DNA of 43,219 bases from Bacteroidota bacterium (GTDB taxonomy: Bacteria > Bacteroidota > Ignavibacteria > UBA10030 > UBA8401), in the NCBI GenBank assembly GCA_027622375.1, contig JAQCAB010000014.1, positions 1 to 43,219 of the forward strand, in the 5' to 3' direction. The notes below the pieces were generated by a model, which did not search any database, had not been told where the DNA came from, and saw nothing but the letters and a program-made list of their open reading frames with translations. Positions within the stretch are counted from its first letter, which is position 1. Each line of letters starts with the position of its first letter. The position numbers and the translations under genes are program-made. Shown here piece after piece: positions 1 through 43,219 of this stretch.

Positions 1-95
1 TTTTATCGAATTAGAAGATGCTTGGATTGAAACAGACAATCCAGAAAAAAGTAAAGAGCTTTGTATGCGTTTTGGAGATAAAATCCCGTACAAAG
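1..95. repeat. Inverted-repeat arm A (copy of PfkB 5' region)
   Basis: These 95 bases are the exact reverse complement of 1763-1857 inside the PfkB gene, checked base by base; base 96 is the first mismatch. The window edge lies inside the arm, so the true repeat may be longer. The inner end falls in a tacaaag stretch that codes Tyr-Lys. A short-range inverted duplication joined at a short homology is typical of amplification or assembly chimeras, though a real inversion-duplication cannot be excluded. Confidence 0.95.
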
Positions 96-433
96 CTTTG
101 CAAGTAGCAAAAGATCTTGAAGATGAGAGTATCTTCGTGACTGTTCTAAACATGTCTACAATCAAACCGCTCGATAAAAAAGCCATAATCGAATTGGCAA
201 AAGAAAATAGTGCAATAGTTACAGTAGAAGAGCATCAGATTGCTGGTGGTATGGGTAGTGCTGTGGCAGAAGTCCTTGCAGAAAATAATCCTGTGCCGAT
301 TGAGTATGTGGGAGTGCGGGATTTGTTTGGACAATCTGGTACACCAGATGAGCTTATTGAACATTACGGCATGGGCACAAAACATATAAAGGAGGCGGTA
401 CAGAAAGTTCTAAAAAGAAAGAATCTTGGGTAG
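2..433 (+). pseudogene. Chimeric ORF: PfkB N-terminal fragment fused to transketolase C-terminal domain
   Basis: The frame is open from base 2. Codons up to about base 95 encode part of the PfkB N-terminus (ELEDAWIETDNPEK, then CMRFGDKIPYK) in the frame of the neighbouring kinase gene. From base 96 the protein becomes a transketolase C-terminal domain (ALQVAKDLEDE, then TVEEHQIAGGMGSAVAE and GVRDLFGQSGTPDELIEHYGM), the region that closes transketolase and the pyruvate-dehydrogenase E1-beta-like fold. It stops at TAG 431-433. No thiamine-diphosphate-binding or pyrimidine-binding domain is present, so this is only the last ~110 residues of an enzyme whose real upstream part is missing. An internal ATG at 65 lies in the PfkB-derived part and is not a meaningful start. 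The PfkB part is explained by the inverted repeat, so the fusion is probably not a natural protein. Family assignment of the C-terminal part is firm; biological reality of the fusion is doubtful. Confidence 0.8.
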
Positions 434-487
434 TACGGAAATGGGTAATACGGAAAGAAAAACCTAGTTATCAGCACATAACAAAAT

Positions 488-513
488 ACTATCATGCTCT
501 AGAGTATGATAGT
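488..513. repeat. 26-bp near-perfect palindrome
   Basis: ACTATCAT at 488-495 mirrors ATGATAGT at 506-513 around the perfect centre CTCTAGAG; only one pair deviates and it can form G-U in RNA. It lies 55 bases after the transketolase stop. A terminator role is possible, but no clear T-run follows on either strand. Confidence 0.7.
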
Positions 514-565
514 GTTGGGGGAGAAAACTAAATACCGCTCGTCCTATCCTCGTAGCAAGCTGTCC

Positions 566-585
566 CCTCGCGGACTAGGGCGAGG
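566..585. repeat. GC-rich hairpin in the non-coding block
   Basis: CCTCGC (566-571) pairs with GCGAGG (580-585) across an 8-base loop. It lies inside the larger alternative pairings AAATACC/GGTATTT (530-536 with 584-590) and CCGCTCG/CGAGCGG (535-541 with 593-599), which cannot all form at once. Confidence 0.6.
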
Positions 586-672
586 TATTTGGCGAGCGGA
601 TTTATGTTGAGAACCTCTCGGTTTTAAGCACTCTCAGACTCGTTGCTCTCCTCCATGGGGAAATACCACGGG

Positions 673-819
673 GAGTACTTCCATTTTTATACTCCTTGCA
701 GTCGTTAAAAATTAGGTCGCTCCCGTTTCCCCGACCCCTTTCCCTCAGACCGCATTCATCCCCGCCACAAGCGACCTAATTTTCTTAGTCGTACTCGACT
801 TTAGAAAACGGAAGTACTC
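673..819. repeat. Nested inverted repeat
   Basis: An outer perfect 10-bp pair, GAGTACTTCC (673-682) with GGAAGTACTC (810-819), encloses an inner perfect 14-bp pair, AAAATTAGGTCGCT (708-721) with AGCGACCTAATTTT (770-783). The 48-base loop (722-769) is C-rich. Nested arms of this length are unlikely by chance and suggest an RNA fold or a palindromic mobile unit. Confidence 0.75.
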
Positions 820-911
820 TTGTGGTCATGCGACCATTGCTCTACGGTTATGCTGCGGACGGGGAATTATGAGGTTTGATTAAAGGATGAAGCTACGATT
901 ATAAGAGAAGA

Positions 912-1904
912 TTACATTTTTGTTGGTCTGTAATCTGTGGGAGCGTTTTTAAGATATTCCAAGAGCTTTTCTTGTGTCAAAAGTCCTGCTTGTGCACCAA
1001 TGTACTGCACTACTGACATTGAATTTATTGGTCCCCAAGAAAGTGCTTCTGGTAATGTCTTGCCAAGCGCCAATGCAGAAGTGACGGTAGAAGAGAAAGA
1101 ATCTCCTGCACCCGTCCTATCGACTGGAGGAGAGGGGTCTGGATACATGGGCATTTGCCACATATCTTCTCCGTCATAAGCATATGCTCCGTTTGGTCCG
1201 TCTGTAATAATCGCGATTTTCGGTCCGAGTTCTCGCATTTTTTTTAAAAGGACTTTAATGTCATTTTCTTTCGTTCCTAATATTCGATTCGCCTCTTCTT
1301 TGTTGCAGAAAAATAAATGAGAAAGTTTATATAGTCTTGAAAGTTTGTCGTGACCAAGTTTCATCTGAAAAGTTCCTGGTTGGAAAGCCAGTCTTATTTC
1401 AGGATTTTTCTCCAAATAATTTGCAAGCATTTCGTGGTATGAGAGGGAATTGCTAGCAAGTGAAGAAAGATAAAGCCATTTTGGCGAAGGGATCTCTTGA
1501 ATATCCGCATAATCATATTCTGTATGTTTTACCAAGATTGTCCTTTCTGCTTTAAATCTAAGTACGAAGTGATAGTTTGATTTCTTACCTTTATGAATTC
1601 TGACATATTCACTCGAAACACCTTCTTTTTTAAGAGCTTCAATCATCTCTTTTCCGTAACTATCGTCTCCAAGATCGGTCAAAAGTCCGCTATTTAGACC
1701 AAGTCTATGTGCAGAAACACCGGCATTTGGACTATTGCCCACCGCTGGTACGAGCACTACATCTTTGTACGGGATTTTATCTCCAAAACGCATACAAAGC
1801 TCTTTACTTTTTTCTGGATTGTCTGTTTCAATCCAAGCATCTTCTAATTCGATAAAAGCATCTGTAACAATATCACCCACGGCGAGGAAATCTAGATTTT
1901 TCAT
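912..1904 (-). CDS. PfkB-family carbohydrate/nucleoside kinase
   Basis: This 330-residue protein belongs to the ribokinase/PfkB superfamily, which phosphorylates sugars or nucleosides with ATP in the cytoplasm. The N-terminus (FLAVGDIVTDAFIELED) matches the family start, a GNSPNAGVSAHRLGL segment fits the substrate-binding glycine-rich region, and the C-terminal signature DRTGAGDSFSS (about residues 262-272) carries the catalytic aspartate and anion hole. Length is normal. The ATG at 1904 lies directly behind a TGATATAAT box, implying a leaderless message. The substrate cannot be read from sequence; adenosine-kinase-like and ribokinase-like enzymes are both possible. Codon use and base composition differ from everything after about 1950, so the gene probably comes from another organism than the rest of the window. 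Confidence 0.88.
   Translation of the reverse strand: MKNLDFLAVGDIVTDAFIELEDAWIETDNPEKSKELCMRFGDKIPYKDVVLVPAVGNSPNAGVSAHRLGLNSGLLTDLGDDSYGKEMIEALKKEGVSSEYVRIHKGKKSNYHFVLRFKAERTILVKHTEYDYADIQEIPSPKWLYLSSLASNSLSYHEMLANYLEKNPEIRLAFQPGTFQMKLGHDKLSRLYKLSHLFFCNKEEANRILGTKENDIKVLLKKMRELGPKIAIITDGPNGAYAYDGEDMWQMPMYPDPSPPVDRTGAGDSFSSTVTSALALGKTLPEALSWGPINSMSVVQYIGAQAGLLTQEKLLEYLKNAPTDYRPTKM
1763..1857. repeat. Inverted-repeat arm B (inside the PfkB gene)
   Basis: This is the partner of arm 1-95, identical over 95 bases in inverse orientation, separated by about 1.67 kb. It is the native copy, because it lies within an intact kinase gene, whereas the other copy is fused to a transketolase fragment. 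Confidence 0.95.
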
Positions 1905-1910
1905 ATGACT

Positions 1911-1919
1911 ATTATATCA
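1911..1919 (-). promoter_or_regulatory. Extended -10 promoter, leaderless PfkB transcript
   Basis: On the minus strand these bases read TGATATAAT, a consensus extended -10 (TGnTATAAT). The last base of the box is six bases before the ATG at 1904, so transcription should start at or next to the start codon and leave no leader. This differs from the TAnnTTTG element seen before tRNA-Met further along and supports a separate origin of this end of the window. Confidence 0.55.
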
Positions 1920-1946
1920 ATATAAAAAGACTTGCATAGTTTTTGA

Positions 1947-2039
1947 CTAATGGCCGATGACAAAGTCATTGCCAATTAAAAAAAACAATGCGCAAAATAA
2001 GATTGCAACTCTTGATTTATTTTTAGAAATGTTTAACAT
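1947..2039 (-). CDS. Possible 30-residue membrane peptide
   Basis: A short ORF reads MLNISKNKSRVAIL, then FCALFFLIGN, and ends DFVIGH before TAG. It has a strong AAGGAG ribosome-binding site (2045-2050 on the minus strand) five bases before its ATG, unusually good for this genome, and starts 25 bases after the stop of the dehydrogenase-like gene, so it could be co-transcribed with it. The basic start followed by a hydrophobic stretch suggests one membrane segment. Its 3' end lies very near the point where composition changes, so it may be the truncated start of a longer gene cut by a chimeric join. No family is recognised. Confidence 0.4.
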   Translation of the reverse strand: MLNISKNKSRVAILFCALFFLIGNDFVIGH

Positions 2040-2064
2040 ATTAACTCCTTTTATAATTAATTTA

Positions 2065-3762
2065 TTATTTCATCCTTTGACCATGTTCTTCGTAAGAAAA
2101 AATCCATCCTACAAGTTTGCCTGGCTCGATTGATTTAAAATTATTCCAATACTCACGATCGTAAAAGTAGCGCGAACTGGTTTCATTTGCATCAAATTGT
2201 AATGCTTTTTGTTTTAAATCTTTAAATCGATTGATCCATTTATTCATATTGGAAATGCGTAAATCAATCCAACCACTTTCTGCCCATTTATTAATTTTAG
2301 AATTCGAAATTTGTAATTCGTTTTCACCTTTAAATGTAGGGATTTTAATAATTTTACTTCTGATTAATTTTTTTCCATCGGGCAATAAAATTGGAATACC
2401 GATTGAAATTATTTGTGAGCGAAGTAATTTATTTTTTTTGATATCTAAAAATAATTTGTGAGAAATATTTTTTGCGTTTTCAGCGATTACTGAATTAATA
2501 TCTTTAAAACTTCTTTTGAGCAAATATGCTTCGTACAAAAGTTTTGATAATCTTGGTGGACCGAGCATCTCGAATGCAACACTTTCAGTGTGATTCTCTT
2601 TTTCGAGCTGCTTCATTTTTTGCAATGCTTTGTTAAACATAAATCCCGCACGATAAGTTGGCTCCAAAGTTGCATTATCAAGCGCGTTAATAATATCTCT
2701 GCCGGTGTTGCCACCTTTAATTTCAAAAATTACACTTTCGGCAATTTCTTCAGGAGTCACAAATTCCATTTGGCCGGGAGTTGAAATTGCTTCAAACTCG
2801 CCACGCGAAAAAATTCCATTTTCACCAGTATCAATAAAAACTGATTTTAAATTAGTTTTTAATTTTTCAAGTTTGATAGAATTATTTTGCAAAGTCAAAT
2901 TGTTTTTTAATTGAAAACTATTTGAAATTGTATTATCAAAAAGTGGGATTGGTTTTCCTTTTTTCTTTATTTCTCCAAAACTAATTTTTTTCCATGCGAT
3001 TGCACCAGTTGGTTTTATTTCTTTTGTAATTGGTGCATCGGGGGTTCGTGCCATTAAAAATAAAAGTAAAGTATGTGCGCCAGCTACTGCAGATTTACTT
3101 AATAAAACTCTTGAAGGGCGCTCTTCGGAATGCGTGTATGGAATATTTAAACCCATTCCACCTGTGCCACTTGTTCCGATTTTTATATAAACTTTTATTT
3201 TAAAATCCGCCATTGATTTATAAAAAAGTTGAACGTGACGAATTACTTGGGGAATGTATAAGGTTGATAAAAGTTGCTCGGTGGTTTTGCGGAGCTCATC
3301 AAATGATTTATTTTTTATTGCAGATCTAACTGAACGCGCTGTTTGAAAAATATCTTGATAAGCAATTGCTGTTGCAGAATTTACACAATCAATAATAATA
3401 TCTGGCTTGTGAATTTGCAGCAATTTATAAATTGTCGAAGATTTTAAAATTTCAGGAGTCATTTCGTCAAGAATATCACCAATATAAACTTCGCGATTAT
3501 TATTTTCTGAAATAATTTCTTCTTTAGTCAGATCTTTAAATTTGTAGCGGTTAAAAATGTTCCCCCAAAAAGGGATAAAGAAATTTTTTGGCAATTTCGG
3601 AAACTCATTTTTTAGAGATTTTATAGCATCGAGAGATTCTTTTTTTAAAAGGGAAGTTAAAATTATTTGTTTTGGTTTTTCATTTATTAGTTTCCTGCAG
3701 ACTGCTGTACCAACAAGTCCCCATCCACCGAGAACGAGAACTTTTTTATTTTTTATATCCAT
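2065..3762 (-). CDS. Rossmann-fold NAD(P)-binding dehydrogenase-like protein
   Basis: This 565-residue protein opens with a dinucleotide-binding motif VLVLGGWGLVGTAVCRKLI (GxxGxxG, residues about 9-27), typical of extended short-chain dehydrogenase/epimerase proteins. A later stretch KIGTSGTGGMGLNIPYTHSE and the segment RVLLSKSAVAGAH fit a cofactor/substrate pocket. A canonical YxxxK catalytic pair is not obvious. It is about twice the length of a classic SDR, and the C-terminal half, with many charged helices, is not recognised. It probably acts in the cytoplasm, substrate unknown. The start follows an AT-rich leader without a Shine-Dalgarno, normal for this group. It lies six bases after the outer-membrane protein gene on the same strand, so the two are likely one transcript. 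Confidence 0.7.
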   Translation of the reverse strand: MDIKNKKVLVLGGWGLVGTAVCRKLINEKPKQIILTSLLKKESLDAIKSLKNEFPKLPKNFFIPFWGNIFNRYKFKDLTKEEIISENNNREVYIGDILDEMTPEILKSSTIYKLLQIHKPDIIIDCVNSATAIAYQDIFQTARSVRSAIKNKSFDELRKTTEQLLSTLYIPQVIRHVQLFYKSMADFKIKVYIKIGTSGTGGMGLNIPYTHSEERPSRVLLSKSAVAGAHTLLLFLMARTPDAPITKEIKPTGAIAWKKISFGEIKKKGKPIPLFDNTISNSFQLKNNLTLQNNSIKLEKLKTNLKSVFIDTGENGIFSRGEFEAISTPGQMEFVTPEEIAESVIFEIKGGNTGRDIINALDNATLEPTYRAGFMFNKALQKMKQLEKENHTESVAFEMLGPPRLSKLLYEAYLLKRSFKDINSVIAENAKNISHKLFLDIKKNKLLRSQIISIGIPILLPDGKKLIRSKIIKIPTFKGENELQISNSKINKWAESGWIDLRISNMNKWINRFKDLKQKALQFDANETSSRYFYDREYWNNFKSIEPGKLVGWIFSYEEHGQRMK

Positions 3763-3768
3763 TTATTT

Positions 3769-4755
3769 TTATAAAAAGTATTGAAATGCAGTTTGAATTC
3801 TAAATTTTTCGTTTAATTGTGTTCCTTTTAAATTTTTATAAATTGAGAATTGACCATTAACTTCGAACATTAGATTTTCCAGAAAAAATAAAGAAGTTCC
3901 TAAAATTCCAAAAATGTAATTTCCACCTGAATCTGTAAGATCTTTACCATTATATTTTTCAACACCAGAATTTTTCCCTAAAAATCCAATATTCGCTGTC
4001 AAAAAATTATTTATCGGGATAAAATTAGTTTGAATTTGATGTCGGTATAAAACATTGTAAGAGACACCAGTTGCTTCTTGAAATATATTTTTTGATTTCA
4101 TCGGTTGACCAATCATAATATTACCTGACAACGATCTTAAGTTATCACTTAAAAATCCATTTAAGCTAAATAATAATATTGAAGTACCAGTTCCATTTTG
4201 TAAATGTGGATGTAGCAAATATCCGAATTTATCTTTAGAATCAATTGAACCAGTTGGAATAGTTGAACCAGCCTGTAAATTGAAATTGTAATTATTTTCA
4301 CCACTTTCTGAAAAAATAGTGTATCGAGTTAAAAAAACAATATCACCAATTCCGGATGCGTTATATTTTTCTATAAAATTATCAGTCAAATTATATTCGC
4401 CAGCAAGGTTTGATCTATCTCCATGGTGAAAATGTAAATATCCCGATGGATCGATTGTAAAAATATTTTCCTGATTTTTTTTAGTAAATGGGAAAGTTAT
4501 TGAAATGCCAATCGGATTAAAATTATAGTTGTAAGTTAAATAAGTTGTTAAGTGAGAAGCTTTATAATTTTGAGATTCTTTTACAGCACTTGAACCCCGA
4601 AGCAATCCATCCATTAGTTGGTAGCGAGTATCTAATCTGATACTTGACACAGAACCATTTAAATAATTTTGCTGCAACCCATTAATCCAATAATCGCAGG
4701 GGAAAAGGTTTGAAATAAATATAAAAAATAAAATAACAAGTCGTTTTGTAGCCAT
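3769..4755 (-). CDS. Predicted outer-membrane beta-barrel protein
   Basis: The 328-residue product has a hydrophobic signal sequence (RLVILFFIFISNLFP) and then alternating polar/hydrophobic segments with many aromatic, Asn and Gly residues, ending in FQYFL, as in outer-membrane barrels. A His-containing stretch LHFHHGDRSN (about residues 108-117) could bind metal or lie in a loop. No specific family is certain; it resembles the transporter-like barrels often found beside heme or metal proteins. It is divergent from a cytochrome-like lipoprotein gene across an 87-base AT-rich gap that probably holds both promoters. A functional link between the two is inference only. Confidence 0.6.
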   Translation of the reverse strand: MATKRLVILFFIFISNLFPCDYWINGLQQNYLNGSVSSIRLDTRYQLMDGLLRGSSAVKESQNYKASHLTTYLTYNYNFNPIGISITFPFTKKNQENIFTIDPSGYLHFHHGDRSNLAGEYNLTDNFIEKYNASGIGDIVFLTRYTIFSESGENNYNFNLQAGSTIPTGSIDSKDKFGYLLHPHLQNGTGTSILLFSLNGFLSDNLRSLSGNIMIGQPMKSKNIFQEATGVSYNVLYRHQIQTNFIPINNFLTANIGFLGKNSGVEKYNGKDLTDSGGNYIFGILGTSLFFLENLMFEVNGQFSIYKNLKGTQLNEKFRIQTAFQYFL

Positions 4756-4842
4756 TGTTTGAAAATACTTTGCAAAAATAATTAATGCAACAATTAATAA
4801 ATTTAAATTGAAAATATTATTTTATATTTAGTTATAAAAGTG

Positions 4843-6588
4843 ATGAAATTCTGGAAATCGATTATAGTAATTATGCCTCTTACGATAAATTCTTGCTCTC
4901 GTAATAATCCAATAGATATTGATTGTGAAAACTTAAATGAATTGGAAAGCATCTATTGCATAAACGGAAATTCATCTGCTACAATAGTTTGGAATGCTCC
5001 GATTGAATTTACACAATTTTCAATTTACAGAGATACTTTACAAGATGTTAAAATTATAAGTCAAAATTTAAAAAAAACATATCAATCAATTCCACGTGGA
5101 TATTTTAAAGATGAAAATCTGGAAAATGGAAAAACTTATTATTACAAAATTCTTTTTGAAAAAAATTGTGATGGTCAAATAAAACGAATATTATCTGAAT
5201 TAGTAACCGAAGCTCATCCATTAAATTACAATATTGATTCTAGTTTAATTACTTTTCAAAATCATGTAAAACCAATTTTAAATAGTAGTTGCTCAGTAAA
5301 AGGTTGTCACAATTCAAATGATAAAATTCCATTTACAAGTTGGAATAATTTGATGGAAGAGGATGAAGGAGTCTCGTGGATAATTCCATTTAAATCTTCT
5401 AAAAGTCATTTAATTTATCATATTAATAATGATTCGTTATTAACACCGATTTCAAAACCTGAGATGCCAAGCGTAGAAGTTAAACTGCCGACTGAACAAA
5501 TAAAATTAATTATGAATTGGATTGATAATGGAGCAAAAAATGAAAATGGAGTAATTCCATTTACTTCAATTTCTGATGATGGAGTTGCAATTGTAACAAA
5601 TCAAGGTGAAGATTTATCTGCGGTGATCGATTTAAATTTAAAACGAATAACAAGATTTGTTACAACTGGTGTTAATGACACAAAAGTAAATCCTCCGCAC
5701 GCACCGCACAATGTTACAATTGATAATAAAAATAAATTTTATTATGTCAATTTAATTTCAGGAAACAAACTTTTAAAATTTCAATTATCCGATCATAAAA
5801 AAGTTGGCGAACTTTCGAGTGGAATAATTTCTCCATCGCAAGCGGCATTAAATTTTTCTGGTGATACAGCTTTCGTTGCAAATTTTACTTCTTCGCAATC
5901 TGCAATTTCTGTTATCAATACAAATTCAATGTCAATTATTCAAAATATAACTGATCCACGAATGATTGCGCCACATGGAATTTCGATTACACCAAATGGA
6001 AAATATGTTTTATCTGCAAATCAATTTTCGGATAATATCACAATAATAAATTCCGCTACACTTGAAGTTGTAGATGTAATCCCACTTTCAGCAAAATTGA
6101 GTTTGCCGCCATCAGCAACAAAAATTTACGAGCCATATCAATCAATTATTACAAAAGACAGTAAATATGCCTTTATTACTTGTGCAAATTCGAATGAAGT
6201 TCGAGTTTTGGATATTGAAGAAAAGAAAATTGTTGATTCAATTTCAGTCGGAAATAGACCTTTGATTTTAGATATAGCTCCCAATGGTGAAAATATTTAT
6301 GTGGCAAATAGAAATTCAAATTCTGTTTCAATAATAAATGTTTCTCAACGGAAAGTAACTTCAACAATTCAAAATGTTGGCCAGCAACCGCATGGAATTT
6401 CTGTTTCTTCAAAAGGAAATTTAGTTATTGTTTCTTGCGAAAATTTATTAACTTCTGAGCAACCTCATCACCCAACTTCTGGTGGAAAAAATATTGGAAT
6501 TGTAACTTTGATAAGCACGGCCACAAATAGCATTATCAAAAAAATTGAAGTTGGAAATTTTGCTGCAGGTGTTGCAACAACAAAATAA
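4843..6588 (+). CDS. Lipoprotein with cytochrome-like motif and YVTN-type beta-propeller
   Basis: This is a predicted exported lipoprotein: a hydrophobic signal ends in INSC, giving the lipobox cysteine near residue 18. A fibronectin-III-like segment follows (TIVWNAPIEFTQFSIYRD ... NGKTYYYKILFE). The next segment, FQNHVKPILNSSC (about residues 137-149), resembles planctomycete-type cytochrome c domains, but its heme-like motif is CSVKGCH, a CX4CH spacing instead of CXXCH. From about residue 240 on are repeated blades (APHGISITPNGKYVLSANQ, LDIAPNGENIYVANRNSNS, QPHGISVSSKGN) of a YVTN/NHL-type propeller. GTG at 4840 would add one residue; ATG at 4843 is preferred. It ends three bases before thyA. 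Role unknown, possibly periplasmic or surface electron transfer or binding. Confidence 0.7.
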   Translation: MKFWKSIIVIMPLTINSCSRNNPIDIDCENLNELESIYCINGNSSATIVWNAPIEFTQFSIYRDTLQDVKIISQNLKKTYQSIPRGYFKDENLENGKTYYYKILFEKNCDGQIKRILSELVTEAHPLNYNIDSSLITFQNHVKPILNSSCSVKGCHNSNDKIPFTSWNNLMEEDEGVSWIIPFKSSKSHLIYHINNDSLLTPISKPEMPSVEVKLPTEQIKLIMNWIDNGAKNENGVIPFTSISDDGVAIVTNQGEDLSAVIDLNLKRITRFVTTGVNDTKVNPPHAPHNVTIDNKNKFYYVNLISGNKLLKFQLSDHKKVGELSSGIISPSQAALNFSGDTAFVANFTSSQSAISVINTNSMSIIQNITDPRMIAPHGISITPNGKYVLSANQFSDNITIINSATLEVVDVIPLSAKLSLPPSATKIYEPYQSIITKDSKYAFITCANSNEVRVLDIEEKKIVDSISVGNRPLILDIAPNGENIYVANRNSNSVSIINVSQRKVTSTIQNVGQQPHGISVSSKGNLVIVSCENLLTSEQPHHPTSGGKNIGIVTLISTATNSIIKKIEVGNFAAGVATTK

Positions 6589-6591
6589 TTT

Positions 6592-7404
6592 ATGATTGAA
6601 TATTTAGAATTAGTTGACAGAGTTTTAACAAAAGGAATTCGTAAAACAAACAGAACCGGGATTGACACAATTTCCTGCTTTGCTGAGCATTACACAATTG
6701 ATTTAAGTGAAGGATATCCACTTTGTACAACTAAAAAAATGAATTTCAATTCAATGCTTCACGAAGTTTTGTGGTATCTTTCTGGCGAAGATCATATTAG
6801 AAATTTAAGAAAACATACAAAAATTTGGGATGCATGGGCTGATGAAAATGGAAATCTTGAAACTGCATATGGAAGATATTGGAGAAAATTTCCGAGTGCA
6901 CAAATAAATCAGCTAACGGGTGAATATGAAGTAAATGAAATTGATCAAATTGGTGAAGTTTTGAATCTTTTAAGAACGCAACCAAATTCTCGCAGAATGG
7001 TAATTAGCGCATGGGAACCAGGAAATGCGTTTCGAAGTAAACTGCCACCATGTCATTATACATTTGCATTTAATGTTTCTGAAAAAAAATTAAATTGTCA
7101 TCTTACACAACGTTCAGGTGATATTGCACTTGGTATTCCATTTAATATTGCGGCTTATTCTTTGCTGACACAAATTTTAGCGAAAGAAGTAAATTTAAAT
7201 GTTGGATATTTTAGTCATACAATTGTTGATGCACATATTTATGTAAATCATATTGATGGATTAAAAGAGCAATTAAAACGTAAACCAAAATCAAAACCAA
7301 AAATTGAAATTGAAAATAAACCAATTGATCAATTAAAATTTGAAGATTTTAAATTAATTGGATACGAAAGTTGTGAGCCAATAAAATTTGAGGTTGCAGT
7401 GTGA
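6592..7404 (+). CDS. thyA: Thymidylate synthase
   Basis: This 270-residue enzyme makes dTMP from dUMP using methylenetetrahydrofolate, releasing dihydrofolate. Family landmarks are present in order: the N-terminal RTGIDTISCFAEHY, LHEVLWYLSGEDHIRNLR, the catalytic cysteine in PPCHYTFAFNV (about residue 147), QRSGDIALGIPFNIAAYSLL, and HTIVDAHIYVNHIDGLKEQL for dUMP and folate contacts. Length is normal for the ThyA class. Its last bases overlap the next gene, which recycles its product dihydrofolate, so the two are translationally coupled. It follows the propeller lipoprotein by three bases but has no obvious functional tie to it. Confidence 0.97.
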   Translation: MIEYLELVDRVLTKGIRKTNRTGIDTISCFAEHYTIDLSEGYPLCTTKKMNFNSMLHEVLWYLSGEDHIRNLRKHTKIWDAWADENGNLETAYGRYWRKFPSAQINQLTGEYEVNEIDQIGEVLNLLRTQPNSRRMVISAWEPGNAFRSKLPPCHYTFAFNVSEKKLNCHLTQRSGDIALGIPFNIAAYSLLTQILAKEVNLNVGYFSHTIVDAHIYVNHIDGLKEQLKRKPKSKPKIEIENKPIDQLKFEDFKLIGYESCEPIKFEVAV

Positions 7405-7868
7405 AGCGGTATATAATTGCCGCAATAAATAAAAATCGTGTTATCGGGAAAGAGGGGAAATTACCGTGGCACATTTCGGAAGATTTAAAAAGATTTAAAC
7501 ATCTTACAATCGGCCACACAGTTTTAATGGGGAGAAAAACTTTTGAATCGCTCGGAAAATTATTACCCGAAAGAAGAAATGTCGTGATTAGTTCAAGTAA
7601 AATTCAAAATGTTGAAACCTATTCATCACTGGAAGAAGCATTTGAAAAATTAGATAACGAAGAAAAAGTTTTTATAATTGGTGGAGGAGAAATTTATCAG
7701 CAAACAATTAACAATGTTGATGGACTATTTTTAACGATTGTTGATAATGAAATTGATGGTGATGTTTATTTTCCATCATACGAACATTTAATAAACACAA
7801 TTTACCATCTTGAAATAGAAGAAATTCATGATGGTTTTACTTTTAAAAATTATTTAAAAAATAATTAA
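7401..7868 (+). CDS. folA: Dihydrofolate reductase
   Basis: This 155-residue DHFR reduces dihydrofolate to tetrahydrofolate with NADPH. Motifs: IIAAINKNRVIGKEGKLPWH (N-terminal, substrate and Met20-loop region), TVLMGRKTFESLG (NADPH-binding), RRNVVISS, and IIGGGEIYQQ. The acidic catalytic residue is in the SEDLKRFK helix. The GTG start at 7401 overlaps the thyA stop (GTGA), a 4-base overlap typical of coupled translation; this decides the start. The 3' end overlaps the convergent membrane-enzyme gene by four bases, so no room is left for a separate terminator between them. Confidence 0.96.
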   Translation: MKRYIIAAINKNRVIGKEGKLPWHISEDLKRFKHLTIGHTVLMGRKTFESLGKLLPERRNVVISSSKIQNVETYSSLEEAFEKLDNEEKVFIIGGGEIYQQTINNVDGLFLTIVDNEIDGDVYFPSYEHLINTIYHLEIEEIHDGFTFKNYLKNN

Positions 7869-9667
7869 TTTAAGTTGTCAGCTTGTAATCGTAATTGACG
7901 CATTGAATCTAATTTATTAACCCAATTAATTTGTTCTTCCCTCGAAATCATTTTCCATAAATTTATTAATTCTTTTTTATCAGTCGAAGTATTATAAAAT
8001 TCGCGTATCAAGTGCGATCCATCAATTGTTTGAATGTATTTAATATCACGTTCAATAATTCCCTCATTTGATAAAATATCTAATCCAAAAAGGGGAATAA
8101 TTCTTGTATTATTAATTTGTTTAAAAAGAGATGTTCCTAAAGCAGGATATTCACTTTTAATATTTTCCATATTTCCGAACATATCCATAACGGTTGGAAA
8201 AATATCTAAATGTGAAGTATTGTAATTTTGATTTTCAGTTAAAAATTTTGATTTACTTTTTGGAAAAGTTTTTGGTAAATAAATTAAAAGAGGAACATTG
8301 ATTTCTTCTTCATAAAGTGTTTTTAAATGCCCGCTGTGATTGTGCTCTCCAAAAGCTTCTCCATGGTCAGAAGTGAAAATTATAAAAGTTGAATCGAGCA
8401 AATTTTTATTTTCAAGTTCTATAAAAATATTTTTAATTAATTCATCTTGTTCAAGAATTGTATTATCGTAAGCATTTATCGATTTTAAATTTGAAGGTTT
8501 GAATTTACTAAATTTATTTCCAGTTGTAGTGTATGGATAATGAGTGTTGTTAAATCCAATAATCCCAAAAAATTTATTATTCCCAAGTTTTGATAATTCA
8601 TTTTTGAAAAGTTTAATTAACTCGTTGTCATTAAATGCCATGTCGTTATAAATAGGTAAATTTGATCTTTCCTGGCAAATAAATTTATCAAAAGAAGTGT
8701 TGTAAACTTTTTCAATCGAGTTGCGCACCATTAATTGAGATGAAATCAAAAAATTTTTTGTGCCAAACCAATGTTTTGCATAGTCTTGAATAAATGGGGA
8801 ATTAACTTTACGATAACTAAAAATTCCAGATAACATTATTGGAACTGAATATTGAGTTGAGACTGCATTACTTGTATGATTTTGAAATTGAATAAGTTTA
8901 TTATGCTTCAACATTGAATCTAAAAAGGGTGTTGTATTGCGAGAGTAGCCGTAACATTGTAAATTATTTTTGCGCAAACTCTCACTTAAAATAATTAATA
9001 CATTATAATTTGATTTTGTAATTTTGCGATTTTCAATTGTAAATTTCCGTTGAATAAAACCTTGTGATTCAAATGTTTTATAATCTAAAAATCTGCTGGA
9101 TAAATAATATTTAATTGAAAAAATTGTTTCAGGGGTAATTGAAAAACTTTGTGAATAAAAGCGAACATTGTTATTAAAAAATAGTGATAATAAAAACGTA
9201 GTAAGAAGTAAATAAATTCCTTTTTTAAGTCTCCAAAGTTTAATTTGGTTTGAACTTTTATAAATTAAATAAGAATAAAATATTGTTAGAAAAATTAAAG
9301 CAGTAAAATGCCACCACTCAATTGAGTTTAAAAACAAACTCATCGTATTTACAAATTGATTTGCAAGAAACTGCAATGAATAATTATTCGGCAAAACCCC
9401 AAAGTAAAAATAATGTCCATAAATAATTACTTGCAGAATTGAAATGATAAATCCAAGTATAATGGATAACAACAGTGGAAATCTGCTTTTACTTATTAAA
9501 AAAATTAATGTTGTGTAAAATGAAACTTCAAAGAGGACGGAAATTAAAAAATTAATTATCCCTTTTGGTTCCATTAAACTTAAAAACTCCCACCGAATCA
9601 AAATATCTGTAGAATAAATAAGAATTGGTAAAATTAAATAAGCATATGACTTTGTTTTTAAATTCAT
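7865..9667 (-). CDS. Phosphoethanolamine-transferase/sulfatase-like membrane enzyme
   Basis: This 600-residue protein has about five hydrophobic helices in its first ~200 residues and then a soluble alkaline-phosphatase-superfamily domain. The domain begins with LIILSESLRKNNLQCYGYSRNTTPF (metal-binding Glu), contains STQYSVPIMLSG, where a Thr/Ser should be the phospho-accepting nucleophile, and has the metal site IFTSDHGEAFGEHNHSGH near residue 430. This pattern fits the EptA/CptA/OpgE class that moves phosphoethanolamine onto lipid A, core sugar or glycans on the outer face of the inner membrane; LTA-synthase-like or sulfatase activity is the alternative. A role in envelope decoration suits its place beside the lipid A operon, which is divergently transcribed from a 90-base AT-rich spacer. 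Confidence 0.8.
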   Translation of the reverse strand: MNLKTKSYAYLILPILIYSTDILIRWEFLSLMEPKGIINFLISVLFEVSFYTTLIFLISKSRFPLLLSIILGFIISILQVIIYGHYFYFGVLPNNYSLQFLANQFVNTMSLFLNSIEWWHFTALIFLTIFYSYLIYKSSNQIKLWRLKKGIYLLLTTFLLSLFFNNNVRFYSQSFSITPETIFSIKYYLSSRFLDYKTFESQGFIQRKFTIENRKITKSNYNVLIILSESLRKNNLQCYGYSRNTTPFLDSMLKHNKLIQFQNHTSNAVSTQYSVPIMLSGIFSYRKVNSPFIQDYAKHWFGTKNFLISSQLMVRNSIEKVYNTSFDKFICQERSNLPIYNDMAFNDNELIKLFKNELSKLGNNKFFGIIGFNNTHYPYTTTGNKFSKFKPSNLKSINAYDNTILEQDELIKNIFIELENKNLLDSTFIIFTSDHGEAFGEHNHSGHLKTLYEEEINVPLLIYLPKTFPKSKSKFLTENQNYNTSHLDIFPTVMDMFGNMENIKSEYPALGTSLFKQINNTRIIPLFGLDILSNEGIIERDIKYIQTIDGSHLIREFYNTSTDKKELINLWKMISREEQINWVNKLDSMRQLRLQADNLN

Positions 9668-9757
9668 TAAATTATTTATTCATTTGTTAATATTAATAAA
9701 AACACTTAATTTTATAACATAAAATATGTATTTATTATAAAGTTATAACTCTCAAAA

Positions 9758-10525
9758 GTGAAATCACGCGTAAAAGCAACAGGTATCGATAAAGAACACC
9801 AGGAAATATTGTTGAAAGTTGGACAAATTCCAAAACACATTGCAATTATTATGGATGGCAATGGAAGATGGGCCAAAAAAAGAGGATTGCCACGAATCGC
9901 TGGTCATCATGAAGGTGTAAATTCAGTTCGAGATATTGTTGAAGTTTGTGGCCAACTTGATGTTAAATATTTAACTTTGTTTGCTTTTTCAAAAGATAAT
10001 TGGAGTCGACCGAAAAAAGAAGTTTCACTTTTAATGAGATTATTATTACATGCAATTCGTGATGAACGAGATAAATTGCATTCAAATGGAGTTGTATTAA
10101 AAACTATTGGAAATATTTCTGAATTGCCAACAGCTGTTCAAGATGAACTTATAGAGGCAACTGAAATAACAAAAAATAATGATGGATTAATATTAATTCT
10201 TGCACTTAGTTATAGTGGAAAATCAGATATAACGAATGCTATTAAATCAATTTCAAAAAAAGTTGCTGATGGAAAATTAGATATTGAAAAGATTGATGAT
10301 GAAATTATTAAAATGAATTTATCTACAAAAAATTATCCCGATCCAGACTTGTTAATTAGAACAAGTGGCGAAATGAGGATTAGTAATTTTCTTTTGTGGC
10401 AAATTGCATATAGTGAATTTTATATTACAAATTTATTATGGCCAGATTTTAGGCGAAATGCTTTATATCAAGCAATCGAATCATTTCAATCAAGAGAAAG
10501 AAGATTCGGAATGGTTAGTGGGTAA
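9758..10525 (+). CDS. uppS: Isoprenyl (undecaprenyl) diphosphate synthase
   Basis: This 255-residue cis-prenyltransferase builds undecaprenyl diphosphate, the lipid carrier for peptidoglycan and O-antigen. Visible motifs: HIAIIMDGNGRWAKKRGLPR (catalytic Asp and phosphate contacts), GHHEGV, TLFAFSKDNWSRPKKEV, and the C-terminal DLLIRTSGEMRISNFLLWQ and EFYITNLLWPDF. The GTG at 9758 is used since the motifs start soon after and no ATG lies in a suitable place. It heads the envelope operon and is followed after 55 bases by bamA, an order common in this phylum. Confidence 0.95.
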   Translation: MKSRVKATGIDKEHQEILLKVGQIPKHIAIIMDGNGRWAKKRGLPRIAGHHEGVNSVRDIVEVCGQLDVKYLTLFAFSKDNWSRPKKEVSLLMRLLLHAIRDERDKLHSNGVVLKTIGNISELPTAVQDELIEATEITKNNDGLILILALSYSGKSDITNAIKSISKKVADGKLDIEKIDDEIIKMNLSTKNYPDPDLLIRTSGEMRISNFLLWQIAYSEFYITNLLWPDFRRNALYQAIESFQSRERRFGMVSG

Positions 10526-10580
10526 ATTCAAAACAACGTTAAACCTAAAAGTTCCTTCGTAAAAAAATATCTAAAAAAAG

Positions 10581-12983
10581 TTGCGTTTAAATAAATCTAA
10601 ATTTTTCTTAAAAATTATTTTTTTTGTTTTCATTTTAAACAAAATGAGTTTTAATATTTTTGCTCAAGAGAGTGCAGCAAAAATGCAAACTTATAAAATT
10701 GTTGGGATTTCAGTTGAAGGCAATAAAACAGCCGATCAGATTGCAATTATCGCAAACTCGGGTTTAAAAATAAATGAGGAAATTTCAATTCCAAGCGAGC
10801 AAACTCGAAACGCAATTGCGAGAATTTGGGCTTTAAGAATATTTTCGGATGTGCAAATTATTGCCGAAAGAGTTTTGGGGAGTGATGTTTATATTTTAAT
10901 TAAAGTATCAGAACATCCACGACTCGGAAAAATTATTTTTAACGGTTATGACGCATTAAGTGAATCGGACTTCAATAAAAAAATTACAGCTTTAAAAGGT
11001 CAAATACTTTCTCCGCAAGAAATAAATAAAACTATAAAACAAATTTCAAAAGCTTACGAAGAAGAGGGTTATTTACAGGCAAAAATTATATCTAAACTAA
11101 TTCCATCAAGCGATTCAACTTTAAAAGATTATTTTGATTTGCAGATTAATATCAGTGAAGGCTCAGAAGTCAAAATTTCAGAAATAAAATTTGAGGGAAT
11201 TGATGACTTTGATCCAAGTGATTTAAAAAGTGCAATGCAAGATACTCATGAAAAAGTTTGGTGGAAGTTTTGGCAAAGTAATAAATTTGAGAAAAAAAAA
11301 TATACTGATGATAAGAAAAAAGTAATTCAATTTTTGAAAAAAAAGGGATATCGCGAAGCAGAGATAATTTCCGATTCAATTAAATATGATGATAAAAAAG
11401 AAAATTTAACTTTAGTTTTGTATTTGCACAAAGGTCCACAATATAGAGTAAGAAATATTACTTGGGATGGAAATACTATTTTCCCAACATCACTTCTTGA
11501 TTTAAGATTAGATTTTAATAAAGGTGATTTATACGACTTCGAAAAATTTGAACAAAATTTAAGAGGCAATCAAGATCAAACAGATGTTGCATCACTTTAT
11601 TTGGATAATGGATATTTAACAGTGATGATGGACCCACTTGAAAAAAAATTGGATGGCGATAGTATTGATGTTCAAATTACAATTCGAGAACGGAATCAAT
11701 TTAGAGTTGGTAAAGTTGAAATAAGAGGCAATTCAAAAACAGATGAAAAAGTAATTCGCCGAGAATTAAGAATTCGTCCGGGGGATTATTTTAGCAGATC
11801 TGATATTATCAGAAGTATTCGTCAACTTTCAGTTTTAAATTATTTTAATCCTGAAAAAATAAAACCTGATACTCGATTTGTTTCTGATAGTACTGTTGAT
11901 GTAATTGTTGATGTTGAAGAAAAATCGAGTGACACTTTTAATATGTCAGTTGGTTACAGCGAATTTTATGGCGCAACAGGAATGATTGGTTTAACATTTA
12001 ATAATTTTTCGATTGATGAACCATTAAAAGGGGGAGGTGGTCAAGTTTTTAATATCGATTGGCAATTTGGTGAATTAAATCGTTATCAAACTTTTTCAAT
12101 TTCTTTCCGCGAACCGTGGATGTTTGATACACCAACTTCACTTGGATTTAGTGTTTTCGATACAAAACAAAATTATTATTACAATTTACGTCAAACTGGC
12201 GGAACGGTTTCAATCGGAAAACAATTTCGCTGGCCAGATGATTATTTTAGAGGAGATTGGATTTTTAGAGCTCAGCAAATTGATGTTAAAGAAGTTGCAT
12301 ATCTTTATGATAGATCCGGAAAATCAAGTCAATTTAGTTTAACTCAAGTTATTTCACGCAATAGTATTAATAATCCACTTTTCCCATCAGATGGAAGTAA
12401 TATTTCATTAAATATGGAGCTTTCTGGTCCACCACTGCTTGGCGGAAATACAGAATATCTTAAAAGTCTATTAAATATTGATTGGTACGCGCCAATTGCA
12501 AATAATCATCGTTTTGCATTATATATGGGATCAGAATTTGGAGTTATTTCAAAATATAGAAATAGTTCATATATTCCTCCAATAGAATACTTTTTTATGG
12601 GTGGCACAGGGATTAGTTATATTGCAACGACTCCATTAAGAGGATATGAAGAGAGAACAGTTGGTCCGCAAGATCCCACATCACCAACAAGGGTTTTGCC
12701 CGGAACTGTAATGGCTAAACAAACTTTAGAAATAAGATTTAATGTTGCATTAAATCCAATCCCGATATATATTTTAGCATTCGCTGAGGCAGGCAATGTT
12801 TGGGATGGAATCGCGAACACGAGTTTTTATAATGTAAAACGATCTGCCGGAATCGGTGCTCGTTTACAAATCAATCCAATTGGACTTGTAGGTTTTGATT
12901 ATGGTTACGGATTTGATAAAGTTTTAGATAACACAGGCCCAAGTGGCTGGAGATTCCACTTTCAATTTGGAAGAGGATTTTAA
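10581..12983 (+). CDS. bamA: Outer-membrane protein assembly factor BamA
   Basis: This 800-residue Omp85 protein inserts barrels into the outer membrane. A signal sequence (FFLKIIFFVFILNKMSF) precedes several POTRA domains over about residues 35-430, with repeats of the type IKGNxxT (SVEGNKTADQIAI, EIRGNSKTDEKVIRREL), and then the barrel. The barrel carries the loop-6 motif in TPLRGYEERTVGP and ends HFQFGRGF, with terminal Phe as the assembly signal. The start is a TTG at 10581; the next candidate ATG would cut into the signal sequence. It sits between uppS and two skp-like chaperone genes, so barrel folding, periplasmic chaperoning and lipid A synthesis are clustered. Confidence 0.95.
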   Translation: MRLNKSKFFLKIIFFVFILNKMSFNIFAQESAAKMQTYKIVGISVEGNKTADQIAIIANSGLKINEEISIPSEQTRNAIARIWALRIFSDVQIIAERVLGSDVYILIKVSEHPRLGKIIFNGYDALSESDFNKKITALKGQILSPQEINKTIKQISKAYEEEGYLQAKIISKLIPSSDSTLKDYFDLQINISEGSEVKISEIKFEGIDDFDPSDLKSAMQDTHEKVWWKFWQSNKFEKKKYTDDKKKVIQFLKKKGYREAEIISDSIKYDDKKENLTLVLYLHKGPQYRVRNITWDGNTIFPTSLLDLRLDFNKGDLYDFEKFEQNLRGNQDQTDVASLYLDNGYLTVMMDPLEKKLDGDSIDVQITIRERNQFRVGKVEIRGNSKTDEKVIRRELRIRPGDYFSRSDIIRSIRQLSVLNYFNPEKIKPDTRFVSDSTVDVIVDVEEKSSDTFNMSVGYSEFYGATGMIGLTFNNFSIDEPLKGGGGQVFNIDWQFGELNRYQTFSISFREPWMFDTPTSLGFSVFDTKQNYYYNLRQTGGTVSIGKQFRWPDDYFRGDWIFRAQQIDVKEVAYLYDRSGKSSQFSLTQVISRNSINNPLFPSDGSNISLNMELSGPPLLGGNTEYLKSLLNIDWYAPIANNHRFALYMGSEFGVISKYRNSSYIPPIEYFFMGGTGISYIATTPLRGYEERTVGPQDPTSPTRVLPGTVMAKQTLEIRFNVALNPIPIYILAFAEAGNVWDGIANTSFYNVKRSAGIGARLQINPIGLVGFDYGYGFDKVLDNTGPSGWRFHFQFGRGF

Positions 12984-13027
12984 AAAATTATAATTCATTT
13001 ATTATTCATTTAAAAAAAGAGGTTAGT

Positions 13028-13555
13028 GTGAAAAAAAATATCTTATCGTTAATAGTTTTATGTTTTGTATTAATAAACATCTCTATTGGCCAAACAAAAT
13101 TCGGATATGTTAATTCTGATACAATATTAAAAGAATTACCAGAAGCTCAAGAAGCATCTAAAAAACTTGAAAGCAATGTAAAAGAATGGCAAGATGATGT
13201 TGAAAAACGCGCAAAACAACTTCAAGCAAAATATGAAGATTATCAAAAACAGCAACTCACAATGAAGGAAGATATTAAGCAACAACGTCAAAAAGCCTTA
13301 ATTGATGAGGAACAAAAAATTAATGAATTTCGCCAACAAAAATTTGGACAACAAGGTGAACTTGCAATGCAACGCGAAAGATTAATGGCGCCAATTAAAG
13401 AAAAAATTTTTAAAGCAATTGATAAAGTCGCAAAAAATCAAAAAGTTGATATTGTATTCGATAAAGCTGGTGATGTTTTAATTCTTTATGCAGACTCTAA
13501 ATTAGATTTAACTTATAAAATTTTAGATTATCTAAAACGTGGTGATGAAAAATAA
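13028..13555 (+). CDS. skp: Skp/OmpH-family periplasmic chaperone (first copy)
   Basis: This 175-residue OmpH-family protein has a signal peptide (ILSLIVLCFVLINISIG) and a mature start TKFGYVNSDTILKELPEAQEA. A long Glu/Lys/Gln-rich helix (about residues 50-110) would form the coiled-coil tentacles that hold unfolded outer-membrane proteins. The C-terminus DIVFDKAGDVLILYADSKLDLT matches the family body. The GTG at 13028 has an agagg ribosome-binding site eight bases upstream. It is placed between bamA and a second copy, and its end overlaps the start of that gene. Confidence 0.92.
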   Translation: MKKNILSLIVLCFVLINISIGQTKFGYVNSDTILKELPEAQEASKKLESNVKEWQDDVEKRAKQLQAKYEDYQKQQLTMKEDIKQQRQKALIDEEQKINEFRQQKFGQQGELAMQRERLMAPIKEKIFKAIDKVAKNQKVDIVFDKAGDVLILYADSKLDLTYKILDYLKRGDEK

Positions 13556-14069
13556 ATTTATGAAGTATTTTATTTTTGCAATTTTATTTTTTTCTTCTTC
13601 AATAACTTTTACTCAACAAAAAATTGGATATATAGTTACCGAAAATATCATGAAGGAATTACCAGATGCTGTTGAAGCACAAAAAAAACTTGATAATTTG
13701 GCGCAAACTTGGCAAGAAGAATTAAAAAAAATGCAAACTGAATCTCAAAAAAAATTTGATGAATATGACGAACGTAAACTTTTTTTATCTGATCGACGAC
13801 GTTCTGAAATGGAAAAAGAATTACAAGAACTTGATTCAAAAATTATTTCATACAGAACACAAAAATTTGGAAATAATGGAGAGTTATTTACAAAGCAATC
13901 TGATTTAATGAAACCGATTCAGGAAAAAATAATTAAAGCTATAAAAACAGTTGCTGATAGTGATGGATATGAATACATTTTTGATAAAAGTAGTTCAACA
14001 CTTTTGCTGTACTCGAACGAAAAAAATGATGTCACTCAAAAAGTTTTAAAAATTTTAAGGGAGAAATAA
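13545..14069 (+). CDS. Skp/OmpH-family periplasmic chaperone (second copy)
   Basis: A paralogue of the preceding gene, with the same layout: signal peptide ([17 protein letters not shown]), [25 protein letters not shown], a charged helix, then [21 protein letters not shown]. The frame can be read from GTG 13539, but ATG 13545 (11 bases into the end of the first copy) or ATG 13560 give cleaner signal peptides; 13545 is used. The divergence is considerable, so this is an old tandem duplication rather than a recent one. It may form mixed trimers or serve other clients; the sequence does not say which. Confidence 0.9.
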
Positions 14070-14071
14070 AA

Positions 14072-15199
14072 ATGAATACTGTAGATATTGCCAATCTAGT
14101 AGATGGTGTTTTAATTGGAGATGGAACTATCGAAATTACAGGAACTGCAAAAATTGAGACAGCTCAAAATAATGAGCTTTCATTTATTTCAAATTCGAAG
14201 TATGAAAAGTTTTTAACTACTTCACAATGTGGAGCTGTGATTATTGGCGATACATTAAATACTTCTTCACTTACTCCACTTCCACCAGCAATTATTAAAG
14301 TTAGTGATCCATATATAAGTTTTATAATTGCAATGGAAAAACTTCAACCTCCGAATGAAGTGTTCCTTCCAAATATTCATAAAACTGCAATTATTCCTGA
14401 ATCATCAAAAATCGGAGAAAGTTGTTCAATTGGCGCAAATGTTGTTGTTGGAGAAAATTGTACGATTGGAAATAATGTAGTTATCAGACCAAATTGTGTT
14501 ATTGAAAGTAATTCTTCGATCGGTTCAAACACATTAATTTATGCAAATGTATCAATCCGCGAAAAGTCATTAATTGGTGAAAGAGTTATTCTTCATAGCG
14601 GAGTTGTTATTGGAGCAGATGGTTTTGGTTTTCTTCCGCAAAAAGATGGTTCGTATAAAAAAGTTCCGCAACTTGGCAGAGTTGTAATTGAAGATGATGT
14701 AGAAATCGGCGCTAACAGTTGTATAGATAGAGCAACTTTAGGTGATACATTAATTAAAAAAGGAACTAAGATTGATAATTTAGTTCAGATTGCACATAAT
14801 GTAATTATTGGCGAACACACTGTAATTGCGGGGCAAACAGGAATTTCAGGAAGTTCTAAAATTGGAAACTTTGTAAAAATTGCTGGTGCTGTTGGCATTG
14901 TTGGTCATATTCAAATTGGAAATAATATTTCTATCGGAGCAAAATCTTTAGTAACAAATGATTTAAGAAAAGAGGGAGAAACTTATTGGGGTTTTCCCGC
15001 CAAAGAAGCAAGGCGTGTTAAAAGAATTGAAGCTTCTATGAGAAATTTGCCTGAAGCGATTAAAACAATTTTTGAATTAGAAAAAACAGTTGCAAGTTTA
15101 AAAGAAAAAATTGCTTTAAATAGAAATCCTCGTACAGAAAGACAACCAAAGAGTAATTATAATAGTTATTCCAGCGGTTATACAAATTATAATAAATAA
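14072..15199 (+). CDS. lpxD: UDP-3-O-(3-hydroxyacyl)glucosamine N-acyltransferase LpxD
   Basis: LpxD adds the second acyl chain in lipid A synthesis, in the cytoplasm. The N-terminal domain (residues ~1-100) contains [21 protein letters not shown] left-handed beta-helix of hexapeptide repeats follows ([21 protein letters not shown]). The catalytic His is in [20 protein letters not shown] (about residue 245). The C-terminus (about residues 345-375) is rich in Asn, Ser and Tyr and unlike usual LpxD tails, a small lineage-specific extension. It has an aaggga ribosome-binding site before ATG 14072, two bases after the second skp stop. Confidence 0.96.
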
Positions 15200-15201
15200 A
15201 A

Positions 15202-16605
15202 ATGTTAGAACGCCAAAGAACTATTAAAAAACCAGTTTCGCTTTCTGGAGTTGGTTTACATACAGGTAAGACTTGCAAAATGACTTTTAGGCCTGCTCCT
15301 GAAAATTATGGAATTGTTTTTCGTAGAGTTGATTTAGGTGGGATGCCGGAGGTTCCTGCTGATGTTGACCATGTTGTTGATACATCACGGGGAACAACAC
15401 TTGCAGTTGGAGAAGTAAAAGTACATACAACTGAACATGTACTTGCAGCAATTGCTGGTTTACAAATTGATAATATTATAATTGATCTTGATAATATAGA
15501 ACCACCAATTTGTGATGGAAGCGCAAAACATTATGTTGATGCAATTTTTTCTGCAGAGATTGAAACTCAAAATGCACCAAAAGATTATTTGGTAATTGAT
15601 TCATCAGTTCATTATCAAAATGATAGCAAGGGTGTTGATATTGTTGCGCTACCTTCAAATGATTATCGGCTTTCAGTTGTAATTGATTATAATAATCCCG
15701 CACTCGGAAGTCAGCATACTGGATTATTTGATTTGGAAAAAGAATTTGTTCCTGAGTTTTCGATGTGCAGAACTTTTTGTTTTTTACATGAAGTTGAAGA
15801 TCTTTTCAAAAAAGGATTAATAAAAGGTGGAAATATAGATAATGCAATCGTGATTATTGATAGAGATCTTAATAAAAAAGAACTATTGGATTTACAAAAA
15901 AAACTTGGACTTGAGCATACAATATTTTTAGGTAATAGTGGAATTATTAATGATGGAGCTCTTCTTTTTAAAAATGAGCCAGCTCGTCATAAACTTTTAG
16001 ATATGATTGGCGATTTGGCTTTAATTGGTGTGCCACTAAAAGCTCAAATTTTAGCAGCACGACCAGGGCATGCAAGTAATATTGAATTTGCAAAAAAAAT
16101 TAGAAAACTTTATCAGCAGAAAAAAATTATTAAAAAATATCAATACGAAAAAAAAGAGGGAGTTGTTTTTGATATAAATGCTTTACACAGAATTTTACCC
16201 CACAGATATCCATTTCTATTAATTGATAAAGTAATTGATTTTCAATTGAATGAAAAAATTACAGCAATAAAAAATGTATCAATTAATGAACCATACTTTC
16301 AAGGTCATTTTCCCGGAGCACCAATCATGCCGGGTGTTTTAATAATTGAAGGAATGGCACAAGCCGGTGGTGTTCTTTTACTTGATGGAACTGTTGATCA
16401 ACAATCTAAACTTGTTTTCTTTTTAGGAATTAATAATGCAAAATTCCGTAAAACAGTTTTACCGGGTGATCAATTAAGATTTGAAGTTTCAATGACTTTC
16501 AGAAAATCTAAAATTTGCCAACTTAAAGGTGAAGCTTATGTAGGAACTGAATTAGTTGCCGAAGCTGAAATGACAGCAAGTATAGCCGATCGACCTAAAC
16601 AATAA
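15202..16605 (+). CDS. lpxC/fabZ: Bifunctional LpxC deacetylase / FabZ dehydratase
   Basis: One 467-residue polypeptide fuses two enzymes. Residues 1-~305 are LpxC, the zinc deacetylase committing UDP-acylglucosamine to lipid A: SLSGVGLHTG, zinc His79 in TTEHVLAA, and LLDMIGDLALIG with GHASNIEFAKKI near residue 290 for the other ligands. After a Lys-rich linker, residues ~325-467 are FabZ, 3-hydroxyacyl-ACP dehydratase: RILPHRYPFLLIDKV with the catalytic His, and GVLIIEGMAQAGG with the catalytic Glu. The fusion is a known Bacteroidota/Chlorobiota trait and helps place the organism. The start is three bases after the lpxD stop. Confidence 0.97.
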   Translation: MLERQRTIKKPVSLSGVGLHTGKTCKMTFRPAPENYGIVFRRVDLGGMPEVPADVDHVVDTSRGTTLAVGEVKVHTTEHVLAAIAGLQIDNIIIDLDNIEPPICDGSAKHYVDAIFSAEIETQNAPKDYLVIDSSVHYQNDSKGVDIVALPSNDYRLSVVIDYNNPALGSQHTGLFDLEKEFVPEFSMCRTFCFLHEVEDLFKKGLIKGGNIDNAIVIIDRDLNKKELLDLQKKLGLEHTIFLGNSGIINDGALLFKNEPARHKLLDMIGDLALIGVPLKAQILAARPGHASNIEFAKKIRKLYQQKKIIKKYQYEKKEGVVFDINALHRILPHRYPFLLIDKVIDFQLNEKITAIKNVSINEPYFQGHFPGAPIMPGVLIIEGMAQAGGVLLLDGTVDQQSKLVFFLGINNAKFRKTVLPGDQLRFEVSMTFRKSKICQLKGEAYVGTELVAEAEMTASIADRPKQ

Positions 16606-16613
16606 TTTTTTTA

Positions 16614-17402
16614 ATGCAAAGTCAAATCCATCCAACAGCAATTGTAAATACAAAAGCTGAATTGGGAAATAATGTTAATATTGGTGCTTACTCAATTATT
16701 GAAGGTGATGTTGTAATTGATGATAATGTTTCAATCGGTACAAATGTGTTTATTGATAATGGTGCAAGGATTGGAAAAAATTCTAAAATTCATAAAGGGG
16801 CTGTTGTATCCACTCCACCGCAAGATTTAAAATATGCAAACGAAAAAACTTTTTTTAAAATTGGTGCGAACACAGTTGTTAGAGAATTTTGTACTTTAAA
16901 CCGTGGCACTGTTGAGACTGGATATTCATCAGTTGGAAATAATTGTTTGTTAATGGCGTATGTTCACGTTGCTCATGATTGTGTTGTTGGAAATAATGTA
17001 ATTTTAGCAAATGCAGTTCAACTTGGTGGACATGTTACAGTTGAAGATTGGGTAATAATTGGTGGCACTTCGCCAATTCATCAATTTTGTAAAATTGGTC
17101 AGCATGTGATGATTGGTGGAAATTTTAGAGCTGTAAAAGATGTTCCTCCATTTATTATGGCAGGTGGAGAACCACTTTCATTTGAAGGCTTAAATTCTAT
17201 AGGATTGCGGCGTCGCGGTTTTACTCGCGAGGCAATTGATGCAATCCATGATGCATATAGATTGCTTTACAATTCGTCAATGAATGTTTCGCAGGCTGCA
17301 AAAGTCATTGAAGAAAAATTAGGGAATGTTCCTGAAGTTCAAACTATTTTATCTTTTATAAAAGAAAGTAAAAGGGGAATTATCGGAACACGAAGGGGTT
17401 AA
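16614..17402 (+). CDS. lpxA: UDP-N-acetylglucosamine acyltransferase LpxA
   Basis: LpxA catalyses the first acylation of UDP-GlcNAc in lipid A synthesis. The 262 residues start with IHPTAIVNTKAELG and run through hexapeptide repeats of a left-handed beta-helix. The catalytic His lies in MAYVHVAHDCVVGNNV (about residue 122), followed by LGGHVTVEDWVIIGG and HQFCKIGQHVMIGGN. A C-terminal helical part (LRRRGFTREAIDAIHDAYRLLY) is the normal LpxA cap. It is the last of the three lipid A genes, eight bases after lpxC-fabZ. Confidence 0.97.
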   Translation: MQSQIHPTAIVNTKAELGNNVNIGAYSIIEGDVVIDDNVSIGTNVFIDNGARIGKNSKIHKGAVVSTPPQDLKYANEKTFFKIGANTVVREFCTLNRGTVETGYSSVGNNCLLMAYVHVAHDCVVGNNVILANAVQLGGHVTVEDWVIIGGTSPIHQFCKIGQHVMIGGNFRAVKDVPPFIMAGGEPLSFEGLNSIGLRRRGFTREAIDAIHDAYRLLYNSSMNVSQAAKVIEEKLGNVPEVQTILSFIKESKRGIIGTRRG

Positions 17403-17403
17403 G

Positions 17404-18213
17404 TTGCAATTTCCAAAAAATTGGAATTTTATAAATTCCGGCTCGTTAAATGGGGAATTAAATATGAAGATTGATTTGGATTTGGTAAATCAATCTCTTG
17501 AAAATAAAATTTTACCTACAATTAGATTTTATCAATGGCAGCCATTTGCTATATCGCTCGGACATCATCAATCGATTGAAACAATAAATCTTGAAAAATG
17601 TAAATTTGATGGAGTTGATGTTGTAAAAAGATCAACTGGTGGCAGTGCGGTTTTTCATAGTGAAGAATTAACTTATTCAATTGTATTATCCGGGAGAGAA
17701 TTATCTTTACAAAAAACTTATAGTGAAATAAGTAATGCATTAATATTGGGTTTAAAATTATTGGGGATTAATGCAGATTGTAAACAAAGTGAATTAGAAT
17801 ATCTTTCTCCTTTTAAAAATCAAAATGAAATTTCATGTTTTAATTCAACATCTAAATATGAAATTCAATTTGAAGGTAAAAAAATAATTGGCAGCGCTCA
17901 GCGAATCTTTAGAAAAAAAGGAATAAACGCGATTTTGCAACATGGATCAATTTTACTTGGACCTAAATATTTAGAAATTATAAATTATTTAAATTTCAAT
18001 TCAGAATTTGAAAAAAAAGATTTACTGAATAATATGCGCAGGCGAACAATTAATATTTCGAAAGCAAGGAATAAAAAAACAACTCCTAATGAAGTAATTG
18101 AAAAATTTGTATCAGCTTTTAAACAAAGTTGGGGAATTGAAAAATTTGAGATTACAAAGGATATCCAATTGATAAATAAACCAAAACTTGGCCAAGAACA
18201 GTTGGTTTTGTGA
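17404..18213 (+). CDS. Lipoate-protein ligase A / octanoyltransferase (LipM-like)
   Basis: This 269-residue protein of the BPL_LplA_LipB family attaches lipoate or octanoate to carrier proteins. It has PFAISLGHHQSIETINL, VVKRSTGGSAVFHSEELTYS, and the active-site region SCFNSTSKYEIQFEGKKIIG with GSAQRI and LQHGSILLG. The Cys in that region occupies the place of the nucleophile in LipM octanoyltransferases, so octanoyl transfer is favoured; LplA-type ligation is the alternative, since the Lys of GKKI is also present. The TTG at 17404 lies one base after the lpxA stop behind a purine-rich aagggg. The 3' end overlaps the convergent patatin gene by 62 bases. Confidence 0.85.
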   Translation: MQFPKNWNFINSGSLNGELNMKIDLDLVNQSLENKILPTIRFYQWQPFAISLGHHQSIETINLEKCKFDGVDVVKRSTGGSAVFHSEELTYSIVLSGRELSLQKTYSEISNALILGLKLLGINADCKQSELEYLSPFKNQNEISCFNSTSKYEIQFEGKKIIGSAQRIFRKKGINAILQHGSILLGPKYLEIINYLNFNSEFEKKDLLNNMRRRTINISKARNKKTTPNEVIEKFVSAFKQSWGIEKFEITKDIQLINKPKLGQEQLVL

Positions 18214-20620
18214 TATCATCGGGTAAATAAAAAGCCCTTCCAAATAAAATTGATGCAGGACCAATGGGGCTGTCAATCGAAATACCGCCACCAAAACCAT
18301 GATAAAAATCTTTCAACTTAATTTCAGTCCGGCGAACCCAAACTTTTCCAATATCATATCGGGCTAATAAATATGTATCAAATAAAATTTTAAAAGGGAA
18401 TTTTATTCTAATTTCATTTTGAAAAGAAAGTAATTGACGTCCTCGAGAATCATTTTCAAATAATCCAAGGAATGAATTTTCTCCACCCATATTAAAAAAT
18501 TTATTAAAAGGCAAAGTTTCATCACCAGAACCAAAAGTTAAATGAGGATGAAAAATAAATGGGCCAAAAACTTTTTGAAAATATTCATATTCAAAAAATA
18601 TTCTTGAATAACCTTTTTGATCAATATCAATTCTGTGAGAAGTTTCAAATGTTAATTTTAAACTTGAACCCTCATTGCTATATGGAAATTTATCACGGTC
18701 ATCAATAAATGAACTTAAATTGAAAACACCAAATTTTTGAGATTCAATTTTATTATTTTGTGGCATTAAATTTGTTTTGTTGTTTTCAATTCTGTAGCCA
18801 ATATTTATATTCCCAAATTTTTCCATTTGCCGACCAAATGTAAATGCAAATCCGTTATTAATAGTTCTAAGTTCATCCTTTTTAATTCGCTTGAATTGAT
18901 TATCAACTTCAAAAGTTGAGTCATTTATGTATGTAAAAATATCTTGTAGCTCATAATAATTGCGAATTGAAAAATTAAAATAACTGTCTAAAAATTTGTG
19001 AGATTTAATTTCTAAATTAGAATAAAAATCTCGTGGACCGAAAGAAAATGTACCACCAAGTTCTAAAGCAGCACCCAATAAATTTTCATCACGAATATCA
19101 ATTATAGGGCGCAATTGCCTTTCATTATCCGAACGAATCGAAAGATTAATTCTTTGAGTTTCTTTCTCATCTAGTGTAACATAAACTATCGAAGTTGATC
19201 CTTTGTGGTAAGCATCTATAAAAACTTGATTAAAATAATTTGTTGAATATAAATTTTGGATTCCTTCAATAGCTTTATCGTAAGTAAAAAGTTGGCCAGT
19301 TTTAAATGGTAATTCTCTGTTAATTACCCATGAACGAGTTTTACTTTTTCCTATCAAAATAATTTCATCAATACTTCCTTCATTCAATTTTATTTTTAAT
19401 GTACCTGTTTCATCTTCAAAAGAAATTGAATCAATCAGTGCAAGTGTGAGTCCTTTTTTTCGGCAAAGAGATAATAATTTCTCTAAAAATGAATTTACAA
19501 TTTCAGTTGAATATTGTTGATTGATTAATGGTTTAAATATTGAGTCAACTTCCTCAGTTGAAACATTTTTATTTCCACTAAAAATATATTTATTAATTGT
19601 TTTTGTAATATTTGAATCTGAATTTAAGAATTCAACCCCACTATTTTTATATAATTGAGCGTTAATCGAATTTATATTTTCTAAAGTTGCTTCTTCGCCT
19701 TTTTTGACAATTTCTTCTACATTTTGAGATTCCCACGAAATAAAATTATCAAGTGTTGGTTTAATAATTACTGTAGCTTTTGATAATGAAATGTTATTTG
19801 CTTGTTGAACCATTATTCCAATTAATTGATCTGCAACCTCCCAAGGAGCATTTAATTGATTTTTATTTCTGAGTGGACTTGTTGCATCAACAGCAATAAT
19901 AATATCCATTCCCATTTCTTTTGCCACTTCAACAGGAATATTTGAGAGTAATCCTCCGTCAGTTAATTCAAACGAATCAAGTTTAACAGTTGTATAAAGC
20001 ATCGGTACAGAAATACTAGCTCGCATCGCTTCAGATAAATTTCCTTTATCAATTATAATTCGTTTTCCTGTTATCAAATCAGTTGCAACAACGCGAAAAG
20101 GAATTTTTAAATTATCAAATGATGGACTTGGGCGATAAATACTATTTAATACTAATCGGTTTATAAAAGTACTCATTCTTTGACCACTCGTAAAAGAAGA
20201 TGGAATTATAGGTTGCAATCCGTCAAATCTAATTGTGAGTTGCTTTCGATCAAAATTTTGTTTTTGATCATAAAAAACACTTTGTCTATCAGTAACTTCA
20301 GAAAAACTTAAAACCTCTTCCCAGTTTGTAGTTTTTAAAATTTTATCAAGTTCATCAACAGTATAGCCAGAAGCGTAAAGCCCACCTAAAACACTTCCCA
20401 TGCTTGTTCCAACAATTAAATCAATTGGAATTTTATATTTTTCTAGAATTTTTAAAACTCCTAAATGTGCAAAACCACGTGTTCCTCCTCCACTTAAAAC
20501 TAATCCGACTCGAGGTCTATTATTTTTAAGAGATTTTATTGTCTGTATTTCTAGTGATGAAGAAAAAGAAAATAAAAGACAAATCAGAAGAATACTTTTT
20601 AAGAATTTATTAAATAGCAT
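18152..20620 (-). CDS. Patatin-like phospholipase with POTRA and BamA-type barrel
   Basis: This 822-residue protein has a signal peptide, then a patatin domain: oxyanion loop LVLSGGGTRGFAH (about residues 40-52), nucleophile Ser73 in GTSMG, and catalytic Asp in DGGLLSNIPVEV (near 220). A POTRA-like segment follows (about 340-420), then a ~400-residue barrel of the Omp85/BamA kind (GGENSFLGLFEND, GPASILFGRAFYL). This is the layout of the PlpD / type Vd secretion family, in which the lipase is exported or held at the surface. The barrel ends in Leu rather than the usual Phe. Its 3' 62 bases overlap the LipM-like gene on the other strand. It is divergent from the small membrane protein. Confidence 0.88.
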   Translation of the reverse strand: MLFNKFLKSILLICLLFSFSSSLEIQTIKSLKNNRPRVGLVLSGGGTRGFAHLGVLKILEKYKIPIDLIVGTSMGSVLGGLYASGYTVDELDKILKTTNWEEVLSFSEVTDRQSVFYDQKQNFDRKQLTIRFDGLQPIIPSSFTSGQRMSTFINRLVLNSIYRPSPSFDNLKIPFRVVATDLITGKRIIIDKGNLSEAMRASISVPMLYTTVKLDSFELTDGGLLSNIPVEVAKEMGMDIIIAVDATSPLRNKNQLNAPWEVADQLIGIMVQQANNISLSKATVIIKPTLDNFISWESQNVEEIVKKGEEATLENINSINAQLYKNSGVEFLNSDSNITKTINKYIFSGNKNVSTEEVDSIFKPLINQQYSTEIVNSFLEKLLSLCRKKGLTLALIDSISFEDETGTLKIKLNEGSIDEIILIGKSKTRSWVINRELPFKTGQLFTYDKAIEGIQNLYSTNYFNQVFIDAYHKGSTSIVYVTLDEKETQRINLSIRSDNERQLRPIIDIRDENLLGAALELGGTFSFGPRDFYSNLEIKSHKFLDSYFNFSIRNYYELQDIFTYINDSTFEVDNQFKRIKKDELRTINNGFAFTFGRQMEKFGNINIGYRIENNKTNLMPQNNKIESQKFGVFNLSSFIDDRDKFPYSNEGSSLKLTFETSHRIDIDQKGYSRIFFEYEYFQKVFGPFIFHPHLTFGSGDETLPFNKFFNMGGENSFLGLFENDSRGRQLLSFQNEIRIKFPFKILFDTYLLARYDIGKVWVRRTEIKLKDFYHGFGGGISIDSPIGPASILFGRAFYLPDDITKPTVLGQVLVYLSIGYPL

Positions 20621-20665
20621 TTCACAAATTATAAAAAATTTGCTTAAGTCTGAACTTGATATTGT

Positions 20666-20686
20666 TTAGTATTTTAGTGATACTAA
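20666..20686. repeat. Small inverted repeat in a divergent promoter gap
   Basis: TTAGTAT (20666-20672) and ATACTAA (20680-20686) form a 7-bp palindrome with a 7-base spacer, in the gap between the patatin gene and the small membrane protein gene. No T-run follows, so it is not a terminator; an operator is possible but unproven. Confidence 0.3.
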
Positions 20687-20734
20687 TCACCGCATTTGGG
20701 GAAATTGTTAATTAAACTTAAAGAGAATAAAATT

Positions 20735-20965
20735 ATGAAAATACTACTTTTACTAGCATTGATATTTGTTACTTATGTGGTTTCAATTTTATATTTACCA
20801 CTTGAATATTTAATTTTTTCATCCGTTTTCATTTTAGTTGGGCTCCATTTTTTAAATAAAATGATTTTGAAACACCAAAACTCAACTAAACAAAAAAATA
20901 CGAATACTTTAACATTTTTTAAAAAATTATTTAATAAGAGCGAAGAAGTAGAAGTTCAAGATTAA
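20735..20965 (+). CDS. Small two-helix membrane protein
   Basis: Starting at ATG 20735 gives 76 residues: MKILLLLALIFVTYVV begins the first hydrophobic helix, LIFSSVFILVGLHFLNKMI forms the second, then comes a basic and acidic tail ending EVEVQD. The reading frame extends up to a TTG at 20696, but a purine-rich aaagaga before ATG 20735 and the hydrophobic N-terminus favour the shorter form. It has no recognised family. It stands alone, 59 bases before the rRNA methyltransferase gene, and may share its transcript. Confidence 0.6.
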   Translation: MKILLLLALIFVTYVVSILYLPLEYLIFSSVFILVGLHFLNKMILKHQNSTKQKNTNTLTFFKKLFNKSEEVEVQD

Positions 20966-21024
20966 TAAGTAATACAGTAATTTAATTAATCAAAAAGGGG
21001 ATTATTATTTTTGTAATTTGTTAA

Positions 21025-22326
21025 ATGAAGTTAACCTCTTTACTTGGGCTTACTGCCGAGTTATTAAGTAAAATTAATCTCAATTTTCCACCAGATAAAA
21101 TTGTAGCAAAGTTTTTTAGAGATAGAAAATATCTTGGCTCGCATGATCGAAAATTTATTTCTGAATCTCTCTTTGGTGTATTAAGATGGAAAAAATTATT
21201 AGAATATTATTTTGAAATTATCTCAACTCAAGAAAACCTAAATGAATTTTACGATAAAAATAAAGGTATTATTTTAATTTTTAGTTATTTGTATTTAATA
21301 AATAAAAATAATGAATATCTAAATTATCAATTTGAATCCGAATTTATTTATTTAGAACAATATAAAACCAAATTAATAAATTTAATTAAAACAAATTCTT
21401 TTAATGGAAATATTGCAATTGAGTTATCACATCCTGATTGGTTGATTGACGAATTAAAAAATAATTATTCAATTGATGAAATTATTAATATTTGCAAAGT
21501 TAATAACAAGCAAGCACCGATTACTTTAAGAACAAACTTATTAAAAATTAACCGTGAAGAACTTCAAAAAGAATTAGCTATAGAAAAAGTTGAAACTAAT
21601 ATTACAAAATATTCTCCTTGTGGATTAAATCTTGAAAAAAGAATAAATGTTTTCCAGCTTAAATCTTTTAAAAAAGGATATTTTGAAGTTCAAGATGAGG
21701 GGAGCCAGATAATATCGTTACTTGCAAATCCAAAACCTGGAGATAAAATAATTGATGTTTGCTCAGGTGCTGGTGGAAAATCTCTTGCAATGGCTGCACA
21801 AATGAATAACCGCGGTGAAATATTTGGATTTGATATAATTGAAAAAAAACTTGATGAATTTAAAAAAAGAATTAAACGTGCTGGAGTTGATATTATAAAA
21901 CTCAATCATTTAAAAGAAAATATATTACCAAAAAAATTTAATGAGTTTGCAGATATTTTATTGATTGATTCGCCATGTAGCGGAATTGGGACATTGAGAA
22001 GAAATCCCGGTTTAAAATGGAGTGTTACTCCAAAAATTATAGATGAAATTAATGTAAAACAGAAATTAATTTTACAAAATTATTCAACTTCTGTAAAAGT
22101 AAATGGCAAACTTATTTATGCAACTTGTAGTATTTTAAAAAAAGAAAATGAAGATATTATTCAAAATTTTATGCGTGAAAATAAAAATTTTGAAATTGAA
22201 GATCCTAAACAATCATTAAAATATTATAAACTGGAAAATTTAGTAACAAGTGAATATTTAAAATTATATCCGCATATTCATAATACAGATGGATTTTTTG
22301 CTGCAGTTCTAAAACGAAATTACTAA
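21025..22326 (+). CDS. RsmB/NOP2-family RNA (cytosine-5) methyltransferase
   Basis: This 433-residue protein is a SAM-dependent m5C RNA methyltransferase, most like RsmB, which acts on 16S rRNA. An N-terminal helical NusB-like/RsmB domain contains FFRDRKYLGSHDRKFISE. The SAM site is KIIDVCSGAGGKSLAMAAQM (about residues 238-257), motif IV is DSPCSGIGTLRRNPGLKW with one catalytic Cys, and motif VI YATCSILKKENEDI holds the second. The C-terminus DGFFAAVLKR is the family end. It is coupled to the next gene by a TAATG overlap. Confidence 0.9.
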   Translation: MKLTSLLGLTAELLSKINLNFPPDKIVAKFFRDRKYLGSHDRKFISESLFGVLRWKKLLEYYFEIISTQENLNEFYDKNKGIILIFSYLYLINKNNEYLNYQFESEFIYLEQYKTKLINLIKTNSFNGNIAIELSHPDWLIDELKNNYSIDEIINICKVNNKQAPITLRTNLLKINREELQKELAIEKVETNITKYSPCGLNLEKRINVFQLKSFKKGYFEVQDEGSQIISLLANPKPGDKIIDVCSGAGGKSLAMAAQMNNRGEIFGFDIIEKKLDEFKKRIKRAGVDIIKLNHLKENILPKKFNEFADILLIDSPCSGIGTLRRNPGLKWSVTPKIIDEINVKQKLILQNYSTSVKVNGKLIYATCSILKKENEDIIQNFMRENKNFEIEDPKQSLKYYKLENLVTSEYLKLYPHIHNTDGFFAAVLKRNY

Positions 22327-23225
22327 TGGAAGAAAAATTAAAATATTTAAAACCAGAAATATTATCTACAGTTTCATCGATGGAGTTGAGAGCAAAATTT
22401 GTTGTTGAAGGATTTTTAACTGGTTTACACAAAAGTCCATATCATGGATTTAGTGTTGAGTTTTCAGAACACAGGCAATATTTACCGGGTGATGATTTAA
22501 GAAAGTTGGATTGGAAAATATTGGCAAAGACTGATCGTTTTTATATCAAACAATTTGAAGAAGAAACAAATTTAGCAGCTCACATTTTTATTGATACAAG
22601 TGCTTCAATGGGATATGCTTCCGAAAAAAATAAAATTACAAAATTAAAATATGCTGCTTATTTAGCAGCTTCATTAAGTTATTTGATGAATAAACAAAAA
22701 GATGCTGTTGGTCTTGGTCTTTATGATTCGAAATTGCATAAATATTTATCTCCAAAAACTTCTAAAACACATTTAAATATTTTATTGTCTGAACTCGAAA
22801 ATATGATTCCAAGTCAAAACACAAATGCTGCAGTTGCAATCGGACCATATATCGAAAAAATAAAAAGAAAGGGATTAATAATTTTAATAAGTGATTTATT
22901 CGATTCTGAAGAAAATACTTTTAAATTATTTAAACAGTTACGTTATAATGGACATGAAGTAATAATTTTCCAAATTTTAGATGATCAAGAGGTTGAATTT
23001 GAATTTACAAAAAATACAAATTTTATAGATTTGGAATCGACTGAAAGAATAATTACATCTCCAATTCAAATTAAAACAGAATATAAAAGAGCAGTTGAAA
23101 ATTATTTATCTAAAATAAAGACCAATTGTTATCAGCACAAAATTGATTATTCATTGATTAAAACATCAACTACTTTTGATGTTGCTTTACTACAATATTT
23201 AAACAAAAGAGAGCAACTGAATTAA
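22326..23225 (+). CDS. DUF58 protein with a von Willebrand A-like domain
   Basis: The 299 residues contain the DUF58 signature GDDLRKLDWKILAKTDRFYI (about residues 55-74) and a metal-ion-dependent adhesion motif FIDTSASMGYA (DxSxS, about 89-99). DUF58 proteins usually accompany a MoxR-type AAA ATPase, thought to help fold or activate partner proteins or enzymes; no MoxR gene is nearby here. The ATG shares its A with the last base of the upstream stop (TAATG). No membrane helix is seen, so it is cytoplasmic. Functional role in this organism is unknown. Confidence 0.87.
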   Translation: MEEKLKYLKPEILSTVSSMELRAKFVVEGFLTGLHKSPYHGFSVEFSEHRQYLPGDDLRKLDWKILAKTDRFYIKQFEEETNLAAHIFIDTSASMGYASEKNKITKLKYAAYLAASLSYLMNKQKDAVGLGLYDSKLHKYLSPKTSKTHLNILLSELENMIPSQNTNAAVAIGPYIEKIKRKGLIILISDLFDSEENTFKLFKQLRYNGHEVIIFQILDDQEVEFEFTKNTNFIDLESTERIITSPIQIKTEYKRAVENYLSKIKTNCYQHKIDYSLIKTSTTFDVALLQYLNKREQLN

Positions 23226-23288
23226 AATATGAAAAGTTTCTGTTTGTATTTACTGTAACTCTATTTTAATTTGTAAGAATAAAATTTT

Positions 23289-26153
23289 ATGCCAAAGCAA
23301 ATTAATAAAAGTGAGTTTAGTTCGATTGTAGTTAAAGGGGCAAAAGTACATAATCTAAAAAATGTTGATGTAGAAATCCCTCATGATAAATTAACAGTCA
23401 TAACCGGTTTGTCCGGTTCTGGAAAATCGAGTTTAGCGTTTGATACAATTTATGCTGAAGGGCAACGAAGATACGTTGAAAGTTTATCACCGTATGCTCG
23501 TCAATTTTTAGGATTGATGGAAAGACCCGATGTTGATTTTATTGATGGATTGAGTCCTGCAATTTCGATTGAACAAAAATCAGTCAGCCATAATCCGAGA
23601 TCAACAGTTGGAACAGTTACAGAAATTTATGATTACTTGAGATTGTTATTTGCAAAAGTTGGAATTCAATATTGTGTTAATTGCAAAATTAAAGTTGAAA
23701 AACAATCAATTGATCAAATAATAAATACAATAATTAATTTTCCGAAAAATTCTAAAATAATTATTCTCGCGCCAGTTATAAAAGGGAGAAAAGGTCATTA
23801 TCAAGAATTATTTAAACAAATGTTGAAAGATGGATTTGTACGAACCAGAATTGATGGTGAAATAAAATTACTGGAAAAGGGAATGAAAGTTGATCGCTAT
23901 AAAAAACATAACATTGAAGTTGTAGTTGATAGATTAATAATTAATTCACAATCAAGATCAAGATTATCAAACTCTATTGAGCTTAGTTTAAAATATGGTA
24001 GCAACTCAATCATTGTGAGTAATGGTTTGAGTGATAAAATTTTTAGCACGTCTAATTCTTGCCCCCAGTGCAACCAAAGCTATGAAGAGCCGGCGCCAAA
24101 TTCTTTTTCATTCAACTCACCTTATGGCGCTTGCAAAAATTGCGAAGGGTTGGGCGAAAAAAAAGATCTTTCGCTCAATTTAATATTTCCATCTTTGGAA
24201 AAAACAATAAATGAGGGAGCAATTGCACCACTTGGTTTCCCGAGAGAAACTTATTTTTTCAGCCAAGTAAAAGCATTAATTGATTTGCATAAACTAAATT
24301 ATGATACTCCTTTAAAAAAATTTCCTAAAATTGCATTTGATGAATTATTAAATGGTACTGGTTCAAATAAACTCGAGATAGAGTATCACAAATCAAGCGG
24401 AAAAAAAGTAATTTATAAACATCGCTTTAGTGGAATTATTGGAATCCTCCAAAATTATTACAACAACACATCTTCTCCAAAAATTAGAAATTGGGTTGAA
24501 AGTTTTATGACAACAACCAAATGTAATTTATGTGTTGGTGGAAGATTAAAAAAAGAAAATCTAGAAATAAAAATTGAAGATAAAAAAAGAGACAAATCAT
24601 TTTCTATTTTTGAAGTTGTAAGTTTACCTCTTGATAAATTATTTCAATTTTTTACAAGTTTTAAATTTGGCAAAAGGGAAGAAATAATTTCAAACCAAAT
24701 TATTAAAGAGATATTAAATAGAGTAAATTTTTTAATTCAAGTTGGACTGCAATATGTAACACTCGATAGAGCTACGAGAACACTTTCTGGTGGTGAATCT
24801 CAACGCATAAGACTTGCAACACAAATCGGAACACAACTTGTTGGAGTGCTTTATATTTTGGATGAACCAAGTATTGGTCTTCATCAACGTGATAATCAAA
24901 AATTAATTTCTTCATTAAAAAATCTTCGTGATTTAGGCAATACAGTAATTGTTGTTGAGCATGATAAAGAAATGATGATTCAATCCGATTACATAATTGA
25001 TTTAGGACCGGGGGCAGGCGAGCATGGAGGAAAAGTAATCCATGCTGATAAAACAAAAAATCTTTTAAATCTAAATGGAAAATCAAATTCTAACACATTT
25101 GATTATATCTCCGGGAAAAAGAAAATTCCAATTCCTAAAAAAAGAAGAACAAATAAAACTGAACATTTAACAATTAAAGGTGCCTCTGGAAATAATTTAA
25201 AAAGTATAAGTTTAAAAATCCCACTTAAAAAATTTGTTTGTATAACAGGTGTAAGTGGATCTGGAAAATCAACATTGATTAACGAAACATTGGTACCAGT
25301 TTTGCAAAATTATTTTTATGATTCAAAAACAGCGCCACTATCTTATAATTCAATTGAAGGAAAAAAATTAATTGACAAAATAATTGAAGTTGATCAAAGT
25401 CCGATTGGCAGAACTCCGAGATCGAATCCCGCAACTTACACAAGTTTGTTTAATCACATTCGGGATTTATTTACACTTCTCCCTGAATCACAAATTAGAG
25501 GTTACAAAGCCGGAAGATTTAGTTTTAATGTAAAAGGTGGAAGATGTGAAGAGTGCGAAGGGGGTGGTTTAAGAAAAATTGAAATGAATTTTATACCAGA
25601 TGTTTATGTTGAATGTGAATTGTGTGGTGGCAAACGTTATAATCGCGAAACACTTGAAGTCCATTTCAAAGGAAAATCAATTGCAGATGTTTTAAATATG
25701 ACTGTTGAGGAAGCGTTAGAATTTTTTAAAGAACTTCCACGATTAAAAAAATTTCTTGAAACTTTAAATCAAGTTGGGCTTGGATATATTCGATTAGGTC
25801 AACAAGCAACAACATTATCTGGTGGCGAGGCGCAACGTATAAAACTAGCAACCGAACTTGCAAAAACTTCAACTGGAAAAACTTTATATGTTTTAGATGA
25901 GCCCACAACAGGTTTGCACTTTAACGATATTAAAATGCTTTTAAATGTTTTACAAAAATTAGTCGATTTAGGAAACACTGTAATTGTAATTGAACATAAT
26001 TTAGATGTAATTAAAACTGCTGATTGGATAATTGATTTAGGGCCAGAAGGTGGAGAATTAGGTGGAGAAATTATTGCTGAAGGAACACCAGAAGAAGTTG
26101 CAAGAAATACAAAATCTTATACAGGAAAATATTTAATTAAAGAATTAAATTAA
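23289..26153 (+). CDS. uvrA: Excinuclease ABC subunit A
   Basis: This 954-residue protein is the damage-recognising ATPase of nucleotide excision repair. Two ABC modules are complete: Walker A GLSGSGKSSLAFD (about residues 43-55) and GVSGSGKSTLI (about 651-661); signatures LSGGESQRIRLATQ and LSGGEAQRIKLATE; and Walker B LYILDEPSIGLHQRDN and LYVLDEPTTGLHFND. Zinc cysteines occur in CPQCNQSYEEPAP with CKNCEGLG, and in CEECEGGG with CELCGGKR. Length is normal. It follows the DUF58 gene by 63 bases. The end is convergent with a minus-strand cluster. Confidence 0.98.
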   Translation: MPKQINKSEFSSIVVKGAKVHNLKNVDVEIPHDKLTVITGLSGSGKSSLAFDTIYAEGQRRYVESLSPYARQFLGLMERPDVDFIDGLSPAISIEQKSVSHNPRSTVGTVTEIYDYLRLLFAKVGIQYCVNCKIKVEKQSIDQIINTIINFPKNSKIIILAPVIKGRKGHYQELFKQMLKDGFVRTRIDGEIKLLEKGMKVDRYKKHNIEVVVDRLIINSQSRSRLSNSIELSLKYGSNSIIVSNGLSDKIFSTSNSCPQCNQSYEEPAPNSFSFNSPYGACKNCEGLGEKKDLSLNLIFPSLEKTINEGAIAPLGFPRETYFFSQVKALIDLHKLNYDTPLKKFPKIAFDELLNGTGSNKLEIEYHKSSGKKVIYKHRFSGIIGILQNYYNNTSSPKIRNWVESFMTTTKCNLCVGGRLKKENLEIKIEDKKRDKSFSIFEVVSLPLDKLFQFFTSFKFGKREEIISNQIIKEILNRVNFLIQVGLQYVTLDRATRTLSGGESQRIRLATQIGTQLVGVLYILDEPSIGLHQRDNQKLISSLKNLRDLGNTVIVVEHDKEMMIQSDYIIDLGPGAGEHGGKVIHADKTKNLLNLNGKSNSNTFDYISGKKKIPIPKKRRTNKTEHLTIKGASGNNLKSISLKIPLKKFVCITGVSGSGKSTLINETLVPVLQNYFYDSKTAPLSYNSIEGKKLIDKIIEVDQSPIGRTPRSNPATYTSLFNHIRDLFTLLPESQIRGYKAGRFSFNVKGGRCEECEGGGLRKIEMNFIPDVYVECELCGGKRYNRETLEVHFKGKSIADVLNMTVEEALEFFKELPRLKKFLETLNQVGLGYIRLGQQATTLSGGEAQRIKLATELAKTSTGKTLYVLDEPTTGLHFNDIKMLLNVLQKLVDLGNTVIVIEHNLDVIKTADWIIDLGPEGGELGGEIIAEGTPEEVARNTKSYTGKYLIKELN

Positions 26154-26223
26154 CGGGATAAAAATTTAATTTTGAGGTAGCTGTTTGAAAAAATAATAAG
26201 AATGTGATTTAACTATAAAAATC

Positions 26224-26448
26224 TTATTCTTCCTCTAAATACTCAATCGTATTTATTTTATCAAAAAATTCTGGTGGAATTGTTTCAAATGCGTGATCCC
26301 AGCAGAAATAATTTGTAACAAACCAATTTGATAAAGTATTTCCATTATCATTTCTCCAGCGATCCCAAAAGCCATCACCGGGGCGTTCAATTTTCCATTT
26401 AAATTTTTTACCACATTTTTTACAAACGGTATTTTTTGTTAGTGCCAT
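26224..26448 (-). CDS. Small zinc-ribbon-like protein, hypothetical
   Basis: This 74-residue protein has CKKCGKKFKW (residues 9-18, a CxxC knuckle), then an aromatic and charged middle (GDGFWDRWRNDNGN) and YFCWDHAFE, where Cys and His could complete a zinc site. It ends EYLEEE. No family is recognised. It lies one base after the NlpC/P60 gene on the same strand, so the two are probably co-transcribed, but a functional link is not evident. Codon use matches its neighbours. Confidence 0.6.
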   Translation of the reverse strand: MALTKNTVCKKCGKKFKWKIERPGDGFWDRWRNDNGNTLSNWFVTNYFCWDHAFETIPPEFFDKINTIEYLEEE

Positions 26449-26449
26449 T

Positions 26450-27610
26450 TTAGTTAAAAATATTTGTTACTGTTGGTGGAGTATTTGTTAAAATTCTTTT
26501 TGCTCTCACAAATCTGTTTAATAAACTTTGTGAGTAAAGTGGGGAATCTTTATCAAAACTATTTATATGCACAAAACCAGAAGAGTGAATCATTTTTTTA
26601 TTACCCATATAAATCCCGACATGAGTAATTCTTTCTGGTTTGGATTTTGTTTCTTTGCGCCCGAAAAATAATAAATCGCCCTTTTGAAATTTTGAAAAAT
26701 CTTTGTCAAATAAAATATCTTCACCTTGCTCAGCTTGTTGGTTTGCATCGCGATTTAATTGAATTCCATCTAACAAATAAATTGTTTTTGTAAAACCTGA
26801 GCAATCAACTCCTTTTACAGAAGTGCCTCCCCAAAGATATGGCACACCCATCATCAATTTTGCATTTTTTAAAATTGATTCAGGAGATGGGGATTTACTT
26901 TTCCAATTTTTTTCGGAAGTGAAAGATGAATTTTTTAAAAATCCAATTCTGCCATCGGGGAATAGTACTTTAGAAAAATTATTATTTTTTTCTAAAATTC
27001 TTAAAACATTGCCGGCAACTACATCCGAAATTGGTTCGCTTAAATCTGAATTTGAACTGTAAACCAGATCAAAAAGTGTAGTAACAATTATTTTTTCGGA
27101 ATTGCTCCAAAGTTTTGCTTCTTTAATTTTAACTTTGGTAAAAGATTCATTTTCCATCCAGCATAAATATTTATCAGGAGTTTGAATGTAAGACCACTCG
27201 CCATCTCTCTTCCAAATTTTAATAATTGTACCGAGCAATGTTTGCGAACCCAACTCTGCAGATTGCTTAGGCAAAGAGCGCATATTTGCTACACTTAAAT
27301 GGACAATTCCATAATTATTTTTTCCAAAATTTTCTTCCAAAGCAATTATGCTATCGGTAAATGGGATTGAAAGAGAATTTAATGAATCGAGCAATTCACT
27401 TTTTACTTTATTTGATTCAACCTCTCCCTTAATAACAATTTTATTTAATCCTGATGTTGCAGTAACATTAAAAATAGCAGTACGAGTATCTTTTGCATAT
27501 TTATTTTTAATTTTTAGAATAGTATCTAAAACTAAAGTTTCGGGTTCTTTTTGGCATCCAATTTCTGTCATAATTAAAAGGGATAAAATAAATAAAAATA
27601 ATTTTTTCAT
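26450..27610 (-). CDS. NlpC/P60 cell-wall peptidase lipoprotein with SH3-like repeats
   Basis: A signal sequence ends in the lipobox TEIGC (Cys19), so the 386-residue protein is anchored to a membrane. Residues ~40-90 form a small unidentified domain; two SH3b-like regions follow (VANMRSLPKQSAELGSQTLL and DVVAGNVLRILEKNNNFSKV). The catalytic NlpC/P60 domain is C-terminal: GVPYLWGGTSVKGVDCSGF (nucleophile Cys near 270), KGDLLFFG and ITHVGIYMGNKKMIHSSG with the His. Such enzymes cut gamma-D-Glu to diamino acid links in muropeptides. The SH3b parts should bind peptidoglycan. It is followed after one base by the zinc-ribbon-like gene. Confidence 0.9.
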   Translation of the reverse strand: MKKLFLFILSLLIMTEIGCQKEPETLVLDTILKIKNKYAKDTRTAIFNVTATSGLNKIVIKGEVESNKVKSELLDSLNSLSIPFTDSIIALEENFGKNNYGIVHLSVANMRSLPKQSAELGSQTLLGTIIKIWKRDGEWSYIQTPDKYLCWMENESFTKVKIKEAKLWSNSEKIIVTTLFDLVYSSNSDLSEPISDVVAGNVLRILEKNNNFSKVLFPDGRIGFLKNSSFTSEKNWKSKSPSPESILKNAKLMMGVPYLWGGTSVKGVDCSGFTKTIYLLDGIQLNRDANQQAEQGEDILFDKDFSKFQKGDLLFFGRKETKSKPERITHVGIYMGNKKMIHSSGFVHINSFDKDSPLYSQSLLNRFVRAKRILTNTPPTVTNIFN

Positions 27611-27625
27611 TAACTAAATATAAAA

Positions 27626-28243
27626 TTATAGTTCTTCTAAATCAATTATCAAATCTCCTTGTCTTAAAATTTTTGGTGGCGTAATTGTTCCGTCAATTAT
27701 TGTTGAAGAAATATTGTTTTCAAAATATCCTTCGATTAATAAATCTACTTTACCATCAAAAATACTTTTTATTTCAATAAAACTATTCAAACTTTGTTTA
27801 TCTGAAATGTTTACACTTGTTGAAACTATTGGTGTGTTTAAATTTGAAACAAGCTTATTGCAAAATTCATTATTTGGGAAGCGGAAGGCAACTTTACCAT
27901 CCGAACTAATTAAATTTTGTGGAAGTGAATTGTTTGATTCAAACAATATTGTTAAAGCGCCTGGCCAATATTTGTGGATTATCTCTTCAGTAATTGGAGA
28001 AATATTGGAAATATATTTGTTCATCATCTCAAAACTATTTATCAACATCAGCATCGGTTTTAGAGGATCTCTTTTTTTTAAAGAATAAATTTTATTTATA
28101 GCATTTAAATTAGTTGCATCGCAACCGATACCGTAAATAGTGTCAGTTGGATAAATAATTACACCGCCACTTAACAGAATATTATTTGTGATTGAAAAAA
28201 CCTCATCTAAATTATTTTTTGTAAGTGATAAAATATTACTCAT
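27626..28243 (-). CDS. L-threonylcarbamoyladenylate synthase (Sua5/YrdC/YwlC)
   Basis: This 205-residue enzyme makes threonylcarbamoyl-AMP for the t6A37 modification of tRNAs that read ANN codons. YrdC-domain marks: GGVIIYPTDTIYGIGCDAT (about residues 26-44), KIYSLKKRDPLKPMLMLI with the Lys/Arg anion site, YWPGALTILFES, VAFRFPNNEFCN, and TPIVSTSVNIS. It is the short form without the C-terminal Sua5 domain. It lies five bases from the giant peptidase gene on the same strand, but is probably only a co-transcribed housekeeping gene. Confidence 0.93.
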   Translation of the reverse strand: MSNILSLTKNNLDEVFSITNNILLSGGVIIYPTDTIYGIGCDATNLNAINKIYSLKKRDPLKPMLMLINSFEMMNKYISNISPITEEIIHKYWPGALTILFESNNSLPQNLISSDGKVAFRFPNNEFCNKLVSNLNTPIVSTSVNISDKQSLNSFIEIKSIFDGKVDLLIEGYFENNISSTIIDGTITPPKILRQGDLIIDLEEL

Positions 28244-28248
28244 AAAAT

Positions 28249-31200
28249 TTACTTCATCTTAACTAATTTATTTACTTGAGATGAAAACTGCTCTTTTCCA
28301 TTTGAAATTAATTTATAAAGATACACACCATTTGCAATTTCATCACCATCTTTATCAAGTCCATTCCACTCAACTTTATTAAAACCGACATTTAAATCAA
28401 TTGTTGAAATATCAATTGATTGAATTAATCTACCACTAATTGTATAAATTTTTATAGATATCTCACCATCAATATTTGGAGTAGCAAAGTGAAATGTAAA
28501 AGTTGTATTTGCCGTAAAAGGGTTTGGTAGCGCGTAGCAATTTATAAACTCAGTTATTTTGGCAACTTGAAGTTTTAACGAAACTGTATCGTGTGGATTG
28601 CCAACAATATCGGTTGTAATAAATTCAAATAAATGTTCACCAGAAGAAAGTTTTGGCTTCCAAGAAATATTTGCTTTTACATTTGTGTTTTGTGGAGTAA
28701 ATTTTAAAATCTCGCCATCGTAATAAACTCTTTGAAAATCTAAATAAATCTTGCAAAGCAAAGTATCTTTTAATGAAATAATAGAAGCATTATTATCAAA
28801 CAATTTTATATTTACTGTTGGTTCAGAAGAAATATAATCTCCTGAAATTTTAGATTCGTTATCAAAAGTTAATTCGGTTATTGATTTTACAGTATCAGCA
28901 ATAACGGAATAATTTACAGAAACAGAATTATTATTTTCAAAAAGCTCGCGTACTTTATTATCAGGATCAATTTGAAAAGTAAATTTATGTGATCCTCTTT
29001 TTTTATGCGAATCATAATTCGAATTAAAAGTATATGAACCATTTTTACTTAATGGTGGGATTTTAATGTTCGAAATCAATCTATCGTTTCCAATATCATT
29101 ACTAAAGAAATTAACATTTATTGAATCGGTATTTGAAATTCCTAAATTCTCAAATTTTGCTTCAATTGTAGCAATTTCTCCTTCAGGAATAATTTTTTTA
29201 TTTAATTTAACCATTGATGGAATCAAAGTTACATCGCTAATGTAATTTGTAGTAAAATTCCAACTTTGCAAAATTGGAGAAATCAATTGAATATTTGAGA
29301 GTAATTCAAAATTGAAAATTATCCCATTATATTTTGAACAATCTATTTTTGATAAATTTATAATTGATAAAGTTGAATCAGTAATTAAAGTATCTAAAGT
29401 AGAATTTATAAATCCTGATGAAGTATTATTTGAAGAAGAAAACTTTTGTCCAAAAATTCTTGAAATAATTTTAGTTCCTTCTAATTTAGTTGATTGTAAT
29501 TTTAAAGTGTCTAAAGTTTTTAAATTTTGATAAAGTGTTGAAGAATAATTCCCCTTAAATCCTGAAATTGTAACGGAAGTTTCGGCAATCGCTTTACCAA
29601 AACTTGCTTTAACATATCTTTCAATTGAGCTTCCTGCAGAATTTCCCTTTTTACCGATTAAAAGATATGAATCCCAAAAACCCAGACTATCAATTTTTGT
29701 TGCTCCAATTAATTTTAAAGCGTTTCGAGCAGCGGAAGATAATCTTCTTGAAGCCTCATCAGCAGCAATTGCAATTACAAAAGTTCCTGATTTAAAATTA
29801 TTTATAAGAGATGTTAATGAATCAGAATCGGCAGAAACTTCGTATGTGTCAAAAATTTTTTGCGTAAGTGGATCAAATGTGAGAGTATCAATTGTTATAA
29901 TTGTAATTCCACGGAAATAAGAATTTTGAATAATATTTATTCCATTTATTTCAACTACTCCGTAACTGCCATCCAAGCTACCGGCAGAAATAACTTTTAA
30001 AGAATAATTTTTTTTAGAAACAATAATACCGTTTGATGAATATGAAAGATCTTTCAAATTTGCATTTGTAAATCCAATTGAATCAATCGATCCATTTGAA
30101 GTTTGAGTTTGGCTACCGAGATAAAATGACCCAATAGTCCAATTTTTTGCAGCTTCGCGAATTCGCCAAAAATATCTTTTATTTTTTAAAAGTGTTGAAG
30201 TTGAAACTTTTGAAATTGCATTATTAATAATTGGATTTAAATTTATTGGATTCACAAAATCTGAAGAAAGTGAAAGTTGCAATTCCAGATTTTTAATTGT
30301 GTCGCGAAGTGGATTTAGAAAAATTAATTCATCTACAAAACCAAAATTATCTGGTTGCGGTTGAACTATTAAAAAATCGGAAGTAATAACTGATAAATTT
30401 ACAGTGATTGAATTATCAGATTCTGAAATTTCCGAAATATTATTTTCTTCATCTATTTTAATATTTAATACGTGAATACCCGATAATTTTTTTGTTAAAA
30501 TATAGAAATTAACAGTATCAACTAAATTTGGAATTTTTATTTTAGAAATTTTTGAACGAATTACATTGTTATTAAATTTTTGTTCAATTGAATATGTGGT
30601 TGAGTCATTAATTGATGTTCCAAAATTATTAATTGCAATTTTAATTTGGACACTATCCATTTGATCATCCAATTGAAAAGAGGGAAGAATTACAGATTTA
30701 TTTTCTAAAACAAAATTTGGTTTTCTTGGGATTGCGATTTCAACTGATGGATCACCAATTAATGAATTTGAAAAAAGCAAAATTTGAGAAATTGTTCCTC
30801 TACCATATTGATTTAAATATTTATTTTTAGAGGCAACATGAACTTGGCCGATAGTTTTAAAAGTATCTTGCAATAAAGTTGAATAAAAAATTTGAGGAAA
30901 AGTTAATGCGATACTTACAAATCCAAGAGAAGAATTCCCGATATATGAAATTGCACTTGGTGAATTTCCGAATAAAAATAATTCACTAAAAGATTTTACT
31001 TGTGGCTCTGCAAACTTACCAGTTGAGCAACCGAAATCTGTCATTAGCGAAAATCTACCCACCGAATTTTGCAATTGAACTGGATCACCAATTCCGTTAT
31101 CCCAAGTTTGAGTGCCAGAGTGACCGATGTATGAAATAAATAAACCACCTTTGCCGATTTCGTTTCGGATAAAATCTCCACTATAAGGTCCTAAATCTGA

Positions 31201-33483
31201 ATAAGGATTTGCAGTTTTATAAAAATGAACCCCACTTCCATAAATGGGTGAAGAAGAAAAATATTTATCAACAATATTTGAGTTAATATTTCTAAAACTT
31301 TCAAGTTGACCAGAAACTTGTGGATTGCCACTGCTAAAAAATAATGCCCGTTTATTCCATTCATTATTCGGCATTTTATCGTAATTGCTACGGAATTGTA
31401 AATATTGCGAAACCTCACCAACATTATTTACAGGTAATCGGCCAACGGAAAATTGTGGTAAATAAACTGAGTCGTCCCAGATTGCATAAGCTAAATCGCT
31501 AACAGGGAAACCAATTGAGGGAACATAATTAATTGCATTTTTATTTTTCAAAACAAATTTATAATCGTAAGATGCATCGCCAACAAGAAATAAAAATTTT
31601 GGAAATGGCAATTGCCAAGTTGATGAAGTTTGCAAATATTTTGTAATTGCATCGTGATCTGGATATCCAAAAGCAAATTCATCATAAATATCATTTACAT
31701 CTATTAGACGGACAGATAATTTTTTCTCGGAAGTAAGAAAATTTTTATAATTCTCCGCTTCGGGTTTAAATTTGCTGTGTGTAATTAAAATAAAATCTGT
31801 TTGTTTTTTTTCTGAAATTAAATCTGCAAAACTTTGTTTTTGAATTAAAATTGGTTTTAGAGTTTTATTTTTTTTCCACAAAAAATATTTAGATGTAGAA
31901 TTTACAGAGTCAATAAAAGTTAAACTCCAATTTGTCTGATTTGCTATAAATTGATAATTGCTAATTTTTGAAACACTTGGTGAATATTTGTAAACCACAA
32001 AATTGGTATCTGTAAACCCTGAAATAAAAATTCTTTTAACACTATTTTGTAAAATATTTGAAAATCCAAAAATTAATGAATCGCCTTGTAAAATTAATTT
32101 TTTTGGATATTCAACTTCGAACCAATCATAAATAACATCATTTACAATATTTGATTCAGTCGGATATGAATTAAATTTTATTGTATTATTTGCTTCTGTA
32201 ATTAAGTTTGATGCAATTTTCCCTTCAACTAAAACTAAATCATCTTTATTTACTTTAAATGTATCTTTTGGTGGAAAATTATTTATACTGACAGATAATT
32301 TGTGAGCCGCAGTAAATTGATTTGCACCAAAACTTCCAGCTTTTACAAAAAATTTAATACTATCATTTCCGATATGTAAATTTTCAAGATTTACATTTTG
32401 TGTTACAGTTTGATTTGCGAAGATATATCCCCACATGGGAAATTTTCGCGCATTCCAATTGTGAACTTGTTTTGAAACTATATCGCCAAGAATATGAATG
32501 TAAGTATTTTCCTCAAAATGGATAATTTGATTGAACGAAAACAAAGTGTCATTTGTTGAAGTTTGTAAATTATTTTGCCCCATTCTTTTACCATTATTTT
32601 TACCCCATGTTAGCCAATACCAACTTGTGTCAGTAAAACGATTTATATATTCATTGTAACTTTCAGAATAATTTATGACTCGATGTTTATTTGTGTAAGG
32701 TTTTGTTGCGGGAAATTCTAAATAATCATTCCCATCAAACTTGTCATCCATTTCACCAGAAACAAAAAGTGGAATCTCATTTCCATTATTAAATAGTTGA
32801 AAAGTTTTTGGATTTACATTTTGCGGAAATGATGAAAAGTTTTTTAAATCATTCAAATTTATATTATAAACACCATCATTTACAATTCCGATTTTGATAT
32901 AAGGCTGAGATGAATAAAACCAATTTTGGTCTTTTGATATTTTAATAAATTGTGAAGCTGATTGATAATTTAAAATAGTTTGTTTTTCGATTTCTGAAAT
33001 TTCATTTTTATTTTGTTTGATAAATTGACTTTGAGATTTATCAGATGAAATTGATATTTTAAATTTAATTGATTCTAGTTTTATTGATGAAGTTAATTCA
33101 ATAACAGCCAAATAAAGTCCCCGCCACCAAAAATATTTTTTGACTTGAATTGTTGTATTTGAGAGTTTTGACTGCTCACTTAGCCAAACAGAATCTTCGT
33201 AATAAGGTAAATATTTATTTTTAAAATATGGATTATGTTTAAAATTGTTTTCTTGAAGTAATTTTACTTGAATTGTTTGACTTGGAGAAATTGAATAATA
33301 AAATACTTTATTAGTTGAGTTATTGAATTGATTAGCAAGCGATTCTGTTGAAAATGTGAATTCTATTATTTTTTCTGATTCAGATATATTTATAACATTT
33401 GGTTTATCATTATATCTCTCAGATGCAAAAATAATTGAAGTAAAAAATAAAAAGGTAAGTACTAAAAAATTAAACTTTAACAT
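28249..33483 (-). CDS. Giant C25 (gingipain/PorU-type) peptidase with T9SS C-terminal tail
   Basis: This 1744-residue exported protein has an N-terminal signal. After a beta-rich N-terminal part, the C25 catalytic domain spans about residues 555-930: DFILITHSKFKPEAENYKNF, FLFLVGDASYDYKF, catalytic His in YIGHSGTQTWDNG (near 785) and catalytic Cys in DFGCSTGKF (near 819). The following ~800 residues include two CARDB-like beta-sandwich segments (each with a K/R-x-x-E-NN type ending, DEENNISEISESDNS and DPDNKVRELFENNNS). The C-terminus has a type IX secretion sorting domain (SGRLIQSIDIS, NGVYLYKLIS, GKEQFSSQVNKLVKMK). It resembles the sortase PorU but is much longer. It starts one base into the WecG-like gene stop (TAATG). 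Confidence 0.88.
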   Translation of the reverse strand: MLKFNFLVLTFLFFTSIIFASERYNDKPNVINISESEKIIEFTFSTESLANQFNNSTNKVFYYSISPSQTIQVKLLQENNFKHNPYFKNKYLPYYEDSVWLSEQSKLSNTTIQVKKYFWWRGLYLAVIELTSSIKLESIKFKISISSDKSQSQFIKQNKNEISEIEKQTILNYQSASQFIKISKDQNWFYSSQPYIKIGIVNDGVYNINLNDLKNFSSFPQNVNPKTFQLFNNGNEIPLFVSGEMDDKFDGNDYLEFPATKPYTNKHRVINYSESYNEYINRFTDTSWYWLTWGKNNGKRMGQNNLQTSTNDTLFSFNQIIHFEENTYIHILGDIVSKQVHNWNARKFPMWGYIFANQTVTQNVNLENLHIGNDSIKFFVKAGSFGANQFTAAHKLSVSINNFPPKDTFKVNKDDLVLVEGKIASNLITEANNTIKFNSYPTESNIVNDVIYDWFEVEYPKKLILQGDSLIFGFSNILQNSVKRIFISGFTDTNFVVYKYSPSVSKISNYQFIANQTNWSLTFIDSVNSTSKYFLWKKNKTLKPILIQKQSFADLISEKKQTDFILITHSKFKPEAENYKNFLTSEKKLSVRLIDVNDIYDEFAFGYPDHDAITKYLQTSSTWQLPFPKFLFLVGDASYDYKFVLKNKNAINYVPSIGFPVSDLAYAIWDDSVYLPQFSVGRLPVNNVGEVSQYLQFRSNYDKMPNNEWNKRALFFSSGNPQVSGQLESFRNINSNIVDKYFSSSPIYGSGVHFYKTANPYSDLGPYSGDFIRNEIGKGGLFISYIGHSGTQTWDNGIGDPVQLQNSVGRFSLMTDFGCSTGKFAEPQVKSFSELFLFGNSPSAISYIGNSSLGFVSIALTFPQIFYSTLLQDTFKTIGQVHVASKNKYLNQYGRGTISQILLFSNSLIGDPSVEIAIPRKPNFVLENKSVILPSFQLDDQMDSVQIKIAINNFGTSINDSTTYSIEQKFNNNVIRSKISKIKIPNLVDTVNFYILTKKLSGIHVLNIKIDEENNISEISESDNSITVNLSVITSDFLIVQPQPDNFGFVDELIFLNPLRDTIKNLELQLSLSSDFVNPINLNPIINNAISKVSTSTLLKNKRYFWRIREAAKNWTIGSFYLGSQTQTSNGSIDSIGFTNANLKDLSYSSNGIIVSKKNYSLKVISAGSLDGSYGVVEINGINIIQNSYFRGITIITIDTLTFDPLTQKIFDTYEVSADSDSLTSLINNFKSGTFVIAIAADEASRRLSSAARNALKLIGATKIDSLGFWDSYLLIGKKGNSAGSSIERYVKASFGKAIAETSVTISGFKGNYSSTLYQNLKTLDTLKLQSTKLEGTKIISRIFGQKFSSSNNTSSGFINSTLDTLITDSTLSIINLSKIDCSKYNGIIFNFELLSNIQLISPILQSWNFTTNYISDVTLIPSMVKLNKKIIPEGEIATIEAKFENLGISNTDSINVNFFSNDIGNDRLISNIKIPPLSKNGSYTFNSNYDSHKKRGSHKFTFQIDPDNKVRELFENNNSVSVNYSVIADTVKSITELTFDNESKISGDYISSEPTVNIKLFDNNASIISLKDTLLCKIYLDFQRVYYDGEILKFTPQNTNVKANISWKPKLSSGEHLFEFITTDIVGNPHDTVSLKLQVAKITEFINCYALPNPFTANTTFTFHFATPNIDGEISIKIYTISGRLIQSIDISTIDLNVGFNKVEWNGLDKDGDEIANGVYLYKLISNGKEQFSSQVNKLVKMK

Positions 33484-34214
33484 TATTTATTTTTTACGAA
33501 ATAACTTTTAGCAATCAAAAATAAAAATAATGGAATTCCAAAAATATATCTTTTCCAAAAATATGGTAAATCGGTAAACATTCTATGAAGCCATTCAAGT
33601 CCTAAATTTCTAATCCAATTTGGTGCACGATTAGTTACACCAGCTAGAAATTTAAAAAGCCCCCCACAAGTTATAATTATCGGAACATTTAAATAATTTT
33701 TATTTTTATCTACCCAAACTTCTTGTTTTGGTACGCCCATTCCCACAAAAAGAATTTGCGGAGCAAAGTCATTTATTATTTTAATTATACTTTCGTTTTT
33801 GTCGAAATATCCATTTTCAGATTTAGTCTCACTTAAATTCGGATATTTTGATTTAACTGATATTTTTAATTGTTCAACTAATCTTGATTCACCACCAAGA
33901 AAAAATATTTTCCATTTATTCAATTCTGCAAATCGGAGGATCGAATAAAAAATATCCGTTCCTGGTTCAATTAATTTATGTGAAGAATCGTTTAACAATA
34001 TTCGCTTTGCAAAGGTAATTCCAATCCCATCTCCTAAAATAAAATCAGTGCTTAAAAAAATATTATTAAGTTTATCACTCCAAACTCTGTTTATAATATG
34101 ATGAAAGCTTAAATAATTAATTTGCAATTTTAAACCAAAATCCAAACGGTTTTGGATTAACTTTAAAATCTCTTCACTATTGGATAAATTCGTTTTATTT
34201 AAAACTTCAATCAT
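33483..34214 (-). CDS. WecG/TagA/CpsF-family glycosyltransferase (GT26)
   Basis: The 243-residue protein belongs to GT26, whose members transfer N-acetylmannosamine or its uronic acid from UDP to lipid-linked GlcNAc, the second step of many surface glycans and teichoic linkage units. Family signatures: LGDGIGITFAKR, WKIFFLGGESRLVEQL, PQILFVGMGVPKQEVWV, CGGLFKFLAG and RAPNWIRNLGLEWLHRMF. The C-terminus is hydrophobic and Arg-rich, fitting membrane association. It overlaps the next glycosyltransferase gene by four bases (ATGA), so it is in one operon with four transferases making a surface polysaccharide. Confidence 0.93.
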   Translation of the reverse strand: MIEVLNKTNLSNSEEILKLIQNRLDFGLKLQINYLSFHHIINRVWSDKLNNIFLSTDFILGDGIGITFAKRILLNDSSHKLIEPGTDIFYSILRFAELNKWKIFFLGGESRLVEQLKISVKSKYPNLSETKSENGYFDKNESIIKIINDFAPQILFVGMGVPKQEVWVDKNKNYLNVPIIITCGGLFKFLAGVTNRAPNWIRNLGLEWLHRMFTDLPYFWKRYIFGIPLFLFLIAKSYFVKNK

Positions 34215-35344
34215 CGATTTGAGAAGTTATCAATAATATCATCAAGCTCTTTAGTTTTAGTACTCCATAAATTATTTTGTGCAAATCGAATTCTTTTTTT
34301 CCTTAATAAATTAGAATCTAATTTTACAGCTTTAAAAATTTTGGAAACAAACTCTTCTTTATCTTTAGCAAAATAAATAATATCCTTATAATATTTTAAA
34401 TCTGTAGTATTTGTTGCAACAATTGGTTTCCCTAGGCTTGAATATTCATAAAGTTTTAATGGATTTATTACTGAGTTAAAATTATTGTTATAAAATGGAA
34501 TTATACAAACATCGCAACTTTTAATAAAAATTTTTAACTCATTGAAAGTTAAAATACCTCTAAAATTAATTTTAGGAAGTTCCTTTTTTAATGAATTATT
34601 AATATTGCCACAAACCTCTAAATTAAAATTGGAATTATCAGAAATGTGTTTTAGTAAATCGATATCAATACTATTTGAATTAAAATTCCCAGCAAAACCA
34701 ACTTTAATATTATCGGATATTAATTTTTTATAAGAATTGTTTTTTTTAAAAAATATATCAGATACCCCATTACTAATCAAAAATGAGTTTGGAGTTTTTA
34801 AAGAAAATAAATTTTTCATTACACGGCTGGAATAAATTATAATATCAATTTCCTGTTTTAAATATTTATCTGATAATTTCATTCTATTTAAAGTAAAATT
34901 ATTTCTAGAAAACATTTGTAAATCATCAGCGATATCATAAACAGAATATTTTGCTGAAAATAATTCTTTAGTAATACTCAAATATCTCCAATAAGGCATA
35001 GCGTAAATAAGAATACAATTATTTAATTTATATTTCTGAATAATTTTATTAAACCAAAAATGCAATTGTATTTTATCAATAAAAGGGAGATAGCTTGAAT
35101 TAAAAAAAGTCAGACAAGTTGGAGGAGTTAATATTTTAAGATTAGTTGGAATATCATTTTTATTATTCAAAATTTTGTTGCTAAAAAAGTTTTTTATTTT
35201 TCCAGCAACGGAAGGCATTTTTTCAATAAAAAAAACTTTATGTCCCATATTTGCAAGTTCAATTGCAAAATAATTACCTCTGTTTAAAAAATAATCCCAG
35301 CTAGTTGCTCCTAAAATGACATATGTTTTATTTTTGATAGACAT
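34211..35344 (-). CDS. GT4-like glycosyltransferase
   Basis: This 377-residue GT-B fold protein has an N-terminal Rossmann half (KTYVILGATSWDYFLNRGNY) and the C-terminal UDP-sugar half with KVGFAGNFNSNS, CDVCIIPFYNN, and NPLKLYEYSSLGKPIVATN, the region that holds the EX7E-like nucleotide contacts. The sugar and acceptor are unknown. It overlaps both neighbours (4 bases with the GT26 gene, 17 bases with the next transferase), so these genes are translated in a coupled block. Confidence 0.82.
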   Translation of the reverse strand: MSIKNKTYVILGATSWDYFLNRGNYFAIELANMGHKVFFIEKMPSVAGKIKNFFSNKILNNKNDIPTNLKILTPPTCLTFFNSSYLPFIDKIQLHFWFNKIIQKYKLNNCILIYAMPYWRYLSITKELFSAKYSVYDIADDLQMFSRNNFTLNRMKLSDKYLKQEIDIIIYSSRVMKNLFSLKTPNSFLISNGVSDIFFKKNNSYKKLISDNIKVGFAGNFNSNSIDIDLLKHISDNSNFNLEVCGNINNSLKKELPKINFRGILTFNELKIFIKSCDVCIIPFYNNNFNSVINPLKLYEYSSLGKPIVATNTTDLKYYKDIIYFAKDKEEFVSKIFKAVKLDSNLLRKKRIRFAQNNLWSTKTKELDDIIDNFSNR

Positions 35345-36353
35345 TTAAAATATTGTTATAAATTTTTAATACATCATTAGTTGTGGAATTTATATTTTGA
35401 TGATTTAAAAAACTTTTATATGCAAAATTTCCTAATTTTACACAAAATGATTTGTCTTTTAATAACAACAAAATATTTTCGGCTAATTTTTCTTTATCAA
35501 AATTATTTAATAGCCCATTTTCTTTATGATGAATAAAATCGGGGATGTCATCAATATTTGTTGAAATATATGGTTTTTTCATTTTAGCAGCCTCCAAAAT
35601 TACAAATGGAGGTGAACCTCCCTCAGTTTTAGAAGTTAGAATTCCAAATTGGACTTCTTTAAAAAGATTGAGTGAATTAACTTCATCTCCAACTATTTTT
35701 ATATTATTAGCCAGATTTAATTGTTGAATTTGATAATTAAACGAATCAACTTCGTCATCAAAAATTTTTACAAAACAAATAAAATTATTAACTTTTAATA
35801 CATTTATTAAATAAAAAAAAGAATCAAGAAGTAGATTAATATTTTTATTATCGTTTAAATATCCAATCCAACAAAATTTTGTTTTATTTGATTTTATTAA
35901 TTTGGGAGAAGTATTAAAATCATTATTTAATTCAATCAAATTATTCTTAACTATAAAAACATTGCATTCCTTTTTATTGAATTTGTCTAAAAGTATTTTG
36001 TAAACATTTTTACCAACGGCAATTGTGTAATCTCCAAAAACAGATGGGATAAAATTAAATTTATTTAAAATACTATGGCATGTTGAGACATGTGATATAA
36101 AATTTAATCTGCAAACAATTCTTGAAAGTAAATCACTGTAACGTTTGTGAGAATGAATAATTTGTATTTTATTTCTCTTTACGAATCTATTTAAAATAAA
36201 AATAGACCAAATAAAACCAACAATACTTTTTTTATAATTAAAATTATAAAGTGGTAAATGTATAAATTGTTGAGAGGGAATCTTGTTGTATGTACTTCCG
36301 AATGCAGCTACAAAAACATTGATATTCTTATTTTTGAATTCATTAAAAAGCAT
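35328..36353 (-). CDS. GT4-like glycosyltransferase, true start probably upstream
   Basis: From ATG 36353 the protein has 341 residues with SHKRYSDLLSRIV, CWIGYLNDNKN and the GT4 site FGILTSKTEGGSPPFVILEAAKM (about residues 232-254, EGxxxxxxE-type). But the same frame stays open for 25 more codons, up to about 36428, and encodes NILLVVDDLKPGGTTRHIN, a textbook GT4 first strand and glycine-rich loop that this family needs. That part has no ATG, GTG or TTG; only CTG (36426-36428) or ATT codons follow the upstream stop. So either translation starts at a rare codon, or a base is wrong in the sequence. It is the third gene of the transferase run. Confidence 0.8.
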   Translation of the reverse strand: MLFNEFKNKNINVFVAAFGSTYNKIPSQQFIHLPLYNFNYKKSIVGFIWSIFILNRFVKRNKIQIIHSHKRYSDLLSRIVCRLNFISHVSTCHSILNKFNFIPSVFGDYTIAVGKNVYKILLDKFNKKECNVFIVKNNLIELNNDFNTSPKLIKSNKTKFCWIGYLNDNKNINLLLDSFFYLINVLKVNNFICFVKIFDDEVDSFNYQIQQLNLANNIKIVGDEVNSLNLFKEVQFGILTSKTEGGSPPFVILEAAKMKKPYISTNIDDIPDFIHHKENGLLNNFDKEKLAENILLLLKDKSFCVKLGNFAYKSFLNHQNINSTTNDVLKIYNNILNVYQK

Positions 36354-36430
36354 ATTAATGTGTCGAGTTGTACCTCCCGGTTTTAGATCATCTACAACTA
36401 ATAAAATATTTTGCGGAAAATTATTCAGAA

Positions 36431-37501
36431 TTAAATAAGGGATTTATATAAATTTTCAGTTTTATCAATCATAATTTTTAAATTATGATATTTTTGAATG
36501 GTTTTATATAAATTATTCCCAAATTTTATTCTTGATTTATCTTCTAAAATAACAGCTTTAATTGAATTCGAAAGTTTGTTTGAATTATTTGGTGAAATCA
36601 ATAATCCATTAAATTTATCAACTATAACATCTTTTATTCCATCAACATTACTTGCGATTACACATTTTTTTAATAAACCTGATTCAAGTAAAACAAGTGG
36701 CAATCCCTCATGCCCTAAACTGGGAATTAAAATTAAATCACACATTTTATAAATATTTTCAATTTCAACTACATTTTTAAAAATTGAAATAGATATTTTA
36801 TTTATTTTTTTTGGAATTACATTTTCAAGTGGTCCAGAACCAGCAAAAATAAAATTAATTTTTCTGTTTGATTTTAATTTCTTTAAAGAATCAATTATAA
36901 CATGAATGCCTTTAATTTTGTTTATTCTCCCAATAAAACCAATTGTAAAAATGTCATCCCTCAATTTAAAAGAGGGGGCTTTGTGATTTTTTAATTTTAC
37001 ATTTGTATAAATCCTTTCAAACGAAGTCGCAAAGTTTATTCTAAAAATATTAGGGTTATTAATAATTATAGATTTTGATAAAATATATTTGTTAACCTCT
37101 GAAGTACCTGCAATAATATTTTTGCCTACTAAATGTGGTAAATATCCTGTTGCAGGGATAATCCCATGAACTGTAAAAACAAATTTATTTTTTTTAGTAA
37201 TTAACTTTGCTTGTTGCGCGCAATAAAAATGATGTGCATGAACGATATCAGGTTTAAAATTATATTTGATTTTAGCTATAAAATAAATCCCTTTTAAAAA
37301 TTTCCAAAACGAACGTTTTGCATGCAGTAAATTTTCGCATTCAATTATTTGAACGTCAAAATTCAATTCTGGCGCATCATTTAATCCAGTTAAAATTAAA
37401 ACTTCGTCTCCTCGTTTTATTAAATGTTTAGAAAGGAGTAAAAGATGTTTTGCTGCACCATTACAAATATTTATACTTTCAGCTAAAAAAAGTATTCTCA
37501 T
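36431..37501 (-). CDS. GT4 glycosyltransferase
   Basis: The 356-residue protein has both GT-B halves: MRILFLAESINICNGAAKHLLLL at the start, PDIVHAHHFYCAQQAKLI as acceptor side, then FTIGFIGRINKIKGIHVIID, NFIFAGSGPLENVI, and the GT4 signature LILIPSLGHEGLPLVLLESG (two Glu of the EX7E motif). It transfers a sugar from a nucleotide donor to a growing glycan at the inner face of the membrane. It begins one base before the preceding transferase gene's stop and its end is directly followed by the gene whose start is unclear. Confidence 0.9.
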   Translation of the reverse strand: MRILFLAESINICNGAAKHLLLLSKHLIKRGDEVLILTGLNDAPELNFDVQIIECENLLHAKRSFWKFLKGIYFIAKIKYNFKPDIVHAHHFYCAQQAKLITKKNKFVFTVHGIIPATGYLPHLVGKNIIAGTSEVNKYILSKSIIINNPNIFRINFATSFERIYTNVKLKNHKAPSFKLRDDIFTIGFIGRINKIKGIHVIIDSLKKLKSNRKINFIFAGSGPLENVIPKKINKISISIFKNVVEIENIYKMCDLILIPSLGHEGLPLVLLESGLLKKCVIASNVDGIKDVIVDKFNGLLISPNNSNKLSNSIKAVILEDKSRIKFGNNLYKTIQKYHNLKIMIDKTENLYKSLI

Positions 37502-38542
37502 TTATGTTTTATATGTTTCAATTAATCTATTTGCTACAAAATCCCAATCAGGCAATTTTAAATTTGAACTATTTTTAGATTCAGAATTAAGTAGGGTTTC
37601 AATTAAATCTGTAAGTTTTAAAACATCTCCATACTCAACTTTGTATAAGTTTGGATCTTTAACAAATTCAGTTATTCCGCAATTATCTGAAATAATTACT
37701 TTTAAATTTAATAGAAGTGCTTCTTGAGCGACCATTGAATAAGAATCAGTAATTGATGGAGCAACCAAAATACTTGCATTTGAAAGTAATTTTAAAAATT
37801 TAGTTCTTTCCATTTCAGAAAAATATCTAACTTTGATATTTTTATTATTGAAACTAATTTTAGATAGTTGATCGCTCATTAAAAATAAATTAATCTTTGT
37901 TTTACTTATTTCAAGTGCTGATTTTAAAAACTGAAATCCTTTTTCAATGCGAGAAATGTTTGAAGCAAAAATAATGTTGTAATTTTTATTTTTCTTTTTA
38001 AGAGGATGTAAATATTCAATTCCATTTGGAATTATTTCAACTTTTGATTTATCAATTTTATAATAATGAGTTGAAATATTATAAATCTTATTCGAAACAA
38101 AATGTAACTTATCAGCAAAATTAATATAAAACCATTCGCAAAATTTATCTTTTAAAAATAAAAAACTTGGAATATTATCTCGATAATTTAAATGCTCATG
38201 TAATACACATCCATGGACTGTAAAAATTAATTTGCATCTAAAAAATATTTTATAAAAAACAGCAGCTAACCAAACTCTTTCAAAAGTTAAAATGTGAATA
38301 ACTTTTGGCTTTATCGAAATTAGTTTTATTAATAAAGTAAAAATACCAACATAGTTTGAACCAGAAATATTTTTATTTCCAAATAATTTTTGAAAAAATG
38401 AAAACTCTTTTCCATCATTAAAGTATTGAAATGAATGAACTGAGTTATTACTATTTTTTAGCTTTTGTAAAACATTAAATGCAACAATAGATGGTCCTGT
38501 TTGTTGCTGATCAGGAAGTGTTGATAAAATTACAATTCTCAT
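37502..38542 (-). CDS. GT4 glycosyltransferase, first gene of the cluster
   Basis: The 346-residue GT-B protein starts MRIVILSTLPDQQQTGPSIV, has IFTVHGCVLHEHLNY and KVEIIPNGIEYLHPLKK, and the donor site ILVAPSITDSYSMVAQEALLLNLKV, where Ser-Met-Val replaces the usual Gly-hydrophobic pattern but the second Glu is kept. It is the first gene of the minus-strand polysaccharide operon, whose promoter should lie in the 106 bases shared with the divergent tRNA-Met gene. Confidence 0.88.
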   Translation of the reverse strand: MRIVILSTLPDQQQTGPSIVAFNVLQKLKNSNNSVHSFQYFNDGKEFSFFQKLFGNKNISGSNYVGIFTLLIKLISIKPKVIHILTFERVWLAAVFYKIFFRCKLIFTVHGCVLHEHLNYRDNIPSFLFLKDKFCEWFYINFADKLHFVSNKIYNISTHYYKIDKSKVEIIPNGIEYLHPLKKKNKNYNIIFASNISRIEKGFQFLKSALEISKTKINLFLMSDQLSKISFNNKNIKVRYFSEMERTKFLKLLSNASILVAPSITDSYSMVAQEALLLNLKVIISDNCGITEFVKDPNLYKVEYGDVLKLTDLIETLLNSESKNSSNLKLPDWDFVANRLIETYKT

Positions 38543-38604
38543 TTAAAAAAAAGATAATCAAAAATAAATAAGAATTATAAGGTAAGTCAAACCCAAATAA
38601 TTAA

Positions 38605-38638
38605 TTGTAAAAGATTTCTAAACTTTTAATTATATTTG
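38605..38638 (+). promoter_or_regulatory. Bacteroidota-type promoter of tRNA-Met
   Basis: TATATTTG at 38631-38638 fits the Bacteroidota -7 consensus TAnnTTTG exactly, and a TTG at 38605-38607 could serve as the upstream element. The box ends ten bases before the mature tRNA 5' end, giving a very short leader. Confidence 0.55.
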
Positions 38639-38648
38639 CATCTCAAAT

Positions 38649-38722
38649 GGCGGGGTAGCTCAGCTGGTTAGAGCGTCGGAATCATAATCCGCAGGTCGGC
38701 GGTTCAAATCCGCCTCCCGCTA
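38649..38722 (+). tRNA. tRNA-Met (CAU)
   Basis: The 74-base cloverleaf is complete: acceptor GGCGGGG with TCCCGCT, D arm GCTC..GAGC, anticodon loop ATCATAA with CAT, five-base variable loop AGGTC, and T arm GGCGG-TTCAAAT-CCGCC. The discriminator is A and no CCA is encoded. The elongator Met identity is likely, but an Ile-CAU reading (modified by TilS) cannot be fully excluded. The 3' part is duplicated at 40166, marking it as a likely integration target. Confidence 0.95.
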
Positions 38723-38757
38723 CTTTCATAACCCCTTGTAATTTAACTCGTTTAAAG
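38703..38757. repeat. Direct repeat, copy 1 (tRNA-Met 3' end and flank)
   Basis: Bases 38703-38757 match 40166-40220 at 52 of 55 positions; the mismatches are at 38735, 38751 and 38755. The repeat begins in the T-loop (TTCAAATCC) and runs about 35 bases beyond the tRNA. It is placed as the left attachment-like end of a ~1.46-kb segment. Confidence 0.9.
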
Positions 38758-38938
38758 TGGGTCAATCATTCGTTCACTTTGGGAACTCGCCAAAGAAAGA
38801 GAACAGCAAGCCGAACTCGGACAAAAGGAAACAAATGAAAACAATAATTTGCCTTATGTTTCAAGGAGAGAGTTTAGCAGACCGCAGAAAGCAGTTGTTA
38901 CTGGAAAGTTAGAAAATGTAATGTTACAATTAAAATGA
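38756..38938 (+). pseudogene. C-terminal remnant of an unrecognised gene
   Basis: Right after the repeat, a 60-codon frame opens behind a TAA and ends at TGA 38936-38938. It reads IIRSLWELAKEREQQAELG, then a Thr/Asn-rich linker and LPYVSRREFSRPQKAVVTG, ending LENVMLQLK. No start codon exists before the last few codons. It looks like a helical, charged C-terminal fragment of a longer protein cut by the insertion boundary. The composition is richer in GC than the neighbours. Family unknown. Confidence 0.4.
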
Positions 38939-38950
38939 TATAAAATTAAG

Positions 38951-39035
38951 ATGAAAAAACTAATATTTTCAAATCTCTTATGTTTTAAGCCTATTTAGTG
39001 TTAATTATGTATTTACATTATTTGACTACTATTAA
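38951..39035 (+). pseudogene. Frameshifted signal-peptide remnant
   Basis: ATG 38951 gives MKKLIFSNLLCF before a stop at 38996. Skipping one T in the run at 38983-38986 joins it to LSLFSVNYVFTLF, forming a normal signal-like peptide that ends at TAA 39033-39035. This suggests a decayed start of an exported protein. The evidence is modest. Confidence 0.3.
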
Positions 39036-39101
39036 TAATTGAAGTAAATTATAGATAAAAATTATTAGTAACCTGTAAATACTGTTTTAAAATATAACAC
39101 T

Positions 39102-39107
39102 AGGAGG
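39102..39107 (+). promoter_or_regulatory. Ribosome-binding site that sets a TTG start
   Basis: AGGAGG lies five bases before TTG 39113, a strong Shine-Dalgarno in a genome where these are rare. An overlapping ATG at 39108 is in another frame and closes soon, so the TTG is the likely start. Confidence 0.6.
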
Positions 39108-39112
39108 ATGTT

Positions 39113-39805
39113 TTGTGGTTTAAGCTTCAAATAAAGTTTATAGCTTTTCTTCTTTGTATACTCTTTATACCACTCAATTTATTAGCTCAATCAAATGTTG
39201 TAAAAGATGTAGATTTTGTAGTTGAAAATTCTATGTTGAATATTACTTATAAACTTACACCTGAAACACCCAGCTCTCAATATTTAGTTACAACTCAAAT
39301 ATCCTTAGATAATGGTATCAATTATTTTAAGCCTAAAAATTTATTTGGTGATGTTGGAAAAGTTTCCACTTTTGGAATTAAAAATATTTATTGGGATGTA
39401 TTTAAAGATATCGAAGAGATTGATAATAAATTTTGTAATTGGTTAAGTAAAAAAACAGGAAGAGTAATAAGATTACCTGAAGAAGATGAATGGGAATTTG
39501 CAGCAAGAGGTGGAAAGAAAAGTAAAAGATATTATTATAGTGGAAGCGATGAACTTGATGAAGTAGGATGGTATAATGGTAACTCTGGAGGTAAAACTCA
39601 CGAGGTAAGAAAGAAAAAACCAAATGAACTTGGAATTTATGATATGAGTGGAAATGTATGGGAGTGGGCAGGAACAAAGGGATATATTCGTGGCGGTTCT
39701 TGGGGCAACGATAGTAATAGTTGTTCAGTTTCTCGCGGATCAATAGCTATCCCGAGGGCCCGTAGCAACTATATCGGTTTTCGTGTTCTGCAGAATTCCA
39801 GGTAA
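39113..39805 (+). CDS. Secreted formylglycine-enzyme/lectin-fold protein, middle part missing
   Basis: The 230-residue product has a signal peptide (FIAFLLCILFIPLNLLAQ), an N-terminal beta domain seen in exported FGE-family proteins (about residues 28-95), and then jumps straight into the second half of a FGE-sulfatase domain: KFCNWLSKKTGRVIRLPEEDEWEFAARGG (given here in parts: NWLSKKTGRV, RLPEEDEWEFAARGG), DMSGNVWEW and RGGSWGNDSNSCS. The usual first half of the domain, with a GGxFxMG start and a YEVT-type motif, is absent between about residues 100 and 107, so an in-frame deletion is inferred. The C-terminus (RGGSW, S-R repeats, NYIGFRVLQ) resembles target proteins of diversity-generating retroelements. 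Probably a non-enzymatic, ligand-binding or decayed protein; stop at 39803-39805. Confidence 0.75.
   Translation: MWFKLQIKFIAFLLCILFIPLNLLAQSNVVKDVDFVVENSMLNITYKLTPETPSSQYLVTTQISLDNGINYFKPKNLFGDVGKVSTFGIKNIYWDVFKDIEEIDNKFCNWLSKKTGRVIRLPEEDEWEFAARGGKKSKRYYYSGSDELDEVGWYNGNSGGKTHEVRKKKPNELGIYDMSGNVWEWAGTKGYIRGGSWGNDSNSCSVSRGSIAIPRARSNYIGFRVLQNSR
39689..39789 (+). other. Variable-region-like 3' end of the FGE-type gene
   Basis: These bases encode RGGSWGNDSNSCSVSR, then GSIAIPRARSNYIGFRVLQ. Spacing RGGSW...C.VS.R...P..R.....GFRV matches variable regions of retroelement-diversified lectin-fold proteins, in which Asn-type AAY codons of a template are scattered into GCC, AGC, ATC and GAT. Such codons occur here (AAC, GAT, AGT, AAT, ATC, GCC, AGC). 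No template repeat or reverse transcriptase lies in the window, so this is inferred from resemblance only. Confidence 0.45.
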
Positions 39806-39885
39806 CAGACTTCGATTAACTTAGTGTATCACTTTGCACATTTACTCTTTTACTCTTTGCAAATTTTTTTTAACATCACTCGTTT

Positions 39886-39908
39886 ATCCTCGACAAGCTC
39901 AAGGTGAG
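39886..39908. repeat. GAGCTTGTCGA-type intergenic palindrome
   Basis: The stretch tcctcgacaagctcaaggt, on the minus strand CCTTGAGCTTGTCGAGG, has the GAGCTTGTCGA core that recurs between genes in many bacteria. A single degenerate unit is seen. It may be part of the mobile segment. Confidence 0.4.
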
Positions 39909-39977
39909 AATAAAAAAGAACTTTCAAACAAAGAAAGATGATGTTTGTTAAGTAAGATTTAAAAATAGATATATACT

Positions 39978-40008
39978 AAAAGGTCGGGAAAATATTCCGA
40001 CCTTTTTT
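39978..40008. terminator. Rho-independent terminator, bidirectional
   Basis: AAAAGGTCGG (39978-39987) and CCGACCTTTTTT (39997-40008) form a six-base GC-rich stem extended by A-T pairs, with a 9-base loop and a T-run on the plus strand and an A-run that serves as T-run on the minus strand. It lies 173 bases after the FGE-like gene and before the tRNA-Ser part. Confidence 0.8.
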
Positions 40009-40094
40009 ATTTCAACTAAATTTAGAGAACACAATTCGAGAACAATTATACCATTTTCATTTAACATCATATTTTTATATTTTAAGAAAACTTC

Positions 40095-40185
40095 GGAGAG
40101 ATGGGTGAGTGGTTGAAACCAGCGGTTTGCTAAACCGCCGTACAACCTTAAAGTTATGCCGAAGTTTCAAATCCGCCTCCCGCTA
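40095..40185 (+). pseudogene. Chimeric tRNA: tRNA-Ser(GCU) 5' part joined to tRNA-Met 3' part
   Basis: From 40095 the acceptor 5' strand GGAGAGA, D arm GGT..ACC, anticodon arm GCGGT-TTGCTAA-ACCGC (GCT, Ser) and a long variable arm are those of tRNA-Ser. The 5' T-stem (GAAGT) and T-loop TTCAAAT follow, but the 3' half then is CCGCC and TCCCGCTA, identical to tRNA-Met. So neither the T stem (GAAGT against CCGCC) nor the acceptor stem (GGAGAGA against TCCCGCT) can pair. The molecule cannot fold as a working tRNA. The join is in the shared T-loop sequence, where many integrases cut. Confidence 0.85.
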
Positions 40186-40220
40186 CTTTCATAACCCTTT
40201 GTAATTTAACTCGCTTACAG
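40166..40220. repeat. Direct repeat, copy 2 (tRNA-Met 3' end and flank)
   Basis: This copy matches 38703-38757 at 52 of 55 bases, 1463 bases downstream. The three differences rule out a trivial copy of the same reads by the assembler. It marks the right end of the island. Confidence 0.9.
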
Positions 40221-40485
40221 ATATTTCTTGTTTTTAAGAAAGTTACTAAAATCTCAAGTGGTCATATAAGTGGGGACATATTATAGAGGAGATTTTGACT
40301 TTTAACAGCTAAATCCTCCCAATTGTAATACTATATATAGAATAACTAAGAATCTGATAAATTATAGCCTTCCAACTAACCAGAAATAAACAAGAATAAA
40401 CAATTTATTTTATATTACTTGTAGTAATGTAGCTTTTTAAGTTAAATAATCGAAATAAAACAAAAATTTTAAAGGATTAATAAAC
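40221..40485. other. Intergenic region without a gene
   Basis: Together with the preceding repeat this leaves ~300 bases without coding sign. A hairpin TTTCTT (40224-40229) with AAGAAA (40236-40241) lies at its start, and an aagtggggacatat stretch near 40269 recalls flanks of transposase genes, without further support. An aaagga ribosome-binding site just before 40486 belongs to the next gene. Confidence 0.4.
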
Positions 40486-42048
40486 ATGAAAAAATATTTT
40501 TCATTTATTTTAGCTTTATTTATTTCAACACAAATTATTTATGCTCAAATATCCTCTCCAAAAATTGATTCATTGGTGGCAGATGCCTTGGTAAAATTTA
40601 AAGTGGCAGGAGTTTCTGTTGCTATTGTAAAAGATGGGAAAGTGATTCATTCTAAAGGTTATGGGCTGGCGGATATCAATACCAAAAAAACAGTTAATGA
40701 AAATACTAATTTTCAGATAGCCTCCAATTCAAAAGCCTTTACAACAACGGCACTTGCCATTTTGGAAGAAGAGGGAAAACTAAAGTGGACAGATAAAGTG
40801 AAGGACCATATTCCTGAATTCAAAATGTATAACGATTATGTAACCGAGAATTTTAATATCCAAGATTTATTAACGCATCGCAGTGGTCTTGGATTAGGAG
40901 TTGGTGATTTAATGTTTTTCCCTGATGGTTCAGATTTTACTTTAAAAGATGTTGTGACTAGTTTTCAATATTTTAAACCTGTTTCGGCCTTCAGAACAAA
41001 GTATGATTATGATAACTTATTATATATTGTTGCAGGTGAAGTAATTGCTAGAGCTAGCGGTATGAGTTATGAATTTTTTGTGCAAAAGCGAATTATTGAG
41101 CCCTTACAAATGAATAATACGTTTGTAGGCAGTTTACTGAAAGTTAAAAGCAACCTGTCTATACCACATTCATCTGAATCTGGAACTATAAAAACTATTG
41201 ACAGTTACGATATAGGAATGGGTAGTGCTGCTGGCGGAATATTCTCTAATGTAGCAGATATGTCAAAATGGATGATAGTGCGTTTGAATAAAGGAAAGTA
41301 TGGAAATGATTTGAAGACACAATTATTTTCTTTAAAAAATCACAATGAAATGTGGAAGATACATACGGTTTTAGAGACGGATCCAGATCCAAGATATAAT
41401 TCTCATTTTAAGGGATATGGTTTAGGTTGGGATTTATCAGATGTGAAAGGAAATTTAAAAGTAAGGCACACTGGTGGTTTGCCCGGAATGCTTTCTATAG
41501 TAACAATGTATCCCGACTTGAATTTGGGCATCGTTATTTTAACTAATACTGAAAATGGTGGAGCAGGACTTTTTTCATCGGTTACAAATACCATTGCTGA
41601 TAGTTATTTAGGCTTAGATGATTTTGGATGGGTCGAAAAAATTGTTGACAAAATGAATAAGCAAAGAGAGCTTGGAGATGAAGTGACTAAAAGTGTTTGG
41701 GCGAAAGTCGAAGCCTCAAAAAAGACACCTCTAAAAAATTTAGATTACATAGGAATCTATGAAGATAAGTGGTTTGGCAAAGTTGAAGTATTTGAAAAGG
41801 ATAAGCAATTATGGTTCAAATCTTTTCGTTCGCCTAAATTAAATGGCCCTATGGCTTTTTATAATGCTAATACCTTTGCCATAAAATTTGAATATCAAGC
41901 TATGAATTGCGATGCATTTGCTATGTTCTCACTTGACGAGACGGGCAAAGCACAATCCATTAAGATGAAAGGTATATCGCCAAATATTGACTTTAGTTTT
42001 GACTTTCAAGATTTAGATTTAAACAGAATTAGAAAACTTAATAAGTAA
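40486..42048 (+). CDS. Serine hydrolase of the class C beta-lactamase/DD-peptidase family
   Basis: This 520-residue exported protein (signal peptide FSFILALFISTQIIYAQ) has the family's catalytic set: Ser80-x-x-Lys83 in ASNSKAF, the YxN-type Tyr in YDYDNLLYIVAGE (about residue 182), and HTGGLPGM near residue 330 as the third motif. The C-terminal ~120 residues (LDYIGIYEDKWFGKVEVFEK) resemble DUF3471, often fused to these domains. Likely a periplasmic peptidase or esterase rather than a true beta-lactamase. Its codon choice is somewhat less AT-biased than neighbouring genes, and it sits right beside the island, so transfer is possible. Confidence 0.9.
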   Translation: MKKYFSFILALFISTQIIYAQISSPKIDSLVADALVKFKVAGVSVAIVKDGKVIHSKGYGLADINTKKTVNENTNFQIASNSKAFTTTALAILEEEGKLKWTDKVKDHIPEFKMYNDYVTENFNIQDLLTHRSGLGLGVGDLMFFPDGSDFTLKDVVTSFQYFKPVSAFRTKYDYDNLLYIVAGEVIARASGMSYEFFVQKRIIEPLQMNNTFVGSLLKVKSNLSIPHSSESGTIKTIDSYDIGMGSAAGGIFSNVADMSKWMIVRLNKGKYGNDLKTQLFSLKNHNEMWKIHTVLETDPDPRYNSHFKGYGLGWDLSDVKGNLKVRHTGGLPGMLSIVTMYPDLNLGIVILTNTENGGAGLFSSVTNTIADSYLGLDDFGWVEKIVDKMNKQRELGDEVTKSVWAKVEASKKTPLKNLDYIGIYEDKWFGKVEVFEKDKQLWFKSFRSPKLNGPMAFYNANTFAIKFEYQAMNCDAFAMFSLDETGKAQSIKMKGISPNIDFSFDFQDLDLNRIRKLNK

Positions 42049-42155
42049 AATACCCTTTAAAATCTGCTTAAGAATTTATAAAAATAAGAAATGAGTTAAT
42101 TTAAATTGAAAAAAATAATTTTGTTTTTTAAAAAGAATAAAACAATAGATTAATA

Positions 42156-43130
42156 ATGAAAAGTTTAATTTATATTTTAATTTTTTCCGCAAATATATTT
42201 TCGCAAGATATTGATTACTCAAATTTAAAAAATTGGGTTGCGCATCCACAAAAAAAAGATTTCTCCGATTCAATCCCTGAGCCATTTGCAAATGATAAAA
42301 TAGATGGGCGAGTTGATGTTTTTTATATTTATCCAACAATTTATGATGGCAACTTTGATTTTGAAAAAATGAATGCAGATATAAATAATATTGAAATAAA
42401 TGAATCGATCGAAATTCGCCCAATTTTATATCAGGCAACATGTTTTAATATCGCGGGTCCGGTTTATTCGCCAAGATATCGCCAAGCGCATTTATCTATA
42501 TATAACAAGGAAAATAAAGGAATTAAGGATTCAGTTTTAAATTTTGCATATCAGGATGTTAAATCTGCGTTTGAATTTTATTTAAAAAATTGGAATAACG
42601 ATCGACCAATTATAATAGCTGCGCACTCTCAAGGAACTTTTCACGCAGGAAGATTAATAAAAGAATTTTTTGAAGGGAGAGATTTATATAAGAAATTAGT
42701 TGTTGCGTATTTGCCCGGCTTATTTATTCCGCCAGATTTTTTTAATTCCGTCCCACAATGCAAAGACAGTAGTGATGTTAATTGCTTCGTCGGTTGGAGA
42801 ACTATTCAAAAAGATTTTATTCCAGATTTTGCAAAATCGGAAAAAGTAAAGTCACTGGTTACAAATCCACTTACTTGGAAAACTGAAAATTTAAATTATG
42901 GGGATTTTTATAAACATAAGGGTGCGATTCTTTATGACTTTAATAAGTTAAGGCCAAATATAATCGATGCACAAATAAAAGATAATATCTTGTGGATTTC
43001 GAAACCAAAAACTTGGCTGACTTGGTTTTATTTTTCAAAAGATTATCATATTGGAGATATAAATTTATTTTACGCAAACATCAGAGAAAATGTTTCAGTG
43101 CGGATTAAAAAATATTTTAATGAAAATTAA
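42156..43130 (+). CDS. DUF3089 alpha/beta-hydrolase, exported
   Basis: The 324-residue protein begins with a signal peptide (LIYILIFSANIFS) and the DUF3089 start VDVFYIYPTIYDG. The family's YSPRYRQAHL segment is at about residues 104-113, and the nucleophile elbow is AAHSQGTFHAG (Ser158), here AxSxG rather than GxSxG. VVAYLPGLFI and CFVGWRTIQKDF complete the fold; the last ~100 residues would give the catalytic His (YHIGDINLFY). Substrate unknown. It has an aataataatg start without a Shine-Dalgarno, like most genes of the genome. Confidence 0.87.
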   Translation: MKSLIYILIFSANIFSQDIDYSNLKNWVAHPQKKDFSDSIPEPFANDKIDGRVDVFYIYPTIYDGNFDFEKMNADINNIEINESIEIRPILYQATCFNIAGPVYSPRYRQAHLSIYNKENKGIKDSVLNFAYQDVKSAFEFYLKNWNNDRPIIIAAHSQGTFHAGRLIKEFFEGRDLYKKLVVAYLPGLFIPPDFFNSVPQCKDSSDVNCFVGWRTIQKDFIPDFAKSEKVKSLVTNPLTWKTENLNYGDFYKHKGAILYDFNKLRPNIIDAQIKDNILWISKPKTWLTWFYFSKDYHIGDINLFYANIRENVSVRIKKYFNEN

Positions 43131-43142
43131 TTTCTAGTATAA

Positions 43143-43219
43143 TTAATGATACCATTTTACATTTGGTGCATCTTCACCCTCAAAATACCAATCAACAACA
43201 TCATCCCATTTTTTGTGCC
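43143..43219 (-). CDS. 3' end of an unidentified gene (partial)
   Basis: On the minus strand an open frame runs in from the window edge and ends at TAA (43143-43145): HKKWDDVVDWYFEGEDAPNV and KWYH. It faces the DUF3089 gene with a 12-base gap. The fragment is too short to assign. The other two minus-strand frames are interrupted, which supports this one. Confidence 0.55.
   Translation of the reverse strand, partial: HKKWDDVVDWYFEGEDAPNVKWYH

Follow-up and report, generated by a model that had tools for sequence, protein, structure and literature searches.

The window analysed here is the whole of one contig (C15; 43,219 bp) in the draft genome of a Bacteroidota bacterium (GenBank GCA_027622375.1), which amounts to 1.73 Mb in 48 contigs. 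It carries a tRNA-like sequence that begins as a tRNA-Ser(GCU) and ends as a tRNA-Met. An intact tRNA-Met gene stands upstream of it, and the 3' fragment of tRNA-Met within the hybrid lies 1463 bp downstream of the corresponding part of the intact gene, in the same orientation. The stretch between the two holds remnants of genes. The features are listed in Table 1.

Table 1 Features at the hybrid tRNA locus, in window coordinates
Feature	Position	Strand	Basis or remark
Intact tRNA-Met(CAU), source type of the hybrid's 3' part	38649..38723	+	ARAGORN; Rfam 63.9 bits; syntenic tRNA-Met in G001 (same genus)
55-bp direct repeat, first copy (from the T-loop through ~35 bp of flank behind the tRNA)	38703..38757	+	Repeat match; 44-bp core in profile search
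Internally deleted FGE-sulfatase/GldK-like gene remnant between the repeat copies	39113..39805	+	Pfam PF03781
T9SS-type C-terminal tail stub (...MMFVK stop)	39920..39955	+	Six-frame reading
Hairpin resembling an intrinsic terminator, 5' of the hybrid	39978..40006	+	Within the interval 38746-40166
Repeat unit A: hybrid tRNA with Ser flank (~77 bp, upstream) and Met flank	40018..40208	+	94 % identical copy at C16:509-699(-)
Hybrid tRNA-like sequence	40095-40185	+	Rfam tRNA 28.1 bits
tRNA-Ser(GCU) 5' part, acceptor to T-loop	40095..40174	+	Alignment with relatives' tRNA-Ser; Rfam
Exchange tract TTCAAATCC, shared by Ser and Met	40166..40174	+	Alignment; relatives' tRNA-Ser sequences
44-bp Met 3' core, the hybrid's copy	40166..40209	+	Exactly five copies in the genome
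Core and right side X	40166..40339	+	Also C9:7626-7805, 87 % identity, with another left side
tRNA-Met 3' acceptor strand and ~35 bp downstream flank (copy)	40175..40220	+	Sequence match

A preliminary description had read this sequence as a tRNA-Ser(GCU)/tRNA-Met hybrid that switches in the T-loop and ends in the Met 3' end and about 35 flanking bases, diverged at three positions, and the comparisons made here bear this out. The tRNA model of Rfam matched across the junction, the Ser part aligned with the intact tRNA-Ser(GCU) genes of relatives at 77-84 % identity, and 52 of the 55 bases at 40166-40220 were the same as at 38703-38757 (95 %, three differences; E ~2e-18 for the Met-type match of the 3' part in the genome search). 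The base just 5' of the exchange tract is T in the hybrid, while it is G both in tRNA-Met and in the relatives' tRNA-Ser. Limits of 40095-40220 had been proposed, which are correct, but the unit repeated in the genome starts further upstream and covers 40018-40208.

The hybrid is a poor, defective tRNA. Its Rfam score is just below the family cut-off of 29 bits, and ARAGORN called no tRNA gene at 40095-40185. The anticodon is GCT, the anticodon stem is perfect and the D and anticodon arms are intact; the variable arm is long and imperfect. A functional tRNA-Ser(GCU) needs paired acceptor and T stems, and here two of five pairs are left in the T-stem and five of seven in the acceptor, one of them G-U. 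The earlier statement that both stems no longer pair thus holds for the T-stem but overstates the loss in the acceptor. A functional tRNA, or a tRNA-like RNA acting as a decoy or regulator, is extremely improbable, even though two arms are intact, a promoter-like TATATTTT lies upstream and the assembly has no other tRNA-Ser(GCU). Besides the broken stems, the second copy of the hybrid (on contig C16, see below) has decayed further and lost anticodon-stem pairs, and the decoy suggested at first is not borne out.

The search of the assembly for an intact tRNA-Ser(GCU) or a displaced Ser 3' end, which had been recommended as a check, found neither. The cell must have this tRNA, since 26 % of the serine codons in the window's genes are AGT or AGC. 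As tRNA-Ile(GAU) is likewise absent from the tRNA list of the assembly, the missing tRNA-Ser(GCU) is most simply due to incomplete assembly, which explains it better than a functional hybrid does. In G001 the tRNA-Ser(GCU) is found at the overlapping ends of two contigs; its acceptor contains a single mismatch, and 132 nt past the gene lies a second Ser-type 3' end. Two further genomes hold a decayed tandem tRNA-Ser (G054) and a tandem tRNA-Ser fragment whose T-loop contains an inserted hairpin (G043). These anomalies indicate that the 3' half of the tRNA-Ser(GCU) gene has been affected repeatedly in the order. Small hairpins (CTCCGAAGGAGCGCCTTCGGCGG; TCCCGAAGGGTTCCTTTCGGGA; TCCCGACAGAGTCGGGA) occur in or near the T-loop of tRNA-Ser fragments at L065:1590-1800 (G043) and L048:300-370 (G001). 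Apart from the serine genes, the promoter and 5' half of another tRNA with a CAT anticodon enter unrelated DNA at the end of contig C13 (L082/L127, C13:48250-48316), and the 3' part of a tRNA of the same type opens contig C27 (L081:3-55); this is possibly another tRNA split at the anticodon.

The same Ser/Met junction was found on C16, with 94 % identity over 191 bp. The match takes in about 77 bp before the Ser part and ends 20-odd bp past the tRNA; the sequence after it is unrelated. The copy bears directly on whether the assembly joined two tRNA loci by mistake, which the preliminary description had named as the case that would refute it. The genome is a draft in 48 contigs and the contigs of the relative break at tRNA-Ser, but a junction that is 6 % diverged and has different downstream sequence on another contig cannot come from one misjoin. 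An artefact is therefore very unlikely, and we give it hardly any weight.

The first copy of the repeat belongs to an intact tRNA-Met gene. In G001 the sequence upstream of tRNA-Met is syntenic and the interval is absent, but the sequence downstream is unrelated, so the comparison with relatives that had been proposed yields no clean unoccupied site. Right side X, compared with G001 as a possible native flank of tRNA-Met, showed no similarity above that of shuffled sequences. Within the interval, the match of the FGE-sulfatase/GldK-like remnant to PF03781 covers profile positions 103-254 of 255 only, i.e. the last 60 % of the domain. No similarity to integrases was found within 38746-40166, and a family search with the short reading frame at about 38768-38937 gave no convincing match. 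Tails similar to the T9SS stub occur on contigs C40 and C37 and in G001. As separate observations, the internal deletion leaves the reading frame of the FGE-sulfatase/GldK-like gene open, and a near-palindromic element, TTATCCTCGACAAGCTCAAGGTGAGAATAA, lies at 39886-39916, just upstream of the tail stub.

The copies of the core are those of the intact tRNA-Met, the hybrid, C16, C9:7626 and C28:501 (minus strand), the fragment on C28 covering 501-532. A profile search of the genome for degenerate further copies found none beyond these five. The fragments on C9 and C28 each consist of half a tRNA-Met that starts near the anticodon, behind a terminator-like hairpin. The left side is the Ser 5' part (A) in the window and on C16, and the half tRNA-Met (B) on C9 and C28; in B the retained Met 3' half begins at the anticodon, in A at the T-loop. 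The right side is X in the window and on C9, and another sequence, Y, on C16 and C28. All four combinations (A-X, A-Y, B-X and B-Y) thus occur, and exchange at the core must therefore have happened repeatedly. Within the core, positions 24-25 track the left side and position 36 onward largely tracks the right side, while the variable position 33 matches neither flank; with four sequences, this pattern of bases following the flanks is suggestive only. Behind all four fragments an open reading frame begins in the same orientation, roughly 70-360 bp from the core. Interruption of the nuo operon by the C9 fragment was considered and rejected, as nuoI and nuoJ are apart in G001 too.

The hybrid is a defective member of a mosaic family and most likely an old scar of tRNA-directed integration; for the more exact reading as a decayed, attachment-site-like remnant of such an integration we see about an even chance. 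A DNA element whose attachment core is a tRNA-Met 3' end would have recombined in the T-loop with a sequence holding the tRNA-Ser(GCU) 5' part and its promoter region, giving the product Ser(5')-TTCAAATCC-Met(3')-flank. On this view, 38746-40166 and the broken genes in it would represent the remains of an inserted segment, bounded by the regenerated tRNA-Met on one side and its displaced 3' fragment on the other. At this core, related junctions on C16, C9 and C28 would have traded their left and right flanks, with crossovers in the T-loop for A and near the anticodon for B, and the junctions would later have decayed and been copied. The exchanges were presumably made by a site-specific tyrosine recombinase, probably in this order of events and with no activity at present.

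Integration is the best reading because of the layout, in which tRNA-Met, a remnant and a 3' Met fragment follow each other, and because the fragments start in the T-loop and at the anticodon. The same junction on C16, the exactly five cores, the four combinations and the gene remnants in the interval add to this, as do the anomalies at tRNA-Ser 3' ends in G001, G043 and G054. The T-loop stretch is common to most tRNA genes. The switch point as such, which had been offered as a sign of an integrase, is weak evidence and not diagnostic, since many tRNA genes have such a 9-bp match in the T-loop. The case is weakened by the interval, which has no integrase and is below the 2-kb minimum of Islander, and by the lack of a displaced Ser 3' end. 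The genome's complete integrases are a XerD-like, a XerC-like, a weak XerC/D-like protein of 295 aa and one of integron type, and neither tRNA-Met nor tRNA-Ser was seen beside them. Searches of viral contigs, phages and plasmids with the core and the hybrid gave only ordinary tRNA-Ser genes or short matches of tRNA length, and the core was not found in other public genomes; the lack of a mobile-element record with the core, and core position 33 following neither flank, weaken the case further.

A serious rival, although we regard it as rather unlikely, is recombination between tRNA-Ser and tRNA-Met through the shared T-loop (9-11 bp), with no dedicated recombinase, after which the product of about 190 bp was copied elsewhere and decayed. 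The switch sits in a stretch common to both genes, and the Ser upstream flank travels along, as it would in ordinary DNA copying. The genus has been rearranged at these loci, synteny with G001 being lost at several of them, and relatives in the order hold tandem, decaying tRNA-Ser copies. Such recombination alone, however, leaves the four Met 3' fragments and the four combinations around a 44-bp core unexplained.

It is also conceivable, at a markedly lower probability, that the Met 3' fragments were dispersed within integron gene cassettes; an integrase R-box (on the minus strand, AAGCGAG|TTAAAT or AAACGAG|TTAAAT) would then form the right-hand edge of the core. The genome has an integron-type integrase at C37:2378-3178 (L133) with an attI-like site (20.4 bits). 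This integrase scores under the NCBIfam cut-off for TIGR02249. Its family is widespread in Bacteroidota, and in most members TATAWRNNAG|TTR lies about 110 bp past the gene. Contig C28 opens with the tail of another such integrase (C28:61-102) and an attI (23.4 bits), and its Met fragment is flanked by this attI and by another attI-like site (C28:668, 21.1 bits), about 490 bp past the first (integron region L008:61-190 and 660-680). This one fragment thus sits directly behind an attI, which makes an integron role possible. When 86,404 positions were scored for the attI motif, the right-hand edges of both cores in the window came 6th and 11th, matching on the minus strand, but they were scored after the motif had been noticed elsewhere, which makes this a lead and not a result. 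Their scores (7.1 and 6.3 bits) are weak compared with the strong sites beside the C28 copy; every training site scores higher (12.6 or more), and so do some unrelated background hits. Next to the copies in the window, on C9 and on C16 no attC was demonstrated, and the T-loop switch is left unexplained. Elsewhere, an attC-looking sequence, ATAACGGTTTGCAGC...CAAACCGCTGTTACAAGC, was seen in G001 (L154:2405-2560) behind a glycoside-hydrolase-like gene, the counterpart of which on C28 is about 1 kb from the integron site.

We consider it quite unlikely, more so than the cassette origin, that the tRNA-Met 3' end and its flank form a shuffling joint, a 44-bp tRNA-derived core through which an integrase of the genome, possibly of integron type, swaps promoter-side and gene-side segments between loci, in a tRNA-based cassette system with hybrid tRNAs as by-products. 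If the core were such an active joint, it would connect tRNA-directed integration with cassette shuffling; as it stands, the locus is a well documented scar. The five cores in one small genome offer a compact set for following flank exchange around a tRNA end.

Several known systems resemble the locus in part. The same genome has integrases and attI-like sites of the chromosomal integrons of Bacteroidota, and one Met fragment adjoins such a site, whereas the hybrid of the window has no demonstrated attC or integrase alongside. In tRNA-integrated genomic islands an intact tRNA is followed by a displaced 3' fragment in the same orientation, with a minimum interval of 2 kb in Islander (PMC4383910). 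The window shows this arrangement (38649-38723 and 40166-40185), but its interval of 1463 bp is short of the 2-200 kb of Islander, lacks an integrase (38746-40166) and ends in a fragment attached to a different tRNA's 5' part. Integrases that target tRNA genes have two classes of crossover site, the T-loop and the anticodon, and similarity in the T-loop lets related tRNA genes act as targets (PMC1762012). Mycobacteriophage Ms6 integrates into tRNA-Ala as a T-loop (class II) case, with the exchange proposed to take place inside the 7-bp T-loop (PMC1762012). The T-loop exchange is alike, but that of Ms6 stays within tRNA-Ala genes, while the window has a broken product made from two different tRNAs; it records that exchange in the T-loop can join two different tRNA species, and not only a tRNA and its own element-borne copy. 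In Rickettsia peacockii a chimeric tRNA gene lies at a tra-cluster junction, at one end of a rearranged mobile cluster (PMC2791219). The chimeric tRNA is comparable, but the cluster is identifiable there and only gene remnants are left here. The feature is known in kind, and what is unusual about it is the fusion of Ser and Met and the occurrence of all four combinations around one core.
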